Shown here: in pieces, positions 1 through 45,671 of the stretch
Position numbering within the stretch: position 1 is the first letter of the stretch
How the letters are laid out: every line of letters begins with the position of its first letter
Source of the DNA: Myxococcales bacterium
GTDB taxonomy: Bacteria; Myxococcota_A; Polyangia; Polyangiales; Polyangiaceae
Direction: 5' to 3'
Length of the DNA: 45,671 nucleotides
Assembly (NCBI GenBank): GCA_947473045.1
Contig: CANJCO010000038.1
Location: 1 to 45,671 of the forward strand
Notes under the pieces: generated by a model
Seen by the model: only the letters and a program-made list of their open reading frames with translations
What the model was told of the DNA's origin: nothing
Databases searched by the model: none
Translations under genes and position numbers: made by a program

Positions 1-254
1 ACGAGCTCGGGATAGGCACGCGCCCAGGCCAACGCCCAGTCGCGGCGGTGCGTCAGCACCACAACGCGCCCGGCACACGGGCCGAGCTCCTTGTCGGCGC
101 GCTCGAGCGCAGCAGGTAGGAGGTCCAACCCAGTGGTGGGCGGGGCGCACAGCGTATGATCCTCGTATCCTTCGTCACGGAGGCGACGCAGCGTGTCGCG
201 CAGCGCCTGCCACGCGACTTCCCCGCTCAAGATGACCACGACGCGCTTGTGCAT
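1..254 (-). CDS. Partial protein of unknown function (3' end outside window)
   Basis: An open frame on the minus strand enters from the left window edge; its most plausible start is the ATG at 254, giving at least 84 residues beginning MHKRVVVILSGEV. The beginning reads like a beta-strand-first alpha/beta fold (RVVVIL, a helix, then a second strand RVVVLTH around residues 64-70), but I recognise no family motif. The frame stays open upstream to a stop at 351-353, so a GTG at 284 or a TTG further out is possible. No clear Shine-Dalgarno precedes the ATG. It is divergent from the sugar-modification cluster that starts at 435, so a surface-polysaccharide role is possible but is only a guess from position. 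Confidence 0.4.
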   Translation of the reverse strand, partial: MHKRVVVILSGEVAWQALRDTLRRLRDEGYEDHTLCAPPTTGLDLLPAALERADKELGPCAGRVVVLTHRRDWALAWARAYPEL

Positions 255-434
255 GTCGCAGCCGCGAAGCAGAGTCCGTGCCACTACTTGTCCGCCAGCG
301 ATGATGGGCGCGTGCGCCAATGCCGGCGTCAAGGCGCGCTCAGCCCACCGTCAACGCGTTGGCGCAGCATTGCGCGCGGCCCCCTGCAGTGCAGCGCTTC
401 GCAGTGTGGCGCGCCCAGTGCATAGCGTCGATGC

Positions 435-1244
435 GTGCAGAGCGCACTCAATCCGCCAGCCGACGAAGCTCCGCGCGACGCGTTTGTTCGCGCGTTCGCG
501 CAGCGCGGGGTTGTGGTCGTGCCCGATGTGCTGAGCGCAGACTTCGTCGCACGCGCGCGCGCAGAGCTCGCCGTCGCGATCGACAGCGAAGCCCGCGCCC
601 TCGGACGCCGGAACCATCCAGACTACGCGATGGTGCTGTCGTGCGCGCTCCACGGAGGCGCGTTCCTCGAGCTTCTGACCAACGAGCGACTCCTCGCACC
701 GTTCGAATGGATCCTCGGCGAGGGATGCATCGCGTACGCCTACCAGTCGTCGTCGATGCCTCCGTCGGGCAGCAACTACGCCTCGCGCATCCACATCGAC
801 TGCCCCCGGCTCGTGCCCGGCTGGGTGAGCAACGTCGGCGCCACCATTTTGCTCGATGACTTCACCGCCCAAAACGGCGCGACCTGGTTTTTGCCCGCGT
901 CGTTCGAACGCGCCGACGCCCCGGCCGAGTCCGAATTTTACGGCAGCGCCGAGCGGCTCATCGCGCCCGCGGGTTCGGTCATGTTTTTTCACGCGCGCAC
1001 ATGGCACGCTGGCGGCCGCAACGACAGCGAATCGTGGCGCCACGCGCTTACGATCAACATGTGCCGCTCCTTCATGAAGCAGCGCATCGACCTGCCACGG
1101 GCCATGACCGCCGCGAAGATCGACATCTCCGGCATCCCTTCGCGAGCGCTCCAGAAGCTCGGCTTTCACGCACAACCGCCAGCGTCCTACGAGGAATACT
1201 ATGCACCGCCTGAACAGCGAACCTACCGCCAGCGCGCCGAGTAG
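435..1244 (+). CDS. Phytanoyl-CoA dioxygenase (PhyH) family Fe(II)/2-oxoglutarate oxygenase
   Basis: A 269-residue protein with the PhyH-family layout. The facial triad is visible: HID at residues 120-122 (His and Asp ligands) and His191 in TWHAGGRN, with Arg195 or Arg202 as the likely 2-oxoglutarate anchor. Family members use Fe(II), O2 and 2-oxoglutarate to hydroxylate small molecules or carrier-bound substrates. The start is GTG at 435; an ATG at 431 is out of frame. Its last 44 bases overlap the methyltransferase that follows, and the next four genes are sugar-modifying, so the substrate is probably a sugar or acyl group of a surface glycan; that is inference. The length is normal for the family and no key residue is missing. 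Confidence 0.8.
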   Translation: MQSALNPPADEAPRDAFVRAFAQRGVVVVPDVLSADFVARARAELAVAIDSEARALGRRNHPDYAMVLSCALHGGAFLELLTNERLLAPFEWILGEGCIAYAYQSSSMPPSGSNYASRIHIDCPRLVPGWVSNVGATILLDDFTAQNGATWFLPASFERADAPAESEFYGSAERLIAPAGSVMFFHARTWHAGGRNDSESWRHALTINMCRSFMKQRIDLPRAMTAAKIDISGIPSRALQKLGFHAQPPASYEEYYAPPEQRTYRQRAE

Positions 1245-2100
1245 CGCCCTCGCAGGCGCCTCGTATGAGGCTGTGTTGCGGGCCAATGTCGACCTCCACA
1301 GTCAGCTCGCGGCCACGTACAAAGCGCACGAGCCGCACTACAGACCCGAGAACATCGCGCACGTCCGCTCGGTCATGCAGGAGCTCACGAGGCGAACCAA
1401 GGGCAAGCGCATGCTCGACCTCGGGTGCGGCGCCGGCTTCATGGTCGACATCGCGCGCGACCTCGTTACGCATATCGACGGCGTCGACATCACGCCCGCG
1501 ATGCTCTCGCAAATCGACCTGTCGGGCCCCGCGTCCATTCGGCTCTTCGAGTCTGACACGGCCACCGTTTCAGTCGCCGAAGGCGCGTACGACCTCGTCA
1601 CCAGCTACGCATTTTTGCACCACCTCAAAGACATCGGCCCGTCGCTGCGCACCGCCGCGCGCGCCCTGCGTGAAGGCGGCGTCTACTACGCCGATCTCGA
1701 CCCGAACGCGCACTTCTGGGAGGCCGCGAACGCGCTCGGCGACAGAGACGATTTGCACCCGATCCTCAAGCGCGAGGTCGACAGCGTGCTGTCGATGGAC
1801 GAACAGCTCGAGGCCAAATTCGGGGTCGCGCCCGACACCTTCAATCTGGCCGAGTACGGCAAGAGCCTGCGCGGCGGATTCTCCGAGGACGATCTGGTAG
1901 CGCAGCTGAAATCAGCCGGATTTCGTCATGTCGAGGTGAAGTACTACTGGCACATCGGGCAAGCTCGGATCGCGCACGATCCGTCGCTCGACGACCGAAC
2001 GCGGGCCGTCGTTCTTGAACAAATCGGCTTCATGCTCGCCGCTTCGCAGCCCCTTTCGCGTGCACTGTACAAGTATATCGGCTTTGTCGCGACGCGGTAG
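1201..2100 (+). CDS. Class I SAM-dependent methyltransferase
   Basis: A 299-residue Rossmann-fold methyltransferase. Motif I is LDLGCGAGF at residues 72-80, followed by GVDIT (acidic residue contacting the SAM ribose) and a motif IV-like segment around LVTSYAFLHH, the HH being typical of Methyltransf_11/25-type enzymes acting on small molecules. A C-terminal region of about 120 residues may shape the acceptor pocket. The ATG at 1201 lies inside the upstream dioxygenase gene (44-base overlap); an internal GTG at 1273 would shorten the overlap and cannot be excluded, because the conserved fold starts only near residue 28. It ends three bases before the NeuD-like gene. Inferred role: methylation of a sugar or its N-acyl substituent. 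Confidence 0.8.
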   Translation: MHRLNSEPTASAPSSALAGASYEAVLRANVDLHSQLAATYKAHEPHYRPENIAHVRSVMQELTRRTKGKRMLDLGCGAGFMVDIARDLVTHIDGVDITPAMLSQIDLSGPASIRLFESDTATVSVAEGAYDLVTSYAFLHHLKDIGPSLRTAARALREGGVYYADLDPNAHFWEAANALGDRDDLHPILKREVDSVLSMDEQLEAKFGVAPDTFNLAEYGKSLRGGFSEDDLVAQLKSAGFRHVEVKYYWHIGQARIAHDPSLDDRTRAVVLEQIGFMLAASQPLSRALYKYIGFVATR

Positions 2101-2103
2101 TTC

Positions 2104-2658
2104 ATGAAGCTGCTCGTCTACGGATCGCACGAGTTCGCCGAGGTGCTCGCGGACCAGGCGCGCGCGTCGGGACACGAGATCGCGGGCTTCGTCGACGACT
2201 TTCGATCCGCGCCGCACGTCGTGGGCACGTTCGAGCAAGCGCGCGCGCGGTTTTCGCCGAGCGACGTGGGCTTCGTGCTGGCCATCGGCTACGGGCACCT
2301 TCAGGCGCGCTGGCGCATTCAGCAGCAGCTCGTCGCCCTCGGCTATGCGCTCCCGGCGCTCGTGCACCCGCGCGCTATCGTTTCACCGCTCGCGCGCGTG
2401 GGGGCCGGCTCGGTCATCATGGAAGCCGCGGTCGTCAGCGTGGCAGCCAGCGTGGGCGAAGCGTGCGTGCTCTGGCCGGGAGCCACGCTCAGCCATCACA
2501 GCTCGCTCGGCCACAACGTGTTTCTGTCTCCCCGCGCGATTGTATGTGGAATCTCACAGGTAGGACCCCACACATTCATCGGGGCCGGCGCCGTGATCGT
2601 GGACCGCCGGCAGGTGCCCGAGGGGGCGTTCGTGAAGGCCGGGAGCGTCTTTTCGTGA
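2104..2658 (+). CDS. NeuD/PglD-type sugar O/N-acyltransferase (left-handed beta-helix)
   Basis: A 184-residue protein. The N-terminal 80 residues form a small Rossmann-like domain (KLLVYGSHEFAEVL, then GFVDD), which in NeuD/PglD enzymes binds the nucleotide-sugar acceptor. Residues 90-175 are hexapeptide repeats of a left-handed beta-helix, with the histidine pair in LSHHSSLG (residues 131-132) at the position of the catalytic base. Acetyl-CoA or another acyl-CoA is the usual donor. ATG start at 2104, three bases after the methyltransferase stop. Its stop overlaps the next start as GTGA, so it should be translated as a unit with the WbqC gene. With a WecE-like aminotransferase two genes downstream, N-acylation of an aminodeoxy sugar is the natural hypothesis. 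Confidence 0.8.
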   Translation: MKLLVYGSHEFAEVLADQARASGHEIAGFVDDFRSAPHVVGTFEQARARFSPSDVGFVLAIGYGHLQARWRIQQQLVALGYALPALVHPRAIVSPLARVGAGSVIMEAAVVSVAASVGEACVLWPGATLSHHSSLGHNVFLSPRAIVCGISQVGPHTFIGAGAVIVDRRQVPEGAFVKAGSVFS

Positions 2659-3356
2659 CGCGGCCGGCGCGCACGGTCGCCGTGCTTCAGTCGAACTACC
2701 TGCCCTGGAAGGGCTACTTCGACATCATTCGCGACGTCGATTTGTTCGTGTTCTACGACGACGTGCAGTTTACGAAAAACGATTGGCGCAACCGCAACCG
2801 CATCAAGACTGCGCAGGGGCCCCAGTGGCTGACGGTGCCGGTCGGCCAGAGCCTGGGTCGCCGCGTGTGCGACGTGCGGTTGCCCGAGGACGGCGCATGG
2901 GCGGCCAAGCACCTGCGCACGCTTGGGCAGGCCTACGCGCGGGCCCCGTTCGCTGGCGCGCACCTCGGCTGGCTCGAGCGGTTTTTGCTGCGTGAGCGGC
3001 CCGCGACGCTCTCGGAGCTCAACCAGAAGATGATCATTCACGTCGCGCGCGACGTGCTCGGGTTACCGGCCGAGTTCTCGTGCTCGTCGCGCTTTGCGCT
3101 CGGCGGATCGCGGGAAGACCGGCTGCTCGATCTGCTCGGCCAGGTGGGGGCCACGCGTTACGTCTCAGGCCCCTCTGCGCGGGGCTACATCACAGAAGAG
3201 CGGTTCCGGGAGGCGAACATCGATCTGGTCTACAAGCGCTACGCCTATCCCGAGTATGCTCAGCTTCATCCGCCCTTCGAGCATGCGGTCAGCATCGTTG
3301 ATTTGCTGATGAACGCCGGCCCGGACGCCTCGCGCTATATTTGGGACTACCCATGA
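2655..3356 (+). CDS. WbqC-like family protein (surface polysaccharide locus)
   Basis: A 233-residue protein with the WbqC-family signature at its N-terminus: AVLQSNYLPWKGYFDII, then FYDDVQFTKNDWRNRN and WLTVPV. WbqC proteins occur in O-antigen and other glycan clusters; I do not know an established biochemical activity for the family. The GTG start at 2655 overlaps the preceding stop (GTGA). The frame is open further upstream to 2463, but that would lie entirely inside the NeuD-like gene and lacks WbqC homology. The stop overlaps the next start as ATGA. The length matches the family. Confidence 0.82.
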   Translation: MTRPARTVAVLQSNYLPWKGYFDIIRDVDLFVFYDDVQFTKNDWRNRNRIKTAQGPQWLTVPVGQSLGRRVCDVRLPEDGAWAAKHLRTLGQAYARAPFAGAHLGWLERFLLRERPATLSELNQKMIIHVARDVLGLPAEFSCSSRFALGGSREDRLLDLLGQVGATRYVSGPSARGYITEERFREANIDLVYKRYAYPEYAQLHPPFEHAVSIVDLLMNAGPDASRYIWDYP

Positions 3357-4483
3357 TTCCACTGTTTCGCCCGACCCTGACCGGCCTCGAGCCTGAGCGC
3401 GTGGCCGCGGCGATGGCCGCAGGCAGCCTCTCGGGTGCGGGAGCGTTCGGCAGGCGCTGCGAAGCGTGGCTCGAGTCGGCGACAGGGTGCGCGCGCGCGC
3501 TGCTCGTGCCGTCGTGCACCCACGCGCTCGAGCTGTCGGCCATGCTGCTGGGCATCGGCCCCGGCGACGAGGTCATCGTGCCGAGCTTCACGTTCAGCAG
3601 CACTGCGAGCGCCTTCGCGCTCCACGGCGCGACGATCGTGTTCGTCGACGTGCTCGCCGGCACGATGAACATGGACGTCGCCGCTGCTGCTGCTGCCATC
3701 ACGAAGCGCACGCGCGCGATCGTTCCCGTGCATTATGCAGGCAACGCGTGCGACATGGGCGCGCTGATCTCGCTCGCGTCGGCGGCAAACGTCACAATCG
3801 TCGAAGACGCCGCGCAGGCGCTCGGAAGCACCTACCGCGAGCGACCGCTCGGCAGCCTCGGCGCCCTCGGCGCTCTGAGCTTTCACTCCACCAAAAACAT
3901 CCAGTGCGGCGAGGGCGGAGCGCTGCTGATTGGCGATCCGGCGATGGTCGATCGGGCCGAGATCCTGCGCGAAAAGGGCACGGATCGCGCGCGGTTTCTG
4001 CGCGGCGAAGTCGACCGGTACGCATGGCAGGAGGTCGGCTCATCGCTGCTGCTCGGAGAGCTGCCCGCGGCGTACCTGAGCGCGCAGCTCGAGGCGAGCC
4101 CCGAGGTGAACGCCCGCCGCGTGGCGAGCTGGGAGCAGTACCAAGCGGCGCTCGCTCCGCTCGAGCGCGCCGGCCATATCGAGCTTCCGCGCACCACGCC
4201 CGAGGCGACCCACAACGGTCACATTTTCTACGTGAAGACCAGAAGCCGCGCCGAGCAGGTGGCGCTCTCGGGGGCGCTCAAGGCCCGCGACATCGGCGCC
4301 GCGTTTCACTACGTGCCGCTGCACTCGGCTCCGGCCGGGGTGCGCGTCGGTCGGTTCTCGGGCGACGATCGCGTCACCACGGCCGACAGCGCGCGACTGC
4401 TTCGCCTGCCGCTCTACGACCGCATGGAGTCCGCCGACGTCGAGACAGTGGCCGCGGCGATCGCGCAGTTCTACGGCGCCTGA
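3353..4483 (+). CDS. wecE: WecE-like dTDP-4-keto-6-deoxy-D-glucose 4-aminotransferase (DegT/DnrJ/EryC1/StrS)
   Basis: A 376-residue PLP-dependent sugar aminotransferase. It looks colinear, without gaps, with the enterobacterial WecE/RffA family (also about 376 residues): the N-terminal IPLFRP segment, VPVHYAGNACDM, the EDAAQ acidic motif (151-155), Lys181 in SFHSTKN as the Schiff-base lysine, and the WecE-type block EKGTDRARFLRGEVD followed by GSSLLLGELPAAYL. The expected reaction uses glutamate to give dTDP-4-amino-4,6-dideoxygalactose (dTDP-Fuc4N). The ATG at 3353 overlaps the WbqC stop (ATGA). It is the last gene of the overlapping cluster. Substrate specificity is inferred from resemblance; other DegT family members aminate different keto-sugars. 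Confidence 0.88.
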   Translation: MIPLFRPTLTGLEPERVAAAMAAGSLSGAGAFGRRCEAWLESATGCARALLVPSCTHALELSAMLLGIGPGDEVIVPSFTFSSTASAFALHGATIVFVDVLAGTMNMDVAAAAAAITKRTRAIVPVHYAGNACDMGALISLASAANVTIVEDAAQALGSTYRERPLGSLGALGALSFHSTKNIQCGEGGALLIGDPAMVDRAEILREKGTDRARFLRGEVDRYAWQEVGSSLLLGELPAAYLSAQLEASPEVNARRVASWEQYQAALAPLERAGHIELPRTTPEATHNGHIFYVKTRSRAEQVALSGALKARDIGAAFHYVPLHSAPAGVRVGRFSGDDRVTTADSARLLRLPLYDRMESADVETVAAAIAQFYGA

Positions 4484-4490
4484 CGCCAAA

Positions 4491-4502
4491 AGCATGCATG
4501 CT
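4491..4502. other. Perfect 12-base palindrome in the gap after wecE
   Basis: AGCATGCATGCT is its own reverse complement and starts 8 bases after the aminotransferase stop. The octamer CTGCACGT follows it at 4501-4508 and recurs in the same 75-base gap. It could be an operator, but nothing shows which protein would bind, and a 12-base palindrome can occur by chance. Confidence 0.25.
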
Positions 4503-4558
4503 GCACGTAATACCCGTGAGCGCTCGACACGGCCCTGCACGTCGGGCACCGTAGCCCC

Positions 4559-5077
4559 GTGCAAGAGCTCACCGCGCACCCGCTGACCGCCGACGCCTAC
4601 GCTCCTTACGGCGACGTGATCATGGCGCGCCGTCACGGCGAGCCGGGATTGCCGGGAAATCAGGGCACAGCGCTGCGCTTTCCGCGTCTCGCGGAGCTGA
4701 TCGACGCGCGTCCGGGCAGGGCGCGCGCGAACCTCGGCATCTTTCGTTGCGCGCCGCGAACCGTGTGGCCGATGCCGCTGACGCTGCTCGAAAAACACCC
4801 GGCGTCGACGCAGCTGTTCGTGCCCATGAACGCGTCGCGGTATCTCGTCGTGGTGGCTCGCGGCGGCGACTCCCCCGATCTCGCCACCCTCGCGGCGTTC
4901 GTCGCGACAGGCGCGCAAGCGATCACCTATCACCCGGGCGTGTGGCACCACCCGATGATCGCGCTCGGCGACGTGACTGATTTTACCTGCCTCGTGTGGG
5001 AAGACGACTCGGACGACGACTGCGTGGTCTGCGCTTACGACGAAGCGGACCAGCCGCGTTTGCGCCTGCCTTGCTGA
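4559..5077 (+). CDS. allA: Ureidoglycolate lyase-like protein (AllA family)
   Basis: A 172-residue cupin-like protein matching the ureidoglycolate lyase family: LTADAYAPYGDVI near the N-terminus, LLEKHPASTQLFVPM at residues 77-90, and YHPGVWHHPMIAL at 124-136, where the family's conserved histidines lie. The family enzyme splits (S)-ureidoglycolate to glyoxylate and urea in allantoin breakdown. The GTG start at 4559 is the first in-frame start, and the N-terminus aligns as expected. No other purine-catabolism gene lies in this window, so the metabolic role is uncertain; the protein could act on a related compound. It is 40 bases upstream of proC. Confidence 0.75.
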   Translation: MQELTAHPLTADAYAPYGDVIMARRHGEPGLPGNQGTALRFPRLAELIDARPGRARANLGIFRCAPRTVWPMPLTLLEKHPASTQLFVPMNASRYLVVVARGGDSPDLATLAAFVATGAQAITYHPGVWHHPMIALGDVTDFTCLVWEDDSDDDCVVCAYDEADQPRLRLPC

Positions 5078-5117
5078 AGTCTCGACGCGCGGGCGAAGCG
5101 GCGCTACTGCAAGCGGA

Positions 5118-5954
5118 GTGATCGGCAAGAAAATCGGGTTTTTGGGCGGCGGCAACATGGCTGGCGCCCTCATCAAGGGACTGCTCGCTTCGGGCGCGGT
5201 GGCCCCCGGCGCCATCTGGGTGAGCGACGTCAAGCGCGAGCGCCTCGACCAGCTCGAGCAGCTGCACGGCGTGCGCACCACGCTCGACAACCACGCGCTC
5301 GTGCGTGAGGTCGACGTGCTCGTCGTGTCGGTCAAGCCTCAAGTCGTCGTGAAGGTGCTCGGCGCCATCAGCGGCGATATTCGGGGCGATCAGGTCATCG
5401 TGTCGGTCGCCGCCGGCGTGCCGCTGTCGATCCTCGAGGCCGTGTTGCCCGAGGGCGCGCATGTCGTTCGCACCATGCCGAACACCCCGGCGATCGTGCA
5501 GGCAGGCGCCACGGCGATCGCGCCCGGAACGCACGCCACGGACGACGATCTCGCGACGGCGCGCGCGCTGTTCGAAGCCGTAGGCCGCGTCGTCACGCTC
5601 GAAGAAGCGCAGCTCGACGCGGTCACCGGCCTGTCAGGCAGCGGCCCCGCGTACGTGATGCTCATGATCGAGGCGCTCGCCGACGGCGGCGTGAAGGTCG
5701 GACTGCACCGCGACACGGCGCTGCTGCTCGCGGCGCAAACGGTGTTCGGATCGGCCAAGTTGCAGCTCGAAACGGGCGAGCATCCCGGGCGGTTGAAAGA
5801 CATGGTCACGAGCCCCGGCGGCACCGCGATCGCGGGCCTGCACACCCTCGAATCGGGAGCGCTTCGCAAGACGCTGATCGACGCGGTAGAGGCCGCGACC
5901 AACCGCGCGAGCCAGCTCGGCGCGCTCATGGAAGCCAGCTTCAAAAAGGCCTGA
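5118..5954 (+). CDS. proC: Pyrroline-5-carboxylate reductase
   Basis: A 278-residue NAD(P)H-dependent reductase catalysing the last step of proline synthesis. The Rossmann nucleotide-binding motif is FLGGGNMAGA at residues 8-17. Further family marks are SVKPQVV, VRTMPNTP, the GLSGSGPAYV segment and the C-terminal VTSPGGTAIAGLHTLE signature. The start is GTG at 5118; the next in-frame ATG would remove the essential first strand. A GGAG directly abuts the GTG, closer than ideal. The length is typical. It is followed 10 bases later by a methyltransferase gene, so the two are probably co-transcribed. Confidence 0.93.
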   Translation: MIGKKIGFLGGGNMAGALIKGLLASGAVAPGAIWVSDVKRERLDQLEQLHGVRTTLDNHALVREVDVLVVSVKPQVVVKVLGAISGDIRGDQVIVSVAAGVPLSILEAVLPEGAHVVRTMPNTPAIVQAGATAIAPGTHATDDDLATARALFEAVGRVVTLEEAQLDAVTGLSGSGPAYVMLMIEALADGGVKVGLHRDTALLLAAQTVFGSAKLQLETGEHPGRLKDMVTSPGGTAIAGLHTLESGALRKTLIDAVEAATNRASQLGALMEASFKKA

Positions 5955-5964
5955 GGAGGGCGCT

Positions 5965-6654
5965 ATGGCCGAGAGTTTCGACCCGCAGACCAAGGCCGAG
6001 TTCGATCAATACGCCGGAAGCTACGACGAGCTGCACAAGCAGAACGTGGCCATCAGCGGCGAGGGCCCGGAGTACTTTGCAGTCTACAAGCAGCGCTTTC
6101 TTGAGCGGCTGCTGGGTCGGCAGCGCACGCCGCTGCTCGATTTCGGCTGCGGCATCGGCAACCTCACGCGGCTGCTCGTCGGCCCGTTCGCCGATGTCGC
6201 CGGCTACGATCCCTCGCTCGACAGCGTGGCGCTCGCGCGGCAGCGCGCACCGGAGGCCACGTTCTACGCGGACCTCGACGCCATTCCGCAAGGGCACTTT
6301 GGCGCGGTGGTCGTCGCCAACGTGCTCCACCACGTGCCGCCTGCCGACCGCGCTCCGCTGCTCGCGAAGGTCGCCCGAGTGCTCGCGCCGGGCGGCAAGC
6401 TCGTGGTGTTCGAGCACAACCCCCACAACCCCGTCACCCGCAAGGTCGTTCGCGATTGCGCCTTCGACGAAAACGCCGTGCTCCTGCCGCCAAGCGAGAC
6501 GCGCGGGCTGCTCGAAGGAGCCGGTCTCGGCCCCGCCTCGCTTGATTATATCGTGTTCTTTCCGCGGCCGCTCGCCGCCCTTCGCGGGCTCGAGCCGAGC
6601 CTGTCGTGGTTGCCTCTTGGCGCGCAGTACGCTGCCTGGGCGAGCAAGCGCTGA
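5965..6654 (+). CDS. Class I SAM-dependent methyltransferase
   Basis: A 229-residue methyltransferase with motif I LLDFGCGIGN at residues 57-66, an acidic post-I loop (GYDPS), VVVANVLHH as motif IV, and a post-motif strand (KLVVFEHNP). The EHNPHNP sequence after the last strand occurs in small-molecule O-methyltransferases; the substrate cannot be read from sequence. ATG at 5965 is preceded by a good GGAGG at the expected distance. It lies 10 bases downstream of proC and converges on citrate synthase across a hairpin at 6669-6694. It is not closely similar to the methyltransferase at 1201. Confidence 0.75.
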   Translation: MAESFDPQTKAEFDQYAGSYDELHKQNVAISGEGPEYFAVYKQRFLERLLGRQRTPLLDFGCGIGNLTRLLVGPFADVAGYDPSLDSVALARQRAPEATFYADLDAIPQGHFGAVVVANVLHHVPPADRAPLLAKVARVLAPGGKLVVFEHNPHNPVTRKVVRDCAFDENAVLLPPSETRGLLEGAGLGPASLDYIVFFPRPLAALRGLEPSLSWLPLGAQYAAWASKR

Positions 6655-6668
6655 GCCGAAATGACAGA

Positions 6669-6694
6669 AGCCGGCGCTCTTTCGAGGGCCGGCT
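6669..6694. terminator. Hairpin between convergent genes, possible bidirectional terminator
   Basis: AGCCGGC (6669-6675) and GCCGGCT (6688-6694) are inverted repeats; the inner bases extend the stem with CTC/GAG around a TTTC loop, with one G-G mismatch. It lies between the stop codons of the plus-strand methyltransferase and minus-strand citrate synthase. No clear T-tract follows on either strand, so intrinsic termination is only likely, not certain. Confidence 0.45.
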
Positions 6695-6717
6695 CCTGCG
6701 TCGCTGAAGGTCGCGGA

Positions 6718-8010
6718 CTACTTGCGCTGATCGAGAGGCGTGTAGTTCGTCTCGGTCGCGCCCGTGTAGATCTGACGCGGACGGCCGATTTTGGTGGAAG
6801 GATCTTCCATCATCTCTTTCCAGTGCGCGATCCAGCCGGGCAGACGCCCGAGGGCGAAGAGCACCGTGAACATGTCGGTGGGGAAGCCCATCGCGCGATA
6901 GATGATGCCCGAGTAGAAATCGACGTTCGGGTACAGCTTGCGCTCGATGAAATACGGATCGGTGAGCGCCGCTTCTTCGAGGCCCTTGGCGATGTCGAGC
7001 AGGGGATCGCTCACGCCCAGTTTATCGAGCACCTTGTCGGCGGCGACCTTGATGATCTTCGCGCGCGGGTCGAAGTTCTTGTAGACGCGGTGGCCGAAGC
7101 CCATGAGCCGGAAGGTGGAGTTCTTGTCCTTCGCCATCGCGACGTACTTCTTCACGTCGCCGCCATCGTTGTTGATGGCCTGCAGCATCTCGAGAACTTC
7201 CTGGTTGGCGCCGCCGTGCAGGGGGCCCCAGAGCGCGCAAATGCCGGCCGAAATCGACGCGAAGAGGTTCGCGCGCGAGCTGCCGACGATGCGAACCGTC
7301 GAGGTCGAGCAGTTCTGCTCGTGATCGGCGTGGAGGATGAGAAGAAGGTTCATGACCTTCTCCATCTCGGGGTCGACGTCGTAGCCTTCGGCGGGAACGC
7401 TGAACATCATGTTCAGGAAGTTCGCGCAGTATTTGAGGTCGTTTTTCGGGTAAACGAACGGCTGGCCGATCGACTTCTTGTAGGCAAACGCGGCGATCGT
7501 GCGCACCTTCGCGAGCATGCGCGCGATGGTCATGTCGATCTGGTTGTGATTGTTGACGTCGATCGCGTCGGGGTAAAACGACGACAGCGCCAGCACCATC
7601 GACGACAGCACCGCCATCGGATGCGCGGTCGACGGGAAGCCCTCAAAGAAGCGCTTCATGTCCTCGTGAATGAGCGAGTGACGCGTGAGCAAGTCGGAGA
7701 AGCGCGCGAGCTCGGCCTCGTTGGGCAGGTGCCCGTAGATGAGGAGGTAGCTCGTCTCGACGAAGGTCGACTTTTCGGCGAGCTGCTCGATCGGAATGCC
7801 CCGGTAGCGCAAGATGCCCTTGTCGCCGTCGATGAACGTGATCGCGCTCTTGGTAGAGGCGGTGTTCATGAACGCCGGGTCGAGCGTCACGTATCCGGTC
7901 TTCGCGCGAAGCTGCGCGATATCGATTGCAGTCTCGCCCTCGCTGCCGACCACGACCGGCACTTCGAGCTTCACTGTCTCACTGACTCTAATCTCCGCTT
8001 TGTCGCTCAA
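6718..8010 (-). CDS. gltA: Type I citrate synthase
   Basis: A 430-residue enzyme condensing oxaloacetate and acetyl-CoA at the entry of the TCA cycle. It resembles the hexameric GltA type. Catalytic residues are visible: His265 in GPLHGGAN, His307 in MGFGHRVYK and Asp364 in YPNVDFYSG, plus LHADHEQNCSTSTVR around residue 226. I place the start at the TTG at 8010, because GGAGG lies five bases upstream and the result matches E. coli GltA in length; an ATG at 8046 would add 12 residues but lacks a ribosome-binding site. Transcribed alone on the minus strand. Succinate dehydrogenase genes of the same cycle lie near the other end of the window. Confidence 0.95.
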   Translation of the reverse strand: MSDKAEIRVSETVKLEVPVVVGSEGETAIDIAQLRAKTGYVTLDPAFMNTASTKSAITFIDGDKGILRYRGIPIEQLAEKSTFVETSYLLIYGHLPNEAELARFSDLLTRHSLIHEDMKRFFEGFPSTAHPMAVLSSMVLALSSFYPDAIDVNNHNQIDMTIARMLAKVRTIAAFAYKKSIGQPFVYPKNDLKYCANFLNMMFSVPAEGYDVDPEMEKVMNLLLILHADHEQNCSTSTVRIVGSSRANLFASISAGICALWGPLHGGANQEVLEMLQAINNDGGDVKKYVAMAKDKNSTFRLMGFGHRVYKNFDPRAKIIKVAADKVLDKLGVSDPLLDIAKGLEEAALTDPYFIERKLYPNVDFYSGIIYRAMGFPTDMFTVLFALGRLPGWIAHWKEMMEDPSTKIGRPRQIYTGATETNYTPLDQRK

Positions 8011-8161
8011 GGTAGCCTCCGATGGACGGACGAACGATGCCTTCATCGCACGGCAGCGCGGCTTGGCATGGTAGCCCGGACTCCACGCAGCGCGTCACGG
8101 TTTTAGAGCGTGCGGGCGAAAATGGCGAGAGGCGCCGTGCAGCTTCCCGAACGCGGACGCC

Positions 8162-8905
8162 TCAGCGCTGCCAGCGGCGACGCGCATCGGCCTGCGCGAG
8201 CCCGAGGCGGCGCTGCTCCGACACCGCGGCACCATAGGCTGCGGGCACGCGATCGCCCTCGGCCAGCGCCCACAAAACGCGCAGGGCGGCTTCCGCGTCC
8301 TCGCTCGCCCGATGGGCTTTTTCGAGGGAAATCCCTAGCCTTTCGGCAACGTCGCCCAAGGTTCGCGAGCGCTCACTCTTCTGAATCTCGCGCGCCCAAA
8401 CGAGCGGGTCGATCCACTCGACGTCGCGCCGGAGTGCCACCACCGCGCTCGAAAGCGCAGGCTGTCCGAGGCGCGCGAACTCAGCCGTAACAAAGCCCTT
8501 GTCGAAGCCCGCGTTGTAGGCGCCGGGCACGCGACCTTCGAGCGCCTTGGCGATTTCGTGCGCGACCGATGCAAACGACGGCGCGTCCTTGACGTCTTCG
8601 TCGGAGATTCCATGCACCGCGCGGGCGCCATCGGGGATGGGCACGCCCGGGTTGATCAACCAGTTGTATCTTGCAACGATCTCGCCGGCCTTGCCCACGG
8701 CGATGCCGAGCTCGACGACGCGGTCGGTCGACGCGTCACGGCCCGTGGTCTCGACGTCGAGCAGCGCGATCTCGAGGTCGCGCCACGGCGCCTCCTGGGA
8801 GATGCCGGGAACGAGCCCAACGACCACCGTCTTGAGCAGGTGCGCGATCCCCGGATAGTGCCGGCCCGTCGGGAAGCACCCGCACGCGTCGGTCGCCGGG
8901 CGCAT
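8162..8905 (-). CDS. DnaQ-like DEDDh 3'-5' exonuclease
   Basis: A 247-residue exonuclease of the DNA polymerase III epsilon/RNase T fold. All five metal and catalytic residues are present: Asp50 and Glu52 (LLDVETTG, Exo I), Asp135 (YNAGFDKGF, Exo II), His198 and Asp203 (HRASEDAEA, Exo III), making it DEDDh. The first 40 residues contain a cysteine pair and a hydrophobic segment not usual in epsilon subunits. ATG at 8905 follows the upstream stop after one base, so it is probably co-transcribed with the DsbA-like gene. It could act in proofreading, repair or RNA turnover; sequence alone does not decide. Confidence 0.82.
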   Translation of the reverse strand: MRPATDACGCFPTGRHYPGIAHLLKTVVVGLVPGISQEAPWRDLEIALLDVETTGRDASTDRVVELGIAVGKAGEIVARYNWLINPGVPIPDGARAVHGISDEDVKDAPSFASVAHEIAKALEGRVPGAYNAGFDKGFVTAEFARLGQPALSSAVVALRRDVEWIDPLVWAREIQKSERSRTLGDVAERLGISLEKAHRASEDAEAALRVLWALAEGDRVPAAYGAAVSEQRRLGLAQADARRRWQR

Positions 8906-8906
8906 G

Positions 8907-9851
8907 CTACTTCTTTCCGGCGTCGGGGAGCAGCGGCTTGCCGGCGTCGGCCGCGGATGCAGGCTCAGACGCCTTGACGCCCATCATCTGAAGCTCGAGA
9001 TCGACCCACTCCTCAAAAGACTGCACGCGCTCGTAGAGGCGCCCGTTGATGTAGATCGTCGGCGTTCCGGCCACCTTGAGCTCGTCCGCGAGTTTGCGGT
9101 CGGCCGCGAGCCTGTCGGTCGCCGCCTGGCTCTGCATGTCCGCGCGAAACTTCACCACGTCGAGGCCAAGCTCGCGGGCGTAGCCCTCGAGGTCGCTCTG
9201 ATCGAGGTGCTCGGCGCTGACGAACAGCTTGTGGTGCATCTCCCAGAGTTTGCCCTGCATACCCGCCGCGATCGCCGCGCGCGCTGCGGGCTCGGCGTGG
9301 GTGTGCCCCTGCAGCGGCATGAACTTGTAGACGAAGCGGACCGAGTCTTTGTGGCTCTCGACCAGCTTGTCGAGCAGCGGCGCCGTCATCTGGCAGTGCG
9401 GGCACTCGAAGTCGGCAAACTCGACGACCACGACGGGCGCGCCCGAGGGCCCGCGTGAGGGCGAGTCTTCGAGGCGAACGTCTTTAATGCGGTCGGCGTC
9501 AAAGCGGTTGTGGAAGCTCTGCTCCACCATTTCGCGCGTGGCGCCGTCGCGCACGCCTTTGAGGATCATCTTCGCGGCGGGCAGGCACTTGCCGCACGCG
9601 CGCTTTTCGCGGACGCACTGGGCGATCGGCACCGGCGTGTCGGCGCACGGCGCGAGAAGCGACGAGACGTAACTCGACCACTCCTTTTTTTCGCGAGGGG
9701 TCAGCGAGCTGGTGTCGACCTCGGCGAGGTTGACGTCAACGGCGGGCGTTCCGTCTTTGGGGGGATCGCCGCTGATCGATTGACCACGACACGTAGAGCC
9801 GCCCGACGCCAGGCCGAGTGCCACCAGAATCCATGCTTTGCCGAACGACAT
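8907..9851 (-). CDS. DsbA-family thiol-disulfide protein with N-terminal cysteine-rich domain
   Basis: A 314-residue exported protein. From the ATG at 9851 the N-terminus is a short signal sequence (MSFGKAWILVALGLASG) with Cys21 after GST, an imperfect lipobox. Residues 65-125 hold Cys69, Cys79 and a CGKC pair (86-89). The C-terminal thioredoxin-like domain carries the active site CPHC (150-153) after VVVEFADFE and the cis-Pro segment GTPTIYINGR (262-271), as in DsbA/Thioredoxin_4 proteins. It probably oxidises or isomerises disulfides in the periplasm. The open frame extends to 9977, but that would bury the signal sequence and overlap the divergent MinD-like gene. Confidence 0.78.
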   Translation of the reverse strand: MSFGKAWILVALGLASGGSTCRGQSISGDPPKDGTPAVDVNLAEVDTSSLTPREKKEWSSYVSSLLAPCADTPVPIAQCVREKRACGKCLPAAKMILKGVRDGATREMVEQSFHNRFDADRIKDVRLEDSPSRGPSGAPVVVVEFADFECPHCQMTAPLLDKLVESHKDSVRFVYKFMPLQGHTHAEPAARAAIAAGMQGKLWEMHHKLFVSAEHLDQSDLEGYARELGLDVVKFRADMQSQAATDRLAADRKLADELKVAGTPTIYINGRLYERVQSFEEWVDLELQMMGVKASEPASAADAGKPLLPDAGKK

Positions 9852-9963
9852 GACCGGGCTGCAGACTAGTCCACGTCCGCGGCGAGGTCCACGTCCGGCG
9901 AAGCACGCCGAGGCGATGCCGCGCTTTGCACGGGCCACGCGACCGCGATAGTGTCCGACCTCC

Positions 9964-11523
9964 TTGAGCAACGACACGACGGCCAGCGCTGCGCTCCTCA
10001 GCGCGAGGCACGTAATTGCAATCGGCGGAGGGCGCGGCGGCGTCGGAAAGAGCCTCGTGGCCGCGAGCCTCGCGATCTACTTCGCGCAGCTTGGCCGCAA
10101 GGTGGTGCTCGCGGACGGCGACGCTGCGGGCGGAAACCTGCACACGCAGTTCGGCCTCGGCGCAGCTTCGCGCGAGCCGGTGCTCGATCGCGATGCCACG
10201 CACGGACTCGAAGAGTCGCTCGTGCCCACGCTCGTGCCAGGACTGTCGCTGCTGCCGGCCGCGCACGAGTCGATTCAGGCTCCTACGCTTCACCGCACAG
10301 GCCGCAAGGCACGCTGGATCGCCCGGCTCCGCGCGCTCCCGGTGGAATACGTCATCATCGACGCCGGGCCGGGACACTCCGCGTTTGCGCTCGACGTCAT
10401 GGCCTCGGCCGACATGGCCATCGCCGTCACCATCCCCGAGCCGCCGGCGATCGAAGAGACCTACCGCTTCGCGCGGGCGTGGTTTCTGCGTCGATTGCGG
10501 CGCGCGGTGCACCGCGATAAAATTCGCAGCGCGTTGCTCAGCCGAGCGCTTGGCGAGCTGGGCTCACTGCCCGGGCCGATCGACCTCATGCGCTCACTCG
10601 CGAAGCTCGACCGCTCGCTCGCCGAGCTGGCGTGGCTCGAGGCGCGCGGCATGAACCTCTCGCTCGTCGTCAATCAGACGCGCGTGCGCAGCGATCTCGA
10701 CATGGGCGCGTGGATGAGCTCCCTCGCCGCGCGTCACTACGGCATTCCGGTCGAAGAGCTGGGGCACATCGAGCAGGACGACACAGTCTGGCTCGCTGTG
10801 CGGCGAAACAGGCCGCTGCTCATCGACAGCCCGACTTCGAAAGCGGCGCGCAACGTCGAGCGCATCGCACGCCGCGTGCTTGCCTTGCTCACGACGCCAG
10901 AGAGCCGCGGGCTGCCTCCGCCTCCCATGAACATCGGAGCGGCCTCGCTCTACGACGTCCTCGGCGTGTCGCGGTCCGCGACCGACGAAGACATTCGCCG
11001 CGCGTTCAAGCGCCAGCGCGACGTGTACGCCCCCGGGAGCCTCGCGACCTCGTCGCTTCTCAGCGACGCGCAGCTCCGGGGCGAGCTCGCGCGAACCGAC
11101 GAGGCCCACGACACGCTGCTCGATCCCGTGAGGCGGCGCGCCTACGATCTCTCGACGTTTCCCGATGCCGAAGTGCAGCAGCAGGCAGCGCGGCCGGTGC
11201 GCGGCGCTCTCGCCGCCGAGCAGCTGCAGCTTCAGAGCGAGCTGCTCCGCGAAATTGGCCCCGACACCGAATTTACCGGGGAGCTCCTGCGCCGCGTCCG
11301 CGAGTCGCAAGGCATCGATTTGCCCGAAATATCCGCGTTTACGCGGATCTCGAAGGGTCATCTCGTGGCCATCGAAGCGGAGGCCTACGCGGCGCTGCCA
11401 GCGCTGGTGTATGTGCGCGGCTTCGTGAGCGAGCTCGCCAAGTTCCTCAAGCTCGACGCCGCGCAGGTGCAGCGGAGCTACATGCGCAGACTGCGCGAGC
11501 TGGCCGCGATCGAGCCCGACTAG
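9964..11523 (+). CDS. MinD/ParA-like ATPase fused to a J-like domain and a RodZ-type HTH
   Basis: A 519-residue three-part fusion. Residues 15-310 are a MinD/FleN-type deviant Walker ATPase: GGGRGGVGKS (21-30), DGDAAGGNLHTQFGLG (51-66) and the switch strand VIIDAGPG (130-137). Residues 328-396 look like a J-domain (SLYDVLGVSRSATDEDIRRAF, then RRRAYDL), but the HPD tripeptide is replaced by YAPGS (355-359), so Hsp70 stimulation is unlikely. Residues 432-510 are an HTH_25-type helix-turn-helix like that of RodZ (FTGELLRRVRESQGIDLPEIS, VYVRGFVSELAKFL). There is no C-terminal amphipathic MinD helix. The start is a TTG at 9964 with no clear ribosome-binding site. A role in positioning or transcription control is inference. 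Confidence 0.75.
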   Translation: MSNDTTASAALLSARHVIAIGGGRGGVGKSLVAASLAIYFAQLGRKVVLADGDAAGGNLHTQFGLGAASREPVLDRDATHGLEESLVPTLVPGLSLLPAAHESIQAPTLHRTGRKARWIARLRALPVEYVIIDAGPGHSAFALDVMASADMAIAVTIPEPPAIEETYRFARAWFLRRLRRAVHRDKIRSALLSRALGELGSLPGPIDLMRSLAKLDRSLAELAWLEARGMNLSLVVNQTRVRSDLDMGAWMSSLAARHYGIPVEELGHIEQDDTVWLAVRRNRPLLIDSPTSKAARNVERIARRVLALLTTPESRGLPPPPMNIGAASLYDVLGVSRSATDEDIRRAFKRQRDVYAPGSLATSSLLSDAQLRGELARTDEAHDTLLDPVRRRAYDLSTFPDAEVQQQAARPVRGALAAEQLQLQSELLREIGPDTEFTGELLRRVRESQGIDLPEISAFTRISKGHLVAIEAEAYAALPALVYVRGFVSELAKFLKLDAAQVQRSYMRRLRELAAIEPD

Positions 11524-11527
11524 GCGC

Positions 11528-12937
11528 ATGGCGCGGCGACCTTCCGACCTCCCGTTCGGCTTCGCGCTCTTCTTTGCCGCGCTCGCCCCGCGCCTGTGGG
11601 TCGCCCTGCGCTGGGCCGGTGAGCCCGTTTGGGATGGCCACTACTACGACTTCGGGGCACGACGAATCGCGCAGGGGCTCGGCTACTCCGACGACGTGAG
11701 CATTGGCGGTCAGTCGATCTGGCACGCCTGGTGTCACTATCCCGTCGGCTACAGCGCGTTTCTGGGCGGCCTTTATCGTGTCTTTGGCGCCGATCTGCGG
11801 GTCGCGGCGGCGGCCGACGCCACCGTGGGAGCGCTGCTCGCAGTGATAACCTGGCTCCTCGCGCGCGAGGCCCTTTCGTCGGGGCGCGCGCGCGTTGCGG
11901 GCCTCCTGGTGGCCGCGCATCCGGGCCTTATCGTCTACTCGGCGCTGGTGATGAGCGAGCCGCTGTCGGTGCTCCTCACGCTCGCCGGCTTCTGGCTCGC
12001 GGTTCGCGATCGCGGCAGGCCGGTTCGAGGGGTGATCGTGGGTGCGCTCGTGCTCGGCGTCGCCGCGCTCGTGCGTCCGCAAGCGTTGCTGTGCGTGCCG
12101 TTTCTCGCCTTCGTTCCGCGCCACGCGCCGCCTGCCCTGCTTCCGCTCGGCCGCGGATTTCGTTTGGCGATCGCGGCGCTCGCCTGCGCGACCGCGCTCG
12201 CGGCAGTCGCTCCCTGGACAGCCCGCAACTGCGCGCGAATGGACGGCTGCGCGCTGGTGAGCACCAACGCCGGGTGGAACCTCGCGATCGGCGCGTTTCC
12301 GCGCGCAACCGGGCGCTTCGAGACGCTCCGCGCGAGCGACGGTTGCCGCGAGGTGACCGGCCAGGTGCAGCAGGACCGGTGCTGGTTCCACTACGGGGTC
12401 GACCAGATCAGACGCCACCCGGGCCACTGGCTCGCGCTCATCCCCGCGAAGCTCGGGTTCACCTTCGATCACGAGTCGTTCGCGATCGAGTACCTGCACG
12501 AGGCCCGGCCGAGCGCGTGGCCTGAAGCGCGGCGCAGACGGGGGCGCGAGCTGCTGACCATGGCGCACCGCGCGCTGTTGTCGATCGCATCGCTGGGAGC
12601 GGTCGCGTTCGTGACCCGAGGCCGCGGCCGCCGCGCGCAGGCCCTCCTCGCGATCGCAGCCATCGCGCTCGTGGCGTTCGCGATCGAAGCGGACTCACCC
12701 ACGTTCTGGCCGATCGCCCTGTTTTGCTCCGTGGCACCGTGGGTCGCGCTGCCGGGAGCGCCTGAGCGGCGGCCCGCTTGGTTGCTCGCGGTGTCGCTGC
12801 TCGCCACAACGCTCGCGACGCACGCGATCTTCTTCGGCGAAGATCGCTATCACGTCGTGGTCGCGCCGATCTTGTGCATGCTCGCAGCCGGCGCGCTCCG
12901 GCCGGCCGGAAGACCCGTCCGCGAACGCAGCGCATGA
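11528..12937 (+). CDS. GT-C glycosyltransferase, family 39/ArnT-like membrane protein
   Basis: A 469-residue polytopic membrane protein. After the first membrane helix the periplasmic loop carries the GT-C acidic motif in PVWDGHYYDFGARRIAQGLGYS, followed by about eight to ten hydrophobic helices and a DRYHVVVAPIL segment near the end, as in dolichyl/undecaprenyl-phosphate-sugar transferases of the PMT/ArnT family. Such enzymes move a sugar from a polyprenyl-phosphate carrier to protein or lipid on the outer face of the inner membrane. ATG at 11528 is four bases after the MinD-fusion stop, so they are likely co-transcribed. The acceptor is unknown. The gene ends before a terminator serving the opposite strand. 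Confidence 0.75.
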   Translation: MARRPSDLPFGFALFFAALAPRLWVALRWAGEPVWDGHYYDFGARRIAQGLGYSDDVSIGGQSIWHAWCHYPVGYSAFLGGLYRVFGADLRVAAAADATVGALLAVITWLLAREALSSGRARVAGLLVAAHPGLIVYSALVMSEPLSVLLTLAGFWLAVRDRGRPVRGVIVGALVLGVAALVRPQALLCVPFLAFVPRHAPPALLPLGRGFRLAIAALACATALAAVAPWTARNCARMDGCALVSTNAGWNLAIGAFPRATGRFETLRASDGCREVTGQVQQDRCWFHYGVDQIRRHPGHWLALIPAKLGFTFDHESFAIEYLHEARPSAWPEARRRRGRELLTMAHRALLSIASLGAVAFVTRGRGRRAQALLAIAAIALVAFAIEADSPTFWPIALFCSVAPWVALPGAPERRPAWLLAVSLLATTLATHAIFFGEDRYHVVVAPILCMLAAGALRPAGRPVRERSA

Positions 12938-12973
12938 TCGCGGCGTCGACCGAACGAAACCCGGAAGCGACGC

Positions 12974-13020
12974 GACAAAAAGGAAAAAGCGCGAACGCCG
13001 ACTTGGGCGCTCGCGCTCTT
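12974..13020 (-). terminator. Rho-independent terminator of the minus-strand lipoprotein gene
   Basis: On the minus strand, AGCGCGA (13017-13011) and CGCC (13009-13006) pair with GGCG (12999-12996) and TCGCGCT (12994-12988), an 11-base-pair stem with one mismatch and a six-base loop. It is followed by TTTTCCTTTTT, a strong T-tract. It sits 24 bases after the lipoprotein stop and also separates it from the convergent glycosyltransferase gene. Confidence 0.8.
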
Positions 13021-13043
13021 TCAGAGCCGCAGCAGAAGTAGAA

Positions 13044-13427
13044 TTACTTCTTCGCGGGGGTCGCGGCGGGCTTCGCGGAAGCAGCCGGGGCGGCCGACTT
13101 CGCGGGAGCAGCCGAGGCGGCCGGCTTGACAGCCTTGCCAGCGTCCGCTGCGGGCGCGCCGGCGTCGACCGGGGCGGCGACGGGCGTCACGGGGGCGGCC
13201 GAAGCCGACATCGCGGGAGCAGCGGAGGCGGTCACCGCGGGAGCGGCGGAAGCCGACATCACGGGAGCAGCAGCGGAAGCCGACGCCATGGGGGCGACTT
13301 CGGCCGAAGCGCTCGCCGAAGCGGAAGGCGCGGTCGGCGCAACGGGGTCTGCACCGCCGCCACAGGCAATAGCGGTAGCGACAGCAGCGGCCAACGAGGC
13401 GAGAGCAAAAAGCTTGATGTTTCGCAT
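13044..13427 (-). CDS. Small Ala/Ser/Pro-rich putative lipoprotein
   Basis: A 127-residue protein starting at ATG 13427, preceded by GGAG at about nine bases. Residues 1-21 are a signal sequence (MRNIKLFALASLAAAVATAIA) ending at Cys22, an acceptable lipobox (AIAC). The rest is almost wholly Ala, Ser, Pro, Lys and Val, with imperfect eight-residue repeats of the type MSASAAPA at residues 51-80, an aspartate-containing patch (VDAGAPAADAGKA), and a Lys/Pro/Ala tail ending ATPAKK. It looks like an intrinsically disordered, surface or cell-wall spanning tether; no family is recognisable. It is divergent from the DUF2330 gene and followed by a good terminator. The composition could in part reflect a chance reading of GC-rich DNA, but the signal, start and terminator argue for a real gene. 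Confidence 0.7.
   Translation of the reverse strand: MRNIKLFALASLAAAVATAIACGGGADPVAPTAPSASASASAEVAPMASASAAAPVMSASAAPAVTASAAPAMSASAAPVTPVAAPVDAGAPAADAGKAVKPAASAAPAKSAAPAASAKPAATPAKK
13188..13277 (-). repeat. Imperfect tandem repeats encoding MSASAAPA-type units
   Basis: About four 24-base units encode residues 51-80 of the Ala/Ser/Pro-rich lipoprotein (SAAAPVMS, ASAAPAVT, ASAAPAMS, ASAAPVTP). The units differ at several bases, so they are diverged rather than freshly duplicated. Confidence 0.6.
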
Positions 13428-13605
13428 AGACTTTCTCCGGTCTTTTGAGGGCCGGGTGTCTACCTCCAAACGTACGGGCGGAGCAAGCAAAATCGTGTTT
13501 GCGCCCAACGAACATCTGCGCCAAAGTGAGCCACATGTGACCATCGGATCGGCACACCGGGCCGTCGTGGTTCGACTATTTGCTCGAAATTGCGCTTTCT
13601 TACCG

Positions 13606-13621
13606 TGGCACGCGTGCTGCA
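13606..13621 (+). promoter_or_regulatory. Probable sigma-54 (-24/-12) promoter
   Basis: TGGCACGCGTGCTGCA matches the sigma-54 consensus TGGCACG-N4-TTGCA with one mismatch (C for the first T). The invariant GG (13607-13608) and GC (13619-13620) are correctly spaced, with the -24 and -12 bases 12 apart. The predicted transcript start near 13632 would leave a 17-base leader containing GGAG (13639-13642) before the ATG at 13649, a geometry hard to get by chance. An enhancer-binding protein site should lie upstream in the 221-base divergent gap; I could not recognise one. Confidence 0.6.
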
Positions 13622-13648
13622 GGTAGAGTCGTCCACACGGAGATTATC

Positions 13649-15031
13649 ATGCGAAGAATTGCTCAGCTATCAGTCGCCACGCTCGCCGCAGCAGCCGCAA
13701 TCTTTGCCCCGACGGGCGAGGCAAAAGCCTGCGGCGGATGCTTCCACGATCCGACCGACAACCCCTCGGTCGTCACCGATCACCGCATGATCCTGACGAT
13801 CTCGCAGAATCAGACCACGCTCTACGATCAGGTGAAATACCAAGGCGACCCGAAGTCGTTCGCGTGGGTCTTGCCGATTCACGGCAACGTCAAGGTCGGC
13901 CTGAGCGCCGACGTCGTGTTCGCTTCGCTCGACGCGCTCACGGCCACCCAGGTGCGCGCGCCGCAGCTCAACTGCCCGGCGCCCCCTTCGTGCCCGGGCA
14001 ACGACTACGGCCCCTCCGCATCCGCGGCCCAGGACGGTGGCGCTGGCGCGACCCCTTCCGACGGAGTGACCGTCACGAAGAACGAGGTCGTCGGCCCCTA
14101 CGAGAGTGTGCAGCTCTCCGCGACCAGCCCCGCGGCGCTCGAGAACTGGCTCACGACCAACCACTTCGTGGTGCCGGCCGACGTGAAGCCGATCGTTGAC
14201 GCCTATCAGAAGGAAGGCTTCGATTTCCTCGCGCTCAAGCTGCTGCCCGGGCAAGGCGTGCAGTCGATGCGACCCGTTCGCGTCACGATGCCGGGCGCGT
14301 CGCCTGCCCTGCCGCTGCGCATGGTGAGCGCGGGCACAGGGCTGCAAGTCGGCATTACGCTGTTCGTCATCGCCGACGGTCGCTACGAGCCCGCGAACTT
14401 CCCGTCGTTCCTCATCAAGGACGACGAGCTGGTGTGGGACTGGTCGACCAACCTTTCGAACTACCGCACGCTGCGCACGGCCAAAGAAGTCGCGACTAAA
14501 AACCACGCGTGGGAGCTCGAGAGCTCGATGGGCGTGCCGACTTACGCCATTCAAGGCGCCGTCCTGAGCGGCGGGCAAGTGTTTGGCGGAGGCTTCGGCG
14601 GAGGCCCGGGCGGCTACCGGGCGCCTGCAGAAGCTGATTACTCGGGTGTTCCCGCGACCGACGGTGGCGCCGCCGGAGCGACGCCCGACCAGGTGCGTGA
14701 CGCCGACGTGGCCGCGCTGCTCGAAGGGCAGATGCCGACTCCGCGCATCACGCGCCTGCGCACTGACCTGGCCCATGACGCGCTCAGCGTCGACCTGTCG
14801 CTGAACGCGTCGCAAGATCAAGGCGAAGTGTCGAACATTCGGCAGGCCTCGAAAGACCTGAATCGGCCGCCTTGCCCGACCTACGAGCCCTGCCCGCTCG
14901 GACTCGCTGGCTTCGTGGGCGCAGGCTGCGCAGCGCAGCCGCAGTCGAGCACGGGCGACGCCTTTCTGCTCGGCGGCCTGGGCATCCTGGGCATCGTGAT
15001 CGCGCGTCGTCGCCGCCGCAACCAGGCCTGA
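13649..15031 (+). CDS. DUF2330 protein with MYXO-CTERM-like sorting tail
   Basis: A 460-residue exported protein. The ATG at 13649 has GGAG upstream and starts a signal peptide (MRRIAQLSVATLAAAAAIF) cleaved near GEAKA, just before CGGCFHDPTDNPSVVTDHRM, the hallmark opening of DUF2330. Residues 45-230 follow that domain (LYDQVKYQGDPKSFAWVLPI). The C-terminus has a Gly-Cys (VGAGCAAQ), a hydrophobic helix (AFLLGGLGILGIVIA) and RRRRR, the architecture of MYXO-CTERM proteins processed by a sorting protease in Myxococcota. There is a Gly-rich loop around residue 315. The molecular function is unknown. It is apparently sigma-54 controlled (site at 13606). Confidence 0.83.
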   Translation: MRRIAQLSVATLAAAAAIFAPTGEAKACGGCFHDPTDNPSVVTDHRMILTISQNQTTLYDQVKYQGDPKSFAWVLPIHGNVKVGLSADVVFASLDALTATQVRAPQLNCPAPPSCPGNDYGPSASAAQDGGAGATPSDGVTVTKNEVVGPYESVQLSATSPAALENWLTTNHFVVPADVKPIVDAYQKEGFDFLALKLLPGQGVQSMRPVRVTMPGASPALPLRMVSAGTGLQVGITLFVIADGRYEPANFPSFLIKDDELVWDWSTNLSNYRTLRTAKEVATKNHAWELESSMGVPTYAIQGAVLSGGQVFGGGFGGGPGGYRAPAEADYSGVPATDGGAAGATPDQVRDADVAALLEGQMPTPRITRLRTDLAHDALSVDLSLNASQDQGEVSNIRQASKDLNRPPCPTYEPCPLGLAGFVGAGCAAQPQSSTGDAFLLGGLGILGIVIARRRRRNQA

Positions 15032-15143
15032 GACCGACCGACACGAGCGCGCCGTGAATCGGGGCGCGGCGCAGCAAGCGTCCGCGCCTCGCGCGTTTTG
15101 TGGCATTGACTTCCCGCGCCGCGAGGGGCGACCTTCCCGGCCC

Positions 15144-15743
15144 ATGATCGGAAGGCTCACCGGACGCGTGCTCTCGGACGAAGGAGACTGCGCGATCCTC
15201 GATGTGCGCGGCGTCGGCTACGAGGTGATTGTTCCGCTCGGAACGCTCGGGCGTGCGCCGGCCTCACCCGAGGGAGACACGACGCTCTTCATTCACACGC
15301 ACGCCCGCGAGGACGCGTTGCTGCTCTACGGCTTCGCGTCCGAGGCCGATCGCAGCGCCTTTCGTACGCTGATCGGCGTGTCGAACGTGGGACCGCGCAC
15401 CGCCCTCGCGCTGCTCAGCGCGCTGCCCGCCGACGAGCTCGCGCGCGCCATCGCCGGCAAGGACGTCGCGGGCCTTACGCGCATACCGGGCGTGGGCAAG
15501 AAGACCGCCGAGCGCCTCGTGCTCGAGCTCAAAGACAAGCTCGCCCCGGTGGCTGCTTCCGCGTCAAACCCCCTAAAAAAAGGCGTATCGACCGCCTCCG
15601 GAAGCGACGTTCTGGCAGGGGCGCTCGTGCGCATGGGCTTCAAGCAAGTGGAGGTCGATCGCGCGATCGCGGCGATGGGAGACCGCGCGAAGGCCCCGCT
15701 CGGCGAGGCCGTACGCGAAGCCCTGGCGCTCCTCGCCAAGTAA
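15144..15743 (+). CDS. ruvA: Holliday junction branch migration protein RuvA
   Basis: A 199-residue protein. It begins MIGRLTGRVL, the usual RuvA start, followed by the OB-fold (VGYEVIVPL, LFIHTHAREDALLLYGF), two helix-hairpin-helix motifs (LIGVSNVGPRTALALLS and LTRIPGVGKKTAERLVLELKDKL) and the C-terminal three-helix domain (ALVRMGFKQVEVDRAI) that contacts RuvB. RuvA binds four-way junctions and loads the RuvB motor. The frame is open to 15054, but those 30 residues have no RuvA counterpart. Neither ruvB nor ruvC is adjacent. It ends six bases from the convergent ppk stop. Confidence 0.95.
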   Translation: MIGRLTGRVLSDEGDCAILDVRGVGYEVIVPLGTLGRAPASPEGDTTLFIHTHAREDALLLYGFASEADRSAFRTLIGVSNVGPRTALALLSALPADELARAIAGKDVAGLTRIPGVGKKTAERLVLELKDKLAPVAASASNPLKKGVSTASGSDVLAGALVRMGFKQVEVDRAIAAMGDRAKAPLGEAVREALALLAK

Positions 15744-15749
15744 CGAGCG

Positions 15750-18005
15750 CTACTTCTTCAGTGGGGGATCGCGCCTGCGCGGCACGCTGCGAATCGGCTC
15801 GGGGCGCGGGAGGACGAACCGCGAGGACGGCTTGGTGACCTCCGCGCTCTTGACCTTGTCGCGCGTCATCTCGACGAACCGCAGCTGCGCGCGCATGGGC
15901 ACGGCGCCCGCGAAGGCGACGCGCTCGTAGTGGCCGCCGCTGGTCAGGCGCCATGACTTGACGTTGTCCTGACGCTGGAGATCGAGAATATCGAGCAAGC
16001 GCGCGCGAATCGCCGGGTCTTCGATCGGGACCATCACTTCGACGCGGCGGTGAAAATTGCGCGGCATCCAGTCAGCGCTCGCGATGTAGACTTCGGGGCG
16101 CCCCGCGTTCGAAAACGAAAACACGCGGCCGTGTTCGAGGAAGCGATCGACGAGCGCGATGACCTCGATGTTGTCGCTGACTCCGGCGACCCCCGGGCGC
16201 AGGCAGCAAATGCCCCGCACCAGCAGCGTGATCGACACGCCGGCCTGAGACGCGCGGTAGAGCGCCTCGACCACGTGCTCATCGACCAGCGAGTTCATCT
16301 TGGCGATGATTCGCGCGGGGCGTCCGGCGCGGGCGTTGTCGGCCTCGCGGGCGATGAGGCCCAAAATCGCTTCGTGGAGCCCGAGCGGCGCGACGATGAG
16401 CGAGTTCCACTTCGGTGGCGCGCTGTAACCGGTGAGCAGGTTGAACAGCGACGAGGCGTCCTCGCACAGCTTTTCGTTGCAGGTGAGCAGCGAAAAATCG
16501 GTGTAGAAGCGCGCCGTCGCCGGGTTGTAGTTGCCCGTAGACAAGTGCACGTAGCGCTTGAGCCTGCCCTTCTCGCGGCGAATGATGAGCAGGCACTTGG
16601 CGTGCGTTTTCAGGCCCATCAAGCCATAGACGACGTTGACGCCGCTCTGTTCGAGGGTGCGCGCCCACTGAATGTTCGACTCCTCGTCGAAGCGCGCTTT
16701 CAGCTCGACGATGGCGGTGACCTGCTTGCCCGACTCGGCCGCCCGCGCGAGCGCCTTGACGATGGGCGAGTCGCCGCCCGCGCGATAGAGCGTCTGCTTG
16801 ATCGCGAGCACATCGGGATCGTCGGCCGCGCGCTGGATGAGCTCAACGACCGCGTCGAACGCCTCGTACGGGTGGTGGAGCAGCACGTCGCCTTCGCGGA
16901 TCACGGCGAACGGATCGTCTGCGTCGCGCAGGGGGGGTACGGCTTGCGGCTGCGAGCCGTCGTCGCGCAGCTCCCGGCGATCGTCGCTGGCGACGATCTG
17001 CATCAGGTCACCAGCGTTGAGGATCCCGCTCGTGCGGTAGACGTCGCGCTCGGGGTCGAGCTTGAGCGCCTTCACGAGCTTCGCGAGCGACGCCCCGGTC
17101 GGCTCGCCTCGCACCTCGAGGCGAACGGCGTTTCCGCGCTCGCGACGGCGCAGCTCCTGCTGAATCGTCTGCAGCAGGTCTTCGGCCTCTTCTTCGTCGA
17201 TTTCGAGGTCGAAGTTGCGCGTGACCCGGAAGGCGTACACGCCCTTGGTCTTCACGCCGGGGAAAATGGCGCCCACGTGCCGGGCGATGAGGTCCTCGAT
17301 GAGCACGAACGCGTGCCGCGCAGCCGACCCGTCGGGCGCCTTCACGCCCGATATCGCCATCATGCGCGGCAGCATCATGGGCACCTGAACGACGCCAAAA
17401 CCAGCCTCGCCGAGCGGTTCGCGCGTGAACATCACGCCGAGGTTGAGGCTCTTGTTGCGCAGGTGCGGAAACGGGTGGCCGGGGTCGATGGCCAGCGGCG
17501 TGAGGATCGGAAATATCTCGGACGTGAAGCGCTCATCGAGGAGCTTGAGCGCCTCGGCGCCCAGGGCCTCGGGCTTGACGATGAGCACACCTTTTTCGGC
17601 GAGCGCCGGAAACAGGTGCCGCTCGAGGTAATCGCCCTGATTTTTTACGAGCTCGTGGACGCGGCTGGCGATCGCGGTGAGCTGCTCGGAGACCGACATC
17701 CCGTCCGGCGGAAGCTCGCCGACTTCGCCCGAATGCTGCTGCTTGAGCCCGGCGTAGCGAACCATGAAAAACTCGTCGAGGTTCGAAGCGACGATGGCGT
17801 GAAACTTCAGGCGTTCGAGCAGCGGAACGCCCTCGTTTTGAGCCTCGGCCAGCACGCGGGCGTTGAACTCGAGCCACGACAGCTCGCGGTTCAAATAGAG
17901 GTTCGCCGCCCGCAAATCGGTGTCGAACGAAGACGGAAGAAACGGTGTCGACGTGGCCGCCGGAGGACTCGGCGTCGACGCGGGAGCTGGACCCGGTGGA
18001 TTCAT
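15750..18005 (-). CDS. ppk: Polyphosphate kinase 1
   Basis: A 751-residue enzyme reversibly polymerising ATP gamma-phosphate into polyphosphate. After a Pro/Ala-rich leader of about 25 residues comes the N domain (LYLNRELSWLEFNARVLAEA), then the head domain and two phospholipase D-like halves. The C1 half has VTAIVELKARFDEESNIQWA and the catalytic phospho-histidine segment GLKTHAKCLLI, followed by YVHLSTGNYNPATARFYTD; the C2 half has NFHRRVEVMVPI. The start is ambiguous: GTG at 18014 lies three codons upstream of the ATG at 18005 chosen here; neither has a good ribosome-binding site. The length is slightly above the family norm owing to leader and tail. It follows a membrane glycosyltransferase gene by 56 bases. 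Confidence 0.95.
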   Translation of the reverse strand: MNPPGPAPASTPSPPAATSTPFLPSSFDTDLRAANLYLNRELSWLEFNARVLAEAQNEGVPLLERLKFHAIVASNLDEFFMVRYAGLKQQHSGEVGELPPDGMSVSEQLTAIASRVHELVKNQGDYLERHLFPALAEKGVLIVKPEALGAEALKLLDERFTSEIFPILTPLAIDPGHPFPHLRNKSLNLGVMFTREPLGEAGFGVVQVPMMLPRMMAISGVKAPDGSAARHAFVLIEDLIARHVGAIFPGVKTKGVYAFRVTRNFDLEIDEEEAEDLLQTIQQELRRRERGNAVRLEVRGEPTGASLAKLVKALKLDPERDVYRTSGILNAGDLMQIVASDDRRELRDDGSQPQAVPPLRDADDPFAVIREGDVLLHHPYEAFDAVVELIQRAADDPDVLAIKQTLYRAGGDSPIVKALARAAESGKQVTAIVELKARFDEESNIQWARTLEQSGVNVVYGLMGLKTHAKCLLIIRREKGRLKRYVHLSTGNYNPATARFYTDFSLLTCNEKLCEDASSLFNLLTGYSAPPKWNSLIVAPLGLHEAILGLIAREADNARAGRPARIIAKMNSLVDEHVVEALYRASQAGVSITLLVRGICCLRPGVAGVSDNIEVIALVDRFLEHGRVFSFSNAGRPEVYIASADWMPRNFHRRVEVMVPIEDPAIRARLLDILDLQRQDNVKSWRLTSGGHYERVAFAGAVPMRAQLRFVEMTRDKVKSAEVTKPSSRFVLPRPEPIRSVPRRRDPPLKK

Positions 18006-18061
18006 TTGGGGCACCAGCTTAGCGCAGCCGCGCGCCCGAACGCACGCAAGTGGGCCGAAGG

Positions 18062-19813
18062 CTACCTGGGCGCCGTGGCCGCGGACGCCAGATCGTTGCG
18101 CAGCCAGACGTGATCGGCGCCGAACGCGGCCGTCTCCCGATACCGCGACTCGAGCCAGGCTCCCGCGCTCGGGCAGTGCACTTTGAAGTCGTAGGCCGCG
18201 TCTGCGTAGGTCGTCAGCGGCGCGTGGTCGATGAAGACAAACGCGGCGGGAGGCTTTCGCTCGAGCCTCGCGAGCATGTCGGCTTCGTGGGAGTCGCGCA
18301 TCGCGCGAATGCGGCCGGACTGCGCTTCGGTCGGGCGGAGTCCGCGCGGCGACGACGAGCCCTGGAGGGCCGCATCGGCGTTGAGATCGTAGGCGTAAAT
18401 GTAGGGCGTCGCGCTTCGGCGCTCAGCCAGAAAAAGCACGTACGGGTCCATCGCATACAGCTGCACGCGGTCGCCCGTGGCGGTGTTCGCTCGCAAGTAG
18501 GCCGCGGTCTGACGCATTTCGTACGGAAAGAAATCGTGGTCCGCGTAGTGCGCGAAATACGCCTCGCTTTCGCGTTGATCGGCCGTCGCGCCCTCGGCGG
18601 CGAGCCAAGCGTCGCGTACGTAGGTGTTCGAAGCGGCGGCGGAGCTTTCGCGAAACGCGAGCGCAGCGGCGAGGCCGAGCGGGAGCACCCTGGACATGGG
18701 CGAGGCGGACGATCCGAAATGTTCGGACGCCCACACGACGATGACGAGCCACTGCAGGTGGAGCGACGCCGTGACCGGATGAAAATGGTAGGGAAAACCC
18801 TTCGCCTGAACGAGCACGCCGGCCAGCGCGACCAGCGGCAGCACCCCGATCGCGAGGAGCCTGCGCGGCATCAGCCCCTCCCAAATCAGGCCGACGATGA
18901 CGGCGCTGGTCACGAGCGACATCGCCGCCGCCGGACCGCCCCACTGCAGGCCGATGATCTCGCTCGCAGACCGCGGCCACATGAAGCGGTACATCGCGGG
19001 CACGTCGACGAGCGTGACGGTCAAGAAGGCGCGCAGATCGCCGAAAGCGAGCAACCACCCCGAAAACGCCGCGGCCACGACCCCGCAGCCGGCGACGAAT
19101 GGCGCGAAGCGCGCGCGCATCGACACCGCCACTTCGCGATCGGCGAACAACGCGAAGAGTTGCGCAACGGTGAAGGCGGCGAACGTGGGCTTGCCAAACC
19201 ACGCCGTCGCGCTCAGGCCGCCCGCCAAAAAGAGCAGCCAACGCCCGCCGCGACGCCCGGCGAGGCGACCCTGCGCGTGCAGTTGCAGCGCCACCGAAGG
19301 CAGCAAAAACCAGTCGCAGAACGTCTCACGTTGCGCGAGGTCCCAGTAGATGTACCCAAAATGCTGGGCGCAGAGCGCGACGCACGCGGCGAACGCCCAG
19401 GCCGCACGCGCGGTCCAGGGAGCGAGCCGGCCCGGCGCGCCGCGCCTCGTGAGGCCCGGAAGGCAAGCCCCGACGAACGCGAACGAGATGCAGGTGACCG
19501 TGAGGTCGAGCCCATGGAAGCGGAGCTCGTCGCGGCCGCCAAGGCGCAGAAATGCAGCGTGCACGAGGTGCGTGAGGGGACCGTTGACGTCGCGCACGTC
19601 CCGGTAGTCGACCTCGCCGTTGGAGATCGCCCAGGCCACGTATTGAAAAATGCCCTGATCACGCCCGAGGGTCGTCAGCGCGGCGCGGTGAAGCGACAGG
19701 CACACCCAGGCCAGCGGCGGCAGCCCGACGATCAGCGCAGGCAGCGCAGCGCGGAGCGAGCGCAGCGCGCGGCGCAAGCGCTCAGCAGGGGACGCAGGAG
19801 CTACGGGGACCAC
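18062..19813 (-). CDS. GT-C-type membrane glycosyltransferase-like protein
   Basis: A protein of about 583 residues with a cytoplasmic Arg-rich start, a first membrane helix (ALIVGLPPLAWVCLSL), then a periplasmic loop with GRDQGIFQYVAWAISNGEVDYRD, the acidic first-loop motif of GT-C enzymes. About ten further hydrophobic helices follow, then a soluble C-terminal domain of roughly 170 residues (YAMDPYVLFLAER, FVFIDHAPL). Several GTG starts are possible; I chose 19813 because AGG lies just upstream and the coding character begins there; 19834 is an alternative. The frame stays open to 20566, but that part opposes the DHH gene. Donor and acceptor are unknown. It is likely in one transcript with ppk. 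Confidence 0.7.
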   Translation of the reverse strand: MVPVAPASPAERLRRALRSLRAALPALIVGLPPLAWVCLSLHRAALTTLGRDQGIFQYVAWAISNGEVDYRDVRDVNGPLTHLVHAAFLRLGGRDELRFHGLDLTVTCISFAFVGACLPGLTRRGAPGRLAPWTARAAWAFAACVALCAQHFGYIYWDLAQRETFCDWFLLPSVALQLHAQGRLAGRRGGRWLLFLAGGLSATAWFGKPTFAAFTVAQLFALFADREVAVSMRARFAPFVAGCGVVAAAFSGWLLAFGDLRAFLTVTLVDVPAMYRFMWPRSASEIIGLQWGGPAAAMSLVTSAVIVGLIWEGLMPRRLLAIGVLPLVALAGVLVQAKGFPYHFHPVTASLHLQWLVIVVWASEHFGSSASPMSRVLPLGLAAALAFRESSAAASNTYVRDAWLAAEGATADQRESEAYFAHYADHDFFPYEMRQTAAYLRANTATGDRVQLYAMDPYVLFLAERRSATPYIYAYDLNADAALQGSSSPRGLRPTEAQSGRIRAMRDSHEADMLARLERKPPAAFVFIDHAPLTTYADAAYDFKVHCPSAGAWLESRYRETAAFGADHVWLRNDLASAATAPR

Positions 19814-19900
19814 GCACCTCGCGCTATAGACCACGCAGCGGGTTTCGAGAACCTCGGCGCAAAGCGCGCGGCTCGACGCGCGAAGGCGCAAAGTGCCACA

Positions 19901-21028
19901 ATGCTGTCGATGTCCGAGTCCGCTCGTCGCCACCTCGTCAATTCCGGTCCTCCCGCGGATCGGGCGCGCGCGTTCGCCGAGGCGCTGTCGGCGGCCCGCG
20001 GCAAGCACCTGCTCATCGCCCTCCGAGGACACCCCGATCCCGACGCCATCGCGAGCGCGCTCGCGCAGGCCCACATCGCCGCGCGGCTCGGCGTCGCGAA
20101 GACGACCATCGGGCACACCCACGACCTCAGCCACCGCGAAAACAGGGCGCTCGTGAAGCTGCTGGGCCTCGAGCTCAGAAAAATGAAGAGCGTGAAGGAG
20201 ATCGACAGCGTCGACTTCATCGCGCTCGTCGACGCCCACGAGGTCGAGCCCGATCTCGTAGACGCCGAGGCGATCGAGATTCTCACCGTGGTCGATCACC
20301 ACAGAGCCGCCACGCCTCCGCGAGGTCGCTTCGTGGACCTGCGGCTCGATGTGGGCGCCACCGCGACCATCTTCGTCGATTACCTCAACGAGCTTGCGCC
20401 GCTGTCGAGCGAGTCTGAAGACGATCGGCGAATTGCGACAGCGATGATGCACGGGCTGTCGACCGACACCGACGACTTCACGCTCGCCCACGCCACCGAC
20501 TTCCGCGCAGCCGCCCATATCGCTGAAATCTGCGACCGCGACCTGCTCCAAAATCTCAGCCGGCACCTGATCGCCCCGCGCGCCATGGACGTCATCGCGC
20601 GCGCGCTGTCGGCGTTGGTCGTACGGCGAAACTTTGCGATGAGCGGCGTCGGATTCGTGCCCGACAGCGAGCGCGACACAATCGGGCAGGCCGCCGATTT
20701 TCTGATTCGCCGCGAAGACATCGACACCGTGGTCGTCTACGGGGTCGTGGGCGAAAAATTCATCGAAGGTTCGCTACGCACGCACTCGGCGAGCGTCGAC
20801 CCGGGCGCGTGGCTCGAGCAGGCGTTCGGAAACGACGAGCGCGGCCGAGCCTACGGCGGCGGGCGGCGCGACAAAGGCGGATTTCGCATTCCGATAGGCT
20901 TCCTCGGCCGGGCGACCGACCGGGCGTCGCTCTGGTCGCTCGTCGAGCACGCCATGCGTACCGCGCTGCTAAAAACAATGACCGGAGAAGAACCGACTAC
21001 AGGCGTCATGGTCACGCCGCCAACCTGA
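19901..21028 (+). CDS. DHH-family phosphoesterase (NrnA-like)
   Basis: A 375-residue metal-dependent phosphoesterase. The DHH-domain motifs are all visible: HPDPDAIAS (44-52), Asp111 in ALVDAHE, DHH at 132-134, and GLSTDTDDF (185-193), followed by a DHHA1 domain ending in the substrate-binding EGSLRTHS segment. NrnA-type relatives degrade nanoRNA, pApA or 3'-phosphoadenosine phosphate; which of these applies cannot be told from motifs. The starts at 19901 and 19910 are both ATG and in frame. The long open frame upstream to 18050 is only antisense to the glycosyltransferase. It is followed six bases later by a formyltransferase-like gene. Confidence 0.85.
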   Translation: MLSMSESARRHLVNSGPPADRARAFAEALSAARGKHLLIALRGHPDPDAIASALAQAHIAARLGVAKTTIGHTHDLSHRENRALVKLLGLELRKMKSVKEIDSVDFIALVDAHEVEPDLVDAEAIEILTVVDHHRAATPPRGRFVDLRLDVGATATIFVDYLNELAPLSSESEDDRRIATAMMHGLSTDTDDFTLAHATDFRAAAHIAEICDRDLLQNLSRHLIAPRAMDVIARALSALVVRRNFAMSGVGFVPDSERDTIGQAADFLIRREDIDTVVVYGVVGEKFIEGSLRTHSASVDPGAWLEQAFGNDERGRAYGGGRRDKGGFRIPIGFLGRATDRASLWSLVEHAMRTALLKTMTGEEPTTGVMVTPPT

Positions 21029-21034
21029 GACCCC

Positions 21035-21919
21035 GTGAAAATCGCATTTTTCGGACTTCCGCTGGCCGCGCTGCTGCTCGCGCGCGACGGTCATGAAATC
21101 GTCTACGCCGGCGTGTGCCGCAAGGACGCGCTCGGGACGCGCAGGCTGCGGCGGATCGCGCGCGCCGTTGACGTAACGCCGGACGCGCGATCGGCGCAGG
21201 TTCGGGAGCGCGTGCGCGCCGCGTCGCCCGACCTCCTCGTGAGCTGGTTTTGGACGAAACGCCTGCCGCCCGCGCTGCTTCGACTTGCGCCGCTCGGCAC
21301 GCTCGGTGTGCACCCATCGCTCCTGCCGCGCCACCGCGGCCCGGACCCGTATTTCTGGGCGATTTATTGCGGCGACAGCGAGACGGGGGTCACGGCCCAC
21401 GCGCTCGAGGAAAGCTACGACACCGGGGCGATTTTAGCGCAGCGGCGCCTCACCATCGACCCGGGCTGGAGCGCATGGACGCTCGCGAAGCGGCTCGATC
21501 GCCCCTCCCTCGCCACGCTTCGCGACGTCGCGGCGGCCATCGCGTCGGGCGCGAGTCCGACTCCCATTTTGCAGGACGAATCGCTGGCCACGCTCGCGCC
21601 TTCTCCAGATGACGATCAGCTCGCGATCGATTGGCGCAAGAGCGCGGCGGAAGTGGTCAGGTTGGTGCGCGCCGCGAGCCCATGGCCGGGCGCGACGTTC
21701 ACGCTCGGCGACGAGGTCGTCGTGCTCGAGCTGGCCCGCGAGACTGCCGATTTCCCCAGAGTGCTGGCGCCGGGCGAGGCCGCAGTGCGGCGCGACGGTT
21801 GCTGCGTCGTGAGAGCCGGCGACGGCGCGGTTGAGCTTATTTCGGGCCGCAGCGAGCTCGATGGGCCGATCGACGCACGCGGCTGGGCCGCGCGGGTCAG
21901 TGCAGCGCGAGGGGGTTGA
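21035..21919 (+). CDS. Formyltransferase-like protein lacking the catalytic Asn
   Basis: A 294-residue protein with the Fmt/ArnA formyltransferase fold: N-terminal strand IAFFGLPLAA, the core segment GVHPSLLPRHRGPDP (91-105), GDSETGVTAH, then YDTGAI (128-133), plus a C-terminal OB-like domain (WPGATFTLGDEVVVLE). In the family the triad is Asn-x-His...Asp (N106, H108, D144 in E. coli Fmt). His93 and Asp129 are present, but the Asn position is Gly91, so the normal 10-formyl-THF transfer chemistry may be lost or altered. GTG start at 21035, six bases after the DHH gene. It is probably not the housekeeping Fmt; it may act on a sugar nucleotide or be catalytically inactive. Confidence 0.72.
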   Translation: MKIAFFGLPLAALLLARDGHEIVYAGVCRKDALGTRRLRRIARAVDVTPDARSAQVRERVRAASPDLLVSWFWTKRLPPALLRLAPLGTLGVHPSLLPRHRGPDPYFWAIYCGDSETGVTAHALEESYDTGAILAQRRLTIDPGWSAWTLAKRLDRPSLATLRDVAAAIASGASPTPILQDESLATLAPSPDDDQLAIDWRKSAAEVVRLVRAASPWPGATFTLGDEVVVLELARETADFPRVLAPGEAAVRRDGCCVVRAGDGAVELISGRSELDGPIDARGWAARVSAARGG

Positions 21920-22002
21920 AAATTGGGGAGCGTTCGGGCTTGGCCGCAGGACGCCGGACGCCTAGGCTCGGCATAAATTCTCTCCAGACGAGGTCCATCG
22001 CC

Positions 22003-22863
22003 GTGACCGACATTGCATCTACCGCACGTACCGCCCGAGAATCGCTCTCGCGTGGCCTCTCCGCGCTGCAGTCCGATCCCAACGTGCCGCCGCATCTGCT
22101 CGAGCTCGCCGGCACGATCGCGCAGGCGATGGGCGCGCTGCATCAGATCGAACGCTCCAACGGGACCCAGACCTCGCCGTTCGCGCAGACGGCGCTGACG
22201 CATCTGCGCGCTGCGCTCACCCAGCTGCAGTCGCAGCCGCAAACGCACCCGACCGTCGCCCTCGCGATGGAAGCGGTCGCGGGCGCGCTCGGGACGGTGC
22301 ACGCGCTGTCGAAGCTCGCCGAAGCTCCCGCTCCCGTCGCCCCACAACCGGCAGCAGCACCGGCCACGGCGCAAATGCCCCCGCACCAGGCCGCGGCGCC
22401 CGCTCCTGCAGCCCCGCAGAAGCCGCCGGCGCACGCCGATCCCTTCGCGGCGGCGCCTGCTGCCGCCAAGCCGCAGGCCGCGGCCCCGGCGGCGGTTGTC
22501 AACTCGCAGCGTCCTCCGGCGCCCGCCCCGCTCGGCGACGCACAGGTCATCGAGGCCGACCTCGGCACGCACAGCCCGACGAATTTCTACAAGGGACTCG
22601 CCGGAAACGACGTCATCGATCACGGCGGACTGTTTGTCTCGACCTACATGATCCCGAAGCTCGGGCTCCCGGTTCGCCTGCGCGTATCGATGCCCGGCGG
22701 TTACGAGTTCGAAGCCAACGCAGTCGTGCGCTGGAAGCGCGAGGCCGGTGGCGACGCGGCTCCCGGTTTTGGCGCCCAGCTCACCGATATTTCTCCCGAG
22801 GCCAGACAGCTCGTCTACCGCTACGTGAAAAATCGCGAGCCGATTTTCTACGACGACTTCTAG
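22003..22863 (+). CDS. PilZ-like domain protein with Ala/Pro-rich linker
   Basis: A 286-residue protein. I chose the GTG at 22003, with GAGG nine bases upstream; an in-frame TTG at 21916 overlaps the previous gene and adds no recognisable sequence. Residues 1-100 are predicted helical (SRGLSALQSDPNVPPHLLELAG, then TALTHLRAALTQLQ). Residues 105-175 are an Ala/Pro linker. Residues 185-286 resemble myxobacterial PilZ (TIGR02266-like) domains: GLFVSTYMIPKLGLPVRLRV, FEANAVVRWKRE, PGFGAQLTDIS. The c-di-GMP-binding RxxxR motif is absent and D/NxSxxG is degenerate (DHGGLF), so nucleotide binding is doubtful. It may act in protein contacts, for example in motility or secretion control. Confidence 0.68.
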   Translation: MTDIASTARTARESLSRGLSALQSDPNVPPHLLELAGTIAQAMGALHQIERSNGTQTSPFAQTALTHLRAALTQLQSQPQTHPTVALAMEAVAGALGTVHALSKLAEAPAPVAPQPAAAPATAQMPPHQAAAPAPAAPQKPPAHADPFAAAPAAAKPQAAAPAAVVNSQRPPAPAPLGDAQVIEADLGTHSPTNFYKGLAGNDVIDHGGLFVSTYMIPKLGLPVRLRVSMPGGYEFEANAVVRWKREAGGDAAPGFGAQLTDISPEARQLVYRYVKNREPIFYDDF

Positions 22864-22870
22864 AGCGCGC

Positions 22871-23791
22871 GTGCTCTACGATCGCCTGTTTCCGCGCTGG
22901 GATCCGCCCTCACACTTGCGCCCCGAGTCGCGCGACGCCAGCGGCTCTGCGCTGTCGATCTCGTGGCTCGGCACAGCCGGTCACGTGCTGTCGAGCGCAA
23001 CAACTACAGTGCTGATCGACCCATACGTCACGCGGTCGCGCCTCACCGCACTCGCGACGCGGCGACTTGGCCAGGACGACGAGGCGATCGCGCGGTGGAT
23101 CCCCCGGCGCGTGGACGCGGTGCTGTGCGGGCACAGTCACTTCGATCACCTGCTCGACGCTCCTCGAATTGCGCTGCTGCGTTCGGCGCGCATCGTGGGC
23201 TCGCGCTCGACGGCCGCGTTTGCGCGCGCAGCCGGCGTGCCCGAAGCGCGCATCGACGTCGTCCCCGCCGAAGGCAGGACGCTGCAAATAGGCGACCTCG
23301 AAATTCAGTTTGTACCCAGCAAACACGGGCGAATCGTGCTGGGTCGGGTTCCGTTTCCCGGCGAGGTCACCGCCACGCCGCGGGTTCCGGCGCGCATGTG
23401 GCACTACCGGATGGGCGGCGCGTTCGGCGTGTTCGTACGCGCGAAAGCAGTGTCCGTTTATCATAACGGCAGCGCCGACCTGGTCGACGCCGAGCTCGAA
23501 GGCCTGCGCGCCGATGTGCTGATCGCGGGGCTCGCCGGGCGCCGAGGAACCCGCGACTACGTGGGTCGCCTCGCGCGCTCGCTGCAGCCGCGATTGGTCA
23601 TTCCGACCCACCACGACGCCTTCTTCGCCCCTCTGGAGCAGGGGCTGCGCCTGCTCCCGGGCATCGACGTGAGCGGCTTCGTGGATGACGTGCGCGATGC
23701 GTGGCCACACGCGCGCGTACTCGCGACGGGCTACGGCGATCGCCTCGCGGTCGACGAGGCCGCGCGCGACGCCGTCGTCACCGCTTCTTGA
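22871..23791 (+). CDS. Metallo-beta-lactamase-fold hydrolase (UlaG-like)
   Basis: A 306-residue MBL-fold protein. The zinc-binding HxHxDH motif is GHSHFDHLLD (His88, His90, Asp92, His93), with later metal ligands likely in PSKHGRI and PTHHDAFF. The opening ISWLGTAGHVL and TTVLIDPYV is the usual first beta hairpin of UlaG/YcfU-type lactonases and phospholipase-like MBL proteins. The substrate is unknown. GTG start at 22871, seven bases after the PilZ gene, so co-transcription is likely. Its 3' end overlaps the convergent DUF4388 gene by 14 bases. Confidence 0.8.
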   Translation: MLYDRLFPRWDPPSHLRPESRDASGSALSISWLGTAGHVLSSATTTVLIDPYVTRSRLTALATRRLGQDDEAIARWIPRRVDAVLCGHSHFDHLLDAPRIALLRSARIVGSRSTAAFARAAGVPEARIDVVPAEGRTLQIGDLEIQFVPSKHGRIVLGRVPFPGEVTATPRVPARMWHYRMGGAFGVFVRAKAVSVYHNGSADLVDAELEGLRADVLIAGLAGRRGTRDYVGRLARSLQPRLVIPTHHDAFFAPLEQGLRLLPGIDVSGFVDDVRDAWPHARVLATGYGDRLAVDEAARDAVVTAS

Positions 23792-25589
23792 AAAAGCGAC
23801 CGAACAGGCCTTCGCCCTTGCCCGAGGTCGACTCGGGCGCAGGCGGAGCTTTGCCCTTGCGCATCTCGAAGATGCGGAGCTCGCGCGCCGCGTCGACGTT
23901 TCGGGGGTTGAGCTCAGTAACCCGCTTGAAATCGCGGTACGCAGCGTCTTCGCGCTGCGCCCGTTTGAGGAGCATTCCACGATAAAACCAGGCGCGCTCG
24001 CAGGTGGCCGACAAGGAAATGGCGGTGTCGAGCATCGCAACGCGATCGAGGGTCGCGTCGAGCGACTGCGCATCAGGCGCCATCGACTCCGTCCACGCGA
24101 GGAGCGCGAGGTAGTCGGCCTGGCCCGGGTCGCCCTTGCATGCGCTGCGCGCATATTTCGCGGCGCTGGCGTAGTCGCTGCGCTTGAACGCCACTTCCGC
24201 CTTTTGAAAGCTCATCGCCGCATCGAGCGCAGCGGCCACCAGCGCCTGATCGTCGGGGGAGTCAACGGGGTTTTGGAGCGATTTGAGATACGCTTCACGC
24301 CGGCGCTCATCGCTCAGGTGACCGTGAGCCTCTCCGAGGCGCGCGAAGATGCGCGCGACAAGCTCGTGCTGGTCGGCCAGCTCTTTCGGCATTCTGTCGG
24401 GATGCCAAACCCGCGCAAGCTCGATGAAAGCAGATTTTGCTTCTTCGACGGTTGCGGACGTCTCGAGACCGAGCACTTCGAAGTGCGTTTGTGCGTCAAG
24501 ACGACTCGCGCGCTGGGCGATCTCGGCTCGACGCGCGTCGAGCGCCGCCGCCGGATCCTGCGCGGCGCGAAGCTCGCCCGGCTTCGGCGTAACGCGCCGA
24601 TCGACGCCGGAGCTCGAGTTGTGCTCCTGGACGGCCCGCGGGCTAAACGCGAGCGACTTGAGATGAACCCTGCCCACGAGCGCCCGGGAGGGAGCGGAAG
24701 GCGCCGCGGGCGGCAGCGCGTTCGAGCTCGGCGGGGCCTGCGCGGACGTTTTCGTGCCCACCCACGAAGGCTCCTCGTCGACGTCGTTGAGCGCCACCGC
24801 GTCCGGCGCGACTTCGAGCTGCTTGGTGATCGCCAGGAAGTAGCAGAGCAGCTTCGCGCCGTTGTCGCCCAGACCCTCGGCGTTGTGCAGCAGTTCGGAG
24901 AGCGAAAGCGGGCGCACGCGCAGCAGCTCGATCAGACGCCGCTCGTCCGCGCGCAGCGAAAGTCGGTCGATCTGCGCGTTGCGCGCTATCCGCAAGCGAC
25001 CCAAACGCAGCTTTTCGAGAGCGGGCTCGACATGCGTCCACGGCGGAGCCTCGCGCAGCCCCGCGAGCACTCGCGGAAGCGGATCGACCGGGATGCGATC
25101 GGGCGCGCCGTAATCGGCGAGCAGGTCGGCGTCGGCGAAGAACTCGAACACGGCATCGGCCGGCAGCCGAAACAGCGCGTCGAGGTTGCGCGAAAGCTGC
25201 GTCGCGAGCCCGTCACGAAGCTGCGCCACGTTGATGGCGCGTCGCGCGAGCAGGACCTGACCGTGGAGACGGCCTCCGCCTGCGAGCTCGTGAAGCGACG
25301 CGTCGTGCTCCGCCTGCGAAATCGCGCCGCCCTCGAGCAGCACGCGCCCCAGGAAGACGGCCTCGAAGTTCGAGCGCAACTTCACCGGCGTGCCAGCTTC
25401 GAGCAGCAACGTCGCCTGAGCGCCAGAAGACGGCGACCAAAACAGGAACGAGCCGCCTATGCCGCGAAGCTGCGAATAGACGAGCAGGTGAGCGAGCGGG
25501 CGCAGGGCGAGCGTCCCCCTCGATGTGGCGGCAGGCGTGTCCATTGTCGAGCCAGCCGTGACTGTATCGGTAACCGGCGCGCTCGTCAT
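23778..25589 (-). CDS. DUF4388, J-domain and TPR multi-domain protein
   Basis: A 603-residue protein. Residues 24-110 resemble DUF4388 (GTLALRPLAHLLVYSQ, GSFLFWSPSSG, LLEAGTPVKLRS), a domain common in myxobacterial signalling proteins. Residues 368-436 are a J-domain (HFEVLGLETSATVEEAKSAF) with an intact HPD (396-398), so it could stimulate an Hsp70. Residues 455-570 contain TPR-like helices (YRGMLLKRAQREDAAYRDFK, ELNPRNVDAARELR). A Ser/Ala/Pro linker (280-300) joins the halves; the tail is basic (FGRFFKKR). ATG at 25589; a second ATG at 25544 is possible. It is divergent from the giant kinase gene across 88 bases and may be its regulatory partner (inference). Confidence 0.8.
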   Translation of the reverse strand: MTSAPVTDTVTAGSTMDTPAATSRGTLALRPLAHLLVYSQLRGIGGSFLFWSPSSGAQATLLLEAGTPVKLRSNFEAVFLGRVLLEGGAISQAEHDASLHELAGGGRLHGQVLLARRAINVAQLRDGLATQLSRNLDALFRLPADAVFEFFADADLLADYGAPDRIPVDPLPRVLAGLREAPPWTHVEPALEKLRLGRLRIARNAQIDRLSLRADERRLIELLRVRPLSLSELLHNAEGLGDNGAKLLCYFLAITKQLEVAPDAVALNDVDEEPSWVGTKTSAQAPPSSNALPPAAPSAPSRALVGRVHLKSLAFSPRAVQEHNSSSGVDRRVTPKPGELRAAQDPAAALDARRAEIAQRASRLDAQTHFEVLGLETSATVEEAKSAFIELARVWHPDRMPKELADQHELVARIFARLGEAHGHLSDERRREAYLKSLQNPVDSPDDQALVAAALDAAMSFQKAEVAFKRSDYASAAKYARSACKGDPGQADYLALLAWTESMAPDAQSLDATLDRVAMLDTAISLSATCERAWFYRGMLLKRAQREDAAYRDFKRVTELNPRNVDAARELRIFEMRKGKAPPAPESTSGKGEGLFGRFFKKR

Positions 25590-25677
25590 CTTACTGACTG
25601 ACAGCGCACTTTCGCGAGCGCGGGAGGCGCGCGGCGCACAGCATGCGCGCTATGCTGCGCGGCGCGGGTCCGAACGC

Positions 25678-28600
25678 ATGCCAACTCGAACTCATGATCA
25701 CGAGCAATCGGCGTCTGCCGAGCCCGACAGGCTCGCGCAGTACGAGGTCGTGCGCCGCCTCGGCGCTGGAGGAATGGCGGAGGTCTTTCTCGCAAAGAAG
25801 GGCGGCGCCGAGGGCACCTACAAGCTCCTCGTCGTCAAACGCATTTTGCCCACTTACGGCGACTCGTCCCGCTTTCGCGGCATGTTCGTCGAGGAGGCGC
25901 AGCTCGCCACGCGGCTCAACCACCCGAACGTCGTTCAGGTGTTCGAGTTTCAGGACGGCGGCGACGAGGGGCAGCTCCTCGCGATGGAATACGTCGAGGG
26001 GCCCGACCTCGGCATGCTCATGTCGAGCGCCAAGGCGAAGGGGTCACGCATCTCCCCCTGGGTCGCGGCGTGGATCATCGCGGAGGCTGCAAAGGGGCTG
26101 CACTACGCACACGAAAAGCGCGATGAAGCCGGCGCTCCGCTCGAGATTGTGCACCGCGATGTCTCGCCGCAAAACGTACTCCTGTCGTACGAAGGTGGCG
26201 TAAAAATAGCCGATTTCGGCATCGCCACCGCCAAGTCGTTCGTCGAGGAGACCGGCGTCATCAAGGGCAAGTTCGGTTACATGTCGCCCGAACAGGCGCG
26301 CGGCGAGAAGGTCGACAGACGCAGTGACGTCTACGCGCTCGCCGTGATTTTCTGGGAGATGGTCGCGGGCCGATCGCTGCACGGAGGTCTGGGAGGCGAG
26401 GCGCTGCTCGATATTGTGAGGTCGGGTTACACCGAGCCTCCCAGCACCTACGCGCGCGATATCCCCGAAGAAATTGAGGCGATCATCGTCAAGGGTCTCG
26501 CCCCCGGGCGCGACGATCGCTTCGCAACGGCGCGTGACCTTTCAAGCGCAGTTGCGCGGGCGTTGCTGGCCAAGCAGGAGCTCGTCGACGCGACGACGCT
26601 CGAAGCGACGATCGCGCAGCTCGTCGTGCGGGATGCCCCCCGCGAACAGCCCGAGCCCGAGGCCCGCTCCGCGCAGGCCAACCGCACAAACGCCGCCGGG
26701 CCCCTGGCGCGAAGCGCGAGCGAACTGCTCGCCGCGAGCGCCCGATCGCCAGGCGCTGCGATCGGACACACGCCGCGTGCCGCGCAGGCCGACCCGGCCG
26801 GCCCCGCACCCGGCCCTCGCGAAGTGCGTCACGTTGCCGTCGTGACGCTTCGTCTGCACGGGCTGGCCGAGCTTCGAGAGCTGGACGCGGCGCAGGCTCA
26901 GCGCACGCTCGAGCGGGTTCGGAGCCTGCTCGGCGACCTCGCCTACAAGCGTAATGCGGGCGCGTGGGCCTGGTCGGGCGACGACGAGGCGCGCGCCATC
27001 ACCGGGCTCACGAGCAACCCGACGCGGGCGGCGAGCGACTGCGTATGGCTGGCGCTCGACTCGCAGGAGCTCATCGCGGCCATCAACGAAGACCTGCTCT
27101 GCCCCCTGTCGATCTCGATCGGAATCGTCCGCGGAATCGCCTCGGGGACGCGTGACGCGCGCGGAAACCTCGTTCGACATCGACTCCACGACCCCGCGAC
27201 CTACCTCGCCGACGTCGTCGGCAAGGCGACGCCGCTCAACCGCACGTGGGTAGGCGGCGGAGTCTACCGCCTCGTTCGCAAGGACTTCCGCTGGGGCGAC
27301 GCGCCTACGCTGGAGCTCGAGCAGCCCCGCGGGGTCGAGAGCGTTCCCGGCTCGATGCGCATGTACGCCCTCGAGCGCAGCCTGTCGCGCGACGAGCGCC
27401 TCGCCAGCGCCGCCGAAGCGCCGAGCGATCTCGTAGGACGTGACGCCGAGCGGGCCGATCTCGGCGCCGCCTACCACGAAGCCGCCGGAGGGACGGGCTC
27501 GGTCGTCTACCGCGCCGTCGTCGGAGAGCTCGGGATCGGCAAGACCGCGCTCGTCAACGCGTTCGTCAATGAGCTGCCGCCGAACGCGCGCCTGATTCGC
27601 TGCGAGTGTTCGCCCGTGCGCATGGAAGTGCCGCTCGCGACGGTGGCGGAGCTGGTGCGGGACGCCATCGGGACCACCGGCGAGGAGCCGTTTGAGCAAG
27701 TAGCCGACCTCATCGCGCGCGCGGGCGGCGGCACGGCCCAGGGCGACTCCTCGAACCCGCTCGTCGCGCGCCTCGCTGAGCTGGCCACCAACAGGCTCAT
27801 CGGCGGCTCCGGTGACGACGACGACGTGAGCGTGCGCAAGAAGGTGCTTCAAAGCGGTGTGCGCAGCCTCCTCGGCGCGATCGCGCTGCAGCAGCCGCTC
27901 GTCGTGATCGTCGAGGGCCTTCAGTGGGCCGACAAGGCGAGCCTTGAGCTGCTCGGCGACCTGATGCGTCGCGACGATCCGCTGCCGATCCTCGTGGTGT
28001 TTGTGACGCGGCTCGAAGATCGCGTCACGCCGCTGCTCGACGGAATCGTGCGCATCGAGCTTCAGGGGCTGTCTTCCGACGAGCAGGTGCGGCTCGTGGA
28101 GGGACGGCTCGGCGTGCGCGAAGGCGTACGCGAAGTGTGCGCCGACCTCATGCCCAGAGTGGCCGGGAACCCTTTTTTCCTGCTCGAAATGGTCGATGCG
28201 CTGCTCGAGCGGGGCACGCTTGAGATTCGCGAAGGGACCGAAGGCGACGAGCGCGGCGGCGTGCTCGTCCACGCAAAAAAGGAAGGACTGGTCGGGCTGC
28301 CTTCCACCCTGGAGCAGCTCCTGGAGGACCGCCTCCGCGAGCTGCCCGCCGCAGAGCACGATATCGTGCAGTGGCTCGCCATCGCGGGCGGCCCGCTGGC
28401 GACGAGCGACCTTCTGGTACTCGCGGGCGCGAGCTACGAGGAGGCGGTCATGCGGCTGTGTGCGCGCGGCCTGTGCGACAACAAGGGAGGGCTCGTCGAC
28501 TTCCGGCATCCGCTCACCCGCGACGTCGCGTATCGGGGGCTCGCGGGGCAAGATCGCGTGCAGATGCATCACGCGCTCGGACAGCACCTGTCACAATCTT

Positions 28601-30114
28601 CGCTCGCCCGGGGCCTCTCGGCCGCGATCGTCGCCCGTCACTTCGCACGAGGCGACGATGGTGAGCGGGCAGCGGCGTTCTACGCAGAGGCTGGCAGCGC
28701 GGCGCGCAGCGGCAACCAGACGGCGCTCGCCATCCGCTACATGAAGCGCGCGGTGGCGCTGCTTCCCGACGACGCGCCGGAGCGCCTCGGACTCCACGAC
28801 GCACTCGAAAATCTCTACCGCACGCTCGGGCGCAGGCGCGAACGCATGCACCATCTGACCGAGCTCCGCATAGCCGCGCGCGAAGCCGGAACCTCACGCG
28901 CGGCCAGCATCGCGCTGCTTCGGACCGGACGCTTCCACTTCGACGAGGGACGCCTGTCGAAGGGGCTGCCGGTCGCGAGACAGGCCGCCGCGCTCGGCCG
29001 GACAGCCAACGTTCCAGCCCTCGAAATCGAGGCCGAAGCGCTCGTCAGCGAATTTTTGCGCGAGCTGGGCGACGTGCCCGGCGCGCTCGCCGCGTGCGAC
29101 CGGGCCCTCGCCGCGAGCAACCCCAACGTCAACCCGACCGTGCCCGCGCGAACGCGCGCCGACGTGCTGCGCGCCCGAGGCGTGCTGCTGCGGCGCGTGG
29201 GCCGCGTGCGCGAGGCCGTAGAGGCGCAAATCGAGGCGATCGCGATCTTCAAAGCCACCGGAGCGCGGCGCCAGGAAGCGCGGGCAAAGAACTCCCTCGC
29301 CTTCGCGCTGCTCGTCCAGGGTCACTACGAAGACGCTATCGCGCTGCTGATCGAGGCGATTCAAATCGACCTGTCCGTCGGGGGCCGATTTCAGCTGGCC
29401 AACACCCTGACGAACATCGGACACGCTTACGCAAAACTGGGAGATCTGCCCCGCGCGCAGGCCTATCTCGCGCGAGCGAGGCAAACCCACGAGCGATACG
29501 GCGACCAGGACGGCCGCGCCGATACGCTGGTGGTCAGCGCGGAGCTCATGATCGAAGGACGGCGGTTCGAGGAAGCCGAACATTTTCTCCGCGACGCGGC
29601 GGCGCTCAATCAGGCGACCGACAACGCCTACAGCGCCGTGCACGAGGGGATCGTCCGCGCGGCGCTCGCCCACGCCAGGCGAGACGCCAAGGCGGCTGTC
29701 TCTCACGCGCTCGACGCGCGGCGCGCGGCAGAAGACCAGTCGCTCGTATCGTTCCATTTCTACGGGCTCGCGCTCGAGGCCGCGGCGCGCGTCGACACAG
29801 GCGAGACGCACACCGCCACCCTCCTGGCCACCACCGCGCTCGGGGTCGTCGAATCGCTGCAAGGCTGCGAGTACGGCCTCGACGTTCGCGTGCTGTGCGC
29901 CGACGCGCTCAAACGCGCCGGTTCGCCGGAAGCCCCGCTCGCGAGGCAGCGCGCGATCGACTATGCTCAAACCCTCGTGCAGGGCATTCGCGACCCGAGA
30001 AACAAGCAACTTTTCGCGAGCAAGCCGATTGTCGCCGCGCTGTTCGACACAACGCCGGCGCCGGCCGCGCCTCCCGCAAGAACGTCTTCACCGAAGCTCG
30101 AGGCAGCCAAATGA
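25678..30114 (+). CDS. Ser/Thr protein kinase fused to pseudo-cyclase, AAA ATPase and TPRs
   Basis: A 1478-residue signalling protein starting at ATG 25678. Residues 21-300 are a eukaryotic-like kinase with Gly-loop LGAGGMAEV, Lys54 (VVKRIL), HRDVSPQN (159-166), DFG (179-181) and the MSPEQARGE activation-loop end, so it should be active. After an Ala/Pro linker, residues 385-590 resemble a class III cyclase domain, but the first metal-binding Asp is missing (TLRLHGL) while GDD is kept, suggesting a non-catalytic sensor. Residues 600-1000 are an AAA/STAND ATPase with Walker A GELGIGKT (616-623) and Walker B-like LVVIVEGLQWAD. The rest, to about 1450, is TPR-like helical repeats. No membrane helix. 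Its stop overlaps the patatin start (ATGA). Confidence 0.87.
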   Translation: MPTRTHDHEQSASAEPDRLAQYEVVRRLGAGGMAEVFLAKKGGAEGTYKLLVVKRILPTYGDSSRFRGMFVEEAQLATRLNHPNVVQVFEFQDGGDEGQLLAMEYVEGPDLGMLMSSAKAKGSRISPWVAAWIIAEAAKGLHYAHEKRDEAGAPLEIVHRDVSPQNVLLSYEGGVKIADFGIATAKSFVEETGVIKGKFGYMSPEQARGEKVDRRSDVYALAVIFWEMVAGRSLHGGLGGEALLDIVRSGYTEPPSTYARDIPEEIEAIIVKGLAPGRDDRFATARDLSSAVARALLAKQELVDATTLEATIAQLVVRDAPREQPEPEARSAQANRTNAAGPLARSASELLAASARSPGAAIGHTPRAAQADPAGPAPGPREVRHVAVVTLRLHGLAELRELDAAQAQRTLERVRSLLGDLAYKRNAGAWAWSGDDEARAITGLTSNPTRAASDCVWLALDSQELIAAINEDLLCPLSISIGIVRGIASGTRDARGNLVRHRLHDPATYLADVVGKATPLNRTWVGGGVYRLVRKDFRWGDAPTLELEQPRGVESVPGSMRMYALERSLSRDERLASAAEAPSDLVGRDAERADLGAAYHEAAGGTGSVVYRAVVGELGIGKTALVNAFVNELPPNARLIRCECSPVRMEVPLATVAELVRDAIGTTGEEPFEQVADLIARAGGGTAQGDSSNPLVARLAELATNRLIGGSGDDDDVSVRKKVLQSGVRSLLGAIALQQPLVVIVEGLQWADKASLELLGDLMRRDDPLPILVVFVTRLEDRVTPLLDGIVRIELQGLSSDEQVRLVEGRLGVREGVREVCADLMPRVAGNPFFLLEMVDALLERGTLEIREGTEGDERGGVLVHAKKEGLVGLPSTLEQLLEDRLRELPAAEHDIVQWLAIAGGPLATSDLLVLAGASYEEAVMRLCARGLCDNKGGLVDFRHPLTRDVAYRGLAGQDRVQMHHALGQHLSQSSLARGLSAAIVARHFARGDDGERAAAFYAEAGSAARSGNQTALAIRYMKRAVALLPDDAPERLGLHDALENLYRTLGRRRERMHHLTELRIAAREAGTSRAASIALLRTGRFHFDEGRLSKGLPVARQAAALGRTANVPALEIEAEALVSEFLRELGDVPGALAACDRALAASNPNVNPTVPARTRADVLRARGVLLRRVGRVREAVEAQIEAIAIFKATGARRQEARAKNSLAFALLVQGHYEDAIALLIEAIQIDLSVGGRFQLANTLTNIGHAYAKLGDLPRAQAYLARARQTHERYGDQDGRADTLVVSAELMIEGRRFEEAEHFLRDAAALNQATDNAYSAVHEGIVRAALAHARRDAKAAVSHALDARRAAEDQSLVSFHFYGLALEAAARVDTGETHTATLLATTALGVVESLQGCEYGLDVRVLCADALKRAGSPEAPLARQRAIDYAQTLVQGIRDPRNKQLFASKPIVAALFDTTPAPAAPPARTSSPKLEAAK

Positions 30115-31397
30115 GCGGCTCGGATCCGGCCCGCCGTCCGCGGCGCGTCGCGATGATTCTGTCCGGCGGCGGAGCGCGCGGCGCCTATGAAGTCGGCGTT
30201 CTGTCGTACGTGTTCGACGACCTCACGCGCATGCGCGGCGCCCCCCCTCGCCTCGACATTCTCTCGGGCACCAGCGTCGGCGCGATCAACGCCTGCTATC
30301 TCGCGGCGCACCTCGGCGACCCTGTGCTCGGACTTCGACGCCTCGTCGATCTGTGGGCCGGCCTCGAGCTCACGCGCGTGCTGGGCTTTGGCATGCGGCA
30401 GGTGATCGGGCTGCCGCGCCTCGCGCTGGGCGGACTCGGCGAGGGTCAGGGGCTCTTCGATGTGCGCCCAATGGCGGAGATCGTCACCCGCGAGATCAGC
30501 TGGCGCGCGGTCGCACGAAGCCTCCGCCGCCGTCAGCTCCACGCGCTCAGCGTATCGACCACCGAGATGCGTGCCGGGCGAACCGTCGTGTTCATGCAGG
30601 TGTCGCCCGACGCGGTGATTCCCACGCAGGCGCCGCCGCGCACGCTGTTTCGCCAGGCCCACATCGGGCCTCCGCACGCGCTCGCGAGCGCTGCGATTCC
30701 CCTGCTTTTTCCCCCGGTTCGCATCGACGACGAGCTCTACCTCGACGGCGGCCTTCGACAAAACACGCCCATCGCTCCCGCGCTTCGCCTCGGCGCGACG
30801 CACATCTTCGCCATCGGCGGCTCACGCGAAGTGCAGGGGCTGCCGAGCTTCGAGTCCGGCGGCGGGTCGCAACGGTCGCCCGGCGCGGCGTTCTTGCTCG
30901 GAAAAGTGCTCAACGCGTTCTTGCTCGATCACGTCGATGTCGACCTCGAGCTCCTCAAGCGCGTCAACGTCATGCTCGAAGACGGCGAGCGGGCCTACGG
31001 CAGCGGGTTCGTCGACCGGATGAGCGCCGAGGCCAGCGGCAGAGGCGACCCCGCCTACCGGCACGTCACCAGCTTCGTGATTCGCCCGAGCTCCGACATC
31101 GGCAAGCTCGCGAGCGAGCACGTGAGACGCGGCCGTTTTCGTGGCGATCCGTTCCTCACCAAGCGCCTGCTCACCCTGCTCGACATGGGCGTGGGCACCG
31201 AAGCGGACCTCGCGTCGTATCTGCTCTTTGACGGCGCGTTTTGCCGCCAGCTCATCGAGATGGGGCGCGCCGACGCCAGGGCACGGCGGCAGGAGCTGCT
31301 CGAGTTCTTCGAGGGCGATGAGGCCGGCGGCGAGCTCGCGGGCGAGCACGATGAAAACAGCTCGTGGTCTGCGCGTCCGCCGCCCGTAGGCACCTGA
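30111..31397 (+). CDS. Patatin-like phospholipase
   Basis: A 428-residue serine acyl hydrolase. The oxyanion loop is SGGGARG (18-24), the nucleophile elbow is GTSVG with Ser55, and the dyad aspartate lies in YLDGGLRQNTP. Patatins release fatty acids from phospholipids or other acyl lipids. No signal peptide or membrane segment is visible; the C-terminal 150 residues hold a helical extension with an acidic tail (EFFEGDEAGGE). ATG at 30111 overlaps the kinase stop by four bases, so translation is probably coupled and the enzyme may be an output of that kinase (inference). It ends 12 bases from the convergent radical SAM gene. Confidence 0.9.
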   Translation: MSGSDPARRPRRVAMILSGGGARGAYEVGVLSYVFDDLTRMRGAPPRLDILSGTSVGAINACYLAAHLGDPVLGLRRLVDLWAGLELTRVLGFGMRQVIGLPRLALGGLGEGQGLFDVRPMAEIVTREISWRAVARSLRRRQLHALSVSTTEMRAGRTVVFMQVSPDAVIPTQAPPRTLFRQAHIGPPHALASAAIPLLFPPVRIDDELYLDGGLRQNTPIAPALRLGATHIFAIGGSREVQGLPSFESGGGSQRSPGAAFLLGKVLNAFLLDHVDVDLELLKRVNVMLEDGERAYGSGFVDRMSAEASGRGDPAYRHVTSFVIRPSSDIGKLASEHVRRGRFRGDPFLTKRLLTLLDMGVGTEADLASYLLFDGAFCRQLIEMGRADARARRQELLEFFEGDEAGGELAGEHDENSSWSARPPPVGT

Positions 31398-31409
31398 TCG
31401 CCGGTGATT

Positions 31410-34214
<2,805 letters not shown>

Positions 34215-34280
34215 GCAGGGTTGTGCTTGGCGTCTTTCGCGAGCGTTTGCAAGCGCGGCTTCACGCGCGCGAGCAACCGG

Positions 34281-36125
34281 TCAGCGAGCGCGCGGCAGTT
34301 CGACGACCCGGGGCGCCCGCGGGAGCTCGTAGGCGCCGTCGAAGCCGAGGGCGTCGGTCGTCCACAAATCCGTGCGCGCAGCTCCGACGCCGGCACGCAC
34401 CGACTCGCGCCGCCGCGACAGCTCGACCGCGGTCTCCGCCTCGTCGAGCGGAAGCGACGAGACGGCGCTGCGGGCGATCGCTGCAGCGTCGTGCCCGAGG
34501 GCCGTCCACCAGGTCGGAGCGTGTCCAAATGTGGCGCGATAACGCTCCAATTCCGGGTCGATGCGCGCTCCCGGTCCGCCGAGCGGGAACGCTCCCGATG
34601 CAAACGAGAGCACCGTCACGGCCGCCGGCGACGCCGCGACGCCCGAAGCGGCCGCGGGGCTCAGCGCGAGCACGCCGCCCGCGCGCACGACGCCGGCCGC
34701 AGCCCTCGCGCACGCGTCCGAGCCCGCCACGACGACGGCCGGGGTGCGGGCCTTCGCCCAGTCCTGCGCCGCGAATCGAGCCCGTGAAACAGGCGGATCG
34801 CAATTTCCTGCGAGCACCGGCCACGCCCCGTCGGCCGCGAGCCGCGACAGCGCCGGAGCTTCGATCGACCCCGCGAGCACGATGCCCGCGGAGCGGCCTC
34901 GCGTCGCGAGCTCGTGCGTGAGCAGGCCGATCGATTCCGCCGTGTCGTCGCCCACGAGATAAGTAAAGCGCGCGCCTGCTGTCGCGCTCGGCCGACCCAT
35001 GACGATGACGGTTACGCCCGCCGACTCTGCCCAGCGATGCGCACGCTCCGCGTTCGGGTCGTCGAGGCCGGCGATAATAACCGCGGCTCCCTCGCCGACG
35101 AGCTCCTCGAGGGCGGCTTCGAGCGTGTCTGCGCCCGCCTCGCTGCGTGTGAGAAGTCGCACGCCGTCCTCCTCGTGCCCCGCGCGGCGCGGTAGCCCCA
35201 ACGCGAACGCGGCGCCCCGGGCGACATCGGCCGAGGCGTCGCGCAATGCAGGCGAGCTCGTCGGGAGCACGAGCCCGATCGCGCGCCCCGCAACGCGCAG
35301 CTTGCCTCGAAGGCTCGTGGCGAGGTCCTTCAGCGTCTGAGCCTCGGCGCCCGCAACGAGGGTGGGTCCCTTCGTTGGATCGAGCAGCCACTCGGCGAGC
35401 CGTGCGTCGCTGGTCTGCGCGGCGTTGCGTGCGAGCCTCGAGGCCATTTTCTTCACGAGCACAGCCGAATAGCCGCTCTGCGGCTGCGCGCGCATCGCGC
35501 CGAGCGCCCCCTCGAGCGCCACCGGCGACAGCGCTGCGAGCGCCTCATCGATCCGCGCGAGCACAACCTCGGAGCGATCTTCACCGGTGTCGCGCAGCCA
35601 GGCGTCCATGTACGCAACGGCCTCGTAGTCGCGATGGAGCGCGACGGCCGCTCGCGTGAGCTCCTCGTCGAGCAGCGCACGCGACAGTGGGTCGACCAGC
35701 TTCCCCGACAGCGGCCGAAGCGCGGTCAGCGCAAGATCGGACCTGCCGGTGAGCCGATCGATGCGCGCCTGCGTGACTTTCGCGAGATCGGTCAGCGAGC
35801 CTGCGGCCGGCAGCGCGCCAGCCTCAGAAAGGCTCCGCCGCGCCCCCGGCACGTCGCCGAGCTCGAGCCGCGCGTTCGCCAGATAGAGCCGCGCGGGCGC
35901 CGCCAACGCGTCGCGGCCATAGCGCGCGATAAAGCCTTCGAGGCTCACCTTCAGCGACGCCCACGCCGGCGCGGGCTGCTGCCAGGCCTCGCGAATCGCC
36001 TCGAGATCCCTGGCCGCCTCGGTGCTCGACGACAGCACGGCCACCGGCCTCGGCCCCGTCGATCCGGCGCTCGGGCCGCACGCCCAGCACCCCACCAGCG
36101 CAATAAGACCTGCCGATTTGCGCAC
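34281..36125 (-). CDS. LpoA/LppC-like lipoprotein: helical repeats plus periplasmic-binding fold
   Basis: A 614-residue lipoprotein. The N-terminus MRKSAGLIALVGC carries a clean lipobox (LVGC, Cys13). Residues 35-260 are TPR-like helices (RLYLANARLELGDVPGARRSLSEAG). Residues 275-600 resemble a type 1 periplasmic binding fold: IGLVLPTSSP, AVIIAGLDDPNAERAHRWAESAGVTVIVMG, then TTDALGFDGAYELP at the end. The same TPR plus PBP1-like arrangement occurs in LpoA, the outer-membrane activator of penicillin-binding protein PBP1A. Such a role here is inference; a ligand-binding transport lipoprotein is the alternative. It is divergent from sdhC across 49 bases. Confidence 0.75.
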   Translation of the reverse strand: MRKSAGLIALVGCWACGPSAGSTGPRPVAVLSSSTEAARDLEAIREAWQQPAPAWASLKVSLEGFIARYGRDALAAPARLYLANARLELGDVPGARRSLSEAGALPAAGSLTDLAKVTQARIDRLTGRSDLALTALRPLSGKLVDPLSRALLDEELTRAAVALHRDYEAVAYMDAWLRDTGEDRSEVVLARIDEALAALSPVALEGALGAMRAQPQSGYSAVLVKKMASRLARNAAQTSDARLAEWLLDPTKGPTLVAGAEAQTLKDLATSLRGKLRVAGRAIGLVLPTSSPALRDASADVARGAAFALGLPRRAGHEEDGVRLLTRSEAGADTLEAALEELVGEGAAVIIAGLDDPNAERAHRWAESAGVTVIVMGRPSATAGARFTYLVGDDTAESIGLLTHELATRGRSAGIVLAGSIEAPALSRLAADGAWPVLAGNCDPPVSRARFAAQDWAKARTPAVVVAGSDACARAAAGVVRAGGVLALSPAAASGVAASPAAVTVLSFASGAFPLGGPGARIDPELERYRATFGHAPTWWTALGHDAAAIARSAVSSLPLDEAETAVELSRRRESVRAGVGAARTDLWTTDALGFDGAYELPRAPRVVELPRAR

Positions 36126-36174
36126 GACCCGAACTATCTACCGCGCCTCCGCGTGCGTGGAGTAAAAAGCGCCT

Positions 36175-36879
36175 GTGAGTCCGAACGCGCGTTTTTTGCT
36201 TCGTCGCCTTCACTCGCTCTCGGGCGTGGTGCCGGTCGGCGTGTTCCTTTGCGAGCACCTGTGGACCAACGCCGCGGTGCTCGGAGGGCGCGCGCCGTTC
36301 GACCACGCCGTGGGCGACATCCAGCGAATGCCGTTTCTGCCCCTGATCGAGGTTTTTGGCATATTTTTGCCGCTGCTCTTCCACGCGGTCTACGGCATCG
36401 CCCTGGCATTCGAAGGGCGCCCCAACACCTCCCAGTACGCCTATTCGCGCAACTGGATGTACGTGTTCCAGCGCGTGACCGGCGCGGTGGTGTTCGCGTT
36501 CGTGCTCGCGCACCTGTGGGAGTACCGCGTGCAGAAGTGGCTCTTCGGCATGCAAACGCGCGACTTCTACACGACGATGGAACTTCACTTTTCGGCCACG
36601 AAATGGGGCATTCCGTGGATCGCGCTCGGCTACCTCGCCGGGCTCGCTGCAGCCACATTTCACTTTGGCAACGGCGTCTGGGGCTTCTGCGCTTCGTGGG
36701 GGCTCGCGGTCTCGCGGCGGGCGCAGTCGCGCGTGGGCTACGCCTGTGCGGCGCTCGGCGCAGCGCTGTTCGCGATCGGCGCGATGACGGTGATCTCGAT
36801 GGCGACCGGCACGCATTTCGGCTTCTCGCAGCGAGCCGCGGCGCCAGCCGCGCAAGGGCGCGAGGCCTGTCCTCCCTGA
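36175..36879 (+). CDS. sdhC: Succinate dehydrogenase cytochrome b558 subunit
   Basis: A 234-residue integral membrane subunit of the Bacillus/delta-proteobacterial (di-heme b558) type, anchoring the SdhAB head and passing electrons to quinone. Five membrane helices can be read. Likely heme-ligating histidines are His28 (CEHLWTN), His70 (LLFHAVYG), His113 (LAHLWEY) and His163 (TFHFGNG); the first three match the positions known in the Bacillus subtilis protein. GTG start at 36175. Unlike the usual sdhCAB order, the next gene is on the opposite strand after only three bases, and sdhA lies about 4.2 kb away. Confidence 0.9.
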   Translation: MSPNARFLLRRLHSLSGVVPVGVFLCEHLWTNAAVLGGRAPFDHAVGDIQRMPFLPLIEVFGIFLPLLFHAVYGIALAFEGRPNTSQYAYSRNWMYVFQRVTGAVVFAFVLAHLWEYRVQKWLFGMQTRDFYTTMELHFSATKWGIPWIALGYLAGLAAATFHFGNGVWGFCASWGLAVSRRAQSRVGYACAALGAALFAIGAMTVISMATGTHFGFSQRAAAPAAQGREACPP

Positions 36880-36882
36880 CGT

Positions 36883-37698
36883 TTACCGATCGAGCGGAAT
36901 AACAATGTGGGGCCTGGGATGCTCGCGCGACCGCCGCGGATCCTGCGGGTGCAGCTGAGCGACCGCCGTTCCGATCGCCGTAAACTCCACAATGGGAGGT
37001 CCCTGGGAGGCCTGACCGCCATAGGTCGACTCGCGCACCGTCATGCCGACGATACCCGCCGGGCTGTCGGGATCACCCGGCGGAAACTCGGCGAACAGAT
37101 CGCGCTGCAAACGGGCCATCGCCGTCTCACGCGCGTCGAAGAAAGCCTGCGTGTAGCTGGCGATCTCAGCGTCGCGCCCGCGGTACGCGCGCAGCTCGCG
37201 CGGGTCGAGGCCGTAGACGCACGTGCCCATCGCGACGCTCACGGGACGGTAGCCCGCGCGCAGCAGCGTGACGAAATCGGCGCCCGACAGGTCACTCATG
37301 AACGGCTGGCCGCGGCTGAGGCGCAGCCACGGCGACCGGGCGAACTCCGCCGGCGCGTGGGAGGGATCGAAGCCGATCGCTGTGCCGATCGCGACGAACT
37401 TCGCGACCTGCCGCGCACCGCGCCACAGGTGGTGCTCCACCTCGAGGTGAACCCCGACCACGCCTTCGGCGTGCAGAGCGACCGCCTGCTCGCGCATGCG
37501 CGACATCGCGAGGTGCCTCGCGGTGCGCATGGCCTCGCTCAGCACGGTGACCTCGCGCGTTGCTACCTGCCAGTCGTACTGGCTGCCCGCGCTGTAAATG
37601 GCACTTCCGATTACGATGCCGTGGGGCAAAAACCCCATTCGGGAGAGGGCGAGAAATTCAGTGACGCTGAGGTCGCTGAGCGCGGGAGACGTCCTCAT
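36883..37698 (-). CDS. Two-domain YbjQ-like protein (fourth of four)
   Basis: A 271-residue soluble protein with two YbjQ-like (PF01906, heavy-metal-binding annotation) domains, about residues 5-115 and 130-250. Domain 1 reads SDLSVTEFLAL, HGIVIGSAIYS, HLAMSRMREQAVALHAEGVVGVHL and FVAIGTAIG; domain 2 reads SDLSGADFVTLLRAGYRPV, GTCVYGL and EFTAIGTAV. A patch PPGDPDSP interrupts the second domain. ATG at 37698 overlaps the upstream stop (ATGA), so it is co-translated with the other three paralogues. The E. coli relative YbjQ is a pentameric protein of uncertain function. It ends three bases from the sdhC stop, in convergent orientation. Confidence 0.72.
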   Translation of the reverse strand: MRTSPALSDLSVTEFLALSRMGFLPHGIVIGSAIYSAGSQYDWQVATREVTVLSEAMRTARHLAMSRMREQAVALHAEGVVGVHLEVEHHLWRGARQVAKFVAIGTAIGFDPSHAPAEFARSPWLRLSRGQPFMSDLSGADFVTLLRAGYRPVSVAMGTCVYGLDPRELRAYRGRDAEIASYTQAFFDARETAMARLQRDLFAEFPPGDPDSPAGIVGMTVRESTYGGQASQGPPIVEFTAIGTAVAQLHPQDPRRSREHPRPHIVIPLDR

Positions 37699-38795
37699 TC
37701 GGACCCCTTCTGGGCAGCAGGAGCGTCGTTGGCCATCAGCACGAGCTCGGGCCGGGCGAGGTCACCGCCGCCCGCCATCGGCACCACCGCAGTGCCGATC
37801 ACGAACAGCTCGATCATCTCGCCGGTCTGCAGCGCGGCGTTGCCCGCGTTCCAAGGGTTCTGGCGCCACGAGTGCTCCTGCTCCGTCACGGTGACGCCCA
37901 CGATTCCGGTCGCCTGAAGCGCCTCGGCCTCGTCCTGCAAGCGCTCGATCGCGAGCTCGCGGGCGTCGTAGAGGGCGTGGGTGAAGCCGGCGAGTTCCTG
38001 GCTCGATTGCGGCGGCACCACCAAAAGGTTTGGCGGCACGTAGTAAACGCAGTTGCCCATCACGAAGCCCACAGGGCGATAGCCGCTGCGGACCAGCGTC
38101 CAGAAATCCTGGCCGCTTAAATCGGATTGAAAAGGCTTTCCGCGGACGTTCATGAAGCTCTCGCCGCCCCGGTGTTTCACGGCGGTTCCGATCGCCACGA
38201 ACTCGGCGGTGTTCTGCGCGAGTCCGTACACCGCCCGCGACGGCGGCCGAAACCAGGGAGGTGGCGGCACCGCGTGCCATCCCAGTTGCTGACAGTAAAA
38301 CTTCCACTGTTCGGCCGCGAGCCGGTCCCAGTTGGGGATCCATCCCGACGCGTTGAGTTGCGGGTTCTGCTGCTGCGGACGCATAAATCCCGCGCGCTTT
38401 GACCAGTCCTGCCAGAGGCGAAACTGATCCCACTGCATGCGCTGCGGATTGGTCGCGAGGTTGACGGTGAGCCGAACCCCGACGATTCCGTCGGCGCCCA
38501 GCTCCGAGGCCTCTTCTTCCATGCGCGTCATGGCAAGCTCGCGCGCGTGGTAGAGCGCCTCGGTCATATGCGTGAGCTCGCAGCCCGCCGTTTGGTCGGG
38601 TCGCAGCTGAGGCTGTTTTAAAGCGATCTGGTAGATCGAGCTGCCCATGACGAGGCCTAGCGGATCGAAGCCGGCCTCCTTCACGAGCAAAAATTCGTTC
38701 ACCGACAAGTCGCTGGTGAACATGCGGCGCTCACGCATCTTCGCGATGCGCTGGTGGGCGTGCTGAGGCAGGATCGGAGCGCTCGGCCGGCTCAT
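37695..38795 (-). CDS. Two-domain YbjQ-like protein with Trp/Gln/Pro-rich insert (third of four)
   Basis: A 366-residue protein. Domain 1 starts at about residue 26 (FTSDLSVNEFLLVKEAGF, VMGSSIYQI, ARELAMTRMEEEASELGADGIVGVRL), but it is split by an insert of about 70 residues (115-190) rich in Trp, Gln, Asn and Pro (WQDWSKRAGFMRPQQQNPQL, HAVPPPPWFRPP) before its last strand FVAIGTAV. Domain 2 (about 225-345) reads FQSDLSGQDFWTLVRSGYRP, GNCVYYV, ARELAIERLQDEAEALQATG and LFVIGTAVV. ATG at 38795 overlaps the previous stop as ATGA. Function unknown. The insert is not in the sister genes and may form a separate loop or small domain. Confidence 0.72.
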   Translation of the reverse strand: MSRPSAPILPQHAHQRIAKMRERRMFTSDLSVNEFLLVKEAGFDPLGLVMGSSIYQIALKQPQLRPDQTAGCELTHMTEALYHARELAMTRMEEEASELGADGIVGVRLTVNLATNPQRMQWDQFRLWQDWSKRAGFMRPQQQNPQLNASGWIPNWDRLAAEQWKFYCQQLGWHAVPPPPWFRPPSRAVYGLAQNTAEFVAIGTAVKHRGGESFMNVRGKPFQSDLSGQDFWTLVRSGYRPVGFVMGNCVYYVPPNLLVVPPQSSQELAGFTHALYDARELAIERLQDEAEALQATGIVGVTVTEQEHSWRQNPWNAGNAALQTGEMIELFVIGTAVVPMAGGGDLARPELVLMANDAPAAQKGSE

Positions 38796-39787
38796 GATTC
38801 TCCGCGCTGTTCGTCGGCTTCGAGGGCGGCTTCCTGCGCGTCCTCGGCGGCGCGCTCGACATCGCGCGCGTCGTCTTCGCCTGAAATGCGCGTGGCGCGA
38901 GCGCGCCCGAGCGGCATCATCGACAGCAGGAGGGGCGGCACCTTCGCCTGCGCGCGCTGCGCGTTCGGAATGCGACGCACCCCGGTCGCGAACCAGCTCA
39001 GATCGACGTCAAGATCGTCGAGCGCGCAGCCTCGAAATCCGCAGGGTACTTCGCGCACGTTTACCTTGATGTCACTCCCCACCACAAATTCCGCTCGAAA
39101 GCTGCGCGCCTGCCGCTGAATCTTTTCGGCCGCGATCTGCCTCGCCTGATCGACGGCGGCGCTCGCCGCGGACAGCTCTCCGGCGCTCGTCGAGTTCTGG
39201 GTGACATGCCAAACGTGGTACCTGCAAAACTCGAACAGAAATGCGCACGGCTCGAAGCCGTCCTGGTAGAGCGCCCACAGATCCTGACCTGTGAGGTCTG
39301 TGATGATCGGCTGTCCCTTCGGATGGGTGATCCACGGCGCCTGAACAGCGGTGCCCACCACCGTGAACTCGATAACCTCGCCGCCGTCGTCGCCGCCTTT
39401 GCCGCGCTGCCCCATGGTCACCATGCGCTCGCGGAGGCGCGCGCCGATTACGGCGTCGGCCCCCACGAGGGCGGCCTCCTGCACGAGGCGATTGAGCGCC
39501 GCCCTGCGCGCCGCCCGGTGAGCGTCGCTGATCACGGTGATCTCGCGGGTCGCTCCCTTGTAGTCGGCGATCTGGCCGATGTGATAGGCGCTCGACCCCA
39601 TCACCTGAGAGATCGGCTGACACTGGGCGTCACGCGTGAGCAGAAACTCGCTGACCGACAAGTCGCTCGTGAAAAGGCGGCGATTGGGGCCCGCCTCTTC
39701 GGCGAGCCGCTCCTCGGCGCGCAGCGGGATCCCGCCTTGTGCGACCCGGTGAAGGCTCGCCGCGAGGTCGATTTGGCGATGGGCCAT
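38792..39787 (-). CDS. Two-domain YbjQ-like protein with acidic tail (second of four)
   Basis: A 331-residue protein, the most diverged of the four. Domain 1 (about 37-150): FTSDLSVSEFLLTRDAQCQP, GSSAYHIG, RAALNRLVQEAALVGADAVIGARL, EFTVVGTAV. Domain 2 (about 160-275): ITDLTGQDLWALYQDGFEP, FEFCRYHVW, QIAAEKIQRQARSFRAEFVVGSDI, LSWFATGVRR. The C-terminal 35 residues are acidic and Ala-rich (GEDDARDVERAAEDAQEAAL), likely coil or coiled coil. The ATG at 39787 shares one base with the previous stop (TAATG); the frame is open to 39895, but that overlaps the upstream gene and lacks the family start. It is unclear whether its diverged second domain keeps the fold's function. Confidence 0.7.
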   Translation of the reverse strand: MAHRQIDLAASLHRVAQGGIPLRAEERLAEEAGPNRRLFTSDLSVSEFLLTRDAQCQPISQVMGSSAYHIGQIADYKGATREITVISDAHRAARRAALNRLVQEAALVGADAVIGARLRERMVTMGQRGKGGDDGGEVIEFTVVGTAVQAPWITHPKGQPIITDLTGQDLWALYQDGFEPCAFLFEFCRYHVWHVTQNSTSAGELSAASAAVDQARQIAAEKIQRQARSFRAEFVVGSDIKVNVREVPCGFRGCALDDLDVDLSWFATGVRRIPNAQRAQAKVPPLLLSMMPLGRARATRISGEDDARDVERAAEDAQEAALEADEQRGES

Positions 39788-40611
39788 TAACCGTTCACCG
39801 AGAGCACAAGCTGCGGACGGGGGATCTGGTGGTCGGCGCGCATCGCCACGACGGCGGTGCCGACTGCGCTGAATTCGAGCACCGTCGGGCCCCACGTGTG
39901 GTTCGTCTCGTCGATCGTGACGCCGACGATGCCCTGCGCCCCGAGCGCCTCGGCCTCAACCTGCATGCGCTCCATCGCGAGCTCGCGCGAGTCGTAGAGC
40001 GCCTGCGTCGGACCGACGAGCTCCATGTTCTGCATGAGCGCGCCCTGCTGCGCCTGAGGGGCCACATAATAAACGCAGTTGCCCATCACGAAGCCGACAG
40101 GGCGGTATCCCGCGTTGAGCAGCGTCCAGAAATCCTGGCCCGAGAGATCGCTCGTAAACGGCCGTCCGGCCACGCGAAAGTCTTCCTGTCGCTCCGATTT
40201 TACCGCCGTTCCAATGGCGACGAACTCGATGACGTTGGTGCCCCACGAATGGACCGTGACCGACAGCCGCATCGCGACCACGCCGTCGGCGCCAAGCTCG
40301 TGCGCCTCTTCTTCCATGCGCACCATCGCGAGCTCACGCGCCTGATACAGCGCTTGCGTGAGCATGGTCAGCTCCTCGCTCACGCCCGCGCGCACCGGCT
40401 GAAATCCGATGTGATAGATGCTGCTGCCCATCACGAGGCCGAGCGGATGAAAGCCCGCTTCTTTGATGAGCAGAAACTCGTTTACCGACAGATCGCTCGT
40501 AAAAAAGCGGTGCTGGCGCATCGAGGCCAACCGCTCGCGCGCGTGCTGCGGCAGGTCGTGAAGCTCGATGCGGGCGTGAGGCTGCTCGCCTCCTGGATAT
40601 TGCTGAACCAC
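39787..40611 (-). CDS. Two-domain YbjQ-like protein (first of four)
   Basis: A 274-residue protein, the most regular of the array. Domain 1 (about 35-138): FFTSDLSVNEFLLIKEAGFH, GLVMGSSIYHIG, ARELAMVRMEEEAHELGADG, EFVAIGTAV. Domain 2 (about 150-262): FTSDLSGQDFWTLLNAGYRP, GFVMGNCVYYV, SRELAMERMQVEAEALGAQG, EFSAVGTAVVAM. GTG start at 40611 with GGGCGG upstream; a nearby ATG at 40619 is out of frame. It begins 30 bases after the small membrane protein gene, so the five minus-strand genes probably form one operon read away from sdhA. Function unknown; in this family, metal binding is an annotation tradition more than a demonstrated activity, to my knowledge. Confidence 0.73.
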   Translation of the reverse strand: MVQQYPGGEQPHARIELHDLPQHARERLASMRQHRFFTSDLSVNEFLLIKEAGFHPLGLVMGSSIYHIGFQPVRAGVSEELTMLTQALYQARELAMVRMEEEAHELGADGVVAMRLSVTVHSWGTNVIEFVAIGTAVKSERQEDFRVAGRPFTSDLSGQDFWTLLNAGYRPVGFVMGNCVYYVAPQAQQGALMQNMELVGPTQALYDSRELAMERMQVEAEALGAQGIVGVTIDETNHTWGPTVLEFSAVGTAVVAMRADHQIPRPQLVLSVNG

Positions 40612-40641
40612 CCGCCCATCATAACGCCCCGGCAGCGTGCG

Positions 40642-41013
40642 CTAGCCAGCGAAATAGACGCCGCCGGGCCCCGCCACGCAGAGCAGCTTCGCGTTGACCG
40701 GATCGACGCGCAGGTCGACCGCGACGCCGGGCAGCGCCGTTCGGATCATCGCGGAGGGCAGCATCATCTGCGCCTGAACCTCATAAGGAGGCAGGCCGCT
40801 CACTTCGACGTCGAGGCGAATCACCCGGGACTCGTAAGGCTGCCCGGCAATGACGACGCGATCGCGCAGCGACAACTGCGAAATATACAAAATGACGCCG
40901 CGCGCCGGCACACCCGAGCGCAGCAGCTTGCTGGCCCGCGAGGCGGGCGACGGCAGCAGCGCGATGAGCACGAAAAAGGCCGCGACCACTGCAACGATGA
41001 CGAGCGTCGACAT
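40642..41013 (-). CDS. Small membrane-anchored protein of unknown function
   Basis: A 123-residue protein with one N-terminal membrane helix (residues 3-21, TLVIVAVVAAFFVLIALL), then a soluble domain of about 95 residues predicted as beta-rich: VPARGVILYISQLSLRDR, VIRLDVEVSGLPPYEV, MMLPSAMIRTALPGVAVDLRV, VDPVNAKLL. The pattern of a short beta domain ending in a PG-x-V-DP-like turn occurs in many uncharacterised bacterial membrane proteins; I cannot name a family. ATG at 41013 heads the minus-strand operon containing the YbjQ-like genes and is divergent from sdhA across 122 bases. Confidence 0.65.
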   Translation of the reverse strand: MSTLVIVAVVAAFFVLIALLPSPASRASKLLRSGVPARGVILYISQLSLRDRVVIAGQPYESRVIRLDVEVSGLPPYEVQAQMMLPSAMIRTALPGVAVDLRVDPVNAKLLCVAGPGGVYFAG

Positions 41014-41135
41014 GACCGCCTTCCATCGTGGCCGGGTGCGCGGCGGCCGTCAACGGCGGCGATTGCGCGTCAACCCGCTCGCGCGGCTTTACCTCCGGTG
41101 GCGCGCGCTCTAAAACGACGGGCGGAGCATGATCG

Positions 41136-43187
41136 ATGGCTAAAAAGAGCGTCACCAAGAGCGAATCGGGCAAGACGAGGCGCGTGATCGTCGTGGGCGG
41201 GGGCCTCGCGGGTCTCACCACGGTCATCAAGCTCTGCGAAGCGGGCGTGCCCGTCGACCTGTTCTCGCTGGTGCCCGTGAAGCGCTCGCACTCCGTCTGC
41301 GCGCAGGGCGGCATCAACGCGAGCGTCAACACGAAGGGCGAAGGCGACTCACCTCAAGTGCACCTCGAAGAGACGGTGTACGGGGGCGACTTCCTCGCCA
41401 ACCAGCCGCCGGTGAAGGGCATGGCCGACGCAGCGCCCGGCATCGTGTTCATGCTCGACCGCATGGGCGTGCCGTTCAACCGCACGCCCGAGGGGCTCCT
41501 CGATTTCAGGCGCTTCGGCGGCACGCTTTTTCACCGCACCGCGTTCGCGGGCGCGACCACCGGCCAGCAGCTGCTCTACGCGCTCGACGAGCAGGTGCGC
41601 CGCTACGAGACCCTCGACGTCGAGGACGACAAGGGCACCGCCATTCGCGGCGAGAAGATGGTCCGCAAGTTCGAGTTCTGGGACTTCCTGTCGATCGTCA
41701 AGGACGAAGAGGGGCGCGCGCGCGGCATCGTCGCGCAGGACATCAAGTCGATGGCCATCAAGGCGTTCCGCGGCGACGCCGTGTGCGTCGCAACCGGCGG
41801 CCCGGGCATCATCTTCGGACGCTCGACCAACAGCGTGATCAACACGGGAACGGCGGCCGCCGCGGTCTACCAGCAGGGCGCGTGCTACGCCAACGGCGAG
41901 TTCATCCAGGTTCACCCCACTGCGATTCCCGGCGCCGACAAGCTGCGGCTCATCAGCGAGAGCGCCCGCGGTGAAGGCGGGCGGGTGTGGGTGCCGAAGG
42001 ACCCGAGAGAAAAGCGCAGGGGGCGCGACGTCCCGCAGGGCGACCGCGAGTACTTCCTCGAAGACAAATACCCGGGCTACGGAAACCTCGTGCCGCGCGA
42101 CATCGCGAGCCGTGAGCTGTTTCTCAAGTGCTTCCACGAGAAAAAGGGCGTCTTCAACGCGAAGAGCCAGAAGAACGAGAACGAAGTCTACCTCGACCTC
42201 ACGCATATCCCGAAAGAAATGCTCCGCAAGAAGCTCGCGGGCATCCTCGAGATCTACGAGAAGTTCGTGGGCGAAGACCCCTACGAAAACCCGATGCGCG
42301 TCTTCCCGGCCGTGCACTACTCCATGGGAGGTTTGTGGGTCGACTTCGAGCGCGCCGACAACGGTTCGCTCGTGATGGGATCTCCCAAAAACCAGTCGAC
42401 GAACATCGAGGGGCTCTACGCCTGCGGCGAGGTCGACTACCAGTACCACGGCGCCAACCGCCTCGGCGCGAACTCGCTGCTGTCGTGCATCTACGCAGGG
42501 CTCGTCACGGGGCCCGCCATGGCTTCGTACAGGCAGGGCCTTGGCAAGAGCAGCTTCGATTCATCGTCGACGCTGTTCGAGGCCGCCGAGAAGCGCGAGC
42601 AAAAAAAGTGGGAGCGCATCACCGCGATGTCTGGCAGCGAAAACGCCTTCCAGATTCACGAAGAGCTCGGGCAGACCATGCTCATCGACGTCACGATCGA
42701 GCGGCACAACGACAGGCTCGATGCCGTGTTGTCGAAGATCGAGAGCCTCACCGACCGCTCCCGCAAAATCGCCGTGCTCGACAGCAGCGGGCACGCCAAC
42801 GACAACGCCCGCTTCGTTCGCCACCTCGAGAACATGCTCGTCATCGCGCGGGTCATCGCGCAGGGCGCCCGCAATCGCGACGAATCGCGCGGCGCTCACT
42901 TCAAGCCGGCGTTCGGCAAAGATCGCAACGACGCCGAGTGGCAGCGATCGACGCTCGCGTTGCACCGCGACAACGGCGACAACAACCCGGGCATCAACTT
43001 CGTGCGCGCGTTCGACTATTCGCTTCTTGGCAAGACCCAGAACATCACCGACGCGGTCGATCTGTCGCTCGTAACGCCCCGGGCGCGCAGGTACGAGACC
43101 GCGGGCGCGGCGAGCGCCGTGGCCCAACACAAGGGCGATGAGCCCAAAGGCGCAGCAAGCAAGGAGTCCGCGGCCTCCGCGGAATGA
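41136..43187 (+). CDS. sdhA: Succinate dehydrogenase flavoprotein subunit
   Basis: A 683-residue FAD enzyme oxidising succinate to fumarate in the TCA cycle and respiratory chain. The dinucleotide-binding motif is VVGGGLAGL (19-27); His52 in RSHSVCAQGGIN is the likely covalent FAD attachment site; further marks are FIQVHPTAIPG, SESARGEGGRVW, and the active-site region YSMGGLWVD and GANRLGANSLLSC. It is of the long Bacillus/delta-proteobacterial type that pairs with a b558 SdhC. ATG at 41136 has GGAG eight bases upstream. The last 40 residues are an Ala/Lys/Glu-rich tail not needed for catalysis. The stop overlaps sdhB (ATGA). Confidence 0.95.
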   Translation: MAKKSVTKSESGKTRRVIVVGGGLAGLTTVIKLCEAGVPVDLFSLVPVKRSHSVCAQGGINASVNTKGEGDSPQVHLEETVYGGDFLANQPPVKGMADAAPGIVFMLDRMGVPFNRTPEGLLDFRRFGGTLFHRTAFAGATTGQQLLYALDEQVRRYETLDVEDDKGTAIRGEKMVRKFEFWDFLSIVKDEEGRARGIVAQDIKSMAIKAFRGDAVCVATGGPGIIFGRSTNSVINTGTAAAAVYQQGACYANGEFIQVHPTAIPGADKLRLISESARGEGGRVWVPKDPREKRRGRDVPQGDREYFLEDKYPGYGNLVPRDIASRELFLKCFHEKKGVFNAKSQKNENEVYLDLTHIPKEMLRKKLAGILEIYEKFVGEDPYENPMRVFPAVHYSMGGLWVDFERADNGSLVMGSPKNQSTNIEGLYACGEVDYQYHGANRLGANSLLSCIYAGLVTGPAMASYRQGLGKSSFDSSSTLFEAAEKREQKKWERITAMSGSENAFQIHEELGQTMLIDVTIERHNDRLDAVLSKIESLTDRSRKIAVLDSSGHANDNARFVRHLENMLVIARVIAQGARNRDESRGAHFKPAFGKDRNDAEWQRSTLALHRDNGDNNPGINFVRAFDYSLLGKTQNITDAVDLSLVTPRARRYETAGAASAVAQHKGDEPKGAASKESAASAE

Positions 43188-43957
43188 ACACCATGGCCGA
43201 CAAGAAAATCCGCCTCAAGGTCCTGCGTCAGGATTCGCCCGATGCCGGCGCGAGCAAGCGCTGGGAAGAGTTCGACGTCGACTGGCACCCCCAGATGAAC
43301 GTCATCAGCGCCCTCATGGAGGTGCGCAAATATCCCAAAACCGTCGACGGAAAGTCCGTGGCTCCGGTGGTGTGGGAGTCGTCGTGCCTCGAGGAGGTGT
43401 GCGGCGCCTGCACGATGCTCGTCAACGGCAAGGTGCGCCAGGCCTGCACGGCGCTCATCGATCAGCTCAGTCCGAACGGAGAGCCGGTCACCCTCGCTCC
43501 GATGACCAAATTTCCGCTCGTGCGCGACCTCGTGGTCGATCGCTCACGCATGTTTAACGACCTGAAGAAGGTGCACGCCTGGGTGCAGCTCGACGGCGTG
43601 CACGAGCTCGGCCCGGGCCCCCGGCAGAGCCAGGAGAATCAGGAAGAGGCCTATCCCCTGTCGCGCTGCATGACGTGCGGCTGCTGCCTCGAGGCGTGCC
43701 CGCAGATCAACGACTCGTCGAACTTCATCGGCCCGTCAGCGATCAATCAGGTGCGCCTGTTCAACCTGCATCCCTCGGGCAAGATGCACGCAGCCGAGCG
43801 CCTCGAGACGCTCATGGGCGACGACGGTGTGGTGGGCTGCGGCAAGGCGCAGAACTGCGTCGAAGTGTGCCCCAAGGAGATCCCGCTGGTCGACTCGATC
43901 GCGCGGGTTTCGCGCGACGTGACCAAGCACATGCTCTTCGGCTGGCTGCTCAAGTAA
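43184..43957 (+). CDS. sdhB: Succinate dehydrogenase iron-sulfur subunit
   Basis: A 257-residue electron-transfer subunit. The [2Fe-2S] cysteines are Cys68, Cys73, Cys76 and Cys88 (SSCLEEVCGACTMLV, QACTAL). The C-terminal ferredoxin domain has CMTCGCCLEACP (162-173), CGKAQNC (219-225) and Cys229 in VEVCPKEI, enough for the [4Fe-4S] and [3Fe-4S] clusters. Electrons pass from SdhA FAD to the heme/quinone sites in SdhC. The ATG at 43184 overlaps the sdhA stop; a second ATG at 43193 is equally plausible. Its last eight bases overlap the convergent chorismate mutase gene. Confidence 0.95.
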   Translation: MNTMADKKIRLKVLRQDSPDAGASKRWEEFDVDWHPQMNVISALMEVRKYPKTVDGKSVAPVVWESSCLEEVCGACTMLVNGKVRQACTALIDQLSPNGEPVTLAPMTKFPLVRDLVVDRSRMFNDLKKVHAWVQLDGVHELGPGPRQSQENQEEAYPLSRCMTCGCCLEACPQINDSSNFIGPSAINQVRLFNLHPSGKMHAAERLETLMGDDGVVGCGKAQNCVEVCPKEIPLVDSIARVSRDVTKHMLFGWLLK

Positions 43958-44255
43958 CGGGGCGGGTCGCTCGCAGGACCTGCGCAAACAAGGCCTCGAT
44001 GCACTCCGCGTCGAGGCCTTCTTCTTTTGCCCACGCGCGACGGGCGATCATCATCTGCGCTTCGCGCGCGGGGTCGTAAAAGGGAGCTCCACCTTTCGCT
44101 GCACGCGCCTCGCGCACGAGCGCCTGGCGCTGCTTGAGCAGCACAACGAGCGCCCGGTCGAAGGCGTCGAGTCGCGCGCGCACGTCGTCAAGCGCGCTCA
44201 AAGCACGACTGCCGGTGCGAAGCTCGGCCCTCGTGACAGCGCCGCGTGGCTGCAA
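43950..44255 (-). CDS. Chorismate mutase, AroQ type
   Basis: An all-helical chorismate mutase of up to 101 residues, converting chorismate to prephenate for phenylalanine and tyrosine synthesis. The family pattern is visible: DDVRARLDAFDRALVVLLKQR (helix 1 with two arginines), then the lysine in AAKGG, and YDPAREAQ, whose Asp, Arg and Glu correspond to the active-site residues of E. coli chorismate mutase. The start is uncertain: TTG at 44255 is the outermost, and TTG at 44201 would give a typical 83-residue single-domain enzyme. No ribosome-binding site decides. The 3' end overlaps sdhB by eight bases, in convergent orientation. Confidence 0.75.
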   Translation of the reverse strand: MQPRGAVTRAELRTGSRALSALDDVRARLDAFDRALVVLLKQRQALVREARAAKGGAPFYDPAREAQMMIARRAWAKEEGLDAECIEALFAQVLRATRPVT

Positions 44256-44420
44256 CGAAGCGCTCGGTTCAAACCAGCAAGGGTTGGGGCGCGCTCCGGC
44301 GCCGATGCTCTCGTCATCGCGCCACTATGGCACCCCGAAAAAACGTCGCCAAGCTCGCACGGCGTGCGCCGCGTGCGGCACCGAGTTCCCCCGCGGCCCG
44401 CAAGCCGATAGGCTGGGCGA

Positions 44421-44834
44421 ATGAACTATCCCGGCCAAGGGCCCGGTCCCCACACGCAGCCCTACGCGCCCGCGGGCGGTGCTTCATTTCAGCTCGATCC
44501 GCAGACACACGGGGCGATCGACGTGCAGCTCGGGTTCACGGGCTTGCAGTGGGTTCTCTATCTGGTCACACCGAAGCTGGCGATCAACGGATACCCCGCG
44601 CGAAAGCCGTGGGGCACGCATCGGGTGCCGATGCCCGCGGGACAACACCACGTCGCCGTGAGCTTTCCATACATGTTTTCGAGCGACTGCGGAGCCGCGC
44701 AGCTCGCCGTGCCGGTGTACGCCGGCCACGCCACGCGCGTGATTTATCAGGCGCCGTTCATGATGTGGTCCGCGGGATCGCTGCGTGTGCTCGGGTACGT
44801 TCCCATGGGAACTCCACAGTTGCTCACGCGATAA
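44421..44834 (+). CDS. Small beta-rich protein of unknown function
   Basis: A 137-residue protein starting at ATG 44421. After a Gly/Pro-rich N-terminus (MNYPGQGPGPHTQPYAPAGG) it has a beta-rich domain: LAINGYPARKPWGTHRVPMP, AGQHHVAVSFPYM, CGAAQLAVPVYAGHATRVIY, APFMMWSAGSLRVLG. The pattern INGYP, WG, PAG-x-H-x-V, a Gly-Ala turn, then YQAPF recalls a domain common in uncharacterised actinobacterial proteins (from memory, unchecked). No signal peptide or membrane helix. It is convergent with the TM2 gene, whose product has a similar Gly/Pro/Tyr-rich N-terminus. Confidence 0.6.
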   Translation: MNYPGQGPGPHTQPYAPAGGASFQLDPQTHGAIDVQLGFTGLQWVLYLVTPKLAINGYPARKPWGTHRVPMPAGQHHVAVSFPYMFSSDCGAAQLAVPVYAGHATRVIYQAPFMMWSAGSLRVLGYVPMGTPQLLTR

Positions 44835-44891
44835 GTGCGCGGCAGACGGCCGACGCGCCCCCCGCGCGCCGCCGACCGCACGAGCCGCACT

Positions 44892-45443
44892 TCAGTCGCG
44901 CAGCGGGCGCCCCTGCGCGTCGGTCACTTTGCCCGTGAGCATCATGATGCCGTCGATGAGCGGCCAGACTGCCCCGAGGCCGCAGGTCAGCCAGACCGCG
45001 GCGATCTGGGCGATCGCGAGGCCGGTGTGGCCCGTGTAGAAGCGGCCCACGCCGAAGCTCCCAAGGAAAATCTGGAGCAATCCGGCCGTCATCTTCTGCT
45101 TGTCGGAATAGGGCAGACCGGTGGTCGGCTCGATGCCGAAGGGGGCCGCCTGATTCATCATGCCCGCGCCGGGAGCCATGCCCATGGGAGGGGCGAAGCC
45201 GCCGGGAGGAGCGCCGAAGCCCCCGGGAGGCGGGCCATAACCGCCGGGAGGCGCACCGCCGCCGGGAGGGGGACCATAACCGCCGGGGGGCACGCCGCCA
45301 CCGGGAGGGGGACCATAACCGCCGGGGGGCGCGCCGCCGCCGGGAGGGGGACCATAACCGCCGGGAGGCACGCCGCCACCGGGAGGGGGACCGTAGCCGC
45401 CGGGGGGGGCGCCACCGCCGGGAGGGGGAGGATAACCTTGCAT
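44892..45443 (-). CDS. TM2-domain membrane protein with Gly/Pro/Tyr-rich repeats
   Basis: A 183-residue protein. ATG at 45443 has AGGAG about eight bases upstream; the open frame reaches 45521, but that extension runs into the hairpin region. Residues 1-86 are Gly/Pro/Tyr-rich, with five 13-residue repeats (PGGGAPPGGYGPP alternating with PGGGVPPGGYGPP, residues 8-72) and a degenerate sixth. Residues 105-183 are a TM2 domain: SDKQKMTAGLLQIFLGSFGV, GRFYTGHTGLAIAQ, VWPLIDGIMML, i.e. two membrane helices around a short loop. TM2 proteins are of unknown molecular function. The disordered N-terminus probably faces the cytoplasm and may bind partners. Confidence 0.85.
   Translation of the reverse strand: MQGYPPPPGGGAPPGGYGPPPGGGVPPGGYGPPPGGGAPPGGYGPPPGGGVPPGGYGPPPGGGAPPGGYGPPPGGFGAPPGGFAPPMGMAPGAGMMNQAAPFGIEPTTGLPYSDKQKMTAGLLQIFLGSFGVGRFYTGHTGLAIAQIAAVWLTCGLGAVWPLIDGIMMLTGKVTDAQGRPLRD
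45228..45422 (-). repeat. Five 39-base tandem repeats in the TM2 gene
   Basis: Each 39-base unit encodes PGGG-(A or V)-PPGGYGPP. Alanine and valine units alternate A-V-A-V-A, so the real duplicated unit is probably 78 bases. The units are nearly identical at the DNA level, indicating recent expansion or ongoing homogenisation. Confidence 0.85.
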
Positions 45444-45484
45444 GAATAGAGCTCCTTGAGTGAACGAAGCCGAACGTATTACGG

Positions 45485-45671
45485 TCCCCGAAAAAGCGCT
45501 AGCAGGGTGCTCGAACAACATCCTGCTAGCAGGGTGTTGAAAAACACCCTGATAGTAATTGGCGAAGCCAATTGCGTGGGGTGGGGACCCCGAAAAACCG
45601 CGTTTTTCGGGGCGGGGAGGTGCATACCTCCCCGAGATGAAAGGCTAGCAGGCCGTTCTTCAACGGCCTGC
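45485..45671. repeat. Cluster of six strong hairpins with GCTAGC-bounded units, running off the window
   Basis: Six inverted repeats lie in 174 bases. H1 45498-45530: 12 pairs, one G-T. H2 45531-45550: 8 perfect pairs, GAAA loop. H3 45557-45573: AATTGGC/GCCAATT, GAA loop. H4 45588-45612: CCCCGAAAAA/TTTTTCGGGG, 10-11 pairs. H5 45614-45633: GGGGAGGT/ACCTCCCC, GCAT loop. H6 45648-45671: GCAGGCCGTT/AACGGCCTGC, CTTC loop, ending exactly at the window edge. GCTAGCAGG recurs at 45498, 45525 and 45644, each opening a hairpin unit (H1, H2, H6). CCCCGAAAAA also occurs at 45486. The region is less GC-rich than its surroundings and I found no gene in it. It could be a REP/BIME-like repeat, the edge of a mobile element, or a structured RNA. 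Confidence 0.75.

Follow-up and report, generated by a model that had tools for sequence, protein, structure and literature searches.

What are the hairpins that crowd the last ~190 bases of this contig, and how did they come to be there? The window, by which we mean the whole 45,671-nt stretch of DNA analyzed, is the entire contig C38 of a 5.15-Mb genome that is 99.98% complete and assembled in 138 contigs. The end of the window is therefore the end of the contig, which stops at the hairpins because the repeat to which they belong breaks the assembly. Hairpins at positions 45498 to 45671 are denser than chance would allow: the 193-nt end stretch had a folding energy of -108.4 kcal/mol, compared with -66 ± 4.6 kcal/mol in dinucleotide shuffles (z = -9.24, with 0 of 200 shuffles as good), and the fold was better than that of shuffles on both strands (z = -9.2 and -8.7). 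All of the stem-loops described in the original prediction, which was made from the letters of the window, were found to be present. The nearest gene, read leftward and spanning 44892 to about 45443, encodes a TM2-domain protein. Within it, tandem 39-bp repeats (45180 to 45440) encode the Pro/Gly-rich N-terminal region (PPGGYGPPPGGG...).

The window-end hairpins comprise a complete MITE (miniature inverted-repeat transposable element) together with what remains of an older, degraded copy (Table 1). At 141 bp the MITE is too short for a transposase, and no transposase open reading frame lies inside it; its two ends carry the terminal inverted repeats CAGGGTGTTGAAAAAC and CAGGCCGTTGAAGAAC. Reading the junctions of the copies directly, the length of the unit was found to be constant at exactly 141 bp, from CAGGGTGTTGAAAAACACCCTG to CAGGCCGTTCTTCAACGGCCTG, with flanks that are unrelated between copies. 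Of the right target duplication of the window copy, a single base (45671) is left before the contig ends. The older remnant comprises a core fragment (45483 to 45499) and a left-end hairpin (45503 to 45525) that belongs to a diverged subfamily, with CTAG on either side. Exact copies of GCTAGCAGG occur four times in the window, three on the forward and one on the reverse strand, every occurrence being at the hairpin end. The difference between AGGGTGTT and AGGCCGTT had been taken for compensatory change among repeated units; these are actually the terminal inverted repeats, left and right, belonging to a single element, plus the left end of the older remnant. Compensatory change is thus absent between the units in the window but present in the interior core when this is compared across genera. 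It had also been suggested that the array could be an insertion sequence (IS) end; the body of the IS would then lie past the contig end. This was worth considering, as the window stops at the element and the ends resemble those of an IS on contig C83. However, copies in the interior of contigs are complete, with both ends 141 bp apart and unique flanks on each side, which refutes such an arrangement for the family and makes it highly improbable for the window copy.

Table 1. Coordinates of the features identified at the end of the window
Feature	Position	Strand	Basis or description
Older degraded copy, remnant	45483..45525	+	Direct repeat D8; diverged copies with CAGGGTGCTCGAA ends
Stem-loop	45503-45525		Imperfect
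Left 4-bp target duplication (CTAG)	45526..45529	.	Compared with copies having both flanks
Complete 141-bp MITE copy	45530..45670	+	Boundaries set by dozens of differently flanked copies; identical copies genome-wide
Left terminal hairpin/inverted repeat CAGGGTGTTGAAAAACACCCTG	45530..45551	+	Stem-loop
88-nt structured core, conserved across the order	45556..45643	+	Alignments A1 and A2, model R1; 34/183 genomes
Core stem 1, AATTGGC-GAA-GCCAATT	45557..45573	+	Stem-loop; sequence, fold; varied stems in alignment
Core stem 2, CCCCGAAAAAC/GTTTTTCGGGG	45588..45612	+	Stem-loop, 11 bp, perfect; both-side changes in 6/8 modelled pairs
Core stem 3, CGGGGAGGT/ACCTCCCCG	45613..45634	+	Stem-loop, 9 bp, perfect; both-side changes in 8/9 pairs
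Stem-loop	45648-45671		10 bp, perfect
Right terminal hairpin/inverted repeat CAGGCCGTTCTTCAACGGCCTG	45649..45670	+	

When a 31-base piece of the MITE interior was used as a query against the 5.15-Mb genome (≤3 mismatches), 81 + 71 (~152) matches were obtained, a count that includes some physical copies twice where two contigs end in one copy; the reversed control gave 0. The copy number is roughly 100 to 150. At least 40 near-identical full copies are present, many sharing 99 to 100% identity and many being identical over the 141 bp. The about 150 matches genome-wide agree with the mobile repeat proposed originally and dispose of the opposing case, in which there would be no other copy. Many copies are located at contig ends, as an assembly artifact might be, yet many others lie inside contigs with proper flanks and related elements exist in other genomes, including a single-contig assembly, so that an artifact, likewise raised at the outset, is scarcely conceivable. 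The contig ends are a consequence of the repeat and not its cause, and the MITE explains the fragmentation of the assembly, many of whose 138 contigs end in a copy. An exact 40-mer of the MITE had no match in GTDB r220, and no description of the element family was found in the literature searched. Another genus has a copy with 99% identity to the window element, which occupies one end of a 5-kb contig (G006, C52, positions 1 to 115) and represents either a recent transfer or a misbinned contig.

The copies are flanked by 4-bp YTAR-type duplications that covary from copy to copy (CTAG/CTAG, TTAG/TTAG, CTAA/CTAA, and CTGG/CTGG). Both flanks are known for 25 copies; in 13 of these the 4-nt flanks match exactly, with four different sequences represented, while the remaining 12, with nonidentical flanks, are mostly diverged copies, copies next to other repeats, or copies with one G-to-T change beside the left hairpin. 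Where the right flank is known for two or three bases only, left flanks starting with T are paired with right flanks starting with T. The base to the left of the element is T and not G (CTAT or TTAT) in L080, L071, L067, L066, L065, and L008. This T extends the left hairpin by pairing with an internal ATAG, and the change looks like quasi-palindrome correction after insertion. The copy on contig C49 (L077, 6957 to 7101) interrupts a coding frame, and joining its flanks restores the reading frame. For an older copy (L072), an empty site was found, as the congener G001 has a syntenic neighborhood without the element; the gene adjoining this copy ends in TCTAG, carrying the duplicated target, versus TCTGA in G001. 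From the duplications, the empty site, and the restored frame, we infer that the element spread by transposition.

Which enzyme could have moved it? The original prediction had put forward a REP/BIME-like element mobilized by a Y1 (RAYT) transposase, and there is a likeness to REP, BIME, and REPIN elements in the short palindromes, the extragenic position beside gene ends, the high copy number, and the tetranucleotide at the hairpin foot. However, a search for the Y1/REP transposase domain PF01797 found none in this 99.98%-complete genome, while the same search was positive in 5 of 14 control genomes. REP/IS200-type movement makes no target duplications, whereas the MITE has matching 4-bp duplications, and its unit is of fixed length with terminal inverted repeats. 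A Y1-mobilized palindrome is accordingly very hard to credit, and the element belongs to the class of DDE (IS5-type) MITEs.

No IS630-type DDE_3 transposase was found in the genome, and a single transposase with DUF772 and DDE_Tnp_1 domains is present, encoded by the IS on contig C83. This IS is 1,339 bp in length, with ends CAGGACGTTGAGAAAC and CAGGGTGTTGAAATTC and CTAA on both sides; its 366-aa transposase is intact and matches NF033581 (transpos_IS5_4) above the cutoff (E value of 2e-81), IS1182 being below the cutoff. Relatives in two other genomes of the order (G019 and G043) encode transposases sharing 67 to 68% identity and have CAGGCTGTTGAARAA or CAGGCTGCTGAARAA ends, each beside YTAR. 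The C83 element and its relatives thus resemble the MITE in their CAGGnnGTTGAA (or CTGAA) ends and YTAR flanks, but the MITE has no coding capacity, and the interiors of the MITE and the IS are unrelated. The MITE has a YTAR target and a 4-bp duplication, and it shares its ends with an IS that carries an IS5-family transposase gene. The best mechanism appears to be movement in trans by a transposase of the IS5 type, with the C83 IS the likely partner. The true source may nevertheless be gone, because the C83 IS is represented by one copy and its ends match those of the MITE over only about 16 bp. An unrelated IS, on contig C54 directly beside a MITE copy (L108/L109), was considered as a partner and rejected, since its ends differ (CACTACTTTGACA).

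The duplication coincides with the in-frame stop codon of the adjoining gene in 23 of 66 testable flanks, compared with 10 of 114 ordinary YTAR sites (Fisher P = 3.5e-5), as judged by a crude coding test based on an open frame and GC content by codon position. These stop flanks were found on both sides of the element (10 left and 13 right), with the two gene orientations about equal. Many copies would lie at stops because the YTAR target (CTAG, TTAG, CTAA) contains TAG or TAA and because insertions within genes are presumably lost; target choice together with selection would be enough to explain the association. Genome G022 carries another miniature element that has this core but is otherwise different, and 11 of its 12 copies directly follow the stop of the gene upstream, in the sense orientation and at a constant offset.

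The core itself matches sequences in other genera in which the ends of the element differ. A covariance model detected it in 34 of the 183 genomes from the order, representing 22 of 83 genera, and in several it is multicopy. From 49 distinct core sequences, 97% of pair cells were standard pairs and both-side changes were present in 16 of 21 pairs, giving a covariation score of 0.350 against 0.143 ± 0.008 when shuffled and at most 0.085 when slid, in an alignment fitted to the model, which favors structure. The core fold is credible because of the effect size and because stems 2 and 3 are varied in sequence; a structured element was worth considering, and the structured RNA of the original prediction would apply to the core only. 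A pseudoknot between a loop and the sequence upstream (GCGTGG with CCRCGC) was considered and rejected, as it is fully formed in one subgroup only. GCGAAGC or GCGGAGC often forms the closure of core stem 1 (window positions 45557 to 45573, alignment A2). The oligonucleotide d(GCGAAGC) folds into a DNA mini-hairpin of unusual stability, and such a closure would fit a DNA-level role of the core.

The core could function as a structured RNA, for example a terminator at 3' ends, a stability element, or a small RNA, that hitchhikes in several unrelated transposons; the strong cross-genus covariation, the sense placement behind stops in G022, and the persistence of the core while ends differ between genomes all speak for this. 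Against it, copies in the genome of the window have both orientations relative to genes at about equal frequency, G-U wobbles (10) are hardly more numerous than A-C mismatches (6), favoring neither RNA strand, and correction of DNA palindromes also yields covariation. A search of Rfam gave no match above the gathering score (best subthreshold E value of 0.059). We regard a structured RNA as a rather unlikely explanation. Equally tentative is a wider proposal, in which the core would be a functional fold, of RNA or single-stranded DNA, that several unrelated miniature transposons have acquired and place precisely behind stops. There it would serve as a mobile module of 3' ends, rendering insertion harmless or even useful.

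Elements with the same end hairpin were identified in GTDB metagenome-assembled genomes (Lysobacteraceae, Deltaproteobacteria, Chromatiales, and Acidiferrobacterales). Their left end reads YTAR, CAGGSYGTTGAARAACRSCCTG, YTAR, and their right end is inverted, ending in CCTG followed by a YTAR-like sequence as in the present MITE, with a hairpin array bearing GGA loops in place of the core. Independent movement of the 22-bp end hairpin was considered and rejected, as the flanks in 73 GTDB hits were mostly inverted (TTAG...CTAA) and rarely direct, the hairpin being the left end of larger elements. Among the GTDB elements L129 to L201 (from Lysobacteraceae, Deltaproteobacteria, and Gammaproteobacteria), the outer left tetranucleotide was TTAG in 45 cases and its reverse complement CTAA in 3, which reflects either a single insertion orientation at an asymmetric target or a stem extended afterwards. 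A GGA loop (ATGGAT, AAGGAT, or CAGGAAG) was present in 73 of the 141 hairpins of these elements, where shuffles gave about 3 and the opposite strand gave 2. GGA in a hairpin loop is the motif bound by CsrA/RsmA, and the hairpin-array elements may be mobile CsrA-binding RNAs.

The best account, and one in which as a whole we place high confidence, is that of a MITE moved in trans by a DDE transposase and recently amplified, with its placement at stop codons arising from target and selection. The enzyme would insert this 141-bp DNA transposon, which lacks genes and has inverted-repeat ends that form hairpins, into 4-bp YTAR-type targets and duplicate them, the probable source of the transposase being the single IS5-type element of the genome (C83) with its matching ends. 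Recent amplification would have raised it to its present abundance, while insertions inside genes were presumably removed by selection. As the duplication would preserve the stop codon, surviving copies would often sit exactly at gene stops. The core would help the element or the host, probably through a fold that renders insertion at gene ends harmless.

Among known systems, MITEPsy1 of Pseudomonas syringae pv. phaseolicola comes nearest in kind, as far as its published description extends. It is a gene-less element of about 100 nt with inverted repeats, which uses CTAG or YTAA as its insertion target, duplicates 4 nt, was shown to move, and has ends resembling those of the IS5-family element ISPsy2 (PMC3189936). 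In that account MITEPsy1 shares with the present MITE the lack of genes, the inverted repeats, the 4-nt duplication, and the IS5-family-like ends, but differs in sequence and in number, with 6 copies against about 150 matches, and is described without a conserved structured core, stop-codon placement, or hairpin ends (PMC3189936). The element described here is of the same kind as MITEPsy1 but with a much higher copy number and a covarying core common to several genera. Tiny transposons that target a stop-codon tetranucleotide, with a core found across 22 genera and exchangeable ends, offer a clean system for asking whether bacterial MITEs carry selected cargo, and this family also allows one to ask how a genome tolerates more than 100 insertions.
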